From the NCBI RefSeq assembly GCF_003325355.1, contig NZ_CP030850.1:5635501-5699500 (forward strand): a stretch of 64,000 bases of DNA. Direction: 5' to 3'. Below are positions 1 through 64,000 of this stretch, piece after piece. Under the pieces are notes generated by a model, which had not been told where the DNA came from, searched no databases, and worked only from the letters and a program-made list of their open reading frames with translations. The DNA comes from Runella rosea. GTDB lineage: Bacteria > Bacteroidota > Bacteroidia > Cytophagales > Spirosomataceae. The position numbers and the translations under genes were made by a program. The first letter of the stretch is position 1. Each line of letters begins with the position of its first letter.

Positions 1-1246
1 AATTTCCGTCGCCGTGCCAGCCTTCAATAATTCCATCGGGTTTTTGGAAATTCCAAAGTACTTTTATCTCGCTTTCGAGCCAGTCTTTGACGCTCGGAAT
101 CGGCTCTCTCAGGTATAAATTCAGGGTTCCTTCGATGGCGTCGGCGTAGCCGTCGGCACTGCCGTTTTCCCAGTCATGGTTACGGTAATTGGCTGAAAGC
201 GAGCTGAGTGCTTTCAGCGTTGCTTCTCGGTAAGCAACTACTCCGTCAATCATGTAGACGGTATAAAAGGCGTTGAGTGTATAGCCAAAATTGTCGGCGA
301 TTCGTTTTTGTACTATCTCACCCGTCAGCGGATTTACCTCATCGTAAAAAAGCCCGTGTTCATTGCGGCCGGTGGCCAAAATGGTATTGAGCATTTCGTG
401 CAAATACGGTTGCCACTGCTTCTTTTTGGCGGGATTAGCCGTATTGACAACGGCATACATTTCAACCAAGCCCGCCACAATTTCGCAACCGTGGTCGCGC
501 AGACGCAGGCGAGAGAGGGTCCGCGTAGGCAAATGGGCATCGCTTAAATAATAATCACCGATTTGAATGCCCCACGCCAGCCATTTGGGGTTTTTGGTGA
601 GCCAATACATCCGTGCCAGTACTTGCAACAAATCCCCGCCCACTTCCACGACGGCGCTGTTGCCAAAGAAATTTCCTTTAATTTGAGTCGGAACGTCCAC
701 GATTTTGTCAAGGTCTTCCAAAATGCCCAGCATCCGCTCTGACCACGGACTGGGGCCGAGCCATTCGGTGAGGGGCACTAGCCCGTCTTTCATGTATTCT
801 GCACTGCCAAATACAATTTGGGAGGTGTCAATTGTACTTTTTTCAAAGCCTTTTTTACAAAAAGAGTAAGTGTCTGGCAGGCGGCCTATGCGCGATGTTA
901 GTCGGGTTTCGGCGGCGAGCATTTCGCGCATTTTTCCTTCAAAAAGCGGCTTATCTAGCATCGCGGCGGTCATGACCATAAACGGGTAATTATCGGCCGC
1001 AGCGTCCCAAGCGTTCCAAATGCAGGTACTTTCTTTTAGATTACGCGGAATAAGGCCCGTAGCGGGGTCGGCTTTTGTGAGCCAGCCCAACAAAAAACGG
1101 TGACTCCGACGAAAGGCTTCATTGGCGGCTTGGCCGTTGGTGAGGGCTTGCTCAAAATTTACTTTTTCTTGCGATGTAAATGGTGCTTGAGCAAAGCCCA
1201 CAACTGAGACAAGGATGAAAAGCAGAAATAAGAGACAGGGCTTCAT
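1..1246 (-). CDS. Secreted alpha/alpha-barrel-like hypothetical protein (C-terminus outside window)
   Basis: The reading frame is open from an ATG at 1244-1246 to the left edge, giving about 415 residues without a stop. It begins with a clear signal peptide (MKPCLLFLLFILVSVVGFAQ). The body is rich in aromatic and helical segments (for example CIWNAWDAAADNYPF and WLTKNPKWLAWGIQIGDYY), as in six-hairpin (alpha/alpha)6 glycosidase or lyase folds. I do not recognise a specific family, so this is a fold-level inference only. It is divergent from the YHS gene and separated by it from the PUL, so membership in the PUL is not shown. The C-terminus is missing only because the window ends. Confidence 0.7.
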   Translation of the reverse strand, partial: MKPCLLFLLFILVSVVGFAQAPFTSQEKVNFEQALTNGQAANEAFRRSHRFLLGWLTKADPATGLIPRNLKESTCIWNAWDAAADNYPFMVMTAAMLDKPLFEGKMREMLAAETRLTSRIGRLPDTYSFCKKGFEKSTIDTSQIVFGSAEYMKDGLVPLTEWLGPSPWSERMLGILEDLDKIVDVPTQIKGNFFGNSAVVEVGGDLLQVLARMYWLTKNPKWLAWGIQIGDYYLSDAHLPTRTLSRLRLRDHGCEIVAGLVEMYAVVNTANPAKKKQWQPYLHEMLNTILATGRNEHGLFYDEVNPLTGEIVQKRIADNFGYTLNAFYTVYMIDGVVAYREATLKALSSLSANYRNHDWENGSADGYADAIEGTLNLYLREPIPSVKDWLESEIKVLWNFQKPDGIIEGWHGDGN

Positions 1247-1518
1247 GAAGGAGGTTTTAGGCATATTTATAAAAGCATAAAAGGGGAGCAATTTAATGTT
1301 GTAATCTAAGGGCTGCCTATTTTAGCCTAAATACTTCACAATGCTCTCTCTAGTTGAATCCCTGCCTTTAACTGAATGTTTATGGCTTGCCTCTCGTGGT
1401 TTATGTGCAAAAAACTCCTTCGCAACCAATAATGTGAATGAGTGTCGCATAGCCGACAATTTACTTTTTTTATTCCTGCAAACTTTGGGGTGTTGTTTAA
1501 AACTAAAAGCAAAAACAC

Positions 1519-1962
1519 ATGAAAAAGTTAGCAGGAAGTATTATTGTTTTGTTGGTGTTATCAATTCAACTGCAAGCGCAAAAATCAGAAATTTTCGTCA
1601 AAGACAGTGTCGCGGTCAGAGGCTATGATGTAGTGGCGTATTTCACCCAATCGGCCCCTGTGAAAGGCAATTCAGAGTTTGTTTACGTTTGGAAAGGTGG
1701 TAAATGGTACTTTGCCAACCGCGAAAATCAGGAAGCTTTCAAAGCTTCTCCTGAAAAGTATGCTCCGCAATACGGCGGCTATTGTGCGTACGGCACAGCG
1801 GGAGGCTATAAGGCCCCCACTGACCCCGATGCTTGGACCGTAAGTGACGGAAAATTGTATCTTAATTACAACAAAAAAGTGATGGAGAATTGGCGTAAAG
1901 ACCAAGCTAACTTTATTGACAAAGCCAATAAAAACTGGCCAACCGTCAAACTTCAGGAATGA
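1519..1962 (+). CDS. Exported YHS domain protein
   Basis: This 147-residue protein has an N-terminal signal peptide ending near LQAQ (residue 21). A YHS-type core follows: AVRGYDVVAYF, then KWYFANRENQEAFKASPEKY, then APQYGGYCAYG. YHS domains are small modules often tied to metal (copper or heavy metal) handling; here the single domain fills the protein, so it is probably a periplasmic metal-binding or sensing protein. It stands alone on the plus strand and converges on the BNR_4 gene with only 12 bp between the stops. The exact metal cannot be read from the sequence. Confidence 0.85.
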   Translation: MKKLAGSIIVLLVLSIQLQAQKSEIFVKDSVAVRGYDVVAYFTQSAPVKGNSEFVYVWKGGKWYFANRENQEAFKASPEKYAPQYGGYCAYGTAGGYKAPTDPDAWTVSDGKLYLNYNKKVMENWRKDQANFIDKANKNWPTVKLQE

Positions 1963-1974
1963 GTGAGGAATGGT

Positions 1975-3459
1975 TTATGGATTCACCCGAATTGGCTTTT
2001 CAAGTTCATTTTTCATTTGACGCGGCAGACGAAATACTTCGCCCTTTTTGGTAGAAAAATACAACGATGACTCCGAAGGCTGCCGTGCGTGACCATCGGC
2101 CCAAAAAGCGTAAAAATCGGGATGTACATTCTGCGGACGTCGTACGTAGGAATGATTGAAGGCGCTGTTTGGGGTCAGATTAATCTGTTTTTGCCACGTT
2201 TTGCCTTGGTTTTTGCTGATCCAAACCGCCACTTCGCCGCCCGTCCCGTAGGGCTGAGGGCCTGTTTCGGTGGGGCCGATGATTTTCCAAGTGGTAGGGT
2301 TTTCGACGTATACAGAACCCATGTCGTAGTTGTGGTCGGCGGTCGTCACGGGGTTGATTTCCCACGTTTTGCCGTTGAAAAAAGCCACCTGCCACGTGTG
2401 CGGCCCTTGACTTGGGCCAGGGTCCGGGCCTTTGCTGGTGACAAACAAAATAATCGGTCGTCCTTTGGTGTCGTAGGTGAGGTCGTTGATGTAGACATTC
2501 AGGCCCGCCGAACGGTATTCTTTCACTAGCCCACCGTTTTGGGGAGTAGATAGGGGCAAAGTTAGTTTTTCGCCTTTGGCGTTTTGCCAACTTTGTCCGA
2601 AATCGTTGGTTTCTACATAATACAAATTGGTGCGGTAATCCAGACCTGCGCCTTTTTCGGTATCGGGGTGCATATTGAACGATGTGCCAATTTTGTTGTT
2701 CCACTGCCCGCCCGTTTGGTAGTGCCCTTCTTCAATAGTGCCAATGTCTTTAATATCAGACCATTGAACACCGTCTTTGCTCGTGATGTAGCCAATGGTG
2801 CGACGCGGTTTTTTAGCTCCATATTTCAAGATTCCCCGCTCATAGTGGGTCATCAGATGAAAGAAGCCTTTACCGTTTTGGTAGAAACTTTGCAGGTACG
2901 AGAAGTTATCAAAAGGCAGTTGTTTGCCGTTTTTGAAATACGTTGCCTCGATTTTGTCAAAAGCACTGATGTCGTACGGCTTCCGACTGCGGTGGGTATA
3001 CGAAGGACGTTCGACGCCGTGGGAGGTCGAAAACAACCAAAGATACCCTTGGGCGTCGATGTTGAGCACGGGGTTGTCGTGGGCGTCGTCGGTGGCTTTA
3101 TTGAGCACAACGGTCGGGCGGGCTACTTGGCCCGTGCTATGGTCAAAGTATGAAATTTCGTGCAAAAGACTGGGTTTGGGGTCTTTGGATGCACCTCCAA
3201 AGCAAAAGAACGTCTTTTTGACTTCGGGACTGTAGACTGAAAATGGACTGTGGTTGGCGGGGTAGGTACCGAGTCCGCCGCTATATTTATGGACGTATTC
3301 GTTGTCGAGTTTACCGATGTGGTACCAAATTCCGCGAAATCCGTCGTCTGTTTGGTTGAGGGTTTGCGCCTGTAAGACTGAGGTTGACAGGAACGTCGGC
3401 AAAAACGTCGGTAGGGTTTGAAACCCTGCCGACGTTAGCAATAAAAGCCATTTTTTCAT
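1975..3459 (-). CDS. Secreted BNR_4 family beta-propeller protein, possible uronate-polysaccharide lyase
   Basis: The 494-residue product has the BNR_4 (PF15892) signature: DDGFRGIWYHIGK near the mature N-terminus, then VYSPEVKKTFFCFGG, NPVLNIDAQGYLW and HGVERPSYTHRS. BNR_4 proteins are predicted beta-propellers, and some (PL42-type) are L-rhamnose-alpha-1,4-glucuronate lyases; assigning that activity here is inference supported by the neighbouring lyase-like and GH88 genes. The signal peptide is odd: residues 9-27 (TSAGFQTLPTFLPTFLSTS) are encoded by a 33-bp palindromic repeat and a partial copy of it (3391-3436). It is the last gene of the minus-strand PUL run, 66 bp after the heparinase-like gene at 3526-5412. 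Confidence 0.75.
   Translation of the reverse strand: MKKWLLLLTSAGFQTLPTFLPTFLSTSVLQAQTLNQTDDGFRGIWYHIGKLDNEYVHKYSGGLGTYPANHSPFSVYSPEVKKTFFCFGGASKDPKPSLLHEISYFDHSTGQVARPTVVLNKATDDAHDNPVLNIDAQGYLWLFSTSHGVERPSYTHRSRKPYDISAFDKIEATYFKNGKQLPFDNFSYLQSFYQNGKGFFHLMTHYERGILKYGAKKPRRTIGYITSKDGVQWSDIKDIGTIEEGHYQTGGQWNNKIGTSFNMHPDTEKGAGLDYRTNLYYVETNDFGQSWQNAKGEKLTLPLSTPQNGGLVKEYRSAGLNVYINDLTYDTKGRPIILFVTSKGPDPGPSQGPHTWQVAFFNGKTWEINPVTTADHNYDMGSVYVENPTTWKIIGPTETGPQPYGTGGEVAVWISKNQGKTWQKQINLTPNSAFNHSYVRRPQNVHPDFYAFWADGHARQPSESSLYFSTKKGEVFRLPRQMKNELEKPIRVNP
3404..3436. repeat. 33-bp palindromic repeat inside a signal-peptide coding region
   Basis: The left arm AACGTCGGTAGGGTTT (3404-3419) pairs with the right arm AAACCCTGCCGACGTT (3421-3436) across one central base, with a single mismatch. 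The same architecture, with identical 8-base outer ends, occurs at 46958-46990. A further half copy, AACGTCGG, sits at 3392-3399. On the minus strand the hairpin is followed by TTTTTG, so it resembles a terminator, yet it is translated as part of the BNR_4 signal peptide. Confidence 0.85.
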
Positions 3460-3525
3460 GAATTAATTAGGGTTGGGAGAGCATTCGTTAGGTGGGCTCG
3501 GATGATTGCTGTATTTTATGATAAA

Positions 3526-5412
3526 TCACTTTTTCCAATCGTTCAATGATGGAATTTTCGTCTCTTTATTAACCGAAACGCCTTCGGGAATCAGCAATAC
3601 ATTGATGGTGTTTTTTGTATTGGCAGGTAGATTGATTTCAAACTCCACGAGCGTTGCACCTGGATTGGGTGCATCGTAATCGTGTGTAGGCTGAGCCAGT
3701 CGGGTTTTGAGTGTGGCATTGGCAGGTTCGCCTACTTTCAGTTGAAGTTTTTTGCCGTTTTGACTCAATTCGGCCATTCCGTTTTCATTGATGCGCACCT
3801 CGGCGGGGGTGAGCATGACCCATTTTACAGTCGAGGGTTTGTCATTGGTTAAAATTTCATCTTTCACGACCACGTATTGGCCATCCACTATCGCAATGCC
3901 GCGATTGGCGGAGGCAACGGCGTTTTTGTACACCGCGCTCATGTCGGTAATGGCCCCAGTAAAGGCCTGCTTATTGACCGTTCCTGAAAGGGGAGCGTAG
4001 CCTTCCACGCGTTGTAGCTCATTATTGAATGTCAGGGTGCTGTGGGCCATGTTGTTGTATCGGTACACTTCCCAACGTTGGGCGTTTTGACCTTTATCCC
4101 ACAACTTTACGCCTTTTGATTCCAGCGATTCGTACTCCTGCATTCCCAGGTCCATCGACCAACGCTCCCCTAGGGCGTCCATCACAAATGAACCGATGTC
4201 CATGTGGCCGTGGTTGACGGAAGGTGAGCCAGCTTTTAAACCAACGTATATGGCAGAGGGGTCGGTCCAAGACGAGCGCATCATGGCGACGGGGTTTTTG
4301 CCCTTGCCTGCCCAAAGGAGGGCTTTGGGAGCAGTTACTTTTTCAAATTTAATGCCGTTGCCCCAAATCATGGCGGCGGGTAAAATCCGGTCACGGCCCA
4401 TATTGGGCGCTCCATTTTCAAGAATATTTTTGGCGCCGAATAACAACGAAGGGGTATTGGTACGGTTGGCAAACCAGAACACTGCTGGACTTACGCCGCC
4501 CGAGCCGCTGCCTGCGTCGGAATAGTTGAAGGTTTTGCCCGATGTACCGACCATGTGCTGATAATAAGCGGCCGTATTCAAAAAGCCACGCCCGTTTGAC
4601 AAACCGAAATCACTGCCCAGTGCTTTTTGTACGGCACTCAGAAACAGTACGTTGAAGCTCGTTCCGTAGCCCCAGTAGCCGTAGCCTTCGGGATAGGCCC
4701 CGTCGGGGTTGTAGTCTTCCATGGGCAGTTTGATGGACTCAATGGCGCGGTCAATGATTTGCTTCGCCAGCGTTGGATTATCTTCATAAATGGCCAATGC
4801 GCCGTAGGTCATGCCTGCATTGCAGACCTGATTCCAGTTGTGAGAGGCCGTCAGCCAGCTGTTGTATTTTGAATCTAACGACGGTTCAATGCCTTTTTTT
4901 AGAATGGCTTCTTTGAGGATGGGTAAAGAAGATTTTTGCAAATCATTGTACAGCCAATCGTACCCGATGGCCACGGCCATGGTCATTTCGCCCACGTCTA
5001 GGAAGTGCGACGGATTCCAGTCTGAAAACGATGAAACTTTCAATAATTCAGTTTCAGCGCGGTTGAGGTATTTTTGGTCACGGGTGATGCGATACGCGTA
5101 TGAAAGCATGAAAATTCGACGCAGTGCCTCGCGTGATTTGTCGAGCAAACGACGACCGATTTGGATGCGTTCCAACGGCGGTAGGTCGATGATTTTGTCA
5201 CTTTCGACCAAAATTGTTTGGTGAATAGTGGCCCAGTTTTTGTCGGAGTTGATGTTATTCTGAATTCCTTTTTCTTCTCCTTTTAACAACATAATTCGTG
5301 GATGGTCAGGGAGTTTGCTAACATGGCTAAGGTGCTTTAGTTGCGCAAAAGAGGTGGGGTGTACCAGAAGGAAGATTCCGATGAGGTACAAAAAAAAAGG
5401 GACTTTTTTCAT
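3526..5412 (-). CDS. Heparinase II/III family protein, putative polysaccharide lyase
   Basis: The 628-residue product has a signal peptide ending near TSFAQ. An alpha/alpha-toroid N-terminal half follows, with FSDWNPSHFLDVGEM, GYDWLY and HNWNQVCNAGMTYGA; the C-terminal beta-sandwich carries NHGHMDIGSFVMDALGERW. These are the hallmark segments of heparinase II/III-like lyases, where Asn, His and Tyr residues in these motifs support beta-elimination at uronic acids. It is closely paralogous to the protein at 13414-15279 (shared FSDWNPSHFLDV and GYDWLY). Substrate cannot be fixed; with GH88 in the locus, a uronic-acid polymer is likely. The product is probably periplasmic. Confidence 0.85.
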   Translation of the reverse strand: MKKVPFFLYLIGIFLLVHPTSFAQLKHLSHVSKLPDHPRIMLLKGEEKGIQNNINSDKNWATIHQTILVESDKIIDLPPLERIQIGRRLLDKSREALRRIFMLSYAYRITRDQKYLNRAETELLKVSSFSDWNPSHFLDVGEMTMAVAIGYDWLYNDLQKSSLPILKEAILKKGIEPSLDSKYNSWLTASHNWNQVCNAGMTYGALAIYEDNPTLAKQIIDRAIESIKLPMEDYNPDGAYPEGYGYWGYGTSFNVLFLSAVQKALGSDFGLSNGRGFLNTAAYYQHMVGTSGKTFNYSDAGSGSGGVSPAVFWFANRTNTPSLLFGAKNILENGAPNMGRDRILPAAMIWGNGIKFEKVTAPKALLWAGKGKNPVAMMRSSWTDPSAIYVGLKAGSPSVNHGHMDIGSFVMDALGERWSMDLGMQEYESLESKGVKLWDKGQNAQRWEVYRYNNMAHSTLTFNNELQRVEGYAPLSGTVNKQAFTGAITDMSAVYKNAVASANRGIAIVDGQYVVVKDEILTNDKPSTVKWVMLTPAEVRINENGMAELSQNGKKLQLKVGEPANATLKTRLAQPTHDYDAPNPGATLVEFEINLPANTKNTINVLLIPEGVSVNKETKIPSLNDWKK

Positions 5413-5617
5413 TTTTTAAAATGTGTTATGGATAATATTGTACTATAGTTGGAACGCAAAACGAAAGAGGGACATTTTACCGATTTGCAAAAAACAACAA
5501 TAAATAACTCTTTAATAGAAAGCATAAATGTGGAAGATTTACCATAAAAACCAACATTAAACCCGCAGCATACGCAGTTTAAATGTTTTCTCTTTAGAAA
5601 CTGCCCCCGATTTTATT

Positions 5618-6835
5618 CTACACAATTTTTTCGGCCGATTGCCAGATGGATGGGTCATAGTCTATTCCCAATCCTGCACGATTGGGGATGCTCATTTTTC
5701 CATTTGTTAAGCGAATGTCGCTGTGCCAGTTCGGCTTTTTTTCGTTGGGGTTATACACAAATTCCTGTAGACCGTAAAGGTTGGGAATCAAGGCCGCCAC
5801 CTGCCAAAAAGGAGCAATAAGTGGGTCGGCTTTGGGGGTATGCGGTGCAATCCCCACGGCACCGTATTTTTTGGCGATTTCGGCCACTTGCAGCGCCCGT
5901 AATATACCGCCGTTATAGTACATGTCGGGTTGGAGAAGGTCATAGACATTCTCCCGAGCCAAGCGCCGAAAGCGATACAAATTACTGTCTTGCTCACCAC
6001 CAGCCAACACAATTTTAGACAGGGCTTTGGTGACGATTTTCATGCCTTCTTCGTCTTCAAAATTGCAGGGTTCTTCAAAAATGGCTACGCCATTGTCTTC
6101 GAGCAATTTTCCCGCTTCAATGCCTTCGTGCGGGGTGTAAGAGCCATTGGCATCGGCATAAATGATGATTTCATTGCCTAATATTTTACGTAATAAAGGA
6201 ATATATTTTCGGGTTTGGGCGGCATTTTCGGGGGTGTTGACCATGCGTCCGCCTACTTTTATTTTTACCCCTATGGCTCCCGTTATCGTTAGTTTTTCCA
6301 AGAGTTGATTAGCTATTTTTTCGGGATCACCTTCGCGGTTAAAATCAGAAATATAGACAGAGTATTCGTTTCTAACTTGCTTGCCCAGCAATTGATAAAC
6401 AGGTTGTTGAAGAAGTTTTCCCAGCACATCCCATACCGCGATTTCGACGCTGCCAATGCTGTTCCAAAGCGGCATTCCGGCATATTTATAGTTGCTGTTG
6501 AGGCGGTAGGCGTTGTCCACCAATTGGGGTAAATCGCGCGCGTCTTTTCCCACAAAATGCGGCAACACCAGCCCTTTCAGCAAGGAGGTAAGGTGTTGCA
6601 TTCGGTCATTACACTGCGTTATGCCGAGCAGACCGTTTGCCCGCACAACGAGCATCAGTTCTCCCTGCGTTTTGAGGAGTTCAACCGACTCAATCTTAAT
6701 AATTTCGGGAAAGAGGGCTTTCAAGTTGGGTTGAGGCCAATGAGGAAGTTCGTCGGTACCTGACAGGCTCTCAGCGCTTAGCGGAAGGGTCGCAGTCAAA
6801 AGGCTGGTTTTGAGGAAATTACGGCGTGATTGCAT
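5618..6835 (-). CDS. Tat-exported enolase superfamily (mandelate racemase/muconate lactonizing-like) enzyme
   Basis: The 405-residue product begins MQSRRNFLKTSLLTATLPLSA, a twin-arginine signal. The barrel shows the mandelate-racemase subgroup pattern: KIK (K191/K193), YADAN with metal ligand D228, FEEP with E254, GGEQD with E281, and H332 (IAPHTPKAD) paired with D304 (LQPD). All catalytic residues appear intact, so an active sugar-acid dehydratase or epimerase is likely, consistent with processing of uronic or aldonic acids. Enolase-superfamily sugar-acid enzymes are usually cytoplasmic, so the export signal is notable. It lies between the SusC/D-1 pair and the heparinase-like gene, behind a hairpin terminator at 6899-6937. 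Confidence 0.85.
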   Translation of the reverse strand: MQSRRNFLKTSLLTATLPLSAESLSGTDELPHWPQPNLKALFPEIIKIESVELLKTQGELMLVVRANGLLGITQCNDRMQHLTSLLKGLVLPHFVGKDARDLPQLVDNAYRLNSNYKYAGMPLWNSIGSVEIAVWDVLGKLLQQPVYQLLGKQVRNEYSVYISDFNREGDPEKIANQLLEKLTITGAIGVKIKVGGRMVNTPENAAQTRKYIPLLRKILGNEIIIYADANGSYTPHEGIEAGKLLEDNGVAIFEEPCNFEDEEGMKIVTKALSKIVLAGGEQDSNLYRFRRLARENVYDLLQPDMYYNGGILRALQVAEIAKKYGAVGIAPHTPKADPLIAPFWQVAALIPNLYGLQEFVYNPNEKKPNWHSDIRLTNGKMSIPNRAGLGIDYDPSIWQSAEKIV

Positions 6836-6898
6836 GGGTTTGCCTATTTTATGAATGGTTCACAGCTTGCTAACGGTTCAAAGCTCACACAAAACAAA

Positions 6899-6937
6899 CT
6901 GCCAAGGCTTGAAATTGCGAGTAACAAGCCTTGGCAG
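6899..6937 (-). terminator. Hairpin terminator after SusD-1
   Basis: CTGCCAAGGCTTG (6899-6911) pairs perfectly with CAAGCCTTGGCAG (6925-6937) across a 13-nt loop. Reading leftward on the minus strand, the stem is followed by a T-rich stretch (TTTGTTTTGTG). It begins 26 bp after the SusD-1 stop and would separate SusC/D-1 transcripts from the downstream enolase-family gene, fully or partly. Confidence 0.75.
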
Positions 6938-6962
6938 CGTTTGAAAATTATTAATAAATGAA

Positions 6963-8741
6963 TTACTGCCAGCCTGGATTCTGCTTAATGGCTGGGTTTT
7001 CGGCTAGTGAGTTTAGCGGAATAGGCCACAGGTAGTGCTTACTTTCGTCGAAAACTGGGTTGGCAAAATCAGTTCCCTGATAGACGTCGATGTAGGTTTT
7101 CTTTGAAACAGGGTCAACGGAGGTTTTTGCCACCACGCCCGGGTAGCGGGCTTTGGCGGCATCGTCCCATTGCATACCCATGGTAGGAATGGTAAGTTTT
7201 TTACCTTGTTTCCAACGTCTGAGGTCGCCATATCGGAAGCCCTCCATAAACAGCTCAATACGACGCTCACGACGGATTTCGACGATGATGGGCGCTACGC
7301 CGTCGCTGGTGTAACGTGGATCAACGGGTACTTTGTCCAGCATCAGATGCGGCATTTTGACGCGGTCGCGGAGTTTGTTAATGCTGGCATCAAGGTCTCC
7401 TTGGGTGATTTTGCCCAGTTCAGCCTGTGCTTCGGCATAGTTCAGTAAAGCTTCGCCAAAACGCAGGATGATACCTGGGGCTTCTGCCGTGTCAAAGGCT
7501 TTGCCAATCATATCGTCGGCGTTGTAATGCTTGATAATGTGATAGCCTGTTTCGGAGATGTAGCCACCCGCCATACCCAAGATACGTGGATACGTGCGCC
7601 CATCGCCCAAGTGATATTTGTACTTAGCTGCATCGGCAGGGTGAAGCACGGTTTGGCGTAAACGCGGGTCGCGGTTTTCAAATACATCTTCGATTTTGCC
7701 GTCGCCTTTGTAAAGCGGCGACAAAGAAATCGGCAGACCATCAGTACACAAATAATCTTCCACCAAACTCTTGGTAGCACCGCCGGCATACTCAAAATAA
7801 GATTGTACGTGGTTGGTAAATACGCCCAGTTGATACTTGCGCCAGTACAATACTTCAGGGTTGCCAGCGAGGTTCAACACGCGGTGATAGGCGTTATAAT
7901 CGTTTTGTGGATCGCCTGTACTATACAGTCTATACGGGCCTTTGTCCATCAATTCTTTGGCGGCATCGGCGGCCGCTTGTAGCCACTTGTTGGGGTCAGT
8001 GCCGCCATGGTACTTACGCCATGTGCCTTCAAACAAGCATACGCGTGATTTTACCAATAAGGCAGCCCAACGATTGAGTCGTCCTGGCGCACCGCCGTCG
8101 CCCCAGTTGTCGGGTAGTTTGGTGGCAGCAAAATTCAGGTCTTCCAATATTTTTTCCATGGCTTGCTCGCGGGGCATACGGGCGGCAAACAGCTCTTCCG
8201 ACTCGGTATTGAGTTCTTTCTCTACCCACGGCACATCGCCGAATTTGGATACCTTTTCGGCATAAAACCATCCTCTAAACAAACGTGCTTCGGCAATGTA
8301 ACGGTCTTTGATGTTTTGGGCAACGTTGGCTTTACCGTAGTTGGCTAAGCCCACATTACAGGCTCTTACAAAGTTCCAGCCTTTGTAGCCAAACTGTTGT
8401 GGAGCGGCTGGAACAGTGTGCTTGCCGGCGCGTACCTGCTGAAATACCGTGTGGCGGGCGTGGCGCGGGGCCATGTTGTCGGCAAATTCATCCTGAAACC
8501 ATACACTTGCCCAGTGGCTGTCAAACCCGTTGTGGTGCGCCATCAAGATGGGCACGTTGTCGTCGTTGCGGGCCAGATCGTAGATGCTGTTGTTGTACAC
8601 CCGCAAGTCGTTCTCGGTGTTCCAGAAAGTTTCGTTCGTAATTCTATCCAGCGGATAGCGTTCCAAAAATTCGTCATTGCAACCACTTACCACCAAAATG
8701 GTGAAAGCGATTAAGCACGATTTGATTATATTGTTTTTCAT
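6963..8741 (-). CDS. SusD/RagB family glycan-binding lipoprotein (pair 1)
   Basis: The 592-residue product has a lipoprotein signal with acceptor C21 (LVVSGCNDEF). The SusD N-terminal motif FLERYPLDRITNETFWNTE follows, and the typical C-terminal segment PNPGWQ-like ending (AENPAIKQNPGWQ) is present, together with RRERRIELFMEGFRYGDLRRW. SusD proteins bind glycan at the cell surface and cap the SusC transporter. The gene is 27 bp downstream of its SusC partner, so the two are co-transcribed. Length and motifs are normal. Confidence 0.95.
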   Translation of the reverse strand: MKNNIIKSCLIAFTILVVSGCNDEFLERYPLDRITNETFWNTENDLRVYNNSIYDLARNDDNVPILMAHHNGFDSHWASVWFQDEFADNMAPRHARHTVFQQVRAGKHTVPAAPQQFGYKGWNFVRACNVGLANYGKANVAQNIKDRYIAEARLFRGWFYAEKVSKFGDVPWVEKELNTESEELFAARMPREQAMEKILEDLNFAATKLPDNWGDGGAPGRLNRWAALLVKSRVCLFEGTWRKYHGGTDPNKWLQAAADAAKELMDKGPYRLYSTGDPQNDYNAYHRVLNLAGNPEVLYWRKYQLGVFTNHVQSYFEYAGGATKSLVEDYLCTDGLPISLSPLYKGDGKIEDVFENRDPRLRQTVLHPADAAKYKYHLGDGRTYPRILGMAGGYISETGYHIIKHYNADDMIGKAFDTAEAPGIILRFGEALLNYAEAQAELGKITQGDLDASINKLRDRVKMPHLMLDKVPVDPRYTSDGVAPIIVEIRRERRIELFMEGFRYGDLRRWKQGKKLTIPTMGMQWDDAAKARYPGVVAKTSVDPVSKKTYIDVYQGTDFANPVFDESKHYLWPIPLNSLAENPAIKQNPGWQ

Positions 8742-8768
8742 TTGAACTCGCTTTTTAAGTGATTGAAA

Positions 8769-11700
8769 TTAGAATGACACATTTAGGCCCAACGTCATGA
8801 TTCGCTGCATAGGGTACTCAATCGCCGCTGATTGAATGGATTCGGGGTCTAGAGGCTTACGCATTTTGGTGTACTCCCAGAGGTTCATGCCCGTAGCAAA
8901 TACCTGCGCTCTACCCATACCGATTTTCTTGATCAAGTTTTGAGGGAGATCATAGCTAAACGTGATGTTTTTCAGACGGATATAAGCGGCACTTTGTAAG
9001 TAGCGTGACTGTACCTGCACGTTTTTCTTGTCGTTGGTTGAAATGTGCGCGGCAGGAAAATACGCGTCGCGGTTGTCTTCACGCCAGGTGTCGGTGATGT
9101 AATAACGCTCTACGTGGCCCGCATTGTACGGAAAGAACCACGTCCAGTTGTCGGCGCTGGGCCAGTGGTCTTTTCTACCAATTCCCTGAAAGAACAATCC
9201 CAATCGGAAGTTTTTATAGCTAATACCGCTGTTGATACCAAAGGTATAACGTGGGGTAGAATTTCCGATGATTTTACGGTCACCAGGGTTGCCCACGGTG
9301 TTATTACCGAGGGTAATGTTGCCATCACCGTTGATATCAGCGTACTGAATGTCACCTGCTCTCCAGTTGTTACCGATGTTTGTTTGTTTGGGCGCTTTGG
9401 CCACGTCGTCGGCGGTTTGGAAAATTCCTACGGTTTCAAATCCCCAAATTTCGCCTAACTGCTGCCCAACACGGTAGTTGTTAATGGCTCCCGTGGGATT
9501 ATTAAACTTGGTGATTTCGGCTGTCCAGTCAGAAAGGGCAAGGGTTACGTCATAGTTCCAGTCTTTTTTGATACGGTCGCGCCATGTCATTGATAGCTCC
9601 CAGCCTTTGGTGCGTAGGTCGGCGGCGTTTTCCTGTGGGGCGTTGGTTCCTAAGATGGCTGGATAAGTCACGTTCATGAGCATGTCTTTGGTATCCCGTG
9701 TGAAGAGGTCAAAAGAAGCGTCTAAACGGCCTTTCAGCATGGTAAAATCAAGACCAATGTTTTTGGAAACTACCGTTTCCCAAGTCAGGTTGGGGCTTAC
9801 CAAACCCGCCGCCGTTACCACAGGGATGGTACCCGTACCAAAGATGTAAGGTGATTGACCCGTTCCCATAGTAGAAACATAGGGGTAAAAGTTGTTGCCC
9901 AACAGCTGATTGCCCAGTGTTCCGTACGAAGCCCGAATTTTCAGATTGTCTAGCCATTTACTGGTACCCGCCATGAAGTTTTCGTTGCTGATACGCCATC
10001 CTGCCGAGAAAGAAGGAAAAAAGCCAAAACGGCTGGCTTGCGGAAAGCGTGAGGTACCATCGTAGCGCCCGTTCAATTCAATCAAATACCGCTCGCGGTA
10101 GTTATAATTTAGGCGGTAAAAAGCCCCGCGCAAAGCCACATGTGACTTGCTGCCGAAGGTTTGCTGAACCCCCGTAGTGGCGTTTAGGTCAGTAACCAGC
10201 GGCGTAATAAGCCCTCGGGCCTGTGCGCCCGTAAAGCGGTTTTGGCCGCGTTCTTGGTTGAAACCCACCATCGCGGTCATGTTGTGGTTTACCGAAAGCG
10301 GTAATTTGTATTCCGCAAAAGCGTTGAAAACGTAGTATTGATTGTACGTATTTTCGTTACGAATCCAGTCATCACCGCTAAATCCATTGCTTATTAGGTT
10401 GGCGGCCAGTAAGTTGGCGTCCACAATTTCAATTTTGCTTTGTACATCTTGGTACATGCGATTGAAAATGTTGTACGAGAAATCCGAACGGATTTTTAGG
10501 CCTTTTAGCGGCGTAAGGGTTACCCCTTGGGTCAGCCAGATGTCGTTGTTGGTATAAGTGGTGCGGCCTCCGTCTTTCAGGTAAGGGAAGAAGTTGGTGC
10601 CGCCGAAATATTTACCGATATAGGGTGCGTACTTCTCGCGGTCGCCTTGAGTTACATAAAATGGTAAATCTGGAAATTGAATCGGCATGATGGGCGGAAC
10701 ACGCGCTAGCGAGTTGATGTTTACGTCCCAGTTGTAGAAGTGGGGTTTATTGCTGTTTTCTGAGTTAAAAACCACTTTTTCGTCCAAACTCAACCAGTCA
10801 TTTACTTTAAAATCAGCTTTTACTAAGATGTTATAACGCTTGAAGGTTTCATTTTTTGATTTTTCTTTCAAATAACCATCCTTGCTGAAGTATCCTAACG
10901 AGACAAAAAATTTCGACTTGTCAGAACCACCCGAAACCGATAAATCCGATTGGTTGGTCGGGGCGTAGTCTGTCATGATTTGGTTTTGATAGTCATTAAA
11001 ACCGTAGTAACGAAGCGCTCCGTTGACTACTTTCCATTGGGGAGCCGTTGCGGGATTTTCGGAATAGGCTTTGGTGCCTGCCACCATGTCGGCGTCGTAG
11101 GAAGGTACGCCACTGGTACGGATATTGGCCGCATTACGGGCCTGCACAAACTCGTAAGGATCGGTTACTACATCCATGTTGAAAATGGGCTTGGCCAACG
11201 ACGTCTGTGTGCCGAAATTGACCGTCACTTTGCCACTTTTACCGCTTTTGGTGGTCACTAAAACTACCCCAAACGCCGCCCGTGCGCCATAAACGGCCGC
11301 GGCAGAGGCATCTTTGAGTACGCTGATGCTTTCAATGTCGTTGGGGTTGATTCGGTTTAAATCCATTGGTACGTTATCGACCAATACCAGCGGCGCGCCG
11401 CCATTGATGGACTCATAACCCCGGATGTTGAACGTAACTGCTTGTGCGGGGTCACCGTTGCGCACGTTGACGTTCAGGTTGGGAATCACGCCTTGCAAAC
11501 CTTCCCCTGCGTTGGCGATGGGGCGATTCATCAGGCGTTTGCTGTCGGCGGTTCCTACGGCCCCAGTCAGGTTTACTTTTTCCTGTACCCCATACCCAAC
11601 CACCACGACTTCTTCGAGGGCTTTGGTGTCGATTTCCAGGGAAAGGTTGACGACTGAGCGGCCAGCTACTGCTATTTCCTGCTTCAAGTAGCCGATAAAA

Positions 11701-11954
11701 CTCACCACGAGCGTTGTATTATTGCTGTTGGGCACTTTGAGGGTGTATTTTCCCGTATTGTCGGTGGTAGTTCCTTGGTTGGTTCCTTTTACAAGGATAC
11801 TGACGCCGGGCAGACCTTCGCCGTTTTCAGCCGCCGTGATTTGTCCCGAAATGCTTTGACTTCGGGCTACACTCGCCAGGCAAAATATCCCTAAAATACT
11901 GCCTAAAAGCGTATTTCGGGCGATTTGCCAACATACGTGTAATTGTTTTTTCAT
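8769..11954 (-). CDS. SusC/RagA family TonB-linked outer-membrane protein (pair 1)
   Basis: The 1061-residue product has a signal peptide (to about residue 32), a carboxypeptidase-D-regulatory-like domain (about 34-112), the SusC motif EEVVVVGYG followed by the plug (about 116-240), then a TonB-dependent beta-barrel. It ends in a normal aromatic C-terminus (LGLNVSF). It lacks the N-terminal STN signalling domain seen in the second SusC at 18019, so it should not talk to the FecR anti-sigma factor. Its upstream region instead contains a LacI-type operator block shared with the LacI gene, separated from the start by a leader of about 470 nt. Confidence 0.95.
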   Translation of the reverse strand: MKKQLHVCWQIARNTLLGSILGIFCLASVARSQSISGQITAAENGEGLPGVSILVKGTNQGTTTDNTGKYTLKVPNSNNTTLVVSFIGYLKQEIAVAGRSVVNLSLEIDTKALEEVVVVGYGVQEKVNLTGAVGTADSKRLMNRPIANAGEGLQGVIPNLNVNVRNGDPAQAVTFNIRGYESINGGAPLVLVDNVPMDLNRINPNDIESISVLKDASAAAVYGARAAFGVVLVTTKSGKSGKVTVNFGTQTSLAKPIFNMDVVTDPYEFVQARNAANIRTSGVPSYDADMVAGTKAYSENPATAPQWKVVNGALRYYGFNDYQNQIMTDYAPTNQSDLSVSGGSDKSKFFVSLGYFSKDGYLKEKSKNETFKRYNILVKADFKVNDWLSLDEKVVFNSENSNKPHFYNWDVNINSLARVPPIMPIQFPDLPFYVTQGDREKYAPYIGKYFGGTNFFPYLKDGGRTTYTNNDIWLTQGVTLTPLKGLKIRSDFSYNIFNRMYQDVQSKIEIVDANLLAANLISNGFSGDDWIRNENTYNQYYVFNAFAEYKLPLSVNHNMTAMVGFNQERGQNRFTGAQARGLITPLVTDLNATTGVQQTFGSKSHVALRGAFYRLNYNYRERYLIELNGRYDGTSRFPQASRFGFFPSFSAGWRISNENFMAGTSKWLDNLKIRASYGTLGNQLLGNNFYPYVSTMGTGQSPYIFGTGTIPVVTAAGLVSPNLTWETVVSKNIGLDFTMLKGRLDASFDLFTRDTKDMLMNVTYPAILGTNAPQENAADLRTKGWELSMTWRDRIKKDWNYDVTLALSDWTAEITKFNNPTGAINNYRVGQQLGEIWGFETVGIFQTADDVAKAPKQTNIGNNWRAGDIQYADINGDGNITLGNNTVGNPGDRKIIGNSTPRYTFGINSGISYKNFRLGLFFQGIGRKDHWPSADNWTWFFPYNAGHVERYYITDTWREDNRDAYFPAAHISTNDKKNVQVQSRYLQSAAYIRLKNITFSYDLPQNLIKKIGMGRAQVFATGMNLWEYTKMRKPLDPESIQSAAIEYPMQRIMTLGLNVSF

Positions 11955-12064
11955 TAGTTAAGTTGTTTTAAGTGAAATTATTAAGAAAAGGTAAGCGTAT
12001 AGTAAGTATAAGAAAAGTGGTTGTCAAACTCATGTTATACGCGTAGGCTGGCTGAATCTTTATG

Positions 12065-12112
12065 GGCAAATCAAAGCTAAGATGCTCCGCAACATCTCAG
12101 CTTTGATTTGCC
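12065..12112. other. Long leader hairpin upstream of SusC-1
   Basis: GGCAAATCAAAGCTAAGATG (12065-12084) pairs with CATCTCAGCTTTGATTTGCC (12093-12112) with one mismatch and an 8-nt loop. It lies 111 bp upstream of the SusC-1 start codon. It has no adjacent T-run, so an RNA-level control element or a processing site in the leader is as likely as a terminator for the upstream operon. Confidence 0.6.
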
Positions 12113-12421
12113 TTGATGTTGGGTTGATTTTGATAGAATTCAAACTTTGTATTGGAGAAACGGGCCGCGTCACACCTGAACGCCTGAGATTGCTGTTTGG
12201 GGTAAAATGTTTATGGTTAAAGTACTTATTTTATATTAACTATTAAAGGGTAATTATTAAAAAAGTACAATAGTGGTGTGTGAAAAAAAATCGAAAGAAA
12301 GTAAATTTGATTTTGTTTTAAAAGAAGTTTTTACCCTTTTCTACTTTAAAAATATGGGTAAATTACTATTTATAAATAAAATAAGACAATAGATAGGCTA
12401 AATTTCTGCTGATAATTTTTA

Positions 12422-12447
12422 CGCAAACGTTTGCGGTTACGTTTGCA
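12422..12447 (-). promoter_or_regulatory. LacI-type operator block upstream of SusC/D-1
   Basis: The 14-bp perfect palindrome CGCAAACGTTTGCG (12422-12435) is followed by a second half-site GTTACGTTTGCA. The whole 26-nt block is the exact reverse complement of 24793-24818 in front of the LacI gene. CGCAAACGTTTGCG has the CG-centred form typical of LacI-family operators. A further half-site (ACGTTTG) lies near 12460. Binding by the LacI protein at 24961 is inference from the shared sequence. Confidence 0.8.
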
Positions 12448-12597
12448 GTTTTTGGTTTTTACGTTTGGGCAACTTGAAAAAATTAAACTAGCATTTGTGG
12501 CTCAAAAATTAAATCGACTAACGTATAGTCACCTTTGTGATTTGGATATAAAAATAATCTACTTTTTAGGGAAGCAGTAGCTGAGAAGGGCGTTAGA

Positions 12598-13407
12598 TTA
12601 GTGAGAGGATATTTTTTCCAGCAATTCGGGCTTTGCGACGACTTTTTTCAAATAGGTAAACAATTTGCCACCGTGAGAGGCATCAACCACGCGGTGGTCG
12701 AGGGCGGCTCCGAGGGTAAGAATGGTGCGTGGAACAATCTCGTTGTTGACCACCCAAGGCTTTTTGGAAATGCCACCCACAATGAGCACAAAAGAAACAT
12801 TGGCCGACGGAAACAACGCAGGGTAGCCAATATCCAGCCCGAGGCTGCCGATATTGGACAGAAAAAATGCTCCGAAGTGATTGGCCGACAGGTTCAGGAA
12901 AGGAATCGAAAGCCCCAAATGCACCGTGAGGTATTTGATAAACTGATACACTATTCCGCGTAACGGCCACGGAATACGCGCCAACGAATCTTTCATGGCC
13001 TTCGATGTATCTGCTCCTTTTTGGGCAATTTGGATTTCTTTGCGGAGGTATTCGACGAGTTCGGCCAGAGTGTAGGTGTCGATGTTGTTCATTTTGACCG
13101 AACCCATTTCGCCGTCGTGGCGCAGTACGCTCACCGTGGCGTCGATGTGAGGGTGGGTGTAGATGTTGCCGCGTTTGAGGTAGGTATTGAATTCAGGCAC
13201 TTCTTCTTTGATGGCGCGGGCCGTTGCCAACAGAAAAAAATGGGTCAGTGTGGCTTTGACGCCCGCTTTGCGTTGGGCCTGGATGTAGCGTTCTAGATCA
13301 GTAATGTCGATTTCGACTGAGCCGAAAATCTTTGAATCAATGGGTTTTTTATAAATCGTGGAGGCGGTTTTGCGCCACGTTGTATTGAAGGTTTCCGAAG
13401 GGTTCAT
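12598..13407 (-). CDS. E2-type (2-oxoacid dehydrogenase) acyltransferase catalytic domain protein
   Basis: The 269-residue product matches the catalytic fold of dihydrolipoamide acyltransferases and chloramphenicol acetyltransferases. It has an N-terminal KATLTHFFLLATARAI stretch, FLSNIGSLG, and LGAALDHRVVDASHGG near the C-terminus, where the His of DHR is the expected catalytic base (the usual HRxxDG reads HRVVDA). There is no lipoyl or E1/E3-binding domain, so it is not a normal dehydrogenase component. It has no signal peptide. It starts 6 bp after the heparinase-like gene, which ties it to the PUL operon. A CoA-dependent acyl transfer in the cytoplasm is plausible; the acceptor is unknown. 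Confidence 0.8.
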   Translation of the reverse strand: MNPSETFNTTWRKTASTIYKKPIDSKIFGSVEIDITDLERYIQAQRKAGVKATLTHFFLLATARAIKEEVPEFNTYLKRGNIYTHPHIDATVSVLRHDGEMGSVKMNNIDTYTLAELVEYLRKEIQIAQKGADTSKAMKDSLARIPWPLRGIVYQFIKYLTVHLGLSIPFLNLSANHFGAFFLSNIGSLGLDIGYPALFPSANVSFVLIVGGISKKPWVVNNEIVPRTILTLGAALDHRVVDASHGGKLFTYLKKVVAKPELLEKISSH

Positions 13408-13413
13408 GGGGTA

Positions 13414-15279
13414 TTAAGACATCTTCGGCGTTAATTTAACCACAATTTTTATTTCTCCAGTTTGATTTGGTAGGCGCAGCATCAGACGACTGTTGCCTGT
13501 ATTCAATTTTTCGGGGGCTTTTTGCGTCGCTGATTCTACCGTAAATTCTGCTCCTACGGGAGTGATGATCTCAGCTTCAAGGGTGCGGGTGGTAATGGTA
13601 GAATTGCGTAAAATGGCCTTTCCGCCCTTCAAAAGCTCAATTTGGTTGGCGGTTGTCATGCCCCAAGCCACTTCCGTATTTTTGGTTAACTTGTGCGTAT
13701 CTTCGATTAAAAATGCTTTTCTGGTCTCAATCATGCTGATTTTTCGGGTGCTTTTGGACGAAAAATCGCGGTAAGCTTCCGTCAAATCAAGTACGGCAGA
13801 CGGGGTTGCGGTGTTTAGATTGGTTTCGATAAAATTTGCTTTGGCCAGCTCATATTGGTTTTTATTACCCAATAACGGCACGTTGTGACTAAACGAATTG
13901 AGGCGATAGTATGCCCAGCGTTGGCCACCCACGCCCATGGTCCAGTAGCCAGGCAGGTTATAATCGTCGGAGCCCAGATCCCGCGCCCAGCGCACGCCAC
14001 CAGCTTCCAGTTCAAAATTGCCCAAGTCGAGGTGCGAGTGTTCAGAGCTATTCACCCCACCTTTGATGCCCAACCAAAGGGCATTTGGGTCGTTCCAAGC
14101 GCTCCGCAGGGTAACCACTTCGACTTTCCCTTTAAAATAACTGTCCAAATCGCGGGTAGGAGTGCTAGTCGTGGGCGCTTGGTACCACAGCACATGGTGC
14201 GGCTGCGCCAATAAACTGCGGTTTTTGATGACTTCGTGGGCGTAGTTGGAAATGTTGGCGTTGTTGTAGATTTTAGCCAGATAAAAAAAGGCTTTGGAAG
14301 CGTCGGATTTGCTGTTTTCGCCCGCATCGGCAAAGTTTAAAAAACCGTAGTTGGGTGACGTACAAATCATCGGAACCAAGCCTGTTTTATCTAACCCTGC
14401 CGATTTGTCCAAGTCGCCCATTGTGCCCAAGGCTGATTGCAACGCTGCCATGCCGTACACCAAATACTCCGTGGCGTAGCTCCAGTAGGCAGGGCCTTCG
14501 TACCAAAGTCCGTCGGGTGCGTAGTTTTTGAGGGCTACGGGCATATTTTGTAAGGCCAAAGGAACGAAATCTCGCGCGTAAGTAGGGTCGGTTTCGGCTA
14601 CAGCCAATGCGCCTACAATGAGTCCGCCGTTGCATACTTGATTCCAGTTGTTTTCGGCTTTGCTCCACCATTCGGCAGCGTAGCGTTTGCGGTATTCGGC
14701 CAATCCGTGTTTTTTGATACCTTCTCGAAGCACATCTCGGTCGGCTTGGCTCAGGTCGGCATATAGCCAATCATAACCAATCGCTACGCCATGCAGCATT
14801 TCGGCAACGTCCAAAAAATGAGAGGGATTCCAGTCAGAAAACGCACAAACGGCTTTCAGATTGGTAACGGCGGCGGTCAGGTATTTTTTGTCGTTGGTGA
14901 GGCGGTAACTTAGCGACAGATGCGTGACGCGGTTGAGCAATTCGCGGCTTACGCCCAGTAGCCGGGGGCCTTCCAACACCCGTTGTAAGGGTGCTTTGGT
15001 GAGCATGGCGTTGGCCGTTGCCAACACCGCTTTGATGTATTTATCGAGCGTAGGGTCGGTTTTTTGCAATGTTTTCAGCTCTTCAATGCGCTCATTGGAA
15101 AGCATCAGGCGTGGATGCTCAGCCTTGATGGTTTTTAAAATGCCCGTAAATTCGGGCATGGATGGGGTGGTTTCCGCTGGTTTGCAGGACTCTGTTGCCC
15201 ATAGGAAAAACACAGCATACAGGCAACAGAGAACTGTTTTTAGTTTCTTACCTGCATTTTGACGGGTTGTCTTTGACAT
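13414..15279 (-). CDS. Heparinase II/III family protein, putative polysaccharide lyase (second copy)
   Basis: The 621-residue product has an N-terminal hydrophobic export segment ending in TESCKP, possibly a lipoprotein with C32 although the lipobox is weak. The toroid domain carries FSDWNPSHFLDVAEM, GYDWLY and NNWNQVCNGGLIVGAL; the C-terminal part carries SEHSHLDLGNFELEAGGVRW. It is a paralogue of the protein at 3526-5412. Its first 32 bp overlap the end of the DUF1080 gene and its stop is 6 bp before the E2-like gene, so the three genes form one operon. It is probably active on uronic-acid polymers; the substrate is not determined. Confidence 0.85.
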   Translation of the reverse strand: MSKTTRQNAGKKLKTVLCCLYAVFFLWATESCKPAETTPSMPEFTGILKTIKAEHPRLMLSNERIEELKTLQKTDPTLDKYIKAVLATANAMLTKAPLQRVLEGPRLLGVSRELLNRVTHLSLSYRLTNDKKYLTAAVTNLKAVCAFSDWNPSHFLDVAEMLHGVAIGYDWLYADLSQADRDVLREGIKKHGLAEYRKRYAAEWWSKAENNWNQVCNGGLIVGALAVAETDPTYARDFVPLALQNMPVALKNYAPDGLWYEGPAYWSYATEYLVYGMAALQSALGTMGDLDKSAGLDKTGLVPMICTSPNYGFLNFADAGENSKSDASKAFFYLAKIYNNANISNYAHEVIKNRSLLAQPHHVLWYQAPTTSTPTRDLDSYFKGKVEVVTLRSAWNDPNALWLGIKGGVNSSEHSHLDLGNFELEAGGVRWARDLGSDDYNLPGYWTMGVGGQRWAYYRLNSFSHNVPLLGNKNQYELAKANFIETNLNTATPSAVLDLTEAYRDFSSKSTRKISMIETRKAFLIEDTHKLTKNTEVAWGMTTANQIELLKGGKAILRNSTITTRTLEAEIITPVGAEFTVESATQKAPEKLNTGNSRLMLRLPNQTGEIKIVVKLTPKMS

Positions 15280-16123
15280 AATACGGTCGGTATGATTTGG
15301 ATTTCGGGTCCATGCAGCCTTCCAGATTCAAGAGTTGGATGTTTCTGAAATCAATTTCCTGTCCTTCACTTTGCAAGGCAATGAATCCTTCTTTGAGCAT
15401 TTTACCGTCTTGTTTGATGGCGGGGTCATAACGATTAGCCACTCCACCGCCGATTTGTGGGTTTGCATATTGCAGCACTACTTCGCCGTTGATCTTGTGC
15501 GTGATGAGCGAGTCGCCCAACACGATGAGTTCGGCCGTTACCCATTCTTCTTTAGGGTAGGTTTTGGACGTTGAGTTGATGCAGTGACGGGGGTCTTTTT
15601 TACCTTCAAAAATCACGTCGGTACCCGGTGAGCACATGTTGCCAGTGGGGCGTGGCTTGCCGTCAGCTAGTCCTGCCAAAAACTGCATTTCTACCGAGAT
15701 AGGCCAATCCTGTTCTTTGGGCATGGTGTGCGGGTCTTGGGAGTGAAACATCACGCCGCTGTTTAGCTCCGTATAACTCGGAGCATCTTTGCGCCATATT
15801 CCCGTAAACCTATACTCCATTTTGAGGTGATAATAGGAGTAAGGTGTGTTGAAGTACAAATGCCCGTAGCGCTCATTGAACTTATCATATTGATCGTAGC
15901 GCACTTTGATGATGCCATCTTCCACCCGGAACGTCTTCCCATAGTTATCACCGACCTCGTGGTGGTGAATTTTGACCGTCCAGTTTTTGATATTTTTTCC
16001 GTTAAACAAAGAAATCCAATCTTCTTTGTCTTCCTTATTAGACGGGGTAAACGACATGATTCCCACCAGTAGGAGGGCCAAAGAGGAGGAAAGGAGTCGA
16101 GAAGCTGTAATGACAGGTTTCAT
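15248..16123 (-). CDS. DUF1080 (3-keto-disaccharide hydrolase-like, PF06439) secreted protein
   Basis: I choose the ATG at 16121-16123 (MKPVITASRLLSSS, 291 residues) because it opens a proper signal peptide; an upstream TTG at 16147 would add eight unlikely residues and overlap the operator. The core is concanavalin-like: WISLFNGKNIKNWTVKIH, then YHLKMEYRF, SGVMFHSQDP, and the family ending GFIALQSEGQEIDFRNIQLL. PF06439 proteins bind or cleave sugars, with 3-keto-glycosides reported for some members. The gene begins the three-gene DUF1080 / heparinase / E2-like operon. A LacI-type palindrome lies 21 bp upstream of the start. Confidence 0.85.
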   Translation of the reverse strand: MKPVITASRLLSSSLALLLVGIMSFTPSNKEDKEDWISLFNGKNIKNWTVKIHHHEVGDNYGKTFRVEDGIIKVRYDQYDKFNERYGHLYFNTPYSYYHLKMEYRFTGIWRKDAPSYTELNSGVMFHSQDPHTMPKEQDWPISVEMQFLAGLADGKPRPTGNMCSPGTDVIFEGKKDPRHCINSTSKTYPKEEWVTAELIVLGDSLITHKINGEVVLQYANPQIGGGVANRYDPAIKQDGKMLKEGFIALQSEGQEIDFRNIQLLNLEGCMDPKSKSYRPYYVKDNPSKCR

Positions 16124-16143
16124 GATGGTTGTGAGTGGTTGGT

Positions 16144-16155
16144 ACAAACGTTTGT
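16144..16155 (-). promoter_or_regulatory. Candidate LacI-type operator at the DUF1080 operon
   Basis: ACAAACGTTTGT is a 12-bp perfect palindrome with the same AAACGTTT centre as the operators at 12422-12435 and 24803-24820. It lies just upstream of the chosen start at 16123, between that operon and the terminator of SusC/D-2. The core is shared but the outermost bases differ (A/T instead of G/C), so it may be a weaker site. Confidence 0.6.
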
Positions 16156-16232
16156 TCTTTGCTACTGCATCAAGAGAATTATGACCCGCATTTACTATTG
16201 ACTACTAAAGTGTTTTTATCGAAAAAAAGAAA

Positions 16233-16276
16233 GGCACACAAAACACACCGTTGTTTTGTAGGTGTTTTATGTGCCT
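16233..16276 (-). terminator. Rho-independent terminator of the SusC/D-2 operon
   Basis: AGGCACACAAAACAC (16233-16247) pairs with GTGTTTTATGTGCCT (16262-16276) with one mismatch. On the minus strand the stem is followed directly by TTTCTTTTTTT. It lies 97 bp after the SusD-2 stop and before the DUF1080 operon, so the two operons are transcriptionally separable. Confidence 0.85.
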
Positions 16277-16342
16277 CTAAAGGTTTGTGTTGGATAAAAA
16301 TACCCCAAATTTGGTATCCTTGAGTAGGGGCTTTTGAAGGGC

Positions 16343-16362
16343 GTAGGATGCTTACATCCTAC
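16343..16362. repeat. Short palindrome after SusD-2
   Basis: GTAGGATG and CATCCTAC form a perfect 8-bp inverted pair with a CTTA loop, 11 bp beyond the SusD-2 stop. It looks like a small extragenic palindrome; no second copy was seen in this window. Confidence 0.5.
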
Positions 16363-16372
16363 ACCAATACGG

Positions 16373-17986
16373 TTACCAACCAGGATTTTGCTTCAACGAT
16401 GGGTTGAGTGAAATTTCGTTGATGGGCAATGGCCACAAATAATCTTTGGCAGGGTCAAACTTGCGGAAATTGGCCGCCTGAACCAAAATAAAGTTATCGG
16501 GTGTCAGGTTGACGGTCGCGGGCGGAAATTCAGACTTAAAGAAATAGATGCCTAAAATGGGCTTTGGAAGCTCAACTTCGGCGATTTTCCAACGGATCAA
16601 ATCCCAGTACCGGAATCCTTCTTGGGCCAATTCTACGCGGCGTTCACGGCGGATTTCTTCGCGCATCGTTAGGCCATTGGTGGTTACAAAAGCATTGGTC
16701 AATTTGGCTACTCCAGCGCGGGCCCGTAGGCGGTTGAGGGTTAGGTCAAGGTCGGCGTCGCTGATGGCGTTGTCCAACTCAAAACGGGCCTCAGCGTAAG
16801 TAAGGAGTACCTCGGCGTAGCGCAAAACAGGGCGGTCGATGAGGGATGCCTGCGTATTCCAGTCGTCAACATTAGCAAACTTGCGGAACATATAGCCCGT
16901 TTTATTGAACGAAAGGTTGGCTACGTCGAAGATGGGTTTGGTGGTCATCTGGGCGTCGCCGCGTTTCATAAATGTGGCAATCATCCGGGCATCGCGGTTG
17001 GCAAATATCTCGATGGTGGCCGTTGGTGTTTTGTACAAAGGTGATTTAGTAATGGGCAGTCCATCGCTCATCACGTAGGAATCTGAAAGCGCTTTGGTTG
17101 GATTGGTGTTGCCGTTTTCGATAGAACCCCGATAGTAAGCGTGGGTTGAAACCCGGTCAGTGGTGGAAACGCCGTACTGGCGCACCATGATATTTTCGCG
17201 GTTTTGACGACCTTCTCCCTCGTATTGAAACAGGTTAAAATAGTTGCCGAACAAATCGTGCTGCTTACTGTCGATTACGGCTTTGGCGGCGTTGTAAGCG
17301 GCCGTCAAGTGCTTGACAGGGTCGCCAGAATTGTGGAATTTGGCGCGAGTGCCTTCAAACAACGCCACGCGGGCTTTGAACGCTAGTGCGGCAGTGTTGG
17401 AAATGCGACCGTAATTGGCGGTTCCCAAGGCCGTTGGCGTCGGCAATTTTGAGGCGGCAAAATCCAAGTCTTGGTACATTTGCTCAACAACTTGCTCACG
17501 TGGTGCAGCAGCGGCGGTTAGCTCGGGAGAATCATCCGTGAGCGTTTTTAAAATCAAAGGAACGTCGCCGTAGCGTTGTACCAACGAAAAATAACCAAAA
17601 GCCCTGAAAAAGCGAGCCTCGGCGATGTACCGGTCAATGATTGCTGCGCTGGCTTCGGTAGCGCGCGGAGCTTTTTCAATGATGTTGTTGGCGGCTCTGA
17701 TGAGCTGATACGGCGTGTTGTACGACCCGTCGGTAGATGGGGCCAAACGTGAGCCGTCGCTGATACCGTTTGACGATAAACCAATGGCGTCGTCCGACCA
17801 GTTGTCGTCGGTATTAAATCCAGGCATCCAAGTGTACAGATAATTGGCGGCTTGTTTAAGGTCGGATTCTGAGCGCCAGAAGGTGTCGTCGCTGATGGCG
17901 GTTTCTGGCAAGCGGTTCACTTCGCAAGCCGACAGTCCCAGCAGCAATGCGAAAGAGTAAGCGGTATAATTAAGTATTTTTTTCAT
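16373..17986 (-). CDS. SusD/RagB family glycan-binding lipoprotein (pair 2)
   Basis: The 537-residue product has a lipoprotein signal with acceptor C21 (LLGLSACEVN). It shows the SusD N-terminal pattern RLPETAISDDTFWRSESDLKQ, the central DRYIAEARFFRAFGYF segment, RRERRVELAQEGFRYWDLIRW, and the C-terminal LNPSLKQNPGW. It should bind glycan at the cell surface together with the SusC at 18019, whose gene ends 32 bp upstream. The length is normal. Confidence 0.95.
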   Translation of the reverse strand: MKKILNYTAYSFALLLGLSACEVNRLPETAISDDTFWRSESDLKQAANYLYTWMPGFNTDDNWSDDAIGLSSNGISDGSRLAPSTDGSYNTPYQLIRAANNIIEKAPRATEASAAIIDRYIAEARFFRAFGYFSLVQRYGDVPLILKTLTDDSPELTAAAAPREQVVEQMYQDLDFAASKLPTPTALGTANYGRISNTAALAFKARVALFEGTRAKFHNSGDPVKHLTAAYNAAKAVIDSKQHDLFGNYFNLFQYEGEGRQNRENIMVRQYGVSTTDRVSTHAYYRGSIENGNTNPTKALSDSYVMSDGLPITKSPLYKTPTATIEIFANRDARMIATFMKRGDAQMTTKPIFDVANLSFNKTGYMFRKFANVDDWNTQASLIDRPVLRYAEVLLTYAEARFELDNAISDADLDLTLNRLRARAGVAKLTNAFVTTNGLTMREEIRRERRVELAQEGFRYWDLIRWKIAEVELPKPILGIYFFKSEFPPATVNLTPDNFILVQAANFRKFDPAKDYLWPLPINEISLNPSLKQNPGW

Positions 17987-18018
17987 TTTCGAAAGTGCTA
18001 AAATTTAAAATTCGGTGC

Positions 18019-21000
18019 TTAGAAAGAGACGTTCAAACCCACTGATGCCGTAGCAAAAAACGGATAATCGTTTTCGACACCGTTGCGGGTTTCGGGGTCA
18101 TAATAGCCTTGGAATGCTCCCAAGCCCGAAATTGTAAATAAATCTTGTCCTGAGAAGAAGAAGCGGGCACGCTCAATTTTAACGCGCTTAGTCAACGTGC
18201 TTGGCAGGGTGTAACCTACTTGGAAATTTTTAAGACGCATGTATTTGCCGTCCAAAATCCACTTGTCAGAGGCTACGTAGTTGTGCGTAGCACCCGTAAA
18301 CGGACGAGGATAAAGGGCATCAGGATTTTCGGGGGTCCAGTAGTCGGCATGGATGGCCAAAGGCTGTTTCCAAGTCACCAAACGAGGGGCAATCGACTCG
18401 GTATTGGGGCGGAAGCGACGTTTGCCCACTCCTTGGAAAAAGACCATGAAGTCAAACCCTTTCCAGTCAAATCCCAATGTTGAGCCAAACAACAGACGGG
18501 GTTGGTCGGTGCCTAAATACACTAAATCACCAAAATCTTCCACGTTTCCTTTGCCCACCGTTAGGCGGTTGTCGCCGTTGCGGTCTATGTATTTTACGTC
18601 GCCTGGGCCTGTACGGTTATCTTGGAATGGGGAGGCTTTGACCTCATCGGCCGAGGTGAAATACCCCGCTGTTTGGTAGCCCCAAAGGGTATTGATTGGG
18701 TAGCCCTCAATGAGGCTGTTGAAGCCCGCATTGATAACCCGGCGGCCCGAGAAATTGATAAGTTTGTTTTGGTTGTCTGAAAGATTGAACGAAACATTAT
18801 AGTTGAAATCTTTGCCGATGCGGTCGCGGTAGCGCAGGTCAAGTTCCCAGCCCCATGATTTTAGCTCTCCGTTGTTTTTGCGTGGGGTGGCAATCCCGAT
18901 GGTGGCCGGAAGCTGCTGCGGGGTGAGCATGTTCCGGTTGAACTTGACGTAATAATCAAAGTTGGCCTGCAAACGATTTTGGAAAAATCCGAGGTCAATA
19001 CCTCCGTTGGTGGTTTCGATGGTTTCCCAAGAAAGCGCCGCCGACGGAATGAACGTTTGTCCGATGTAAGATGCCCGGGCATCGCCCAATACAAGGTTTG
19101 AGCTTCTCGACAATTGGTTTAGGTAGTCATAAAAACCAAGGGTACTTCCCAAAGCACCTCCCAAACGGCCCCATGAGCCGCGCAGTTTAAGCTCAGAGAT
19201 AAACCGTAATGAGTTGGCAAACCACGCTTCGCGATGAACGTTCCAACCTACCGATGCCGCAGGGAAAATTTGGGTACGCAGGCCGGGTGCAAGTTTTGAG
19301 CTTTCGTCCTGACGAACGGTCACTTCAAAAAGATATTTGTCGCTAAAATTGTAGTTGAAACGACCAAAAATTGATTGAAATGCGTACGTACGGATGGTTT
19401 CGCTGTTGCTTTTGGTAGCGTCGTCACCGAGGCTTAGCGTAGGCAAGTCGTTGCTTACAAGGTTGTTGGCTTGGGTAAATACACTTTCAAAACGGGAGTC
19501 TTCCCACTGATAGCCTCCTAATACGCTGAAACTGTGTTTGTCGCCGATTTTGAAATTGTAATCAGCCAAGAACTGTAAATTCAAATTTTTGGTCAAATCA
19601 CGGGTAACGCGGTACGAGTTTACCTGATTTATGTAGCGCGAAATGCTGTTGCGGCCCCACAAAGGAACCGTCCTGAAAAATGTGTTGCGATTTTGGGGAC
19701 GGAATTGTGTTCCTGCCACGGCCCGAAGGGTCAATCCTTTAACGATTTCGGCGGCTTTGAGGGTAAAAGTTCCGTCAAAGAAGTTTTTGTCGAGATTGTT
19801 GTATCCTCCCGATTCCAACTCAGCATAGGCCGACGCGGCCGACCCTGCGCCGTTGTAGCGGCCCTCGGGCGTAAAGAAAGGCGTTCGGGTACGTAGGCGA
19901 TACACTTGGTACAAAAGTCCACCACCGTCGGCGCCTGAAGAGGACTGGCGTGTTTGTTCGAGTGTATAGGCAATTCGGGTATCTAACGAAAGGTGTTTGG
20001 TCAACTGAGTGCCTAAGTTGACGCGCAGGTTATAACGTTTGTTGTTGTCGGGGCCGACCTTGAAAACGCCTTGTTTTTCGTAATATCCACCCGAAACCAT
20101 GAAGTTAAACTTATCTGTACCGCCGCGCGCCGTGATATTGTGCGTGCGCATGGAGGTATATTTCCGTAAAAGTTGGTCGGTAAGTGGCTCTTGATTATAA
20201 AACAAATAGTTGTTGGTATCGGCGGGGTTGACCACGTACGGAACGTTGTTGCGGATTTGTTCTAAGTCAAATGCATTGTATTCTGGGCCCGCGCCCGCAT
20301 TGAGTTGACCTAAATTTACAAGATTGGCTTCGTCCAATAAACTCAATCGTTCGGGAACATTGATGGCCCACTCGGTACCGTATTGACCCAAATAATCAAA
20401 AGTTACTTTACCAGCTTTCCCTTTTTTGGTCGTTACTAATATTACCCCTCCCGCAGCCTGTGCGCCATAAATAGCCGCGGCCGCAGCATCTTTTAGCACA
20501 CTCATGCTTTCTACGTCGTTGGGGTTCATGTTGAGGAGCGTAGAGCTGGGTACCGTTACCCCGTCCAAAATCACGAGTGGTGGCACGTCGCCGTTGGCGG
20601 TGGTTGCACCCCTGATTTGCAGGTTGAGGCTTTCGTTACCGGGCTGACCCGTTACGCGGGTTACAATTAAGCCGGGGGTCGTTCCTTGAAGGGCGTTGGC
20701 TAAGTTGCTACTGGGGCGGTTTTGAATCATTTTTGAATCTACGGTCGAGACAGCCCCCGTCAGATTGACCTTCTTTTGGGTTCCGTATCCTACCACCACG
20801 ACCTCTTCGAGGCTTTTATCATCTACCACCAAACTGATGTTGAAATTGGTCTGATTGCCCACCGTAATTTCTTGTTTGGCATAGCCGATGTACGAAAATA
20901 CCAGCACCGATTTATCATCCACTACCGAAATACGGAAGGTTCCCTGCGCGTCTGACGTAGCTCCCCGGGTGGTTCCTCTCACTTGTACCGTTACCCCGAC

Positions 21001-21468
21001 CAATGCCTCACCTTTCTCGTCGGTCACTTTACCGGTTACATTCCGGTCAATAGACTGATTTTGCAGCAGACTTGGGGTTTGGAGGGGTGTTTCGATAAAC
21101 CCCACCGCTTTTTTGAAAAGGGCAATTTGTTTGCCTTTGGCCTCAAAACTGATGTTGAGCGGCGTCAGCACTTGCTCAAGCACTGACTTCAGTTTTTCGT
21201 TTTGGGCGTTAATGTTAATTTTTTGATTGGCCTTGATTTCCTTAGGATTGTAGATGAACCGTACGTTGGTGGTGCGTTCAAGGGCACCCAATGTACTTTT
21301 CAGATCCTCGTTGGAAAGTTTAAGGGTTACTTTTTGGTCAAGCATTTCCTGACCCATCGCGTCGTGCGCATAAGAGGCACTCATGCACAGAATGGCAATA
21401 ATCATCTGTGTGAAGGAAATTCTCATGAGTGTTCGGAGAAGATTGGTTGTTTGGTAGAATTTATCCAT
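18019..21468 (-). CDS. SusC/RagA TonB-linked outer-membrane protein with STN signalling domain (pair 2)
   Basis: The 1149-residue product has an N-terminal hydrophobic signal, then an STN domain (about 46-120: QKVTLKLSNEDLKSTLGALE, RFIYNPKEI), a carboxypeptidase-D-regulatory-like domain (about 142-225), EEVVVVGYG with the plug, and the beta-barrel ending in SVGLNVSF. STN-bearing SusC proteins relay substrate binding to a FecR-like anti-sigma factor, and exactly such a FecR and ECF sigma gene lie directly upstream (80 bp). This pair is therefore predicted to be induced by trans-envelope signalling, unlike pair 1. Confidence 0.95.
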   Translation of the reverse strand: MDKFYQTTNLLRTLMRISFTQMIIAILCMSASYAHDAMGQEMLDQKVTLKLSNEDLKSTLGALERTTNVRFIYNPKEIKANQKININAQNEKLKSVLEQVLTPLNISFEAKGKQIALFKKAVGFIETPLQTPSLLQNQSIDRNVTGKVTDEKGEALVGVTVQVRGTTRGATSDAQGTFRISVVDDKSVLVFSYIGYAKQEITVGNQTNFNISLVVDDKSLEEVVVVGYGTQKKVNLTGAVSTVDSKMIQNRPSSNLANALQGTTPGLIVTRVTGQPGNESLNLQIRGATTANGDVPPLVILDGVTVPSSTLLNMNPNDVESMSVLKDAAAAAIYGAQAAGGVILVTTKKGKAGKVTFDYLGQYGTEWAINVPERLSLLDEANLVNLGQLNAGAGPEYNAFDLEQIRNNVPYVVNPADTNNYLFYNQEPLTDQLLRKYTSMRTHNITARGGTDKFNFMVSGGYYEKQGVFKVGPDNNKRYNLRVNLGTQLTKHLSLDTRIAYTLEQTRQSSSGADGGGLLYQVYRLRTRTPFFTPEGRYNGAGSAASAYAELESGGYNNLDKNFFDGTFTLKAAEIVKGLTLRAVAGTQFRPQNRNTFFRTVPLWGRNSISRYINQVNSYRVTRDLTKNLNLQFLADYNFKIGDKHSFSVLGGYQWEDSRFESVFTQANNLVSNDLPTLSLGDDATKSNSETIRTYAFQSIFGRFNYNFSDKYLFEVTVRQDESSKLAPGLRTQIFPAASVGWNVHREAWFANSLRFISELKLRGSWGRLGGALGSTLGFYDYLNQLSRSSNLVLGDARASYIGQTFIPSAALSWETIETTNGGIDLGFFQNRLQANFDYYVKFNRNMLTPQQLPATIGIATPRKNNGELKSWGWELDLRYRDRIGKDFNYNVSFNLSDNQNKLINFSGRRVINAGFNSLIEGYPINTLWGYQTAGYFTSADEVKASPFQDNRTGPGDVKYIDRNGDNRLTVGKGNVEDFGDLVYLGTDQPRLLFGSTLGFDWKGFDFMVFFQGVGKRRFRPNTESIAPRLVTWKQPLAIHADYWTPENPDALYPRPFTGATHNYVASDKWILDGKYMRLKNFQVGYTLPSTLTKRVKIERARFFFSGQDLFTISGLGAFQGYYDPETRNGVENDYPFFATASVGLNVSF

Positions 21469-21547
21469 GACAAAATAGTGGTTTTCTCATGGATGGCAGA
21501 CGTAAAGCTAAGATACTGGATTTTTAACGTTTTTTTTTGAAAAAGTT

Positions 21548-22639
21548 CTATTTGCAGCCTCGACTATGGATAATGATTTGAGCGTCAACCATTTCGTAAG
21601 TTGAATGGGTAATTTTACAAATTAAATCAAGCTTGTCAAACAGTGATTCGTCGGAGAGATTGGCCGTCAGAAAGCAGGATTCCATGGTCTTTGCGTCATA
21701 AATAACCGAAATGCCGTACATCTTTTCTACAAATTTAAATACTTGAGATACAGGAGTTTCTTCAAAAATGAATTCTTGTTTGGGGGCTTCAACCACTGCT
21801 TCGGGGGCTTCTACGATTGATTTGAAGAGACGCTCTTCATTTTTTGAGAATGCAGCCTGTTGGTTGGGCGTCAGCACTACGCCCGCCATCACGTTTTGCT
21901 GGGTTTCTTTGGCTTTTTCGAGGTCTTTACGAGTGTAAACCGATACTTTGCCCGTTTTTACTTCCACTTTTGCTTCTTGGGCATCCGCAAAAGAATTGAC
22001 CATGAAACTCGTTCCCAATACCTGCGTTGAGATATGATGTGTATAGACCCAGAAGGGTTTTTGTGGATTTTTGGCAATGTCAAAAAACGCTTTTCCGTTC
22101 AAATACACTTCTCTTCGAGAGGCGTTGAAGGGGGTGGGATAACGTAGGCTGCTCTTAGGATACAACGTAACGGTGCTGCCATCTTCGAAGCTGATTTTTT
22201 GCGGAATATTAGTTTGGTTGGTGTTTTCTAAGTAGTTGTGGGTAAGTTGTGGGAGAAATGAATCTTCAACCTCCGCGACGGGAAGAGAAGGCGTGCTTAG
22301 ATATTTGTACAACCCAAATCCTACCCCCATCACCAGAAGGATGGAAGCGGCCAGACGAAAGGCGGTGTTTTTCCAGAATGCTACCACGGGTTTTTCGGGG
22401 AGGGCTACTATACGTTGGGTAATCTGTTCCAGCTCATCTTGCTCGAAGGTGGTTTCGTCGTTTTCAAGCGCCAACAAAAAGGCCTTTGCCAACTGTATTG
22501 TTTCAGTACAGTCGGGATTTTGGTCTATCCAATCATTCCAATAACGGGAGCTTTCTGGTTCGTTGTCAAGAACCCACCGACGAAAGCGCTCATCGCGGGC
22601 AAAATCTTCGAATCGGTAGTTGCGATACAAAGTATTCAT
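21548..22639 (-). CDS. FecR-family anti-sigma factor
   Basis: The 363-residue product has a cytoplasmic N-terminal part (about 1-90), one transmembrane helix (about 92-112, FRLAASILLVMGVGFGLY), a periplasmic FecR domain (KISFEDGSTVTLYPKSSLRY, VYLNGKAFFDIAK, TQVLGTSFMVNSF) and a C-terminal DUF4974-type segment (FIFEETPVSQVFKFVEKMYG). It should bind the STN domain of the SusC at 18019 and restrain the sigma factor encoded 92 bp upstream. Order sigma - FecR - SusC - SusD is the standard arrangement. Confidence 0.95.
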   Translation of the reverse strand: MNTLYRNYRFEDFARDERFRRWVLDNEPESSRYWNDWIDQNPDCTETIQLAKAFLLALENDETTFEQDELEQITQRIVALPEKPVVAFWKNTAFRLAASILLVMGVGFGLYKYLSTPSLPVAEVEDSFLPQLTHNYLENTNQTNIPQKISFEDGSTVTLYPKSSLRYPTPFNASRREVYLNGKAFFDIAKNPQKPFWVYTHHISTQVLGTSFMVNSFADAQEAKVEVKTGKVSVYTRKDLEKAKETQQNVMAGVVLTPNQQAAFSKNEERLFKSIVEAPEAVVEAPKQEFIFEETPVSQVFKFVEKMYGISVIYDAKTMESCFLTANLSDESLFDKLDLICKITHSTYEMVDAQIIIHSRGCK

Positions 22640-22731
22640 AGAGGAACGGTTTCGTTAAAGCTGGCAGAGGCCAAGGGGCATTTTTTATAGATGGCAATAG
22701 AAGAAGAGAAATACTTGTTTTTTCGGGATTT

Positions 22732-23346
22732 TTAAAAAATAAACAAATCAAATATCCCCAGCAAAGCATAAATTACCTGCCAATTTTGGCGGAATAACTT
22801 AAACGCCGTTTGCAATAAATTAGAGACTGACTGCGGGTGAATATCCATGATTTGAGCGATTTCTTCGCGCTCCAAATCCTGATAAAACTGCAAATAGATG
22901 GCTTCTCGCTGGCGTTTAGGGAGTTGGTTGAGCAGCGCTCCTATCTTGTGTTTGAGCTGGGCTTCATGCTCTTCTTCAATCATCAATCGTTCGTGCGGAA
23001 GTTCAACAAAATGCCAATTGTTTTCGAGGTCGATGGGTTCGTCCTCTTTGATAATTTGCTGACGAAACCCTTCGCGTAGCACCCGCTTCCGAACCGAACT
23101 CAACAGGTAGGCCCGCACACTGTCGGGCGTACTGAGGCGGTCGCGGCGCTGCCATACCTCAATAAAAACTTCCTGAACACAATCCTTCACAAAATCTTCG
23201 TCGCGGATAAACTTGTACCCGTAGTTTTGTAAAGGGTTGAAGTATTTTTTGATGAGTTTACCCAAGGCCAACTCACTTCCGTTCTTCAACTGAATCCAGA
23301 GCTGAAGATCAGAAAAGGTCGATTGGTTGTCGGGGAGTTTCACCAT
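22732..23346 (-). CDS. ECF-type RNA polymerase sigma-70 factor
   Basis: The 204-residue product has sigma region 2 (ALGKLIKKYFNPLQNYGYKF, DCVQEVFIEVWQRRD) and region 4 (LNQLPKRQREAIYLQFYQDL, EEIAQIMDIHPQSVSNLL). This is an extracytoplasmic-function sigma factor of the Bacteroidota SusC/FecR type. Its target is presumably the SusC/D-2 operon. The C-terminal hydrophobic tail (VIYALLGIFDLFIF) is slightly longer than region 4 requires. The gene lies between FecR and the GH88 gene, behind a hairpin at 23366-23397. Confidence 0.95.
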   Translation of the reverse strand: MVKLPDNQSTFSDLQLWIQLKNGSELALGKLIKKYFNPLQNYGYKFIRDEDFVKDCVQEVFIEVWQRRDRLSTPDSVRAYLLSSVRKRVLREGFRQQIIKEDEPIDLENNWHFVELPHERLMIEEEHEAQLKHKIGALLNQLPKRQREAIYLQFYQDLEREEIAQIMDIHPQSVSNLLQTAFKLFRQNWQVIYALLGIFDLFIF

Positions 23347-23365
23347 GCGTTTTTTTCGAAAAGAA

Positions 23366-23397
23366 GCCTTCCGAGAGCGCTTTACTCATCGGAAGGC
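23366..23397 (-). terminator. Hairpin terminator after the GH88 gene
   Basis: GCCTTCCGA (23366-23374) pairs perfectly with TCGGAAGGC (23389-23397), followed on the minus strand by TTCTTTTCG and more T. It separates the GH88 gene from the sigma gene, whose start is at 23346. Confidence 0.75.
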
Positions 23398-23416
23398 CGT
23401 TTTTTATAAAAATGGG

Positions 23417-24589
23417 TTATTTTTTTCGTTTGTTCAACGCGTCATAACGAAGCAATCCTTCCAGATAATAATAATCAGCGTACACCAGTGGCACATCAAT
23501 CTCTGATTTGCCCAACTTATGGCCAGTGCTGTGTTGTAAAATAAAATGGTTGTTTTTGCCCAACTCGGCTTTATACGGTGCTTTTGACAGGTTTTCGAGC
23601 ATTATCACGGCATCGTTGTAGTATTTTTTGGCGTTTTTGCCGCCATACGTACTCAATTCCAACAGGGCCGAGGCCGCAATGGCACCCGCCGAAGCGTCGC
23701 GCTCTTCACCTGGTTTGCTATAATCCCAATACGGAATTTTATCGGCTGGCAGGGTGGGATTGTTCAAAATAAAATCGGCGATGTTGCGGGCGTGCTCAAG
23801 GTATTTTTGGTCTTTGGTTTCGCGGTACATCACCGTGTAGCCGTACAGCCCCCAAGCTTGCCCGCGCGACCACGCTGATTCGTCGGCGGCACCCTGGTGG
23901 TTTTTCTTGGCCAATACTTCACCGTTTGGACCGTAACACAATACGTGATAGGCGCTATGGTCGGGGCGGTAGTGATTTTTGAGGGTATTGTCGGCGTGGG
24001 TTACGCTGAGGTTATAAAACTCCTTGTTGCCCGACTCGCGCGCGGCCCAAAACAAAAACTCTAGGTTCATCATGTTGTCGATGATAACGGGATAATCATA
24101 CCCACCTTTAAAGCTGTTCCAAGATTTAATCACGCCTCTTTTGGGGTCAAAACGTGTTGAAAGTGATTTAGCACCCGTGAGCATGATGGGCTTATACGCT
24201 TTGTTTTTGGTGAGTCGGTAGCCATTTCCGAAGGGGCAATAAATCATAAAGCCCAAGTCGTGTGTACCCGTGTTGTACTGCTCTTTTTCTACGGCCATGG
24301 TCCATTTGTGGGCGGCTTCTTTCCACTGGGGGGCTTTGTTGTATTCATAAATATACCAAAGCGAACCTCCAAAAAATCCACTGCACCACCAGTCCGATTT
24401 CATGTCGCGCGGGGTGCCGTCGGCATTGGTCGACTGCGGGAATTTGGTGAGGTCGGGGTGGGCGGCCAACATTCCTTCGTATTGTTTGGCCGCAAATTCA
24501 AATTCCTTTTTTACATCAATTTTTGATTGGCCCTGGGCCACAAAGGCCAATAGGACAAGGCAAAGAGATAATACTTTTTTCATCAACAA
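23417..24589 (-). CDS. GH88 unsaturated glucuronyl hydrolase
   Basis: The 390-residue product (or 388 from the second Met) has a signal peptide ending near VAQGQ. The GH88 alpha/alpha-barrel shows its key acids: D111 in THDLGFMIYCPFGN and D171 in VIIDNMMNLEFLFW, matching the two catalytic aspartates of characterised unsaturated glucuronyl hydrolases. DESAWSRGQAWGLYGY and RDASAGAIAASALLEL are also typical. The enzyme hydrates the 4,5-double bond of unsaturated uronic acids left by lyases, which fits the two heparinase-like proteins and the BNR_4 protein in this locus. It is probably periplasmic. Confidence 0.95.
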   Translation of the reverse strand: MLMKKVLSLCLVLLAFVAQGQSKIDVKKEFEFAAKQYEGMLAAHPDLTKFPQSTNADGTPRDMKSDWWCSGFFGGSLWYIYEYNKAPQWKEAAHKWTMAVEKEQYNTGTHDLGFMIYCPFGNGYRLTKNKAYKPIMLTGAKSLSTRFDPKRGVIKSWNSFKGGYDYPVIIDNMMNLEFLFWAARESGNKEFYNLSVTHADNTLKNHYRPDHSAYHVLCYGPNGEVLAKKNHQGAADESAWSRGQAWGLYGYTVMYRETKDQKYLEHARNIADFILNNPTLPADKIPYWDYSKPGEERDASAGAIAASALLELSTYGGKNAKKYYNDAVIMLENLSKAPYKAELGKNNHFILQHSTGHKLGKSEIDVPLVYADYYYLEGLLRYDALNKRKK

Positions 24590-24792
24590 AGACGGTTAAA
24601 AGTTAGATAAATAAAATTGTTTAAAAATAGTAGAAAAGTACAAAAAATGAATTGATAAATAGCGTAGCTTATAAAGAAGCTTTTTTGTGGTTAGACCCGA
24701 AAAAAGTTTGTTACTGCTTTAAAACTAAGGAAAAATTGCAATTTAAGCGAGTAAAAAGGCAAAAAAATGACTGAAAATTTATTGTGGTTGTT

Positions 24793-24820
24793 TGCAAACG
24801 TAACCGCAAACGTTTGCGGT
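24793..24820 (+). promoter_or_regulatory. LacI-type operator block upstream of the LacI gene
   Basis: It includes ACCGCAAACGTTTGCGGT (24803-24820), an 18-bp perfect palindrome with a central CG, preceded by the half-site TGCAAACGTAA. Bases 24793-24818 are exactly repeated (inverted) at 12422-12447 upstream of SusC-1. This supports autoregulation of the LacI gene plus control of SusC/D-1. Confidence 0.85.
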
Positions 24821-24859
24821 TTTTGTGAAAATGAATTTCAGGTCTTTAAAAAATTAAAT

Positions 24860-24897
24860 TATATTTGTTTAATAAAACGGGTGTAAAATTACATTTG
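24860..24897 (+). promoter_or_regulatory. Two candidate -7 promoter boxes for the LacI gene
   Basis: TATATTTG (24860-24867) and TACATTTG (24890-24897) both match the Bacteroidota -7 consensus TAnnTTTG. For the second, TTTG at 24864-24867 is placed like a -33 element. Both are downstream of the operator palindrome. Confidence 0.55.
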
Positions 24898-24960
24898 CTT
24901 CGGTCTGGAAATTGTATGTTTTAACACCGTTTATTGTAAAAATGATATTTCCTAAACACG

Positions 24961-25995
24961 ATGACCAAAAATACGCCTGTCACCATTAAAGACATTGCAC
25001 ATGCCCTGAATTTATCGGCTTCTACCGTCTCGCGTGCCCTGCGGGGTATGCCCGAAATACATCCAGAAACGAGGCAGGCCGTCTTACAGTTAGCGCAAGA
25101 ATGGGACTACCAACCCAATCAACTGGCCAAGAATCTCGTGAAAAGCCGTACCCGAACCATCGGGGTTATTTTGCCTACATTGAGTTATTACTTTTTTTCA
25201 TCGGTTCTCAATAGTATCGAAGAAGCAGCCATGCAGGCGGGGTATAGCGTGGTGGTGTGTCAGACCAACGAGTCCTATCTGCGCGAAGTGGCGCAGATAC
25301 AAAATCTGCTCAACAGTCAGGTGGAAGGGTTTATCATTTCGTTGGCGCGCGATACCCAAGACCTTGACCACATCAATCGCCTGTTGCGGAAGCAAATTCC
25401 CGTGGTGATATTTGACCGCTACGCCGAAGGAATCGAAGCTTCCAAAGTGATTGTCGACAATAAATTAGCGGCCTTTAAAGCCACTGAGCACCTCATCGAA
25501 AACGGTTGCCAACGGTTGGGCTGTTTGGCGGGCCCACCCAATCTTTTAATCAGTAATCAGCGGTTGGAAGGATTTAAGGAGGCTCTTCGAAAATATGATT
25601 TGCCTTACAACGAGCGTTATGTATTTCACAGTGATTTTACGCAAGAAAATATCATGATGCAAGCCCTGAGCATGATGGCTCTGCCCGAGCCTCCCGACGG
25701 TATTTTGACCATGAGCGACCGCATTGCTTTTTCGACCATGTATGCCCTGAAGCAGAAAGGAATACGCATTCCCGACGACGTGGCAATTGTCAGCTTCAAC
25801 AACGAGCCTACTTGTATTTACCTTTCGCCATCGCTGTCGAGCGTGAATCAGTCTATTCAGGAAATGGGCTCGCAGGTAGTGAGGCTATTGCTGAAACAAC
25901 TGGAATCGGAGCACAGCATACCCGAAACCGTGACCCTCTCCACCCAGTTGATGGTCAGAGAATCTTCGATGCTTTCTAAGAAAAAAGTTAGTTGA
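24961..25995 (+). CDS. LacI/GalR-family transcriptional regulator of the PUL
   Basis: The 344-residue product has the LacI helix-turn-helix at its start (TIKDIAHALNLSASTVSRAL, hinge NQLAKNLVKSRTRTIGVILP). The periplasmic-binding-protein-like effector domain follows (IPVVIFDRYAEGIEASKVIV, TEHLIENGCQRLGCLAGP, PDDVAIVSFNNEP). It is transcribed divergently from the GH88 gene. Its own upstream palindrome is duplicated in front of SusC/D-1 and, as a shorter core, at the DUF1080 operon, so it probably controls these PUL units in response to a sugar or sugar-acid derived from the polysaccharide. The effector is unknown. Confidence 0.95.
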   Translation: MTKNTPVTIKDIAHALNLSASTVSRALRGMPEIHPETRQAVLQLAQEWDYQPNQLAKNLVKSRTRTIGVILPTLSYYFFSSVLNSIEEAAMQAGYSVVVCQTNESYLREVAQIQNLLNSQVEGFIISLARDTQDLDHINRLLRKQIPVVIFDRYAEGIEASKVIVDNKLAAFKATEHLIENGCQRLGCLAGPPNLLISNQRLEGFKEALRKYDLPYNERYVFHSDFTQENIMMQALSMMALPEPPDGILTMSDRIAFSTMYALKQKGIRIPDDVAIVSFNNEPTCIYLSPSLSSVNQSIQEMGSQVVRLLLKQLESEHSIPETVTLSTQLMVRESSMLSKKKVS

Positions 25996-26098
25996 TTAGA
26001 CACGCTTTTCTCTTATTTAATGGGTAATTTTACCTCATTAAACTCCTTTATCAGGAATACTGTAAAAGATTAACAACTGTTTATAACGATATTTAATC

Positions 26099-26650
26099 AT
26101 GCAAAGACGTTCAGCAATACGGAACTTGACCATGGCCGTTGGAGGATTGATGAGTCTTCCGACTTGGGCTTCGGGTTGGACTCCCGAATCCATCGGAAAG
26201 GTATCAACGTTGTCCTTCAGTGAAGAGGGAACATTGGCCGAAATCGTAGAAACCATCATTCCAGAAACCACTACTCCGGGCGCTAAATCGCTTAAAGTGC
26301 ATCAATTTGCAATGCGGATGATCAACGATTGCTACGGAGAAGCCGCTCAAAAAGGATTGAAAGATGGCCTTGCTACGACCGACATCGCATCTAAACTGGC
26401 GCACGGAAAAGTATTTGCAGAAATTGAACCAGCCCAACGCCTTGAGTTGCTTAAAAAGCTGGCAAATTCGCCCGATGTGGCCACGAAACAGTTTGTAAAC
26501 ATGATCAAAGGCTTGACGATTCAGGGGTATCAAAACTCTGAATATGTGATGGTTAACATTCAGAAATACAACATGGCCCCCGGCTTTTATCACGGATGCG
26601 TTCCGATTGCTAAAGCACAGGGAAAGATGGAGAAAAAAACGGACCGGTAG
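26099..26650 (+). CDS. Gluconate 2-dehydrogenase subunit 3-like protein, Tat-exported
   Basis: The 183-residue product starts MQRRSAIRNLTMAVGGLMS, a twin-arginine signal. It continues with the subunit-3 pattern TLAEIVETIIPETTTPGAK, FAMRMINDCYGE and GFYHGCVPI (PF13618). Such small subunits escort and export a GMC-type catalytic subunit that has no signal of its own, and that subunit is encoded 31 bp downstream. The pair resembles membrane-bound sugar or sugar-alcohol dehydrogenases; no cytochrome subunit is visible here, so the electron acceptor is open. Confidence 0.9.
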   Translation: MQRRSAIRNLTMAVGGLMSLPTWASGWTPESIGKVSTLSFSEEGTLAEIVETIIPETTTPGAKSLKVHQFAMRMINDCYGEAAQKGLKDGLATTDIASKLAHGKVFAEIEPAQRLELLKKLANSPDVATKQFVNMIKGLTIQGYQNSEYVMVNIQKYNMAPGFYHGCVPIAKAQGKMEKKTDR

Positions 26651-26681
26651 GCCACTTATCAGCTAAAGCATAACCCACAAA

Positions 26682-28400
26682 ATGTCTTATTTCAATATAG
26701 ATTCCATCAAAGACCGTACGTTCGACGCCATCGTGATTGGTTCGGGCATCAGCGGAGGCTGGGCGGCCAAAGAGCTGACTGGCAAAGGAATGCGCACGCT
26801 CGTACTGGAGCGTGGTCGCAATGTGCAGCACGTGACCGATTACCCCACTACGCTCAAAAACCCCTGGGAGTTTGACCACTTGGGGCAAATGCCTAAAGCC
26901 GTCAAAGACGCCAATCCCATCGTAAGCCGCTGTTATGCGTTCAACGAAGACGCCGCGCACTTTTTTGTAAAAGATGCCGAGCACCCTTATGTGCAGGAAA
27001 AACCATTCGACTGGATTCGTGGCTATCAGGTAGGTGGTAAATCCCTCCTCTGGGCACGCCAAACGCAGCGTTGGTCAAAATACGATTTTGAAGGCCCCGC
27101 CCGCGATGGTTTTGCGGTGGAGTGGCCTATCAGTTACGATGACATTGCTCCTTGGTACAGTTACGTCGAAAAATTTGCGGGAATTTCTGGAAACAAAGAT
27201 GGATTACCCCAATTGCCCGACGGGGAATTTTTGCCGCCGCATGAACAATCGTGCGTGGAGAAATACTTCGGTGAGCAAATGGCGAAGCATTACAACGGTG
27301 CGCGTCCCATCATCATCGGACGTTGTGCGCACCTGACCAAGCCCAACCAAATCCACTACGACCAAGGCCGCGCGCAATGCCAAAACCGGGCGTTGTGTCA
27401 GCGTGGGTGTCCGTACGGTGGGTATTTTAGCAGCAATGCTTCCACGATTCCGTGGGCGCAGCGCAGCGGCAAAATGACGTTGAAGTCTGATTCGGTGGTG
27501 CATTCTATCTTATACGATGAGAAACTTGGCAAAGCAACGGGCGTTCGGGTAATTGATGCCAACACCAAAGAAGCCGTTGAATATTACGCCAAAGTAATCT
27601 TTGTGAATGCGGCTGCCTTGAATACCAATTTGATTTTGCTGAATTCAAAATCCAATCGTTTCCAAAACGGCTTGGGCAACGACAGCGGTGTGTTGGGTAA
27701 ATACGTGGCTTTCCATAATTATCGCACGAGTATTTCGGGAGAATACGAAGGATTTATGGATACCACCACCGAAGGTATCCGCCCAAACAGCAGTTATATT
27801 CCGCGTTTCCGCAACGTATTTAAGCAGGAAACGGACTTTTTGCGCGGCTACGCGGCAGGCTTCGGCGCGAGCCGCATGACCTACAACGACCGCTCTGGCA
27901 TGGGCGAAGACCTAAAAAACAGCCTTGCCGAGAAAAAATACGGCAACTGGCGCGTAGGTTCGCACATCATGGGTGAGACCATTCCGAAAGAAACCAATTA
28001 CGTAGCGCTCGACTCCCAGTTGACCGACCCGTGGGGCATTCCGCAGTTGAAAATCTCGGTCAGCTACGACGACAACGACGAGAAGATGATCAAGGATTTT
28101 CACGAGCAGTTGACAGAGATGTTTACCAAAGCAGGTTTTACCAATATCAAAACCAACGACATACCCAACAAAGCCCCGGGCCTCGACATCCACGAAATGG
28201 GCGGCGTACGCATGGGCAAAGACCCCAAAACGTCGATGCTCAATAAATTTAATCAGCTGCACGCTTGCAAAAATGTATTCGTCACCGACGGCGCTTGTAT
28301 GACCTCCACGGCCACGCAAAACCCCTCCCTGACCTACATGGCCCTCACCGCCCGCGCGGCCGATTATGCCGTGAAGCAGCTGAAGGCGAAGAATTTGTAA
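26682..28400 (+). CDS. GMC-family FAD-dependent oxidoreductase (gluconate dehydrogenase large-subunit type), copy 1
   Basis: The 572-residue product has the FAD-binding fold at the N-terminus (FDAIVIGSGISGGWAAKEL, glycines 20-25) and the GMC C-terminal domain with DIHEMGGVRMG and NVFVTDGACMTSTATQNPSL. A cysteine cluster C233-x5-C239-x3-C243 (QCQNRALCQRGCPYGGY) sits where some FAD-dependent dehydrogenases carry an Fe-S cluster; that role is inferred. There is no signal peptide, so export is expected to depend on the Tat partner just upstream. A very similar copy lies at 42469-44190. The substrate is probably a sugar or polyol. Confidence 0.9.
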   Translation: MSYFNIDSIKDRTFDAIVIGSGISGGWAAKELTGKGMRTLVLERGRNVQHVTDYPTTLKNPWEFDHLGQMPKAVKDANPIVSRCYAFNEDAAHFFVKDAEHPYVQEKPFDWIRGYQVGGKSLLWARQTQRWSKYDFEGPARDGFAVEWPISYDDIAPWYSYVEKFAGISGNKDGLPQLPDGEFLPPHEQSCVEKYFGEQMAKHYNGARPIIIGRCAHLTKPNQIHYDQGRAQCQNRALCQRGCPYGGYFSSNASTIPWAQRSGKMTLKSDSVVHSILYDEKLGKATGVRVIDANTKEAVEYYAKVIFVNAAALNTNLILLNSKSNRFQNGLGNDSGVLGKYVAFHNYRTSISGEYEGFMDTTTEGIRPNSSYIPRFRNVFKQETDFLRGYAAGFGASRMTYNDRSGMGEDLKNSLAEKKYGNWRVGSHIMGETIPKETNYVALDSQLTDPWGIPQLKISVSYDDNDEKMIKDFHEQLTEMFTKAGFTNIKTNDIPNKAPGLDIHEMGGVRMGKDPKTSMLNKFNQLHACKNVFVTDGACMTSTATQNPSLTYMALTARAADYAVKQLKAKNL

Positions 28401-28413
28401 TTGTTTACTCACG

Positions 28414-28450
28414 ATGCAAAAGAGCGGGGCATTGCTTCGCTTTTTTGCAT
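28414..28450 (+). terminator. Terminator after GMC copy 1
   Basis: ATGCAAAAGAGCG (28414-28426) pairs with CGCTTTTTTGCAT (28438-28450) with one mismatch. The stem contains its own T-run and starts 14 bp after the stop codon. Confidence 0.65.
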
Positions 28451-28664
28451 TTGCTGGTATTTGCCATGGTACCGCTTCTAGCCCAATGAGCTCCACTGTC
28501 CGAAAGCGATTGGTTGTAAAAACCTTATTAGACGCAGAAAGAGGCTTTACGGATGCTTTTATTACAAAAAAACGGCACAGTTTTTAAAGAAGAAAAAAAA
28601 TAGATTGAAGTGCCCGAATCAGATGATTAAAAATAGCCTCTAACGTAAACAACGAATAAAACTG

Positions 28665-29576
28665 ATGAGTACAGAAATAAAAAGTCATGAAGCTCACTCA
28701 AACTGGTACGAAAAAGTTTATCTTGATGAAAGCGCCAAGGAAAAAGCCATTCAAAATTGGAAAAACCAAAAACAACAGCAAACGATTGGTGGATGGATCC
28801 ACCAAAGATTATTGGCATTTGCTGAGCCCTTTTTATCCACAGAAAAACAGTGGTTGACGGTTGGAGACGGATATGGATTTGATGCCAATTACTTTTATGA
28901 AAAAGGGATAACTGTCGTTGCGACCGATATTTCGAGTACCTTTCTGCCTCTCTCAAAAGCGCACGGTCTTATCAAAGATTATTCGGTAGAGAATGCTGAA
29001 CAACTCAGTTTTGAGGATGAGTCCTTTGATTATGTATTTTGCAAAGAAGCTTACCACCACTTTCCACGTCCCTATTTAGCCGTATATGAGATGCTGCGGG
29101 TGGCGCGGGAAGCCGTTATTATCGTTGAGCCTCATGATCCCATTTCCAAAATGCCCATATTGCTGGCTGCCAGAAATCTGTTAGATAAACTTGATACGAC
29201 TCTTTTGCAGCGATACTGGAAAAATCGCTATTCTTTTGAAGAAGTTGGGAATTATGTATTTAAACTGTCAGAACGGGAAATGGACAAGTTAGCCAATGGA
29301 ATCGGCCTGCCTGGAGTTGCATTTAAAGGAATCAATAATAATTATTATTCTCCACAAACGGTGTTTGAGCCGGCTACTTCCTCATCGGTTGTTTTTAAAA
29401 AAGTGAAGCGTAAATTAGCTTGGCACAATTTTCTGATGAAACTAGGATTGATGCCTTCGCAGGTATTGTGTGCCGTAATTTTTAAAAAACTTCCTTCTGA
29501 TTCGATGCGCGAAAAATTAAAGAAAGCAGGGTTTCAGATTCATCAATTTCCGCCCAATCCTTACTTACAAAAATGA
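28665..29576 (+). CDS. Class I SAM-dependent methyltransferase
   Basis: The 303-residue product has motif I as LTVGDGYGFDANYF, an acidic strand end VATDIS, the adenine-side AEQLSFEDESFDYVFCKEAYHHFP, and IIVEPHDP. These are the features of a class I methyltransferase of the UbiE/Methyltransf_11 kind. The C-terminal 100 residues are basic and not diagnostic. It stands alone between the GMC gene and a convergent DUF1080 gene, so the substrate is not indicated. No signal peptide; cytoplasmic. Confidence 0.8.
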   Translation: MSTEIKSHEAHSNWYEKVYLDESAKEKAIQNWKNQKQQQTIGGWIHQRLLAFAEPFLSTEKQWLTVGDGYGFDANYFYEKGITVVATDISSTFLPLSKAHGLIKDYSVENAEQLSFEDESFDYVFCKEAYHHFPRPYLAVYEMLRVAREAVIIVEPHDPISKMPILLAARNLLDKLDTTLLQRYWKNRYSFEEVGNYVFKLSEREMDKLANGIGLPGVAFKGINNNYYSPQTVFEPATSSSVVFKKVKRKLAWHNFLMKLGLMPSQVLCAVIFKKLPSDSMREKLKKAGFQIHQFPPNPYLQK

Positions 29577-29666
29577 GGCATATTCCACTCGTTGTGCGTT
29601 ATATTCTGCTGAAGACTGCGTACAACGAGCGGATAGTCGCTCGGATGAACGGCTAAGTTCCTTTTT

Positions 29667-30353
29667 TCACTCCGTCAACTTCTTAATCGGGGTCAGCGCA
29701 ACTTTTCTAAATTCCACTTCGGCCCCTTCGGCTTGCAGGGCAATGTGGCCTTTTTGGGCGGTGCAGTGAAAACCGTGGTTGACCATGTCGCCGTTGACCC
29801 AGACCTTGATGTGGTCGTTGAGGCATTCAACGATCATGGTGTTCCATTCACCCAAGGGTTTTTCGGAGGTATCTGTGAGGTTCATCACGCGGCGCTCTTT
29901 GCCTTCGGTAGTGCCCCAGTTTTCTTTTGGCCCGCGCCGTTTTTCCATGTCTTCGACTTCGATGTTTTCGACAATGCACCAGAAATCGCCCGCATTTTTG
30001 TGCATCATTTGTGATTCAATGGATTTGGGAAACATGCCGTACAGCGAGCGCGGCGTAGAAGCGTGGAGCAGCAAGCCGCAGTTGCCGGGTTTGCCTGCAA
30101 AGCGGTATTGAACTTCAATACGGTAGTTTTCATAAACAGCGTCTGTAATCAAATGGCCTTGTGGCTCGCCCAAACTGACCAACAGGCCGTTGCGGATAAT
30201 AAAGGGGTTGCGCAAATTGGGGTCTTTGTCCATTGCGGGCACGTCGATGTGCCAGCCTGTTAGGTCTTTGCCATTAAACAGGCTTTTTTCCTGGGCGTTG
30301 ATATTGTGAAAGAAGGTGATAAAAAGGAAGAATAAAAGAATCGTTGTTTTCAT
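29667..30353 (-). CDS. DUF1080 (PF06439) secreted protein, second copy
   Basis: I choose the ATG at 30351-30353 (MKTTILLFFLFITFFHNINAQ, 228 residues) because it opens directly with a signal peptide; an upstream in-frame start at 30407 adds 18 non-signal residues. The core reads KSLFNGKDLTGWHIDVPAMD, NYRIEVQYRFAGKPGNCGLL, and KGHIALQAEGAEVEFRKVAL, the PF06439 pattern. It differs clearly from the DUF1080 protein in the PUL. It is convergent with the methyltransferase and divergent from the epimerase-like gene. The likely role is sugar binding or glycoside cleavage outside the cytoplasm. Confidence 0.85.
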   Translation of the reverse strand: MKTTILLFFLFITFFHNINAQEKSLFNGKDLTGWHIDVPAMDKDPNLRNPFIIRNGLLVSLGEPQGHLITDAVYENYRIEVQYRFAGKPGNCGLLLHASTPRSLYGMFPKSIESQMMHKNAGDFWCIVENIEVEDMEKRRGPKENWGTTEGKERRVMNLTDTSEKPLGEWNTMIVECLNDHIKVWVNGDMVNHGFHCTAQKGHIALQAEGAEVEFRKVALTPIKKLTE

Positions 30354-30619
30354 GGATTTGGTGATTTTATCTCTATAAAGGGGCGGAGAATCCGTTTTTA
30401 CCGACATTCATTACGCAAAGTCGCAGCGGAGCAGCCGTTTTGCCTGTTTGTACGTAAATATTGTGACTCTTTGTCACTTTACCGGTGAATCATGGATGGA
30501 ACCTATTCCTGATAATTGTCAGCGGAAAGAGGTTGCCTTTTACGTTGAATCCCTTACATTTACTCCGAAAATTCGACCATCAATTCAGTAACTATCAGCC
30601 ATTTAAAATCATCATCACA

Positions 30620-31546
30620 ATGCAGACAATCCTCGGAGCCGGCGGTGCCATTGGGTCAGAGTTGGCCAAAGCTTTAGGCCAACAATACACCCAAAAAATT
30701 CGGCTCGTCAGCCGCAATCCTAAAAAAGTCAATCCGACCGATGAACTCTTTGCCGCCGATCTGTCCAACCCTGCCGACGTAGACGCCGCCGTGGCGGGCT
30801 CGGAAGTGGTGTACGTGACTATCGGGTTTGAGTATAAACTCAGCGTTTGGCGGGAAAAATGGCCCGCTTTCATGCGTTCGGTGATTGATGCCTGCGCCAA
30901 ACACAAAGCGAAATTGGTATTTTTCGACAATGTGTACATGTACGACTCGGCGGAGATTCCGCACATGACCGAAGAGTCGAAGATGAACCCTCCAAGTGAA
31001 AAGGGAAAAGTACGTAAGCAAGTCATAGATATGATTTTTGAAGCGATAAAGGCTAAAAAGATCAATGCACTCATTGCCCGTTCGGCGGATTTCTACGGGC
31101 CGGGCATCGGCACGAGTATGTTGCAGGAGACCGTTTCTAAAAATCTTCAAAAAGACAAAGCGGCTCAATGGATAGGAGGGATGGATTTCAAGCATTCGGC
31201 AACCTATACCCCCGATGCGGCGCGGGCCACGGCCTTGTTAGGCAATACCCCCGATGCTTACGATCAGGTGTGGCATTTGCCAACGTATCCTGACGCGCCA
31301 ACAGGCAGGGAATGGACCGAACTCTTTGCGAAAGAGATGAATAAAAAAGCCAAGGTGAGCGCCATTCCTAAATTTATGCTGAAGATTCTGGGGTGGTTCA
31401 TTCCGATCCTGGGGGAGGTGTACGAAATGACCTATCAATTCGAGCAACCTTATTTCTTTGACAGCGCCAAATTCATGAAACGTTTTCCCGATTTTAAAAC
31501 AACAAGCTATGCAGAAGGCATAAAGGAAATTGTGGCTAGGGGATAA
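30620..31546 (+). CDS. NAD-dependent epimerase/dehydratase-like protein (extended SDR / NmrA-like)
   Basis: I choose the ATG at 30620 (308 residues) because the Rossmann motif ILGAGGAIGSELAKAL begins at once; an upstream in-frame ATG at 30485 adds 45 unrelated residues. LVFFDNVYMYDS and ARSADFYGPGIGTSM match extended SDR proteins. The classical YxxxK active site is not clear (the segment reads MYDSAEIPHMTEESK), so a binding or oxidoreductase role other than epimerisation is possible. It is cytoplasmic and monocistronic. Confidence 0.75.
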   Translation: MQTILGAGGAIGSELAKALGQQYTQKIRLVSRNPKKVNPTDELFAADLSNPADVDAAVAGSEVVYVTIGFEYKLSVWREKWPAFMRSVIDACAKHKAKLVFFDNVYMYDSAEIPHMTEESKMNPPSEKGKVRKQVIDMIFEAIKAKKINALIARSADFYGPGIGTSMLQETVSKNLQKDKAAQWIGGMDFKHSATYTPDAARATALLGNTPDAYDQVWHLPTYPDAPTGREWTELFAKEMNKKAKVSAIPKFMLKILGWFIPILGEVYEMTYQFEQPYFFDSAKFMKRFPDFKTTSYAEGIKEIVARG

Positions 31547-31750
31547 AAGTCTTATTACTCTTGTAACCACCTGACAATGGGGTCCTGTGTCCTTTGTAAA
31601 TAAAACCGTGACTCAGGCCCGTAGTGAGCGTGATTTCCTGATGATTTTTTAGGTATTTTCTTTTTGCAAAAATCCTGAAACAAGTGCTGTGAGGGGCTGA
31701 TTTTTCAATGATTGACAAAAAACGACATTTCACCCCCTAATTGACAAATC

Positions 31751-31927
31751 CTAACTTACCCGATCGAAAGTAAACGGGGTGTCGGTAGAAGTAAAATTTC
31801 CTTTAAAATTTTGCGAAATTTCAGTAAAAGCCAGTGTATAATTGACAAATAATGAAACACTGCGGTAACCTGCCTCTGCCAAAAAACTGATGCTTTTTGC
31901 ACTAGAATCATCTATAGAATATGCCAG
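31751..31927 (-). pseudogene. Relic of the C-terminus of an outer-membrane-like protein
   Basis: Read on the minus strand, 58 codons run without a stop to a TAG at 31751-31753 and give alternating polar/hydrophobic sequence (SISFLAEAGYRSVSLFVNYT, then LAFTEISQNFKGNF and TPFTFDRVS). There is no start codon or signal. The upstream part is replaced by the palindrome at 31918-31976, just after the surface-protein gene. It looks like the surviving 3' end of a beta-rich envelope protein; the family is not recognised. Confidence 0.45.
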
Positions 31928-31976
31928 CTAAAACACCCCGTCGGCAATGCCGACGGGGTGTTTTAGCTGGCATATT
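31918..31976. terminator. 59-bp perfect palindrome, bidirectional terminator
   Basis: Arms 31918-31946 and 31948-31976 are perfectly complementary (29 bp) around one central A. The core has CACCCCGTCGGCA with flanking A and T runs (AAAA on one side, TTTT on the other), so it can terminate in both directions. It starts 13 bp after the stop of the 2012-residue gene. The arm length is greater than a normal terminator needs. Confidence 0.8.
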
Positions 31977-31989
31977 TCACTTACCCTCT

Positions 31990-34900
31990 TTACTTCTTAA
32001 TTTTTTTGACCGTAAACGGCACACACGCTTCCGCCGGACAACAATTAGTGTCTGATTCGAGAATCACCGGACAGCAGCCCCCCGTAGGGCAAGTACCGTT
32101 ATCAGCCGTAAACGTATACGTTCCTATCTCGCTCAACAAGACCACATTTCCCGTGGCAATCGGCGTACTGCCTCCGTTTCTGTACCACTTCACGTTCGTC
32201 AATCGGGTTGGGACAGTTACCTCTACTTTATTGCCGGAGCACAACTTGATGGGTACAGTAAAGCATTGACGGTCAATATCATCTTCCGTTTCTTTTCCAT
32301 TACTTGGCGTCGAATCCACATCCTTCTCATTGGTCTTGCTGATCTCAGCCGTATTGTAATGAATACCCTGTTGCGTAGCTTTCACCTTGTAAGTCAGCGT
32401 GACGGTGTCGCCGTTGGCAGGTACGCCTGCCGCAGCGATGTTACCGATGGTCCATTTGATGACATTTCCACTGATGACGGCACTACCGCGAGAAGCCGTA
32501 AAACTGCCTGCTTGAAATTCTACCGTGGTGGCGATGCTGTCGGTGACTTCTACGCCGGTGGCGTTAGTGTTGGACTCATTCCAGACTTTCAAAGTGTAGG
32601 TCAAGACATCACCGATTTGGGCAATTTTGGTGTTGATAGACTTCTTCAAAGCCAAATCCACTTCTTTGGTACAATCTTGGGCGTTGACCGTTGCCATTAC
32701 TCGACTGGTGCTGATGGCCGTGGGGCAAGTGGGGTCAGTACTGCGCGCTTGGGCGTAGAAGACTGCACCTGTCGTTGGTACTGTTCCCGATGGTTTGTAA
32801 TTAAGTCCTGTAAAGACCGCTGTACCGCCCGTTGGCTGGGTGAACCATTCGACCGTGGCCAATCCTACTACGGTGGCTTTGATGGTCGGGAAGGTATCAC
32901 CCACACAAGCCGTCATACTTGGAGTAATCAACAGAGGTAATGGAGGGTTACAATTACAGTTCGGCCCCGTGATGAGGGTATCAAACTTACAAACTGCACT
33001 CAAACTGTCAGTGATTTTGATAGTAGCCCCTGATGGTATTCCCGTCACAGTGTATGGATTAGCACCTGTCAAAGTACCTTTGTTGACTTTGAGGTTTCCA
33101 ACTTTATTCGTCACACTGAAGGTGATGCTATAAGTTTGAACATCTGCCGAACAAACGGGTGCGCCTGTGAGGGTTACTTTCGACTTCACGCAAGGAACAA
33201 CCAAAGCCGCATCCACGGTGAGGATGTCCTTCTTAGTGGGGTCGAGGGGATTGATTTCGTAGTTGCCCGATTCGCCCGTGGTCTTGTCCACATCCGAGTC
33301 CTTGGCATCGTCGCTGGGGGCATCTGTCACACTCGACAACTCACAACCCGCAGGAATCGAAGCGGCTAAGACCTTGATTTTGTAAGTCCCAGCGTCCAGA
33401 TTGGTGAATAAGTACTTACCCTGAACATCGGTGGTGTCTTTGGCAAAGAACGTTCCGTTTTTGTAGAGTTCAATCTGAACCCCCGCTACGCCACCGCCGT
33501 TGGGCGTGGTTTCGTCTTGGATACCGTTGTTGTTTTGGTCTTTCCAGACAAAATCCCCGAGGCTGCCTTTGGGTTGAACACAAGTAGGTACAATGACTGC
33601 TGCGGTATCAGTACAAACATTACCACCACCTGTTACAGAATATACAAAGCGGTAAGTTCCTGCAGTAGTCAGACCCGTGATAGCACCTGTGGCAGCATTG
33701 ATCGTAGCCGCGGCTGGGTTGGTAACTATTGCCCCCCAAGTACCACCTGAAGTGACGGCAGCCAAGGTAGCCGTAGTTGGGGCAATACCCGAAGGCGGGC
33801 AAGTTAGTGTGACATCTAGTCCTGCATCGGGCTTGGTACAACCAGCACAAGGGCTGACCGTAACGGCGACGGTATCTTTACATCCTGCGGTAGTGGTATA
33901 AACAAATTGATAGGTTCCAGCGACGGTCATATTAGTTACCGCGTTTCCATTGATGGTGGCCGTGGCGGGTGTTGTGCCTATCTGTGTCCAAGAACCTCCT
34001 GTTGGGATGGGGGCAAGTGTGATGGAGGTGGCCAGTTGGTTGGTGGCTGGATTCAAACAGGCCATTGTTGTGTCTTTTCCTGCATTGGGTTTAGTACTAA
34101 CAGTTACCGTAGCCGCTGCTGTGCCTGTACAAGTACCCACCGTACAAGTGGCGGTGTAGGTAGTTGAAGACGTTAAGGCAGGGGTCGTAGCAGGGTTGCC
34201 TGTCAAGCCACCTGACCATGTTACTGTTCCTGAACAGTTGGCAACAGTCAAGGTAGCCGTTTGACCTGAACATATCGTAGGACTATTTACTGTCGGAGCT
34301 GGCTTAGTACTAACAGTTACCGTAGCCGCTGCTGTGCCTGTACAAGTACCCACCGTACAAGTAGCGGTGTAGGTAGTTGAAGACGTTAAGGCAGGGGTCG
34401 TAGCAGGGTTGCCTGTCAAGCCACCTGACCATGTTACTGTTCCTGCACAATTGGCAACAGTCAAGGTAGCCGTTTGACCTGAACATATCATAGGACTATT
34501 TACTGTCGGAGCTGGATTGGGGCTAACAGTTACCGTAGCCACTGCTGTGCCTGTACAAGTACCCACCGTACAAGTAGCGGTGTAGGTAGTTGAAGACGTT
34601 AAGGCAGGGGTCGTAGCAGGGTTGCCTGTCAAGCCACCTGACCATGTTACTGTTCCTGCACAATTGGCAACAGTCAAGGTAGCCGTTTGACCTGAACATA
34701 TCATAGGACTGTTTACTGTCGGAGCTGGATTGGGGCTAACAGTTACCGTAGCCACTGCTGTGCCTGTACAAGTACCCACCGTACAAGTGGCGGTGTAGGT
34801 AGTTGAAGACGTTAAGGCAGGGGTCGTAGCAGGGTTGCCTGTCAAGCCACCTGACCATGTTACTGTTCCTGCACAATTGGCAACAGTCAAGGTAGCCGTT

Positions 34901-37900
34901 TGACCTGAACATATCGTAGGACTATTTACTGTCGGAGCTGGATTGGGGCTAACAGTTACCGTAGCCACTGCTGTGCCTGTACAAGTACCCACCGTACAAG
35001 TAGCGGTGTAGGTAGTTGAAGACGTTAAGGCAGGGGTCGTAGCAGGGTTGCCTGTCAAGCCACCTGACCATGTTACTGTTCCTGCACAATTGGCAACAGT
35101 CAAGGTAGCCGTTTGACCTGAACATATCGTAGGACTATTTACTGTCGGAGCTGGATTGGCCGTAATGGTCAACGTTACGCTTTTGCTCGCTTTGCAAGTG
35201 TTGTCTGCCGTATTGGTAGCCTCCACACGGTATTTGTAAACCCCTGCTGCCGTCGGCAGGGCTGTGAGTGTAGCCGTGTTTTGACCGCTGATGACAGTGG
35301 TAGTGGGGTTGGTCGTGCCGTTGTCGTTGTACCACAGGTAAGTTGCCGCCACACCATTGGTGACACTCGTCGTCACGTTGGAAGGCGTAAAACTTCCGCC
35401 AACGCATATCGTCTGGTTGGTCAAATCCGTCAAAACGGGGGTGGTGCAACTGCAATCTTTGGTTGGTGTAGTAAAGGTCTTATCTTCAAAACAAGTATTA
35501 TCGGCATTCCACACGCGGATGGTGTATTGGGTGTTGTGCTTCAAGCCCGTAAAACTCACTGAACCAGCCGTTACGGTTTTGTTAGAGGCGGCATTGTAAG
35601 CAGGGCCGCTGCCGTAGGTGGCTCCTTCTATAATGTCGGCTTTGTCGCCACCTGTTACGGTGAGCGAAGCCGTGGCGTCGTTGTTGGGAGTCGAACCTGT
35701 ACACGTTCCTGCTACTGTGGTGACGGTGGTACCGAGAGTAGGTTTGGTACAGGTCGAATAACCTACGTCAAAACTGTGGTTGTTTTCTCCCGCGTAACCT
35801 GTCGTAAATGCTATTTTTCCATCAGCAGCAGCATCGGAGTCCACTAAGTCATTGCCGCCAAGGTTTGGACTTGTCAAAGATTTTGTTCCAGAAGTTGTTG
35901 GAAACTTTAAGATATAGTCAGTATTATAAGTAAGACTAAGCCCATATTTAGCAGAGCTTGAATTAGTCCCCGAGGCCGAAGAAAAGAAGTAGTTTCCATT
36001 TGCATCTGTTGTGGCTGTGGCACCTGAAATGGGAGTTCCGTTTTTATCACAAAGCGTTACTGAAACATTTTGAATTCCTGCTTCACCTGCGTCCTGAATT
36101 CCATCTTTGTCGGTATCGTCCCACACTCTATTACCTATTTCAATGGGTGCATCATTACACATTACTTCCATATCGCCTAAGCCATTGGCTTTTCCGAATA
36201 GCCATGGTTGCAGTCCAAATGAAGGGTCAATAAATACTACATAAGATTTGTCATACTCACCGGTCGTATTATTAAACCAATAGGTGCCGCCTGCAAAATA
36301 GTTTTGATCAGGGTCAGACACTTGCGTTACTACCTGTCCTCTTCCTGGTACTATTGCAGCCCCTCCCCCTACAACTTCTTCATGCACATTGTTTTCATCA
36401 TCTCCAACATAAAATTCACCGGAAGGGCTTGTATAACCTGTACCTGTTGGTGTACCGGGGCCTTGACCATTACCTGCCCCGGCAGTAGTTACTCCGCCTG
36501 AAGTGGCATTTTTTTCTAACGTATAAACTCCTGATACCAATGATGCTCTTAATATATCACCACCTGCAAGCCCATAATAGAGTTTTGTGTCAGAGGTACT
36601 CGGTTGATAGTTTGCCGTTCCTGTTTGGTGTCCTAATCGGTCATTGAAAACCATAATCAATGACTCATCAGTATCAAATACTATATCAGCAAAAATAGGC
36701 TGTGGCTCACACACAAGGTTCAAGCCTGTTGGGCTTATGCCCCCCGAAATATTTGAAAAAGAATCTTCCCACGGATTCCATTTATTACCATAAACTCCCC
36801 CCCAGGTAAAAGCCGCTCCTTTAGTATAATTTAGCGGAAACGACAAAACACTGGTGAAAGTTGTCCCATCTAAACGATATACAGTAGCTTTCATATCTGC
36901 ATCAACCTTTGAAGTAGCAGCATCGCAAACAGAACCGATATAAAGTTTTCCTCTATGATAGGTTAATGCAAATGGGCGAGCATTGCCTCCTGTACAGGAG
37001 TTTGGAACTGCGATACCTGAACCAACTAATGCTTTTGTGGCAATATCAACCGTATAAATTTTGGAATCGTATAGATTTACAAAAAACAATTGGGTATTAT
37101 CGTCTGAGATTTCAATATCTCCCAACCCTATCTTTCCGACAAGTGAATATAATTGTGTATCGTGTGATGCTGCAAGGTCTGAAGTAGTAACCGGTACAGG
37201 TAAAGCCCTTGTTGCAATAGTAGGCATTAAACTCATACCTACATCAACCCCCAAAGTAGTTACATCTAACCATAATGAGGGAGATCCACTACTTGGTACT
37301 ATGTATATTGCCCCAATATCTTCTTTTCCATCACTATTATTATCTTTCAATGCAATATGTCGTTTCACAAAAGCACCAACAAATAAATCCTGCTTTTGTC
37401 TGTCATAAGCAATTCCCCATACAGATCCCATTTCGCTCTTTACACCAATGGTAGTATGACTTGCTGAATGTGATGGACCTGATGACGAGTACGCATATTT
37501 CACCAACACATCATTCATACCGGCAGCATTATTACCCACATAGCAGGATGTGACTAACATAGGGTCGGCAACGCCACAATAATCGGCAGGATAATTTACT
37601 GCTAAATTTTGAGTTGTCCCCGATGGAAACATCACGGTTGTTCCACCTGCGGCTCCTTTTGAGGCAAAAGTATAACTGTCGGGCATCACAAACTCTAATC
37701 GAATCTGCCCCGCAGTGCCTCCTGTCACGGTATAGGCACCGGTAGTATTGGTAGATGTACCGCCACCGGTATAAGAGACAGTCAAGGTTGTGCCGTCCGG
37801 TTTAGTTGCCTTAACAACTACGCCTGCCATACCCACATCTAAGTTGGGAGAGGCCGTACCTTTAGTACCATCCATATTAAAGTCTTTGAACACCGTTCCG

Positions 37901-38028
37901 GATACTTGGGCATTGGCACAATAAGCTAATAGGCTTATAAGTGCGGTGCTCATTAAGAGCCTAAGAATAGTGTCCCTCCTCAAAAATCGGTTTAAGCAAA
38001 TTGATTTAGGTAAGTATCTTTCCATCAT
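31990..38028 (-). CDS. Giant surface protein: SdrD-B, Ig-like repeats, DUF11
   Basis: The 2012-residue product has a long signal sequence ending near YCANAQ (about residue 41). An SdrD-like segment follows (SGTVFKDFNMDGTKG), then a region of about 150-620 that may be a propeller (DIEISDDNTQLFFVNLYDSK). SdrD-B domains lie at about 632-745 (GNRVWDDTDKDGIQDAGEAG) and 1490-1610 (GDFVWKDQNNNGIQD); five 71-residue tandem Ig-like repeats fill 959-1313, and a DUF11 domain lies at about 1783-1920 (DLALKKSINTKIAQIGDVLT). Calcium-binding DxDxDG-like loops are visible in the SdrD modules. It is presumably an adhesin or matrix protein. I see no type IX sorting domain at the C-terminus (ending VPFTVKKIKK). 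Confidence 0.85.
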   Translation of the reverse strand: MMERYLPKSICLNRFLRRDTILRLLMSTALISLLAYCANAQVSGTVFKDFNMDGTKGTASPNLDVGMAGVVVKATKPDGTTLTVSYTGGGTSTNTTGAYTVTGGTAGQIRLEFVMPDSYTFASKGAAGGTTVMFPSGTTQNLAVNYPADYCGVADPMLVTSCYVGNNAAGMNDVLVKYAYSSSGPSHSASHTTIGVKSEMGSVWGIAYDRQKQDLFVGAFVKRHIALKDNNSDGKEDIGAIYIVPSSGSPSLWLDVTTLGVDVGMSLMPTIATRALPVPVTTSDLAASHDTQLYSLVGKIGLGDIEISDDNTQLFFVNLYDSKIYTVDIATKALVGSGIAVPNSCTGGNARPFALTYHRGKLYIGSVCDAATSKVDADMKATVYRLDGTTFTSVLSFPLNYTKGAAFTWGGVYGNKWNPWEDSFSNISGGISPTGLNLVCEPQPIFADIVFDTDESLIMVFNDRLGHQTGTANYQPSTSDTKLYYGLAGGDILRASLVSGVYTLEKNATSGGVTTAGAGNGQGPGTPTGTGYTSPSGEFYVGDDENNVHEEVVGGGAAIVPGRGQVVTQVSDPDQNYFAGGTYWFNNTTGEYDKSYVVFIDPSFGLQPWLFGKANGLGDMEVMCNDAPIEIGNRVWDDTDKDGIQDAGEAGIQNVSVTLCDKNGTPISGATATTDANGNYFFSSASGTNSSSAKYGLSLTYNTDYILKFPTTSGTKSLTSPNLGGNDLVDSDAAADGKIAFTTGYAGENNHSFDVGYSTCTKPTLGTTVTTVAGTCTGSTPNNDATASLTVTGGDKADIIEGATYGSGPAYNAASNKTVTAGSVSFTGLKHNTQYTIRVWNADNTCFEDKTFTTPTKDCSCTTPVLTDLTNQTICVGGSFTPSNVTTSVTNGVAATYLWYNDNGTTNPTTTVISGQNTATLTALPTAAGVYKYRVEATNTADNTCKASKSVTLTITANPAPTVNSPTICSGQTATLTVANCAGTVTWSGGLTGNPATTPALTSSTTYTATCTVGTCTGTAVATVTVSPNPAPTVNSPTICSGQTATLTVANCAGTVTWSGGLTGNPATTPALTSSTTYTATCTVGTCTGTAVATVTVSPNPAPTVNSPMICSGQTATLTVANCAGTVTWSGGLTGNPATTPALTSSTTYTATCTVGTCTGTAVATVTVSPNPAPTVNSPMICSGQTATLTVANCAGTVTWSGGLTGNPATTPALTSSTTYTATCTVGTCTGTAAATVTVSTKPAPTVNSPTICSGQTATLTVANCSGTVTWSGGLTGNPATTPALTSSTTYTATCTVGTCTGTAAATVTVSTKPNAGKDTTMACLNPATNQLATSITLAPIPTGGSWTQIGTTPATATINGNAVTNMTVAGTYQFVYTTTAGCKDTVAVTVSPCAGCTKPDAGLDVTLTCPPSGIAPTTATLAAVTSGGTWGAIVTNPAAATINAATGAITGLTTAGTYRFVYSVTGGGNVCTDTAAVIVPTCVQPKGSLGDFVWKDQNNNGIQDETTPNGGGVAGVQIELYKNGTFFAKDTTDVQGKYLFTNLDAGTYKIKVLAASIPAGCELSSVTDAPSDDAKDSDVDKTTGESGNYEINPLDPTKKDILTVDAALVVPCVKSKVTLTGAPVCSADVQTYSITFSVTNKVGNLKVNKGTLTGANPYTVTGIPSGATIKITDSLSAVCKFDTLITGPNCNCNPPLPLLITPSMTACVGDTFPTIKATVVGLATVEWFTQPTGGTAVFTGLNYKPSGTVPTTGAVFYAQARSTDPTCPTAISTSRVMATVNAQDCTKEVDLALKKSINTKIAQIGDVLTYTLKVWNESNTNATGVEVTDSIATTVEFQAGSFTASRGSAVISGNVIKWTIGNIAAAGVPANGDTVTLTYKVKATQQGIHYNTAEISKTNEKDVDSTPSNGKETEDDIDRQCFTVPIKLCSGNKVEVTVPTRLTNVKWYRNGGSTPIATGNVVLLSEIGTYTFTADNGTCPTGGCCPVILESDTNCCPAEACVPFTVKKIKK
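34090..35154 (-). repeat. Five tandem 213-bp repeats inside the giant surface protein
   Basis: Five direct in-frame copies of 213 bp (71 codons) start at 213-bp intervals, marked by ACTGTCGGAGCTGG at 34289, 34502, 34715, 34928 and 35141. Each encodes one Ig-like module opening PAPTVNSPTICSGQTATLTV. The copies are almost identical at the DNA level, including third positions, so they are recent or homogenised. Copy number is likely to vary between strains. Confidence 0.95.
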
Positions 38029-38077
38029 TTTTGTATTACATTTAGTAACAATGTGATACGAAATAGTGGCAAAAAAT

Positions 38078-38093
38078 ATACCTAATTAGGTAT
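38078..38093 (-). promoter_or_regulatory. Palindromic candidate operator upstream of the giant surface protein
   Basis: ATACCTAATTAGGTAT is a perfect 16-bp palindrome 49 bp upstream of the start codon at 38028. A diverged version (ATGCCTGATAGGGTAT, 38368-38383) lies in front of the decayed paralogue fragment, so the site was probably duplicated with it. The binder is unknown; AraC and TPR-HTH regulators are encoded next door. Confidence 0.5.
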
Positions 38094-38292
38094 CCAATAT
38101 ATCCAAAAATGTATCTAAAATGCTTTTCTTATCCGCAAAAGCCTCGTTAAAATTCTAAAAGAGCCTTCGGTGCGCTTTTTTTATCCATTTCTGCCTCCCT
38201 CAACTTCCTGAGAAATATATAATTCCATAAGTCAGAAATGTCACCTTATCAGAAAACAAGTAGGATAACACCCACTGATGGGGAGTAGATAG

Positions 38293-38346
38293 ATTTCTTT
38301 AAAGCAAAATCCACCTTTTTGGTGCAATCTCGGGCGTTAATACGAA
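38293..38346 (-). pseudogene. Fragment of a paralogous DUF11-type surface protein
   Basis: On the minus strand it encodes INARDCTKKVDFALKK, matching VNAQDCTKEVDLALKK in the intact 2012-residue protein (DNA at 32641-32690). The frame runs on for about a dozen unrelated residues before stopping and has no start. It is a remnant of a second copy of this gene. Confidence 0.65.
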
Positions 38347-38665
38347 TCCTGATGCACACCAAAAATTATGCCTGATAGGGTATCCGAAATGCTTTACTAT
38401 GTATCCAAAATGACATTTAACGGATTCGATTACTTAAAAGACAAGTATTTATTGGGTACAAATTGTATTTTACGGTATCTAATATAAAATTGCCAAAGGG
38501 ATAATTAAAGAAGCAGTAATCGGACAATGAGGCAAATGTAATCCTCTTTGCATCAAAAACGGACTGGTGTAATCGCACAGATTTAAAGTTGATTGTAACG
38601 ATGCCTCATAAAAACAACTAAACCTATACCCTACACAATTTTTTATGTTTGTTACTTTGGGTATG

Positions 38666-39076
38666 TTATTGATTCAATGTTTTGTAAAGTATATCCTTTT
38701 TATAATCTGTTGCGGTTTGGCCTGTGTGAGCAAGAAATGCTTTCGCAAAACTTTGTGAACGGCTAAACCCTACCTTGTACGCAATTTGAACGATGCTGTA
38801 TTGATTTGAAAGTAACAATTCTTTCGCTAATTCCAGACGGGCATTAAGATGATATTGATAAACACTGTTGCCATATATCTGAAGAAACAATTTCCTGAAT
38901 TTAGAAGGACTCATATTGGATGTACGTGCCAACTCGGCAATTGTAGGCATCGGCATCGACAGGTTAGCCATAATGGCTTGATGCGCTTCAATGATTTTTG
39001 CGTAGTCACCTTTTAATACATTGGGAGGGCAGACCGGTAAGGGTGTTACAGGTTCTGTTATTGCTGAAATTTTCAT
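38666..39076 (-). CDS. AraC-family regulator, short form
   Basis: The 136-residue product is essentially an AraC/XylS DNA-binding domain. The first helix-turn-helix reads MPTIAELARTSNMSPSKFRK and the second YSIVQIAYKVGFSRSQSFAKAF. There is only a short N-terminal arm and no ligand domain, so it is either a constitutive DNA-binding protein or responds through a partner. It is divergent from the TPR regulator (77 bp between starts) and faces the giant surface-protein gene, making that gene and the neighbouring regulator plausible targets. Confidence 0.85.
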   Translation of the reverse strand: MKISAITEPVTPLPVCPPNVLKGDYAKIIEAHQAIMANLSMPMPTIAELARTSNMSPSKFRKLFLQIYGNSVYQYHLNARLELAKELLLSNQYSIVQIAYKVGFSRSQSFAKAFLAHTGQTATDYKKDILYKTLNQ

Positions 39077-39153
39077 CGTAGGTAATAGAGAGAAGTACTG
39101 CTTATGTACTCAAAAGAGTATTAATCAAACAGTGACAAAGTTGGTCGTTTATA

Positions 39154-40878
39154 ATGGATAGAGATAAAAAAGTAGGGTTACAAATGGCTATCATATCCCA
39201 AAATGGGTATAAAAAGTGTAAATTATGTCTGTTATTTGTGCTTTTATGGTGTTTAGGATGTAAATCAGGACAAAACCCGATCCATGAAGAAATTAGACGT
39301 GCCTGTATTGAATCCGACAAAACGCTGAATCAATACATACAGGTAGATTCATCAAAAGCTTTTACCGTGATACGTAATCTTGAGCGGAAGTTTCCCAACT
39401 CAACTTTTGTCAAAGTAAACGCAGCCATAGATTATGCAGAGCTGTATCATTATTGGAATGAAGATTCATTAGCGGTAAGCTATGCAAGTCGAAACTTAAA
39501 TTTGGCAGGTAGAAATCATTTTTATAATGAGCAAATACATTTGTACCTGATTTTAATAGAAATAACAGAAAATTATAAATCAGCATTAAATTATCTTGAG
39601 AAAGTTGAGCTTTTGTTAGAATCTAAAAGATATACAGTTGACCCTGCATTGATTTCACGGTTTTATTATTTATTCGGGTGCTACTACTATGAAATAAGAG
39701 ACTATTCCAATGCGAAATATAATCTTAATAAATCGCTCTATCTAAGTAGAAAAAATAAATTAATTTGGGAGGAAAGCAAAGCACTTAATATCCTAAGCGT
39801 AGTATTCGAGAATGAATTAAAACCTAAAAAAGCATTACAATACATTAATGAAGCTATCAGGATAGGTGAACGTTTTTCGCCAATAAATTGTGGAGGTTAT
39901 TATTATCAAAAAGGAGTAATACTTAATCATTTAAAGCGTTTTTCAGATGCCGAAGCTGCAATTTTAAAAGCAAAAGAATGTTATAAGATGCACCCACATC
40001 CACACAATCCTGAAATTCTTGAAAGTGTATTGGCTGAAGTTTATTTAAGTCAAAAAAAGTACAAAGAAGCAGGTGACAACTACCGTGCTTTTTTGGCAAA
40101 AGCTAAATATCAATCTACTAAAGTATGGGCCTATAATTTATTGTCTAAATATTATTTTGAAGTAAAAGATTATAAAAATGCTTATATGGTCAATAAAGAG
40201 TCTATTAAATTGAGAGATTCGATATTTTCAACCGAAAGGACTTTTTTTATTGTACAAAAGCGTACTGATTATGAATTGGCTAAAAAGGAATTGGAAATCA
40301 AAGAAACACAAGTTCGATTTCGACTTTCTGTCGCAATATTTATTTGTATTGTCATTTCAATTCTCATCTTCGTTAAGCTATCACATAGAAATAGTTTGTT
40401 AATGAGGCAATTAGCCAAAGTGAATGAAGAAAAACTTCAACAGGAAATTGAGTTTGAACAGCGTAAATCAGCATTGTCTACTTTGCAATTAAGCCAACAT
40501 AATGACGTACTGAAAAATCTAAAAAAAGATATTGAAAAAATAGGCCATGTTAACCCTGATCTCATCAAAGACCAAACACGATCAATTATAAAAACACTTG
40601 AAAAGGATTTGAATATAGATAATGAATGGAATAAATTTAAATTACACTTTGAATTGGTATCACCCTGTTTCTTTGAAACACTTAAAACACGAAACAGCCA
40701 ACTCACTGATCTTGATTTAAAACATTGTGCTTACTTAAAGATGAATTTAACTCCTAAGCAGGTAGCACAGATATTGGGAGTTGCGCCAAAAAGCGTAACT
40801 CTCTCAAGGGTAAGAATCAAGAAGAAGCTTCACTTGCCTGAAGAAGAACAATTAGCCGATTTTTTAAAGAAAATATAA
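39154..40878 (+). CDS. Membrane-spanning TPR regulator with C-terminal helix-turn-helix
   Basis: The 574-residue product has an N-terminal hydrophobic export segment (LCLLFVLLWCLGC, possible lipid or signal anchor), TPR-like repeats over about 60-370 (for example YFLFGCYYYEIRDYSNAKYN-like units), one transmembrane helix at about 387-407 (LSVAIFICIVISILIFVKL), a coiled coil, and a C-terminal LuxR-like HTH (LTPKQVAQILGVAPKSVTLS). This layout places the TPRs outside and the DNA-binding domain inside, a one-component sensor type common in Bacteroidota. The gene is strikingly AT-rich compared with the PUL. Confidence 0.8.
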   Translation: MDRDKKVGLQMAIISQNGYKKCKLCLLFVLLWCLGCKSGQNPIHEEIRRACIESDKTLNQYIQVDSSKAFTVIRNLERKFPNSTFVKVNAAIDYAELYHYWNEDSLAVSYASRNLNLAGRNHFYNEQIHLYLILIEITENYKSALNYLEKVELLLESKRYTVDPALISRFYYLFGCYYYEIRDYSNAKYNLNKSLYLSRKNKLIWEESKALNILSVVFENELKPKKALQYINEAIRIGERFSPINCGGYYYQKGVILNHLKRFSDAEAAILKAKECYKMHPHPHNPEILESVLAEVYLSQKKYKEAGDNYRAFLAKAKYQSTKVWAYNLLSKYYFEVKDYKNAYMVNKESIKLRDSIFSTERTFFIVQKRTDYELAKKELEIKETQVRFRLSVAIFICIVISILIFVKLSHRNSLLMRQLAKVNEEKLQQEIEFEQRKSALSTLQLSQHNDVLKNLKKDIEKIGHVNPDLIKDQTRSIIKTLEKDLNIDNEWNKFKLHFELVSPCFFETLKTRNSQLTDLDLKHCAYLKMNLTPKQVAQILGVAPKSVTLSRVRIKKKLHLPEEEQLADFLKKI

Positions 40879-40940
40879 GTGCATCTTTTTACAATAGTAA
40901 TACACTTAACCATTGACCCTACCTTGAAATACTGATACTT

Positions 40941-41528
40941 ATGAATTCATCCCAATCTCGACTTTTCAACTCATTTCCTGACTATCCGGAAGACTCTTCG
41001 TTGAATATTAATATTGCAAAAGAATATTCAATTAAAATTATTGATTTTCTCATTCAAAACGGGATTCCTTTCAGCTGCTTTCAAGATAATAACGTCTTTG
41101 TTAAATACGAGAAGGATTTGGAAGGTAAAAAGGACGTTTTGGCTTCTGATAAAGATTCTTTTATAAGGAAACCTTTGAAGGAAGGCAGTGATTTAGAAGC
41201 CGCTATAAAGGTGATACACCAACAAATTACTGCTGATATTTCTGCTGAACTGCCCTCCATTGAAACCATCACTTCTGCATTAAACATAAGCCCCGCTATA
41301 TTTAAAGCAATATTTAAGAGGATGTATGGCCTGCCTTTTCACAAGTACTGTATAAAATATAAAATGGAACAGGCAAAACAGTTGTTGGAAAGCGGGAAGT
41401 ATTCTGTAACGCAACTATCCGAAGCATTAGGATACACTACTCCCACAAAGTTTGTCGTCGTATTCAAAAAATATCAAAATATTACTCCCGGAAAAATAAA
41501 AGCATTAGCAAAAGCCCAACCCAAATAA
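40941..41528 (+). CDS. AraC-family regulator
   Basis: The 195-residue product has an N-terminal part of about 95 residues with no family I recognise (EYSIKIIDFLIQNGIPFSCF) and a C-terminal AraC domain (IETITSALNISPAIFKAIFK, then YSVTQLSEALGYTTPTKFVV). It starts 62 bp after the TPR regulator on the same strand and shares its low GC content, so the two are probably one transcription unit. It is only distantly similar to the AraC protein at 38666. Confidence 0.85.
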   Translation: MNSSQSRLFNSFPDYPEDSSLNINIAKEYSIKIIDFLIQNGIPFSCFQDNNVFVKYEKDLEGKKDVLASDKDSFIRKPLKEGSDLEAAIKVIHQQITADISAELPSIETITSALNISPAIFKAIFKRMYGLPFHKYCIKYKMEQAKQLLESGKYSVTQLSEALGYTTPTKFVVVFKKYQNITPGKIKALAKAQPK

Positions 41529-42468
41529 ATAACAATACTGTCTATACGTAACAACGAGAAGAAAAGCTGCTGCTGTTATACTCTTTTGGTATAGTGCAAT
41601 GATAACCGTAATTGGTTTTTTGAGGAAAAAGACAGCCCAAAAAACGACTGTACAAGAGGCAATGAAGGCTATGCTTTCCTTCATTGCCTCTTGTACTTAT
41701 TAGTAATTCAACCGGTCTCGTCTAACGTGCGATTACAATAACATACCCCTAATTGTTACCATCGAATGTTAAAGGAGCTATCGCCCATTATTTACCACAA
41801 CGCTGATTTTAATACAACACAACTCCGAATTGGTCCCTGTAGATGCTTGTGCCGGACCGGGTGTCAGAGAAAAATATGCCGCAAAACATTTAAAAAGCGT
41901 CTGCGGACAGATAGGGAAAGCCGGTTGGCCAATATGGCCCGATGCATCCAGAGGCGGAAGTTATCCGATGCCTGACTTGGCACAATTTAAACAGGAGCTA
42001 AGAATTATTAAAAAGGCCGCCAATTCCGTTCTTTTTCAGCAGTAAAAAGCATACCGACACCGAGCGGCCTAAAGACAAAACGTCTTGTATTGTAGCCATT
42101 AACTTTCCAAAAATGGATTATTACAAAGTTAGGCAACAACAATAAGGAAGAATGACCGAGTTTTTTCTTCTACTTTCTTCTAAAACCAGTATTGTATGAA
42201 CCGGAAATAATCTCGTGTGGAAGAAGTATATTCATAGATAACTTCTTTCACACGGATAACGAAGCTGTTTCGCAATTGAAAATGAAGGCAAACCATTTCC
42301 ACCCGATTGCGGATTTCCTCGAAGCGGTACGTTTACATTAGTATTTAGGAAACCCCTCCGATGAACAGTCGTTTGTAGAGAGTATCCTTTTGAACTGTAT
42401 AAATAATTTTTCAAATTTCAGTAGCTCTCTGGCCGATTTTCGTTTTATAAAGAAATTCAAAATCAGAT
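41529..42468. other. 940-bp intergenic region with hairpin and coding-like scraps
   Basis: It contains a perfect 19-bp-arm hairpin (41650-41696). Two short stretches look like worn coding sequence but lack context: plus-strand 41791-42045 (ending in a stop, with AGPGVREKYAAKHLKS) and about 42239-42340 (KANHFHPIADFLEAVR). I do not recognise either. No subunit-3 gene precedes the GMC gene here, unlike at 26099. Confidence 0.5.
41650..41696 (+). terminator. Perfect 19-bp hairpin after the AraC gene
   Basis: GTACAAGAGGCAATGAAGG (41650-41668) and its exact complement (41678-41696) flank a 9-nt loop, 121 bp after the AraC stop. It lacks a strong T-run (TTATTAG follows), so it may be a terminator, an RNA-stabilising hairpin or a mobile palindrome. 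Confidence 0.55.
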
Positions 42469-44190
42469 ATGTCTTACTTAAATATTGATTCTATCAAAGA
42501 CCGCACTTTCGATGCCATCGTGGTTGGCTCGGGCATTAGCGGCGGCTGGTCGGCCAAAGAATTGTGCGATAAAGGGCTCAAAACCCTCGTTTTGGAGCGC
42601 GGGCGAGACGTCAAACACGTGACTGACTACCCCACCACGATGATGAATCCGTGGGAGTTTGACCACTTGGGGCAATTGCCCAAAGCCATCAAAGATGCTA
42701 ACCCGATTGCGAGCCGCTGCTATGCCTTTAAAGAAGAGTCGGCACATTTTTTTGTTAAAGACGCGGAGCATCCTTACGTGCAGGAAAAACCCTTTGACTG
42801 GATTCGTGGCTATCATGTCGGTGGCAAATCGCTGATGTGGGCACGCGGAACGCAGCGCTGGTCGAAGTACGATTTTGAAGGCCCAGCCCGTGATGGCTTT
42901 GCCGTGGAATGGCCCATTCGGTACGAAGAGTTGGCACCTTGGTACAGCCACGTTGAAACCTTTGCGGGGATTTCGGGAAACAAAGACGGATTGGCCCAAT
43001 TGCCTGACGGAGAGTTTTTGCCGCCGTTTGAGCAGTCGTGTGTAGAAAAGCATTTTAGCCAACAAATGGCGCAACATTATAAAGGAGCACGCCCCATTAT
43101 TGTAAGTCGATGTGCGCATTTGACCAAGCCCAAACCCATTCATTATCAGCAAGGTAGGGCGCAGTGTCAGCAACGCGATTTGTGCGTGCGCGGGTGTCCG
43201 TACGGCGGGTATTTCAGCAGCAATGCATCGACCCTGCCCTGGGCAGCACGAACGGGTAACATGACCCTGCGGCCCGATTCGGTGGTGCATTCGGTGATTT
43301 ATGACGAAAAACTGGGCAAGGCAACGGGCGTACGCGTTATTGACGCCCATACCAAAGAGGCGGTTGAGTATTATGCCAAAATCATTTTCTTGAATGCTTC
43401 GGCGCTCAATACCAACTTGATTTTGTTGAACTCCAAATCCAATCGTTTTCCAAACGGGTTGAGCAACGACAACGGATTGTTGGGTAAATACGTGGCGTTT
43501 CACAACTTCCGGACCACTATTTCGGGTGAATACGAAGGACTTTTGGATACTGTTACGGAAGGAAAACGCCCCGGTAGTAGTTATATTCCACGTTTTAGGA
43601 ATGTGTTTCAGCAAGATAAAGTTGATTTTCTGCGGGGCTATGCGGCAGGATTTTCGGGAGAACGGGCCATGTCCCGTAATACCTCAGACATGGGAGAAAC
43701 ATTGAAAGAAAATCTGTCCAAGCCCACTTACGGAAACTGGCGTGTGGGCTCTTGGATGATGGGTGAAACCATTCCGAAAGAGAGCAACTACGTGACGCTT
43801 GATTCAAACCTGACCGACCAATGGGGCATTCCACTCCTGAAAGTGTCGGTGGCGTATGATGACAACGACGACAAAATGGTGAAGGATTTTCACGAACAAA
43901 TGACCGAAATGTTGACGTTGGCTGGCTTTACCAACATCCGCACCAACGACGTTCCTGGCAAAGCCCCGGGCCTCGACATCCACGAAATGGGCGGCGTGCG
44001 CATGGGCAAAGACCCCAAAACGTCGCAATTGAATAAATGGAATCAGCTTCATCACTGCAAAAACGTCTTTGTCACCGACGGAGCGTGTATGACGTCTACG
44101 TCTACGCAAAACCCATCTTTGACCTATATGGCCATCACGGCCCGTGCCACCGACTATGCCGTGAAGCAGTTGAAAGCAAAGAATCTATAA
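42469..44190 (+). CDS. GMC-family FAD-dependent oxidoreductase, copy 2
   Basis: The 573-residue product is a close paralogue of the protein at 26682-28400 over its full length. It has the FAD fold (FDAIVVGSGISGGWSAKEL), the same cysteine cluster at C233, C239 and C243 (QCQQRDLCVRGCPYGGY), and the GMC C-terminal segment DIHEMGGVRMG and NVFVTDGACMTSTSTQNPSL. No subunit-3 gene or signal peptide accompanies it, so it must either stay in the cytoplasm or borrow the exported partner from the other locus. Its 3' end shares a nearly identical 67-nt DNA stretch with copy 1. Confidence 0.9.
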   Translation: MSYLNIDSIKDRTFDAIVVGSGISGGWSAKELCDKGLKTLVLERGRDVKHVTDYPTTMMNPWEFDHLGQLPKAIKDANPIASRCYAFKEESAHFFVKDAEHPYVQEKPFDWIRGYHVGGKSLMWARGTQRWSKYDFEGPARDGFAVEWPIRYEELAPWYSHVETFAGISGNKDGLAQLPDGEFLPPFEQSCVEKHFSQQMAQHYKGARPIIVSRCAHLTKPKPIHYQQGRAQCQQRDLCVRGCPYGGYFSSNASTLPWAARTGNMTLRPDSVVHSVIYDEKLGKATGVRVIDAHTKEAVEYYAKIIFLNASALNTNLILLNSKSNRFPNGLSNDNGLLGKYVAFHNFRTTISGEYEGLLDTVTEGKRPGSSYIPRFRNVFQQDKVDFLRGYAAGFSGERAMSRNTSDMGETLKENLSKPTYGNWRVGSWMMGETIPKESNYVTLDSNLTDQWGIPLLKVSVAYDDNDDKMVKDFHEQMTEMLTLAGFTNIRTNDVPGKAPGLDIHEMGGVRMGKDPKTSQLNKWNQLHHCKNVFVTDGACMTSTSTQNPSLTYMAITARATDYAVKQLKAKNL

Positions 44191-44263
44191 AGGCTGCGTC
44201 AGTCGGTACAAACTGTGACGTATAACCGACCAACGCTTAAAAAAATCAACATATTTTATCTGG

Positions 44264-44290
44264 AAATAGCGGGGCACTGCCCCGCTATTT
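44264..44290 (+). terminator. Rho-independent terminator after GMC copy 2
   Basis: AAATAGCGGGGCA (44264-44276) pairs with TGCCCCGCTATTT (44278-44290) and is followed by TGTTTT. It lies 74 bp after the stop. Confidence 0.85.
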
Positions 44291-44377
44291 TGTTTTACAT
44301 GAACCGTAAAATTGAAAATCAGCAGTCGTATATACGATAAAAGTCATGAGTTTACTGTAAAAATAGCCTCTCCCCGC

Positions 44378-44385
44378 TATCTTTG
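44378..44385 (+). promoter_or_regulatory. -7 promoter box of thrA
   Basis: TATCTTTG matches the Bacteroidota -7 consensus TAnnTTTG. It lies 87 bp upstream of the chosen thrA start and just downstream of the GMC terminator. The same octamer occurs in front of the histidine kinase at 47134. Confidence 0.65.
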
Positions 44386-44471
44386 CAGCCTAAGTGATGA
44401 GTTTAGCTTTAAGAAAGTCGTCACGCCACCTTAAAATTGCGGTGATGAGCCGTTTACAAATTTTTTTTAGA

Positions 44472-46934
44472 ATGAAAGTCCTCAAATTTGGCGGCACTTC
44501 GTGCGGCACTGTCGAAAGTATCCAACAGGTCATTCAGATTTTACAAGATAATATTGCCAAAGGTGAGCGCATAGCCGTGGTGTATTCTGCCATGGGCGGT
44601 GTAACCAACAAGTTGATTGAGATAGGGCGTATGGCATCCAAGGGAAATGCCGAGTATTTTGATGCACTCAAAGCCGTCGAAGAACGCCACTTTGCGGCCA
44701 TTCGTGGCTTGATTGACATCAAAAATCAAAGCAGTTCTATCGCCAAAGTACGTGGATTGGTCAACGAATTGGAAGATTTACTGAAAGGTATTTCGCTGAT
44801 TCGGGAACTGTCGGCCCGAACGCTTGATTTGTTAATGTCTTTTGGTGAGCGCCTTTCTACAACCATCATTACCGAGGCCCTCAAAGCCCGCGGTGTAAAA
44901 GCGGAGTTTTGTGACGCCCGCACCCTGATACGCACCAATGATCATTTTGGCTACGCCGAAGTGGATTTTGAGGTGACAAATGCGCAAATTTTGGCCCATT
45001 TTGCCAGAACTGATGCGATGCAGTGTATTACAGGCTTCATTGCCTCTACGGTCGAAGGGATTACAACCACCCTTGGGCGCGGTGGTTCGGATTATACGGA
45101 CTCCATTTTTGGGGCGGCACTCGACGCCGACGTGATTGAAATCTGGACCGATGTAGACGGGATGATGACCGCCGACCCGCGCAAGGTTTCTACCGCGTTT
45201 ACGATTCCGACCATTACCTACGCGGAAGCCATGGAGTTGAGTCACTTTGGGGCCAAAGTGATTTATCCACCGAGCTTACAGCCCGCGTTTGTTAAGAATA
45301 TTCCGATTAAAGTGCTGAATACCTTCAACGTAGCCTCGGAAGGGACCACTGTTCATACAACATCCGATGAAACGTCTTTTGCCATCACGGGCATCAGCTC
45401 CATTGATGACATTGCCCTTGTCAATGTGCAAGGCAGCGGTTTGATTGGGGTGGCGGGCGTGTCGGCGCGTTTGTTTTCGGCGCTTTCGCGGCATAAAATC
45501 AGCGTCATTTTGATTTCGCAAGCATCGTCCGAACATTCGATTTGTTTTGCCATTGACCCTAAAAACGCCGACCGCGCCAAGGAGGTTTTGGACCAAACTT
45601 TTGCGCCCGAAATCAGCGCTGGCGATATTGACCGGGATGGAATTCAGATTCAGAAAAACGTTTCTATTATCGCCATCGTGGGCGAAGGAATGCGTCGTAG
45701 TACGGGTGTTTCGGGGAAATTATTTACGGCGTTGGGCAAAAATGGTATCAACGTCATCGCCACTGCCCAAGGCTCTTCGGAGTTGAATATCTCGGTGGTT
45801 ATTCAGAAAAATGACCTTTCCAAGGCGCTTAATGCCATTCACGGGGTGTTTTTTCAGTCAGAAGTACGAACATTGAACCTGTTTATTGTCGGAACAGGCT
45901 TGATTGGGAGTACGTTCTTGAAACAACTTTCGGCACAGTCAGACTATTTAGCCAAAGAGAAATTGCTGAAAGTCAACGTAGTAGGCTTGGCCCGCAGCAA
46001 AAAAATGTGGCTCAATCCAGAAGGTATCAGCCTGACCCATTGGAAGGAAGAACTGGACGAAAATGGCAAAACCACGAGCTTGCCAGCGTTTGTACAGCGT
46101 ATTCGGGAGTTCAACTTACCCAACAGCGTATTCATTGACTGTACGTCCGACAAGGATATTATCCATTATTATCACCCTTTGCTCGACGCCAGCGTGTCGG
46201 TCGTGACGCCCAACAAAGTGGCCAATTCGAGCAGCTACTCTGAGTATCGACGGTTGCAGCAAACGGCAGTGCGTAAGGGAGTTAAGTTTTTGTACGAAAC
46301 CAACGTGGGCGCAGGTTTGCCCATCATCAACACCATTCAGGGGTTGATGGCTAGTGGTGATAAATTTGTCAAAATTGAAGCCATTTTATCTGGAACGCTG
46401 TCTTTCATTTTCAACAGCTTTGTGGAGGGAACCCGATTTGTTGATATTGTGGGCGAAGCCAAAGAAAAAGGCTACACCGAGCCTGACCCGCGCGACGATT
46501 TGAGCGGCCTCGACGTAGCGCGTAAAATCCTGATTTTGGCCCGTGAAACAGGCGTTGGACTCGAAATGAGCGACATTCAAATTGCGCCAATTTTGCCCGA
46601 TAATTGTTTGCAAGCTCCAACCGTTGCTGATTTCTTTACTGAATTAGAAAATTCTGACGCGTATTTTGGGGGTTTGCTGCAAGCGGCCGCCGAAAAAGGA
46701 GAGAAATTGCGCTACATCGCCACGCTCGAAAACGGCAAAGCCACACTTCAGCTGCGCACCGTCGATGCCGACCATCCGTTTTATTCGCTTTCTGGTGCCG
46801 ACAACATCGTTTCGTTTACCACCGAGCGTTACAACTCACGGCCGTTGGTGGTCAAAGGGCCGGGTGCTGGGGCAGAAGTGACCGCTTCGGGCGTGTTTGC
46901 CGACGTGATGAGCATTAGTAGTTATTTATCATAA
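44472..46934 (+). CDS. thrA: Bifunctional aspartokinase / homoserine dehydrogenase I
   Basis: From the ATG at 44472 the product is 820 residues and opens at MKVLKFGGTSCGTVES, the aspartokinase phosphate-binding start; an in-frame ATG at 44394 adds 26 residues that fit no aspartokinase. The kinase domain (about 1-290) is followed by ACT regulatory domains (about 315-460, LVNVQGSGLIGVAGVSARLF), then homoserine dehydrogenase with a Rossmann motif FIVGTGLIGSTFLKQL. It phosphorylates aspartate and reduces aspartate semialdehyde, the committed steps to threonine, methionine and lysine. The gene stands alone; thrB and thrC are not next to it. A palindromic-repeat terminator follows. Confidence 0.95.
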   Translation: MKVLKFGGTSCGTVESIQQVIQILQDNIAKGERIAVVYSAMGGVTNKLIEIGRMASKGNAEYFDALKAVEERHFAAIRGLIDIKNQSSSIAKVRGLVNELEDLLKGISLIRELSARTLDLLMSFGERLSTTIITEALKARGVKAEFCDARTLIRTNDHFGYAEVDFEVTNAQILAHFARTDAMQCITGFIASTVEGITTTLGRGGSDYTDSIFGAALDADVIEIWTDVDGMMTADPRKVSTAFTIPTITYAEAMELSHFGAKVIYPPSLQPAFVKNIPIKVLNTFNVASEGTTVHTTSDETSFAITGISSIDDIALVNVQGSGLIGVAGVSARLFSALSRHKISVILISQASSEHSICFAIDPKNADRAKEVLDQTFAPEISAGDIDRDGIQIQKNVSIIAIVGEGMRRSTGVSGKLFTALGKNGINVIATAQGSSELNISVVIQKNDLSKALNAIHGVFFQSEVRTLNLFIVGTGLIGSTFLKQLSAQSDYLAKEKLLKVNVVGLARSKKMWLNPEGISLTHWKEELDENGKTTSLPAFVQRIREFNLPNSVFIDCTSDKDIIHYYHPLLDASVSVVTPNKVANSSSYSEYRRLQQTAVRKGVKFLYETNVGAGLPIINTIQGLMASGDKFVKIEAILSGTLSFIFNSFVEGTRFVDIVGEAKEKGYTEPDPRDDLSGLDVARKILILARETGVGLEMSDIQIAPILPDNCLQAPTVADFFTELENSDAYFGGLLQAAAEKGEKLRYIATLENGKATLQLRTVDADHPFYSLSGADNIVSFTTERYNSRPLVVKGPGAGAEVTASGVFADVMSISSYLS

Positions 46935-46957
46935 AACTGAAAATCAGTATGCTGTTG

Positions 46958-46990
46958 AACGTCGGCGAGGCTTCAAGCCTCGCCGACGTT
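46958..46990 (+). terminator. 33-bp palindromic repeat acting as thrA terminator
   Basis: Arms AACGTCGGCGAGGCTT (46958-46973) and AAGCCTCGCCGACGTT (46975-46990) are perfectly complementary around one base and are followed by seven more T residues. The outer eight bases of each arm are identical to those of the repeat at 3404-3436, while the inner stem differs in sequence but keeps pairing. It lies 23 bp after the thrA stop. Confidence 0.9.
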
Positions 46991-47103
46991 TTTTTTTGTA
47001 AATGCCTTTTTTTAGCCGATTGATGGGTATGTGCAAACCCAAGTTGTCTAAATTTGTCCTGCACCGATTATTAAAAGGGTACATTTCATCTCAAATATTA
47101 TTA

Positions 47104-47111
47104 TATCTTTG
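47104..47111 (+). promoter_or_regulatory. -7 promoter box of the TPR histidine kinase
   Basis: TATCTTTG fits TAnnTTTG and ends 22 bp before the ATG at 47134, giving a short leader. Confidence 0.65.
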
Positions 47112-47133
47112 TTCGTGATGAACTCTTAATTCT

Positions 47134-49269
47134 ATGAGAATGAAAGCGATTGCTTCAACACATTTAGTGTGTTTGGCTCTATTCGTAAATGCTGCTTTTG
47201 CACAAATAAGTCCAGTTGACAGCCTAAAAAAAGTACTTTCTCAGCCCATGGCCGATACAGCCCGGGTGTTTACGCTTGACCAATTGAGCCTTCGATTGAT
47301 GTATTCAAAACCAGTGGTTGCGATGCAGTACTCCCAAGAAGGATTAGATTTGGCGGAGAAAATCAATTTTCCCCGTGGAAAAGTCCGAAATATGAACCGT
47401 TTGGGTTCTATTCTGCGCTTTACGAGCAATTATGCGGAGGCGTTGGAGATGCACTTTAACGCCCTGAAAATTGCGGAAAAAATCGACTATCAAGAGGGCG
47501 TGGCCCGAACCCTCAACAACATCGGAATCTTGTATTCCGAACAAAAAGAATCCAAAAAAGCCATTGAGTACTACTTTAAGACCAAAGTCATTGCCGAAAA
47601 AATAAACGACCAAAATCTCCTTCAAATTTCATTAGTCAATCTCGGGACCGATTATGCCCTTTTAAATCAAACCGATTCTGCGCGTTTTTATACCGAAGCG
47701 GCCTACGAAATGGCCGTCAGACGTAAAAGTAGTAACGTGCCTGTATTGTTGATGAATCTGGGTAATATTTACAACCGAATGGGGAATTATCCCTTGTCGC
47801 TCCAGTACTATCGTTCGGCCTTGCCCTACCTGAAAGCCGCCGATAATAACCGATTGCTGAGCCAAACGTACTTTGAGATGGCTGAGGTCTTTAAAGCACG
47901 AAAACGCCTTGATTCTTGTCAGTATTACGCCCAAAAATCCCTGTCGTTGAGTCGGGAAGTCAACAATACCAAGTATATCTACGAAGCAGGAACGCTGCTT
48001 GCATCGTTGTACGAGTCCAGCGATAAAGCCAAGGCCTACGACTATTTTAAACTCGCGGCGGTGGCCAAAGACAGTATTTTCAGTGAAGAAAAAACAAAGC
48101 AAATTCAAAATTTAGGCTTAAATGAGCAATTGCGGCAACAAGAACTGAGCGCCACTCGAAAAGAGTTTGAGAATCAACGAAGAATGTACCTTTTGTTTGG
48201 GGTGATGGGCGTGATTTTGATTGTGATGGTAATTCTTTATCGAAATAATATTCAAAAGAATAGGGCAAACGAACTTTTACACAAGCAAAAAGAGGCTATT
48301 CAAACCCAAAAGAAGCAACTCCAGACGTCGCTCGAAACCCTCAAAAATACCCAGGCCCAGCTCATCCAAAGGGAAAAACTCGCCAGCCTGGGCGAGCTTA
48401 CTACCGGCATTGCCCACGAGATTCAGAATCCGTTAAACTTCGTGAATAATTTTGCTGACATCAGCGTCGGGATGGTGCAGGAATTGATGGAAATCAAAGA
48501 AGAAGTCAAGGCTCGAACCAATTCGGTAGCAGCAGTCCAAACGGGAGTTGAATTGCCGCCTGAGATTAAAGCACAAAATGAAGAGGATGAGGTTTTAGAA
48601 ATGGAGCTTTTGGGTAGCTTGGAAAAAACCCTTCAGAAAGTCACCAATCACGGGCAACGCGCCAGCGACATCGTTAAAAGTATGCTCGAACACTCGCGCA
48701 CGGGTACGGGCGAACCAGACATCACCAACATCAACAAAATCGTTGATGAATACCTCCGCCTCGCGTTTCATGGCATGAAAGCCAAGTACAAAAATTTCAA
48801 CTCGGCCTATGAGTTTGTGGCGGATGAAAATCTACCCGACATCACCGTGGTGCCGCAGGATATTGGCCGAGTAATGATGAATTTGTGTAACAACGCGTTT
48901 TATTCGGTCAATTTTAAAGCCAACCAGACGAGTAAACAGAACGACGGCATGATGGCGGTATTGGCCACTTACCAACCCAACGTAACGGTGATTACAAAAA
49001 AAGGGAAGGATATGATTGAAATCCACGTAAAAGACAACGGCACTGGCATTGCGGATAATGTACGGGGTAAGATTTTTCAGCCGTTTTTTACGACCAAACC
49101 CACGGGCGAAGGAGCGGGGCTGGGATTGTCGCTCAGCTATGACATCGTGGTCAAAGGCCACGGCGGTACCATTGATGTGGAGACGGTAGAAGGGGAAGGA
49201 GCTACGTTTATTGTCAAATTGCCGATCAAATCATTTGCCGAAGAAGAGAAAAAGAAAGCAAAGAAATAG
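47134..49269 (+). CDS. TPR sensor histidine kinase
   Basis: The 711-residue product has a signal peptide (to AFAQ, about residue 23), periplasmic TPR repeats (about 30-340; GVARTLNNIGILYSEQKESK), a transmembrane helix (about 349-370), a coiled coil, and a kinase core. The H-box reads LTTGIAHEIQNPLNFVNNF with phospho-acceptor H428; the N-box has LCNNAFYSV and the G-boxes NGTGIADNVRGKIFQPFFTT and GLGLSLSYDIV. No receiver domain or response regulator gene is adjacent, so the output partner is unknown. An acidic insert (about 448-495) interrupts the HisKA region. Confidence 0.9.
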   Translation: MRMKAIASTHLVCLALFVNAAFAQISPVDSLKKVLSQPMADTARVFTLDQLSLRLMYSKPVVAMQYSQEGLDLAEKINFPRGKVRNMNRLGSILRFTSNYAEALEMHFNALKIAEKIDYQEGVARTLNNIGILYSEQKESKKAIEYYFKTKVIAEKINDQNLLQISLVNLGTDYALLNQTDSARFYTEAAYEMAVRRKSSNVPVLLMNLGNIYNRMGNYPLSLQYYRSALPYLKAADNNRLLSQTYFEMAEVFKARKRLDSCQYYAQKSLSLSREVNNTKYIYEAGTLLASLYESSDKAKAYDYFKLAAVAKDSIFSEEKTKQIQNLGLNEQLRQQELSATRKEFENQRRMYLLFGVMGVILIVMVILYRNNIQKNRANELLHKQKEAIQTQKKQLQTSLETLKNTQAQLIQREKLASLGELTTGIAHEIQNPLNFVNNFADISVGMVQELMEIKEEVKARTNSVAAVQTGVELPPEIKAQNEEDEVLEMELLGSLEKTLQKVTNHGQRASDIVKSMLEHSRTGTGEPDITNINKIVDEYLRLAFHGMKAKYKNFNSAYEFVADENLPDITVVPQDIGRVMMNLCNNAFYSVNFKANQTSKQNDGMMAVLATYQPNVTVITKKGKDMIEIHVKDNGTGIADNVRGKIFQPFFTTKPTGEGAGLGLSLSYDIVVKGHGGTIDVETVEGEGATFIVKLPIKSFAEEEKKKAKK

Positions 49270-49324
49270 TTCGTTTTGATTATATTTAACTGTTCATTAA
49301 ACCATTACTTAACTCCCTTACATT

Positions 49325-49504
49325 ATGAATAAGTCTTTTTTTATTACTTGTATTCTTTTGATAGCGGCACACCTTTCATTTGCTCAGGCTCACATTGAGA
49401 CCGAAGGAGAGGGCAGCAGCATTGAGCCGATGTCGATAGTTATCGGCGTGGTGATAGGCTTAGTGGTTGGTTATTTGGTAGGCTCGAAAATGGGTAAAAA
49501 GTAA
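49325..49504 (+). CDS. 59-residue exported glycine-rich membrane peptide
   Basis: This small gene (ATG at 49325, TAA at 49502-49504) begins with a clear signal peptide (MNKSFFITCILLIAAHLSFA). A short acidic linker (ETEGEGSS) leads to a hydrophobic segment with glycine spacing (VIGVVIGLVVGYLVGSKMGK). Such a GxxxG-rich helix could sit in a membrane or oligomerise. It lies 55 bp after the histidine kinase and converges on the peptidase gene 25 bp away. No family is recognised; its reading frame, signal and spacing support it being real. Confidence 0.65.
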   Translation: MNKSFFITCILLIAAHLSFAQAHIETEGEGSSIEPMSIVIGVVIGLVVGYLVGSKMGKK

Positions 49505-49529
49505 TAGCGCAAAAGAGGGGTTTGTGGTA

Positions 49530-51011
49530 TTACAAATCCCTCCTTTTGATGTGTTCGAGTGTAATCAACAACGGGACGATTCTACCTTCGTGTTTTTCCC
49601 GTAATTCAAAACCCATCTTCTTCGTTTTGTAGTCAATTTGCTCATAATTCAATAGTTTTGAGCCCATTACCTTCTGCACCCGCTGGGTAAAAGTTCCCTT
49701 TTGCCCATTCATGGCGGTGATACAACTATCAATGTTGACTTCTTTATCGGAAAACAAAAACAACCAAGATTCTGTCCCGGTGACTTCATTAAGTGCGTAC
49801 ACCTGCTCTTCTGAGGGGAGAAATACCTTGGTGTTGGCACCAACCACGGGGCTGATGGAATCAATCGGGAAAAGCTTATCAACGCTGGGCTGGGTGGCAT
49901 TGGCGCCGAGTACATACAGGTAGGTTTGTTTATCTACGTTAATGCGGAATTTGTATTCGGTGTCGGTTTGTTGCGGGTCGCGGAGTGAGTAGGCCACCAG
50001 CGGCTCATTGTCGGTGGTGTTTCCTTCAGGTGACTGGCGCGTAAATGGAAGCTCCACGGGACGTAAATTGGCCAGTTCGATGGTCACATCGCCTGAGCGC
50101 AGGGCTTCGGTCGTGTAGTTGTTGGGGGATAGATACGCCTGAAAGCCGTATTTGGTGTGTTTGGTGTAATCATCGTAGCGAATCCAGAAAAAACCATCTT
50201 CACCCCAATCTTCACCTCGGCTGTTGACGACGTGAAAAGCCCCGCCGAATTTTTTGTCGTCGTATCCCACCACGCAAACCGCGTGCCCGCCGCGTAAATT
50301 GTCCGATTTATTAGGGTCCCATAGGCCATACTCATCGCCCGAGCCAATGCCGAAAAACCGCAAAATACGCATCCAGAGCTTGGGCCAAAAACCGAGTTCG
50401 TCCAAGGAAGGAGTAGTTTGAATCGCAATAACGACGGGGGTTCCTTCGGCCAATGCCTTCTTGGTCGCGATGACAATGTCTTCCTGCCGGTCGTTCAACC
50501 CAAAAAGGCGGATATAATCCATGATTTTGGATTCTGTCGCTGGCTGGAGTGAGGTCATTGGCGTACAGTCGGGGTAGCCCTGTTGGGAGAGTCGGGCCAC
50601 GCCGTTGGTTTTCAAAAATTCAAGCGCATTGGCTACTTCTGCCCCTTTTTTACACGCGTCGTCGTTGGGGGATTTGATGGCGTTGTAAAGAAAAGAGGGC
50701 GAAAAACGCAGCGCATCTATCGAGTCTTTGTTGGTAATATTGAGCCGTTTGGCTTCTAATATCGTACGCATGTAGTAGGCTGTCGAAAATCCCACGCAGG
50801 TACCGAGGGTCCCTTGGTTGAGAACTGAAGGTACATACATCGACAAATCCACTTTGGGGGGGAGCCCATCTTCGTTGACCACCAGACTCGATTTTTTTTT
50901 CAGGACATTATTGTACGAAGTATCGTTGAAATTCAGTCCTTGGGCGTGCAGTGAGGTATGGCCCAATATCCACAAAAAAGTGAGTAAGGAGAGTTGCTTT
51001 ATAGGGTTCAT
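49530..51011 (-). CDS. Exported papain-like (C1) cysteine peptidase with DUF4384 domain
   Basis: From the ATG at 51009-51011 (MNPIKQLSLLTFLWILG, a signal peptide) the product is 493 residues; an upstream start at 51050 would add 13 residues and overlap the preceding gene. The C1 active site is complete: Q66 and C72 in NQGTLGTCVGFST, H243 in RGGHAVCVVGY, N263 in HVVNSRGEDWGEDGFFWI. The C-terminal part has a DUF4384-like domain (QTYLYVLGANATQPSVDKLF). It is the last gene of an operon with two caspase-fold genes and lies 19 bp after the second. It should act in the periplasm or outside. Confidence 0.9.
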   Translation of the reverse strand: MNPIKQLSLLTFLWILGHTSLHAQGLNFNDTSYNNVLKKKSSLVVNEDGLPPKVDLSMYVPSVLNQGTLGTCVGFSTAYYMRTILEAKRLNITNKDSIDALRFSPSFLYNAIKSPNDDACKKGAEVANALEFLKTNGVARLSQQGYPDCTPMTSLQPATESKIMDYIRLFGLNDRQEDIVIATKKALAEGTPVVIAIQTTPSLDELGFWPKLWMRILRFFGIGSGDEYGLWDPNKSDNLRGGHAVCVVGYDDKKFGGAFHVVNSRGEDWGEDGFFWIRYDDYTKHTKYGFQAYLSPNNYTTEALRSGDVTIELANLRPVELPFTRQSPEGNTTDNEPLVAYSLRDPQQTDTEYKFRINVDKQTYLYVLGANATQPSVDKLFPIDSISPVVGANTKVFLPSEEQVYALNEVTGTESWLFLFSDKEVNIDSCITAMNGQKGTFTQRVQKVMGSKLLNYEQIDYKTKKMGFELREKHEGRIVPLLITLEHIKRRDL

Positions 51012-51030
51012 GCGATTGACTTTGAGGGGA

Positions 51031-51852
51031 TTATCGGTTAGCTTTAACAACCGGTTTGGCGGCAGCGGGACGACAACTTACTGGAACCTGACTCAAGCCT
51101 GCGTATTCAGGGATAAATGATTTCGTAATTTTGTTAATTCTTGCCAGCAGGTTGTTTAAGGTTACCTCTTTGAGGTTTTTTGCGTACAACATATCCTCAA
51201 AAGCCTCGGTAAGCGAATAAGTAAAGACTGAATTTCGTTGGATGGTAAAGACCGGTTTACCCTTTTGTCCACTAGATATTTTCAGGATACGGCAAGGCTC
51301 GCCGAGAAATAGTTTTTTTAGAATTTCCTTGCTACGGTCGTGTTTCACAATCGTATTTCTGGGCAGCGGAGTGGGGTATCGGTCAATCATTTTGTTTCGG
51401 CAATCGGCCATCACAATACCGAGTCGGAGTCTTTTGGTTTGAAGGATAGCGGCCACTTCATCAATGGATACCAGACTGTGTTTTTCAAGTTTAAACAAAC
51501 CCGGATTGTCTAATTGCATTGAAGGCAAAGGGCTGTTGTCGGGGTAGGTGCCAAAGCCAGAGTAATAAAAAACGACAATGTCATTTGGATGAATGGAGGT
51601 GTCGCTGACCGCATTTCTGACCGCCTTTTCGGTAAGTCCATCCACTTTTCGGTTGACATAAACGGTTTGTAAATGGTATCCGATTTGCGTACTGATTTTT
51701 TTAAACATGGTGCTTACCATCTCTTCATCCTTGAGGCTTATCATCCCAAAATCTTTGTTTTCATAATCGGAAGCAAGAATGAGGTGCAGCTTTTGAGCGC
51801 GGCTGATAAAAGGTGAAAGGGCAAACAGAAAAAGAAAAAAGTAACTTTTCAT
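51031..51852 (-). CDS. Caspase-like protein lacking the catalytic histidine (pseudo-caspase)
   Basis: The 273-residue product has a signal peptide (to SRAQ, residue 20) and one caspase/C14-type domain: LHLILASDYENKDFG, then VVFYYSGFGTYPDN and LGIVMADCRNKM. In active C14 peptidases the first motif reads SGHG; here the histidine is F100 (TTT codon at 51553-51555). C151 is kept at the nucleophile position. It is therefore probably inactive as a protease, or uses another base, and may act as a partner of the active caspase encoded just upstream (8 bp between stop and start). There are no extra domains. Confidence 0.8.
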   Translation of the reverse strand: MKSYFFLFLFALSPFISRAQKLHLILASDYENKDFGMISLKDEEMVSTMFKKISTQIGYHLQTVYVNRKVDGLTEKAVRNAVSDTSIHPNDIVVFYYSGFGTYPDNSPLPSMQLDNPGLFKLEKHSLVSIDEVAAILQTKRLRLGIVMADCRNKMIDRYPTPLPRNTIVKHDRSKEILKKLFLGEPCRILKISSGQKGKPVFTIQRNSVFTYSLTEAFEDMLYAKNLKEVTLNNLLARINKITKSFIPEYAGLSQVPVSCRPAAAKPVVKANR

Positions 51853-51860
51853 AAAAAGGG

Positions 51861-54755
51861 TTATTTATTTCGGAATCGTCCAATGAGTGCCATAAACTCG
51901 GGCATTTCTCTGAGGTAGTCAAACTCGGGATTTTTGCTGATACTGTCAAAATTGGTATATCCTCTTTCGAGGGCTTTGCCCAGCCATTCAACGGCTTCAA
52001 AAGGAAGCTTTTGGCGGGCTTTGATGGTGGCAATGTAATAGTAAGCGCGGAAATAAGCGGGATTAAGCTCGATTACTTTTTTGTAAGAAGCCTCGGCTTC
52101 AGACAACCGATTTTGTCTTTCCAGCAGGTTGCCGTAATTGTTATGGAAATTGGCATCGTTGGGCGTAAATCCAAGGGCTTTTTTATAGGCAGTTTCGGCT
52201 TCTTCAAAACGGTTTTGGCGAGAAAGTAAATTTCCATAGTTGCTGTACACCAAGCCGTTCATGGCGTTCAATTCAATGGACTTTTTATAAGCGGCTTCGG
52301 CTTCGGCAAAACGATTTTGGGCCGCCAACAAAATGCCGTAACTGTTGTAAATGTAGGCATCATTGGGGTTAAACTCAATCGCTTTTTTGTACATCACTTC
52401 CGCTTCTTCGGGTCGATTGCCCGCACTGAGCAGCATTCCGTAGTTCTTGTACACTTCCGAATCGGTGGTATTGAGCTGAATCGCTCGTTTGTATTCGATT
52501 TCAGCTTCGGTAAGGCGGTTTAAATTTTTGAGTAAAATAGCGTAATTTTTGTGGACGTTGGCATCGTTGGCGTTGAGCTCTATAGAGCGCCGGTAGGCAG
52601 CTTCGGCCTCATTTTGCCGTCCTTGCCGAGCCAGTAGATTGCCGTAGTTTCCGTACACGACGGAGTTGGTGGGGTTAAGCTCAAAGTATTTTTTATAAGC
52701 ATTTTCGGCATCGGCGAAACGGTTTTGAGCCGCCAATAAAACGCCGTAGCTATTGTAAACGAATGCATCGTTGGGGTTTAGTTCGATGCATTTTTTATAC
52801 TCGTTTTCGGCCTCTGCTTGACGGTTTTGGGATACCAATAATATACCATAATTAAAATGCGCTTGGGCATTGTTGGGGTCTAGTTGGATGGACTTCTGAA
52901 ACGCCGTTTCAGCTTCTGCTGGGCGGTTCTGGACGGTCATGACAACTCCATAATTGCTGTAAGCGGTGGCGTAGTTGGGCTGAAGTTCAATGGCTTTTCT
53001 GTACGCAATCTCGGCCTCGTTGTACCTCTTTTTTGTGTTGAGCAGCATCCCATAGTTGTTATACGTTTCGGCATCGCTGGTTTTTAACTCAATGGCTTTT
53101 TTGTAGGCTTCTTCGGCGGCTTCTGCTTTGTTTTGAATTGAGAGCAGGTTGCCGTAGTTTTTGTAGACTACGGGGTCGTCAGCTTTTAATTCAATGGCTT
53201 TTTTGTACGCTGCCTCTGCTTCGGCCCGTTTATTTTGGGCGGCCAGCGCCATGCCGTAATTTACGTGTAAAAAACTCCAGTTGGGGGCGAATTGAATTCC
53301 TTTTTCAAAAACCTGTTGTGCTTCTTTGTACGATTTTTTCAAGTACAGAATGCGCCCCGCGTCGTTGTAGGCGGGAGCAAACGTACTGTCGGCGTCGAGG
53401 GCCTGACGAAAGTTCAATAAGGCGGCATCGACATTGACTGGTTCTGCGATTAATCCTTTATAATATGAAACCCGCGCCCGAAGATTGGGGTACAAAAAGT
53501 GGGATTTCCCCAAAATCAAGTACGTTTTTTCTAAATATCGGATGTTTTTTTGGTAAGCACTTGTCACTTCAGGCGCGTTTTTGTTTTCCAAAAGACCGGC
53601 AAAAGCTTTTGATGATTCTTCTAGCAAGGCCGCCGCAAACTCCCGCTTAATGAAAGGGTGCATGTCTTTGATAGAGGGCGCTGCAAGCAATCTTTCAAAA
53701 TAGCCCTCGGCGGCGTTAGGCACATCAAGCAATTGCTTATTGGTGACTGCCTCCTGAAAATCAGTGTACAGTTTTTTGACGTCGGTTTCCGCTTCTTCTA
53801 AAATAGTTTGGGTTACGCCTCGGCCTTGTACTGCTGCAAAGAGCGGTGGCGGTACGTTTTTACGGACTGATTCCAGCGTAGCTACGTCTACTTTGACGAT
53901 GGGCAGTGATTTGTCGGCGGCAATCAAAAGAGGGTTCTGTGGATTAGGGGCGGCCTCGGCAGTAACGCGGTCTTCCAGATAGCGCTCCAATTCGCGTAGG
54001 GTAACGGTTTTGTCACCGTCGGTATCGGCCAGTCCCTGCATTCCCCTGATAAGGTGATAGCTAAACAGCCCGCGACCGCCTCCCCATTGGTATCCTTCCA
54101 GCGACAACTCATTGGCCTGACACGCCATAAACTTCACTTCATTGGCTACCTGTTTGAGCAGTTGCTGGCCCATGAGCTGAACCCCGCCAATTTCATTTCC
54201 TGCTAACTTTCCTGCCCGACACGCATCCAAAAACAACAATATCTGAGCGTGATTTTTGGTTGAAAGGGTGGCAATGTAATCCTGTAAATAAAGTACCGCA
54301 AAGGCCGTGGAATTATAATTGCTGCTGTAAGAATCGTGGGTAAGCAAAAAACCGCGTTGGGCAATGGTGCGGGATTCTTGGTCGCCGTGCCCCGAAAAAT
54401 ACAAGAATACGCGGTCGTTGGGCTTGACAAAATCCAGCAGATTTCCCATGGCCCGGTCTACCTGTCCCAAGGTTGCTTTTTCGTTTAGCAGAAGTTGGAT
54501 GTTGGATTCTGGTACTGAGCCTCCCGCGGGAGACGTTAGAAAATTATAGAAAGCAAGGGCGTCGTCGCCGGCAAAGCGCAGTGAATTGATGTGTAGATAT
54601 TGCGACACGCCCACAATCACTGCCCATGTTTGCCCCACTGTTTTTGGGGCCATGTTGGCTTTCTCCACTTTTTGGCCGCGTTCTTCTTGCGCTTCAATCT
54701 GGCCCGTAAACGTGATAAAAGCCCAAAAAATGAGTAAGAGTTTTTGAAGTTTCAT
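51861..54755 (-). CDS. Exported caspase-family (C14) peptidase with EF-hand-like loop and about 13 TPRs
   Basis: The 964-residue product has a signal peptide (to IEAQ, residue 23), then a C14 domain (about 42-235) with the full dyad: H123 in FLYFSGHGDQESR and C179 in LLFLDACRAGK. A 12-residue EF-hand-like loop follows (DTDGDKTVTLRE, residues 244-255). After a helical linker, at least 13 near-canonical 34-residue TPRs run to the C-terminus (NNYG/ SNYG repeats with AEAAYKKAIEL). The TPRs probably bind partners or substrates outside the cytoplasm. It heads the three-gene protease operon; upstream are 789 bp without a gene. Confidence 0.9.
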   Translation of the reverse strand: MKLQKLLLIFWAFITFTGQIEAQEERGQKVEKANMAPKTVGQTWAVIVGVSQYLHINSLRFAGDDALAFYNFLTSPAGGSVPESNIQLLLNEKATLGQVDRAMGNLLDFVKPNDRVFLYFSGHGDQESRTIAQRGFLLTHDSYSSNYNSTAFAVLYLQDYIATLSTKNHAQILLFLDACRAGKLAGNEIGGVQLMGQQLLKQVANEVKFMACQANELSLEGYQWGGGRGLFSYHLIRGMQGLADTDGDKTVTLRELERYLEDRVTAEAAPNPQNPLLIAADKSLPIVKVDVATLESVRKNVPPPLFAAVQGRGVTQTILEEAETDVKKLYTDFQEAVTNKQLLDVPNAAEGYFERLLAAPSIKDMHPFIKREFAAALLEESSKAFAGLLENKNAPEVTSAYQKNIRYLEKTYLILGKSHFLYPNLRARVSYYKGLIAEPVNVDAALLNFRQALDADSTFAPAYNDAGRILYLKKSYKEAQQVFEKGIQFAPNWSFLHVNYGMALAAQNKRAEAEAAYKKAIELKADDPVVYKNYGNLLSIQNKAEAAEEAYKKAIELKTSDAETYNNYGMLLNTKKRYNEAEIAYRKAIELQPNYATAYSNYGVVMTVQNRPAEAETAFQKSIQLDPNNAQAHFNYGILLVSQNRQAEAENEYKKCIELNPNDAFVYNSYGVLLAAQNRFADAENAYKKYFELNPTNSVVYGNYGNLLARQGRQNEAEAAYRRSIELNANDANVHKNYAILLKNLNRLTEAEIEYKRAIQLNTTDSEVYKNYGMLLSAGNRPEEAEVMYKKAIEFNPNDAYIYNSYGILLAAQNRFAEAEAAYKKSIELNAMNGLVYSNYGNLLSRQNRFEEAETAYKKALGFTPNDANFHNNYGNLLERQNRLSEAEASYKKVIELNPAYFRAYYYIATIKARQKLPFEAVEWLGKALERGYTNFDSISKNPEFDYLREMPEFMALIGRFRNK

Positions 54756-55148
54756 AAATCGTAAAGTAGGTCCAATCAGGTTTAGCAGATGGCAATTGTA
54801 TAATAAAAGGGGTAGGGTGGTATAGACATACTTTAAAGTAAAATTAACTGATTTTTTCCTCCTTTTAAAAGGAAATCGTAAAGCCTTTTCGGAACATTTA
54901 TTTTTTGGATGAAAGGAATATTATTTAGCGTGGAAATGAGTTGTGACGGAACATTAAGAATGATGGACGGGAAAAGTCTCTTTGAAAGGACAAAACGTGG
55001 CGGTTCGTAAGAATCTCCTCAAAAATACTGGGAATCGATAGCTTTCCAAGAAAACGACATCGTTTTTACTTCATAAAATTTTCGAGCAAAGGTTGTTGAT
55101 AACTGTTTGGAAATGAGATTTAAACATTGTACAATTGAAGTAATTTAA

Positions 55149-55204
55149 AGCTTCTGCCACAAGGATAAATCTCAAAAAAACATCCGCCCCAAATGGCAGA
55201 AGCT
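55149..55204. repeat. 11-bp inverted repeat with 34-nt loop
   Basis: AGCTTCTGCCA (55149-55159) is exactly complementary to TGGCAGAAGCT (55194-55204). It could form a long-loop RNA or be two copies of a binding site in opposite orientation. The function is unknown. Confidence 0.5.
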
Positions 55205-55319
55205 AGGTTTTATCTTAGTTGCTGGCGTTGCGGGTGCGAGGCTTAGGTTTTTAACATCATATAGAGAAACCTGTTTAGCTATGTTTTATCCTTTCTTAGC
55301 GACGAAACGCACCCACTCA

Positions 55320-55374
55320 CCAATAGGGATAGCAGATATACCACAGCTGTCCTTTTAAAAGGTATATCTATTGG
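55320..55374. repeat. Interrupted inverted repeat upstream of the large histidine kinase
   Basis: The right arm GGTATATCTATTGG (55361-55374) pairs with the left arm split into CCAATAG (55320-55326) and ATATACC (55336-55342) by a 9-nt insertion (GGATAGCAG). It would fold with a one-sided bulge. The function is unknown. Confidence 0.45.
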
Positions 55375-55544
55375 GGGTAGTATTTGGAGTAGGCTAATAG
55401 TTTAAACGCTGATTGAAAACCCATTATTGAAGATAAAAATTCACTTAACTCATTGCTGTTAAAAAACATAGGAATTTGAAGTCTCAGGTGAAGCTGATGT
55501 TTAAGCCTGAGATGTATGACATTTTACCCTTCTAAACCTCTACG

Positions 55545-58500
55545 TTGACAATGAAACTTTTTCTTCTGAGTGTCTTGATGGCTGTTTTCTCAGGGAGTTT
55601 TTGCTTTGCCCAAAACAGTCAGTTAATTGATAACTTAAAGCATCAATTGTCTATTGCCACCCACGATACCAGCCGTGTACTTTTAATGACAGATATAGCT
55701 TTCAATGATTTTGTTTCTAATCCCCAGAGCTCCAAACTATACGCCCAAAAAGCCTTGGAACTTTCAAAGAAAATAAAATTTTCTAGAGGCGAAGCGAAGG
55801 CTTTAAGCATTATTGCGCTGATAATCAGACAAGATGGTAATTTTTCTGAGTCATTAGAGTTGCAATTTAAATCTTTAAAGATTGCAGAAGAAAACAATGT
55901 TCCCTTAGAAAAAGGATATTGCTTGATGCGGATAGGTAATATCTACCGGGATGAAATTGACCGTAACAAAGCGGTGAATTTTTACAACCGAGCCCTAAAA
56001 GAATATGAAATGATTCATTTTGATGAGGGAGTTGCCGCCGTATTTATGAATTTAGGTAGCTTGTATTTATCCTCCAATAAAATAGATTCCGCGTTAAAAT
56101 ACAGTCAGTTAGCTTTTGCAAGAAGCAAAATGACTGTAATACCTTTACGTTTACAATCGGATATTTTTTTACTGTTGGGTAATGTTCAGGACAGGACCGA
56201 AAATACTGCCAGTGCTTTGAATTACTGGAAACAGGGGCTTCAAATCGCCATTCAAGCCAAAGATACCCGTACAAAAACCGCTAACTATTTGACAATTGCC
56301 CAGTTCTACAATAGAGAGCATCTTTATGATTCTTCCATTTACTATGCAGAAAAAGGCCTCGTGGAGGCTAAACAAATTTCATTTAAGCGACAGATATTGT
56401 TAGCGAATCAATTACTTGCAGCAGGCTATGAATCTAAGAATTTACAAAAAGCCTATAATCATTTAAAAGAAGCTCAATTAGCCAACGAAGAACTATATGG
56501 CCCTAAGCAAGTACAGGCTTTACAAAAAATAGTGTTTGAGGAACAGGAACTTCAACGCAAAATTGAAGCTGACACAATCGCTTTTCAAAATCAACTGAAA
56601 CAATACGCACTTTTGGCGGGCTTGGCAGTCACGCTTTTAATAGGTTTTATTCTTTACAGAAATAATCGCCAAAAGCAGAAAGCCAATGAAGTATTGGGCA
56701 ATACTTTGACCAATCTTAAAGTGACGCAAGTTCAACTCGAAAACAAAAACCGTGATTTAGAAATTGAGGCGGCGCTGGAGCGAATCCGCAGCCGAACCAT
56801 GGCGATGTACAAAAGCGAGGAACTGGCAGAAGTAACCACCCTTCTTTATCAACAAATCACTCAATTGGGCGGCATGTTTGACCGGTTTGTGATTGGCATT
56901 ATTGATGAGCAAAAGAGAATAGTGGATATATGGGCCACTGACCAGTCTGGGCAACAATTAAATAAGCACTTTGTCGCCCGATTAAATGAAAAAACAACTT
57001 TTGTAAAAATATATGCCAGTTGGAAATCAGGCCAAAAGTCGCAGGTAATTGACTTGCAGGGGGAGGAATTTCTGGAATGGTTAAAATATGCCCGTGAAGA
57101 ACTGGGAATACAGATTAATGAAGCCCAACTCAAGGGGCGTAGGTTACAGAATGTTGCTTATTTTTCTCAAGGTTACTTGGGAATTCAATCCAGTGAGCCG
57201 CTCTCTCCCGAAATCAATGTGATATTGGAGCGTTTTTCCACCGTATTCAACCTGACCTACACCCGTTTTCTTGACCTGCAAAAAGCTGAAGCACAGGCAA
57301 GAGAATCGCAAATTCAACTGGCAATGGAAAGGGTTCGTTCAAGAGCAATGGCTATGCAAACAAAAGAGAACCTGACAAATGAGGATCTGAAAGATGCAGC
57401 TGCTCTATTGTTTCAACAAGTAAAAGCATTGGGTGTACCAGCATACAGCTGTGGGTATAATATATGGAACCAGGGGGAGAAAGAATGTGATTCATGGATG
57501 AGTACTCATGATGGCAGTGGTATAAATCCTGCATTTAAGATACCATTAACGGAAGAGGCTAATTTTATTCAATTCGTTGAGTCAAAAAAAAATAATGAGT
57601 CATTTTACGTAATAGAAATGAGTGGCGAAAGAATGCAGGAGTATTATCAATACCTGATCAAGACAATTCCTGTTTTTAAAGCATACTTCGAGGAGTCAGT
57701 TAAAGCAGGATTTCCCATGCCTGAAACTCAGATACATCACATTGCAAACTTCTCGTATGGTAACCTGATGTTTATTACACTTGAACCCTGTCCTGAATTC
57801 CACGACGTATTCAAAAGATTTGCAGCTGTTTTCGAACAAACCTACACACGGTTTTTGGAACTTAAAAAAGCAGAAGCGCAGGCAAGAGAAGCAAAAATTG
57901 AAGCCGCAATGGAGAAAGTGAGAGGACGTGCAATGGCCATGCAAAAACCCCATGAACTGGTAGAAGTAGCGCAATTGCTCCGCAAAGAAATGGGCCTCCT
58001 TGGTGTAGAAGAATTAGAAACAAGCTCCATTTATATACATAATGAAGGTGCAGGAGAAACCGAATGCTGGTACGCCATAAAAGACATTCGCGGCAACGGT
58101 ATTAACCTTGTATCCGACCACATGAAGATTCACTTAAAGGATACATGGGTTGGCAGCAAAATGTTGGCCTTTCAACATTCAAAGAAAAAACAAACTTCCA
58201 TTTTAATGCAGGGTCAGCACCGGAAAGATTGGATCAACTATTGCGCACAGCATTCAAGGGTGTTGCAAGGTTACTATGGCGATGAGATACCTGAACGCAC
58301 CTATCACCTGGTAAAGTTCTCTCATGGTTTTATAGGCGTTGCATCACCTGGCGACATCTCGAATGAATGCTGGAATTTATTGCAACGGGCTACCTCTGCT
58401 TTTTCTCTCGCCTATACACGTTTCAATGATTTGAAATTGGCAGAAGCACAGGCAGTCCAAGCTCATCTTGACTTAATTCAAATACAAACCGAAAAAAAGA

Positions 58501-59327
58501 GAGCAGAAGACACTTTAATTGAACTCCGTGCTACCCAAGCTCAATTGATTCAAAAAGAAAAACTAGCCAGCCTTGGCGAACTCACGGCGGGCATTGCCCA
58601 TGAGATTCAGAACCCGCTAAATTTTGTCAATAATTTCTCTGAACTCTCGGTTGATTTGGCTCAGGAACTAAATGAAGAGCTTGATAAAGAGCCGATTGAC
58701 AAGGTGTTTGTAAAGGAATTGATGGGTGATTTGACCCAAAACCAGCAGAAAATCAATCTTCACGGTAAGCGCGCGTCAAGCATTGTAAAAGGAATGCTAG
58801 AGCATTCTCGCCAATCGACGGGCGAGCGAGAATTGACTGACATTAACCAACTCGCCGATGAATATTTGCGATTGAGTTACCACGGCTTACGGGCGAAGGA
58901 CAGTAGTTTTAATTGTGATTATGCGTTGATTGGAGCTAGAGACTTGCCCAAAATTGAAGTAGTTCCGCAGGAGATTGGGCGGGTGTTGTTGAATTTGATT
59001 AATAATGCTTTTTACGCCGTCAATGCCAGACGCGCTCAAAATGCTGCCGACGTTAATTACTCGCCCAAAGTTGTTGTCAGTACCCAAGTTATTGATAATC
59101 AAGTTGTCATCCAAGTTAAAGACAACGGCATAGGAATGTCGAAAGAAGTGCAGGCCAAAATCTTCCAACCCTTTTTCACGACCAAACCCACGGGCGAGGG
59201 CACGGGCTTAGGGCTGAGTTTGGCCTATGATATTGTGACCAAGGGGCATGGCGGGACGATTGAGTTAGAGAGTGTAGAGGGCGAGGGGACGAAGTTTAGG
59301 GTGGGATTGCCCATCAAGCAACAATAA
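55545..59327 (+). CDS. Large hybrid-sensor histidine kinase: TPR plus three GAF-like modules
   Basis: The 1260-residue product has a signal peptide, periplasmic TPRs (about 30-340), a transmembrane helix (about 352-372), then three tandem cytoplasmic modules of about 190 residues. Each opens with a helix such as EAALERIRSRTMAMYKSEEL (about 405), QLAMERVRSRAMAMQTKE (about 587) or EAAMEKVRGRAMAMQKPHEL (about 782) and ends FNLTYTRFLDLQKAEAQ-like. The kinase core has H1019 (LTAGIAHEIQNPLNFVNNF) and complete N, G1 and G2 boxes. The modules look like GAF-type sensory domains. It is 14 bp upstream of the third kinase-like gene. Confidence 0.85.
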   Translation: MTMKLFLLSVLMAVFSGSFCFAQNSQLIDNLKHQLSIATHDTSRVLLMTDIAFNDFVSNPQSSKLYAQKALELSKKIKFSRGEAKALSIIALIIRQDGNFSESLELQFKSLKIAEENNVPLEKGYCLMRIGNIYRDEIDRNKAVNFYNRALKEYEMIHFDEGVAAVFMNLGSLYLSSNKIDSALKYSQLAFARSKMTVIPLRLQSDIFLLLGNVQDRTENTASALNYWKQGLQIAIQAKDTRTKTANYLTIAQFYNREHLYDSSIYYAEKGLVEAKQISFKRQILLANQLLAAGYESKNLQKAYNHLKEAQLANEELYGPKQVQALQKIVFEEQELQRKIEADTIAFQNQLKQYALLAGLAVTLLIGFILYRNNRQKQKANEVLGNTLTNLKVTQVQLENKNRDLEIEAALERIRSRTMAMYKSEELAEVTTLLYQQITQLGGMFDRFVIGIIDEQKRIVDIWATDQSGQQLNKHFVARLNEKTTFVKIYASWKSGQKSQVIDLQGEEFLEWLKYAREELGIQINEAQLKGRRLQNVAYFSQGYLGIQSSEPLSPEINVILERFSTVFNLTYTRFLDLQKAEAQARESQIQLAMERVRSRAMAMQTKENLTNEDLKDAAALLFQQVKALGVPAYSCGYNIWNQGEKECDSWMSTHDGSGINPAFKIPLTEEANFIQFVESKKNNESFYVIEMSGERMQEYYQYLIKTIPVFKAYFEESVKAGFPMPETQIHHIANFSYGNLMFITLEPCPEFHDVFKRFAAVFEQTYTRFLELKKAEAQAREAKIEAAMEKVRGRAMAMQKPHELVEVAQLLRKEMGLLGVEELETSSIYIHNEGAGETECWYAIKDIRGNGINLVSDHMKIHLKDTWVGSKMLAFQHSKKKQTSILMQGQHRKDWINYCAQHSRVLQGYYGDEIPERTYHLVKFSHGFIGVASPGDISNECWNLLQRATSAFSLAYTRFNDLKLAEAQAVQAHLDLIQIQTEKKRAEDTLIELRATQAQLIQKEKLASLGELTAGIAHEIQNPLNFVNNFSELSVDLAQELNEELDKEPIDKVFVKELMGDLTQNQQKINLHGKRASSIVKGMLEHSRQSTGERELTDINQLADEYLRLSYHGLRAKDSSFNCDYALIGARDLPKIEVVPQEIGRVLLNLINNAFYAVNARRAQNAADVNYSPKVVVSTQVIDNQVVIQVKDNGIGMSKEVQAKIFQPFFTTKPTGEGTGLGLSLAYDIVTKGHGGTIELESVEGEGTKFRVGLPIKQQ

Positions 59328-59341
59328 TCACGAGCGATAAC

Positions 59342-61531
59342 ATGATAAAACGCATTCTTCTGGCGGCACTTTTCAACCTTGTATGTTATTCGGGTTTTGG
59401 ACAGGATACTACGGTGGTCTTGTCAAAAAAAATGTTTTCCCCCGATGAACGACTTGTGATTTCGTCCATAAACGGCTGGGTATTTAAGCCAGGAAATAAT
59501 GTCGATTGGTCAAAAAAGAGCTTTAATACTTCCGATTGGCAACATTTACGTCCCGCAGATATAACCGCCCGCTACGCCGATTCATCAGGGTTGGTGGAAG
59601 GTTGGTTTCGGCTCAGAGTGAAGTTGGATTCAACTTTCTTTCATTTTCCCTTAAGCTTGTCCAAAGAAACATGGGCGGCAATGAACGTGTATTTGGATGG
59701 GAAATTGATTCATTCGTACGGTAATACAGGGGGCATTGGGAAACCGTTTGAAGAACATAATCCCTATTATGTACTGCCAGTGCCTGTACAATTACAACCT
59801 CAGGAAGAGCATTTGATTGCTATTCATATCGTAGACGAAACCTCGCAATTACAGCCCCTGATGTTGCCCTCATTGCCTCGTTCGGGGCAGATGCTCTCGC
59901 TGACTGGTGCCCAATACACGACCTTCATGCACCAACGTGCCGAGAATAACGCCGTTTACACCGCCACTTGGTTGTTTGTCTCTTTATTGATTGCATTGCT
60001 GCTTTGGCTGTTGTCTTTTCTCAATCTGTACGAGAAGAAAATTGTTCACTTGATTGCCATTGTTCAATCACTGATTTCTGTTGAAATGCTGGCACGTTTT
60101 TTACTTAATTTCAGCCTTTCTCACCAAGAACTATTGATTAATGTGCTGGTATTGAGCCTGACCGCGTGGACAAGCAATGGTTTTGCGATTATCGCTCTGG
60201 CGACGGTTTTACGCATTAAAATCTCCCGAGGATGGACTTTTGTCATCATTGGAGCACATACCCTAGGGGGGGTGCTAAATGTATATGTTTTTGATGGAGC
60301 GTTGATTGATTATTATTTGCCAATACAGTTTTGTATCTTCATAGCGCTCATTTTACTGGGGCGAGACCACATCAAAGGCGCTTCTCAAGCCCTTATTGTC
60401 GGGGTGATAGTGGCAAGTTGTTTTGCGATATTAATGGCTTTTTTTGATTACAACGATACCCCATACAACTATAATCTGTTGTTGACGGGGGTTCGCATTT
60501 CTTTCCCGATTTCATTGGTGGTGTATGTGTCGCTGCTGATGAAGGAATTGTTGATTGATATCCAAGAGCAAGCCAATAAACTCGTCAAAGTAAGTGAAGA
60601 GAAGAAACAACTGCTCGCCAACCAAAATATACTGCTCGAACAACAGGTACAACAACGCACGGCCGAGCTGAGGGTATCGCAGGAAGACCTCGAAAAAACC
60701 CTAAATCACCTTAAAAACGCCCAAGAAGAACTTATCAGGCAGGAAAAATTGGCTTCGGTTGGGCAACTCACCAAGGGTATCGTCGACCGCATTCTGAATC
60801 CACTCAACTACATCAACAATTTCTCAGAATCGTCAAGCCTTTTGGCGGATGAACTCAACGAAATGCTTGAAAAGCATCAGGATACTGTGCCAGAAAGTAT
60901 AAAAGAAGAGTTTTTGAGCGTAGTGGACCTGATAAAAAGCAGTGTTACTAAAATTTACGAGCATGGTGCTACTACTACGAGAATTGTAAAAGACATGCAA
61001 AAGCTCTTGAAAGAAAAATCAAAAGACTTTTTGCAAACCGACCTCAATGTGTTTGTCGAAAATGAAGCCAAATCCGTTTACGATGAAATAAAAGTAAACT
61101 ACCCCGATTTTACGGTGGAACTCATCCTAGACTTGGCAAAACAACCCCTCGAAACCAAGATTTTACCACCCGAGTTTGGGGAAGTGATTGTGGCCCTGAT
61201 CGATAATGCATTTTATGCCCTTGCCGACAGAAGAGCGACGGATAAAGTGTTTAGTCCCCAAATAAAAATATCAACAGAATTGGTGAATGATGAAATTATT
61301 TTAAAAGTAAAAGACAACGGAACTGGCGTTTCTCCCCGTGATTTGGAACGACTTTGCAACCCGTTTTTTACCACCAAACCCACTTCAAAAGGCACGGGTT
61401 TAGGGTTGTTTATGAGTAAAGACATCATCGAAATCCACAAGGGAGAAATTAAAATTGATTCAGAAGAGGGGGAATTCACCGAAGTAACAATGGTCTTGCC
61501 AACGCTGAATAAGCTCTTATCAGAAGTATAA
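59342..61531 (+). CDS. 7TMR-DISM sensor, histidine-kinase-like but lacking the phospho-acceptor His
   Basis: The 729-residue product has a signal peptide (to GFGQ), a periplasmic beta-sandwich (about 30-190, GWFRLRVKLDSTFFHFPLSL), a seven-helix membrane region (about 197-395), a coiled coil (about 405-470) and a kinase-like core. The H-box reads LTKGIVDRILNPLNYINNF: where the two other kinases have GIAHEI, this one has GIVDRI, so D482 replaces the His. The ATP-binding part looks intact (LIDNAFYAL, DNGTGVSPRDLERL, FTTKPTSKGTGLGLFMSKDI). It probably acts as a non-canonical or regulatory partner of the upstream kinase with which it is co-transcribed. Confidence 0.85.
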   Translation: MIKRILLAALFNLVCYSGFGQDTTVVLSKKMFSPDERLVISSINGWVFKPGNNVDWSKKSFNTSDWQHLRPADITARYADSSGLVEGWFRLRVKLDSTFFHFPLSLSKETWAAMNVYLDGKLIHSYGNTGGIGKPFEEHNPYYVLPVPVQLQPQEEHLIAIHIVDETSQLQPLMLPSLPRSGQMLSLTGAQYTTFMHQRAENNAVYTATWLFVSLLIALLLWLLSFLNLYEKKIVHLIAIVQSLISVEMLARFLLNFSLSHQELLINVLVLSLTAWTSNGFAIIALATVLRIKISRGWTFVIIGAHTLGGVLNVYVFDGALIDYYLPIQFCIFIALILLGRDHIKGASQALIVGVIVASCFAILMAFFDYNDTPYNYNLLLTGVRISFPISLVVYVSLLMKELLIDIQEQANKLVKVSEEKKQLLANQNILLEQQVQQRTAELRVSQEDLEKTLNHLKNAQEELIRQEKLASVGQLTKGIVDRILNPLNYINNFSESSSLLADELNEMLEKHQDTVPESIKEEFLSVVDLIKSSVTKIYEHGATTTRIVKDMQKLLKEKSKDFLQTDLNVFVENEAKSVYDEIKVNYPDFTVELILDLAKQPLETKILPPEFGEVIVALIDNAFYALADRRATDKVFSPQIKISTELVNDEIILKVKDNGTGVSPRDLERLCNPFFTTKPTSKGTGLGLFMSKDIIEIHKGEIKIDSEEGEFTEVTMVLPTLNKLLSEV

Positions 61532-61639
61532 AATGCCTCGCAAGAAATTAAAACGGTATCAAGTTTGCCAGAGAAGACAGCAAAATGATGCCAATGATTA
61601 GGTAGCCAGCCTACTCTTAAACCCTAAATAAACCTCAAA

Positions 61640-63127
61640 ATGAACCGAATTTTTCCTCTTCTCTTTTTGGCTTTTCTACTTTTGAATTGCCTGATTATCA
61701 ATGCGCAAGATGCACGAAGTAAACTAATTGCGCGGGGCGCTCAACTCGAATTGAAGACCGCCCCTTACAAAGCTCCTCCTGGGGATGCGCTTTCACACCA
61801 TACCTCTGGCTACGCCAAAATCATGTGCTCGGCGGTGTTTATTACGGGCCTCAAACCCGACTTTGCCGCCGAAAATGTGGGGTATTTTACAAGCCCTTAT
61901 GCAGAACGGGCCAAAGTAGGCAAACCCGTAGTTGATTATGAAAAGAAATCGGTATCGATTACTTTGCCCAATGGCGTTACCCGAACCGCCATTTATACGA
62001 GCGACCAAGGTTGTATCACCTTGCCAGAAGGGAGTAATTCGCTGAATTTTAAGCCCGTAAAAGTGGTTCGTAATCTACCCGATGCCGCCACGACTCCGTG
62101 GCCCATGGGTGATGTGTTACCCACTGACCCAATGCCTTCCGAAATTGATAGAGCCAAAGTAGAACAGGCCCTCAATGCCGCTTTCGAGTCTGCCGAAGCC
62201 CAAACGGCCGCTTTCGTGGTCACGTACAAAGGCCGTATCATTGCAGAACGCTACGGAGAGGGTATTACAAAAGATACACCGTTGGAAAGCTGGTCGATGG
62301 GCAAAAGCCTGTCGGCCACCATTATGGGTATTTTGATTGGGAAAGGTGTTTATAAATTAGACCAACCCGCGCCCATTCCGCAATGGCAAGGGAAAGGCGA
62401 CGAAAGAGCCAAAATCCGAATCATGGACATCATGCACATGTCGAGTGGATTGTACTGCCGTGCGCCACAAGACCCTGACTACAATCCAGCGTTGGGTTAT
62501 CCCGACCATTTATACTTGTACACAGGAGCCGTCAATTCGTTTGAGTATGCGGCCAATCTGCCTCAACAATGGCTACCAAACACCGTGGGCCGCTACCGAA
62601 ACTCTGATCCTGTCCTGACCAATTACCTGAATCGGTTGGGGATAGAAAAACTGGGCGAAGTCTATCATACCTTTCCGCAACGGGCTTTGTTTGATAAAAT
62701 TGGCGTTCGGACAATGGTCATGGAAACTGACCCGTACGGGAATTTTTTGACTCAAGGCTATGAATTTGCTTCAGGACGAGATTGGGCGAGGCTAGGAAAT
62801 CTATATTTGCAGGACGGTATCTGGAACGGGGAACGCATTTTGCCTGAGGGTTTTACAAAATTTGTGAGTACTCTCGCTGAACCTTGGGTAGCTGATGGAC
62901 GACCTATTTATGGCGGCCTGTTTTGGATAAACGGTGATGGTGGTTTCCCGATCCCCAAAGATGCCTACATGATGTTGGGTGCAGGGGGACAGTCGGTTAC
63001 GATTATTCCTTCGCACGATTTGGTGGTTGTTCGGCTCGGGCATTACAAAGGCTCGCAGCTAGGAGGCATAGCCTTGAACAAAGCCTATGCTTTACTGATG
63101 GAAGCCGTACCTGAGAAAAAGAAATGA
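61640..63127 (+). CDS. Exported serine hydrolase, beta-lactamase (class C/ S12) family
   Basis: The 495-residue product has a signal peptide (to INAQ, residue 23). A unique N-terminal region of about 150 residues precedes the beta-lactamase-like domain. The S12 motifs are present: S219-M-G-K222 (WSMGKSLSATIMG), and YRN (GRYRNSDPVLTNYL). Family members include esterases, D-aminopeptidases and amidases, so resistance should not be assumed. Its stop overlaps the start of the next gene by ATGA, suggesting translational coupling with the FMN dehydrogenase. Confidence 0.85.
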   Translation: MNRIFPLLFLAFLLLNCLIINAQDARSKLIARGAQLELKTAPYKAPPGDALSHHTSGYAKIMCSAVFITGLKPDFAAENVGYFTSPYAERAKVGKPVVDYEKKSVSITLPNGVTRTAIYTSDQGCITLPEGSNSLNFKPVKVVRNLPDAATTPWPMGDVLPTDPMPSEIDRAKVEQALNAAFESAEAQTAAFVVTYKGRIIAERYGEGITKDTPLESWSMGKSLSATIMGILIGKGVYKLDQPAPIPQWQGKGDERAKIRIMDIMHMSSGLYCRAPQDPDYNPALGYPDHLYLYTGAVNSFEYAANLPQQWLPNTVGRYRNSDPVLTNYLNRLGIEKLGEVYHTFPQRALFDKIGVRTMVMETDPYGNFLTQGYEFASGRDWARLGNLYLQDGIWNGERILPEGFTKFVSTLAEPWVADGRPIYGGLFWINGDGGFPIPKDAYMMLGAGGQSVTIIPSHDLVVVRLGHYKGSQLGGIALNKAYALLMEAVPEKKK

Positions 63128-64000
63128 ACCAACAAAATCAACTGGCAATGGATAAAATTGATAGTTCACAAATCCTCAATCTGTTTGATTTTGAAAAGTT
63201 GGCGGTGGGTAAAATGACAACAATGGCTTACGAATATGTAGCAAGTGGCGCCGCTGACGAATTTACGGTTCGATGGAATCGACAGGCGTTGGATGCGATA
63301 AAGCTCAATCCAACGGTACTTACCGACGTCAGCCAAATTGATACCAGTACTTCTCTTTTGGGGCTGGATTTGCCTTACCCGATTCTCATTGCTCCGACGG
63401 CCTATCACAAAATCATGCACCCCGAAGGAGAGCATGCCACCGCCCGTGGTGCTGGTTCAGCAAAGGCTGTTTACGTAGTCAGTTCCTTTACCACAACTCC
63501 TTTGGAAGAAATCGCGAAAGTGGCTACCCAACCACTTTGGTTTCAGATTTACGTAAGAGACGACCGAGATTTTACCAAAGCATTGATTCAGCAGGCAGAA
63601 GCGTTGGGGTTTCGTGCGCTTTGCATTACGGTAGATACCCCCGTGGCAGGCGTTCGCAATCGGCAGGATAAAGCCCTTTTTGGTCTACCCGATGGGGTGA
63701 ATACTCCCCACATGTATGGTGGACTGGCGGAGAAAAAGCCATTTACCTGGAAAGACATTGATTGGATAAAATCATTCACTAAAATGCCCGTTTTGCTCAA
63801 AGGAATTTTAAACTCGGACGATGCCGAAAAGGCCGTGGCGGCAGGTATGGACGGAATCATCGTTTCCAACCACGGTGGTCGAAATTTGGATACCGTACCC
63901 GCTACCATCGAAGCCCTTCCGCGTATTTCCGAAAAAGTAAACAAAAGAATCCCGATATTGATGGACGGCGGCATTAGACGGGGAACCGATGTACTGAAAG
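63124..64000 (+). CDS. FMN-dependent alpha-hydroxy-acid dehydrogenase/oxidase (3' end outside window)
   Basis: From the ATG at 63124 (overlapping the previous stop as ATGA) the frame is open for 292 codons to the right edge; an ATG at 63148 is a second possible start. The TIM-barrel FMN family is clear: YEYVASGAADEFTVRWNR, LLGLDLPYPILIAPTAYHK, ITVDTPVAGVRNR, and IIVSNHGGRNLDT, where the His-Gly-Gly-Arg motif supplies the catalytic base and an FMN/substrate contact. It should oxidise L-lactate, glycolate or a similar 2-hydroxy acid. The C-terminus is cut by the window edge. Confidence 0.9.
   Translation, partial: MNQQNQLAMDKIDSSQILNLFDFEKLAVGKMTTMAYEYVASGAADEFTVRWNRQALDAIKLNPTVLTDVSQIDTSTSLLGLDLPYPILIAPTAYHKIMHPEGEHATARGAGSAKAVYVVSSFTTTPLEEIAKVATQPLWFQIYVRDDRDFTKALIQQAEALGFRALCITVDTPVAGVRNRQDKALFGLPDGVNTPHMYGGLAEKKPFTWKDIDWIKSFTKMPVLLKGILNSDDAEKAVAAGMDGIIVSNHGGRNLDTVPATIEALPRISEKVNKRIPILMDGGIRRGTDVLK

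Follow-up and report, generated by a model that had tools for sequence, protein, structure and literature searches.

Three exported genes and a convergent kinase gene at the locus

The window analysed in this study is a 64,000-nucleotide stretch of the Runella rosea genome. Three genes lie on its minus strand in the order P0001 (positions 51861-54755, 964 aa), P0002 (51031-51852, 273 aa) and P0003 (49530-51011, 493 aa), separated by gaps of 8 bp and 19 bp; a first-pass annotation of this DNA had given the same genes, positions and spacing. The P0003 start is an ATG chosen inside a longer TTG-started frame. Pfam searches identified a Peptidase_C14 domain (E 3.4e-15, residues 44-265) and 13 TPR stretches in P0001, a Peptidase_C14 domain in P0002 (E 1.8e-7; PF00656, 31.5 bits against a cut-off of 21.4), and a Peptidase_C1 domain (PF00112, E 9.7e-13) followed by a C-terminal DUF4384 domain (E 2.1e-6) in P0003, in agreement with the earlier domain reading. 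The gene of a TPR-sensor histidine kinase, P0004 (47134-49269, plus strand), is convergent with this operon and proved to be its conserved partner. A possible 12-bp hairpin (49515-49542, strand not assigned) lies at the operon 3' end, before the kinase gene; it is a doubtful feature, the scan having returned 12 terminator-like sites against 9.0 ± 3.5 in shuffled sequences.

P0001, P0002 and P0003 each begin with a hydrophobic stretch followed by AQ, as read from the sequence, which is consistent with the signal peptides proposed for all three by the first-pass annotation. When 15 relatives of P0002 were aligned, ten had AQ at that place, and three more had SQ or GQ. No secretion-sorting domain occurred among the NCBIfam matches listed (for P0001, the best 25 of 29 families). 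Because of these N-termini, and because no sorting domain appeared among those matches, the periplasm is the likely place of the three proteins.

Elsewhere in the window, a gene at 31990-38028 (minus strand) encodes a 2012-aa protein with SdrD_B, Ig-like and DUF11 domains, in which several near-identical repeats of about 70 residues were seen by eye. The G+C content is 0.34-0.35 at 38001-42000, compared with 0.40-0.51 in the window's other 2-kb stretches.

P0002 lacks both residues of the catalytic dyad

P0002 had been described as an inactive C14 protein in which the catalytic His is Phe. The C14 domain alignments placed Phe100 at the His site, confirming this replacement, and placed Arg152 at the nucleophile site, a second loss that had not been noticed. 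A profile built from 64 dyad-intact relatives matched residues 1-257 of P0002 with 134.5 bits and aligned its 'gDaC' over 'ADCR' without a gap, which put D under D and Arg152 under the nucleophile Cys. We considered the neighbouring Cys151 as the nucleophile and rejected it: active relatives mostly read DCC, the second Cys being the nucleophile, and the profile puts Arg under that Cys. Several members of the pseudocaspase clade described below have Tyr or Gly at the Cys151 position, and if the alignment were anchored on Cys151, P0002 would still be without a catalytic His. Pseudo-orthocaspases are prokaryotic p20-type C14 proteins with one or both dyad residues replaced, and P0002 is one of them.

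The structure model of P0002 had a mean pLDDT of 80.3 and a pTM of 0.82. Its best Foldseek match in the PDB was the MALT1 paracaspase (E 1.5e-9, TM-score 0.55 by query length), and caspases were also matched. A profile of 15 P0002 relatives found nothing significant among PDB sequences; the best match was an unrelated RNA polymerase subunit (E 0.021), and metacaspase-9 gave E 0.07.

The pseudocaspase clade and its neighbourhoods

In a FastTree phylogeny of 133 C14 domains, P0002 fell within a clade of 35 exported pseudocaspase domains (support 0.97). The His-Cys dyad was found in none of the 35. The pairs at the dyad site were FR, LR, PR, QR, RR, FS, YS, FT, YT, YK, RY, RD and RN, where L082 and one of the two L117 proteins, gapped at the site in one alignment, were counted as RD from the 133-domain alignment. 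The clade occurred at 31 loci in at least 26 genomes and at least 10 genera among 200 genomes of the family, the genome and genus counts being lower bounds, as some matches of the P0002 search were not fetched. The family of this sample may differ from that of NCBI, under which Runella belongs to Spirosomataceae, and includes a genome matching Siphonobacter, which NCBI places in Cytophagaceae. Across 395 genomes of the phylum, with at most 5 candidates scored in each, the pseudocaspase profile matched at E 1e-6 in at least 7 genomes.

The clade consists of a main branch of 25 loci and a side branch of six. In 24 of the 25 main-branch loci, a C1 gene was adjacent to the pseudocaspase gene, within 2.8 kb of it or fused to it, and a TPR-sensor histidine kinase (217-804 bits) was encoded within 6 kb in 23. 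The exceptions, L078 (no kinase) and L120 (no kinase and no C1), end at contig ends. Every main-branch locus was a match of the P0002 search itself, and the set is therefore independent of any search with C1. In six loci (L081, L085, L114, L115, L116 and L118, of which L116 and L118 are cut by contig ends), pseudocaspase and C1 lie in one reading frame, in operon order. A structure model of the natural fusion in L081 predicted no interface, because its pLDDT was only 40.2. The first-pass annotation had joined an active caspase, an inactive homologue and a second cysteine peptidase in one exported unit. Since the P0002-type/C1-DUF4384 pair is conserved in at least 10 genera and is fused in these six loci, the link between the inactive homologue and the second peptidase holds; the exact trio was far narrower, as described below for P0001.

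We compared these loci with those of dyad-intact relatives. Of 38 dyad-intact P0002-type loci, 32 had no P0004-like sensor and six had a weak one (52-107 bits). A sigma-70 region-4-like gene was found in 19, the query itself scoring only 22.8 bits against a Pfam cut-off of 25.7, and 23 had C1 no more than 12 kb away, a count from a biased sample, since part of the loci had been fetched via C1 or P0001 matches. The 33 pseudo-form loci had the kinase in 22, C1 in 23 and a sigma-like gene in three (weak, 35-37 bits). Strong kinase matches in this sample accompanied the main-branch pseudo-forms.

The side branch (L106-L109, L111 and L112) was without C1 and without a P0004 ortholog. Its five loci free of contig ends had two or three other kinase genes beside the pseudocaspase gene, and a LytTR response regulator, searched with a query from L106, in the same 20-kb stretch. 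This LytTR search, with one response regulator as query, found none near the main-branch modules; weak matches lay at least 8 kb off in some. L106 (G000:C1:2113000-2132999) holds a second pseudocaspase (YS) of the source genome, together with HATPase-domain kinases and the LytTR response regulator. It also encodes an 868-aa protein with SprB repeats, and L107-L109 and L112 are similar loci.

A separate dyad-less group was found in L130, L132 and L133, where C14 genes stand in tandem, two of them dyad-less and the third intact; neither C1 nor a P0004-type kinase lay beside the dyad-less proteins. One protein, in L098, had HT at the dyad site. The L130/L132/L133 group lies near the clade in the tree and is apparently a second origin of exported pseudocaspases. 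Because the dyad was lost in this group as well, exported caspase folds may have turned into non-catalytic components on more than one occasion.

The kinase sensor is the closest partner of the pseudocaspase by tree distance

P0004, which was absent from the first-pass annotation, was the most constant third partner of the P0002/C1 pair. It has a signal-like N-terminus, TPRs, one transmembrane stretch near residues 351-369 and a HATPase domain (HATPase_c, E 1.7e-19). HisKA scored 24.2 bits, below the cut-off of 26.9, and the phospho-acceptor motif GIAHEIQNPLN marks the protein as a histidine kinase. When the P0004 sensor half was used as the query, 22 of the 24 genomes had their best match at the module (216-783 bits). 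In G124, one of the two exceptions, the contig with the module is 6 kb long; the other, G198, is without a pseudocaspase module. The next best matches anywhere scored 147 bits (P0005, a kinase whose gene flanks the operon on the opposite side) and 144 bits (in G095, away from its module).

Another gene of the window, P0006 (59342-61531, plus strand), encodes a HATPase domain and has Asp where the phospho-acceptor His is expected (GIVDRILNPLNY), compared with His in all 32 of the canonical phospho-acceptor motifs found. The P0006 motif also occurs in a relative at L071 8894-11083, beside the second module of that genome.

Co-divergence was analysed with trees of 20 of the 25 main-branch modules; L078, L116, L118, L120 and L141, all cut, were left out. 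The tree distances of the C14 domain correlated with those of the kinase sensor with a rho of 0.94 (maximum of 2000 permutations, 0.63), with those of C1 at 0.84 (permutation maximum 0.46) and with those of the kinase half at 0.63 (permutation maximum 0.49). With the kinase half and C1 corrected for, the C14-sensor correlation was still 0.72. C14 and C1 correlated only weakly once both kinase parts were accounted for (0.24), and the C1-sensor correlation given C14 and the kinase half was 0.38. These results indicated that, by tree distance, the kinase sensor is the pseudocaspase's closest partner. Since species history is common to all parts of the module, co-divergence is support for a partnership, not proof of it. 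One genome, G050, has two modules. Its second module groups with the G134 module among the same other genera in the C14, C1 and sensor trees; in the kinase-half tree it stands beside the first, without support.

P0003 and the wider link between C1 and C14 genes

The papain-type active-site residues Q66, C72, H243 and N263 are all present in P0003, and together with the Pfam matches they bear out the C1 peptidase with DUF4384 of the first-pass annotation. The nearest solved structure by profile was the cysteine protease 3ois (E 2.6e-15). No I29 propeptide was matched by Pfam in P0003, which leaves room for control by a partner. Among named records, its closest relatives were in Runella aurantiaca and Runella sp. 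CRIBMP (97% identity), and across 395 genomes of the phylum, with at most 4 candidates scored in each, the C1 profile matched at E 1e-20 in at least 23.

From a search of named genomes we took the best 80 of 557 confirmed C1 candidates; one was without a C1 frame and 25 had less than 5 kb on one side, and 54 loci were usable. A C14 gene was present in 37 of the 54, within two reading frames in 36. Several family records in this set repeat loci that the first set already contained; with the family records L212-L230 and L232 removed, C14 was found in 24 of 40 C1 loci. Outside the family, 9 of 11 C1 loci (L198, L200-L205, L207 and L208, not L199 and L206) had C14 within about 3 kb. Six PF00656 matches in the 7.16 Mb of the source genome correspond to a chance rate of about 2% for C14 in a 20-kb stretch, and other genomes may hold more. 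Pseudo-forms were not found outside the family: the 20 C14 proteins of L198-L211 all had HC when aligned to the caspase model. In L229-L291, 47 of 48 C14 proteins read HC, the exception being from Rudanella, a family member. Because C1 loci outside the family often have C14 and none of those examined showed a pseudo-form, the C1-C14 pair is, as far as these gene neighbourhoods go, broader than the pseudocaspase.

Six C1-DUF4384 proteins of the same family (L094, L096, L137, L138, L139 and L145) form a clade of pseudo-papains that read QSQN, Ser having replaced the catalytic Cys and Gln the catalytic His; L131 reads QGNN.

Exported papain-like enzymes are often degradative, and the C1-DUF4384/C14 neighbourhood is broad and mostly without a P0004-type kinase. 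Both observations favour a nutrient-scavenging or protein-turnover operon, in which P0003 would digest periplasmic or imported protein, the kinase would merely regulate expression and P0002 would be structural or chaperone-like. Such an operon, however, leaves unexplained why the pseudocaspase lineage has one orthologous kinase and co-diverges most closely with its sensor half, and we consider it unlikely.

P0001 was added to the operon in one Runella group

P0001 retains H123 and C179 and aligns with the other dyad-bearing C14 members. The intact dyad, the roughly 13 TPRs and the EF-hand-like loop (DTDGDKTVTLRE, residues 244-255) had all been read correctly by the first-pass annotation. We dropped the loop as a speciality of P0001: similar loops occur in the P0001 relatives of loci L121 and L127 and in L005 of the source genome, and it was therefore taken as a trait of that branch.

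Among the 200 family genomes, P0001, P0002 and P0003 occurred together in 5 of the 13 members of the genus (G000, which is the source genome, G031, G050, G134 and G095), this genus of the sample being taken as Runella. The gene order was identical in all five, and the exact trio was seen at no other fetched locus. P0001 was absent from 20 of the 25 main-branch pseudocaspase loci. In G119, G075 and G111, P0001 orthologs (71-73% identity) adjoin a different dyad-intact C14 gene of 663-666 aa, and neither a P0002-type nor a C1 gene was found in the 14-20 kb around them. Remoter P0001 relatives occur in two other genera, at five loci (L121, L127 and L174-L176). There they adjoin a P0002-type gene with an intact dyad and a TPR kinase of weak similarity, with no C1 found within 12 kb. 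Thus, P0001 is an addition at the operon head in one group of Runella genomes. In both of these sets of loci, P0001-type genes adjoin a second C14 gene. Such company is thus frequent for P0001-type caspases, and we read the Runella trio as two arrangements that appear to have merged.

The first-pass annotation had suggested a proteolytic cascade or activation module. In the form considered here, P0001 would cut and activate P0003, and P0002 would be a decoy or regulator. The operon-like row with its 8-bp and 19-bp gaps, the order kept in all trio genomes and the P0001-type caspases beside a P0002-type gene and a TPR kinase in the five other-genus loci speak for it. Against it, most main-branch loci lack P0001, the orthologs in G119, G075 and G111 stand without P0002-type and C1 genes, and the P0002-type proteins of the five other-genus loci keep their dyad, with no C1 found within 12 kb. 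We therefore regard this cascade as unlikely. As the core function, a P0001-driven cascade was ruled out by the absence of P0001 from those 20 loci, the trio not being conserved beyond 5 of the 13 genus members; as a Runella addition it is possible.

P0001 matched the PADLOC caspase model (E 2.7e-21), and papers that mention both Runella and caspase include several on bacterial gasdermins. These two points would fit programmed cell death or phage defence, as in caspase-gasdermin or caspase-associated conflict systems. This reading is very improbable: all three proteins look exported, PADLOC gave no match for P0002 or P0003 at E 0.1, and the flanking genes scanned (P0004-P0006) are kinase or kinase-like. 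In addition, the scores for the EACC1-associated caspase (NF047832) were 69.6 bits for P0001 and 19.0 for P0002, against an NCBI cut-off of 140.

P0002 is under strong purifying selection. Its dN/dS was 0.015-0.043 in six pairs among the four closest genomes, similar to the values of P0001 and P0003; in four pairs with the more distant G095, dS was saturated in three and dN/dS was 0.099 in one. That P0002 is a decaying relic kept by chance, which its short length (273 aa, against mostly 355-413 aa in unfused relatives) and the loss of both catalytic residues might suggest, is scarcely credible against a dN/dS as low as that of its neighbours and a clade spanning at least 10 genera.

Proposed role of the module

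Our preferred reading, held with moderate confidence, is that P0002 is a non-catalytic regulatory or adaptor protein that links the cysteine peptidase P0003 to the sensor kinase P0004 in a periplasmic module. P0003 would be the working papain-like peptidase. P0002, a caspase fold no longer cutting, would serve as a binding subunit that holds P0003 and/or its peptide products and would present that state to the periplasmic TPR domain of P0004. The kinase would then pass a signal into the cell. The analysis shows the association of these genes; binding between the proteins, the direction of signalling and the sensed input are inferred. In the one Runella group that carries it, P0001 would probably act as a further processing enzyme or as a scaffold. 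Co-location may also reflect co-regulation only. A more specific form of the adaptor reading, in which the dead caspase groove of P0002 is a receptor for peptides or a bound state from P0003 and the complex is read by the P0004 TPR domain, is a tentative possibility on the doubtful side. If true, the module would be a two-component system that takes protease action as its input, with a pseudoprotease as the reporter.

With these results, a pseudocaspase clade of at least 10 genera gains two named partners, among them an orthologous kinase, and the natural fusions point to an interaction. The module is present in named strains, for example in Runella aurantiaca YX9 (L212), and the partner question is thereby open to ordinary experiment.

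Comparison with known systems

The animal protein c-FLIP is a regulatory pseudoprotease, an inactive caspase fold that tunes an active cysteine protease. Its likeness to P0002 would be one of working logic only, as P0002 is bacterial and exported and its presumed partner belongs to a different active class. P0003 is like the papain family C1 (PF00112) in its Q, C, H and N residues and differs in its C-terminal DUF4384 domain and in having no I29 propeptide match. We found no description of a pseudocaspase/C1/TPR-kinase module in the open-licence papers searched.

Several elements of the module's context have already been published (PMC6426788, PMC3501461): pseudo-orthocaspases, operons with more than one caspase or with a caspase and sigma factors, and joins of DUF4384 with caspases. 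Multi-metacaspase operons have been reported in Bacteroidetes and other groups, along with operons that include signalling or proteolysis domains (PMC3501461). Those with sigma factors resemble the context of the dyad-intact relatives described here; a pseudocaspase/C1/histidine-kinase module, in contrast, is not named in the portions of that paper available to us (PMC3501461).

According to the accessible parts of the 2019 survey of pseudo-orthocaspases, 10 pseudo-forms occurred among 1078 Bacteroidetes sequences. The survey ties such proteins to photosynthetic lineages and considers that active orthocaspases of the same cell are not regulated by them (PMC6426788). The forms that it describes there include FS proteins with TPRs and QC proteins with an active-looking trypsin-like domain and DUF4384 (PMC6426788). 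The proteins of our clade are like those bacterial pseudo-orthocaspases in having a prokaryotic caspase fold without the His-Cys dyad, and YS and FS pairs are found in both (PMC6426788). Unlike them, they are linked with a papain-like peptidase and with a histidine kinase, neither of which is mentioned in the accessible parts of the survey, and they form a clade of one Bacteroidota family with FR, LR, YK, RD and other pairs at the dyad site (PMC6426788).
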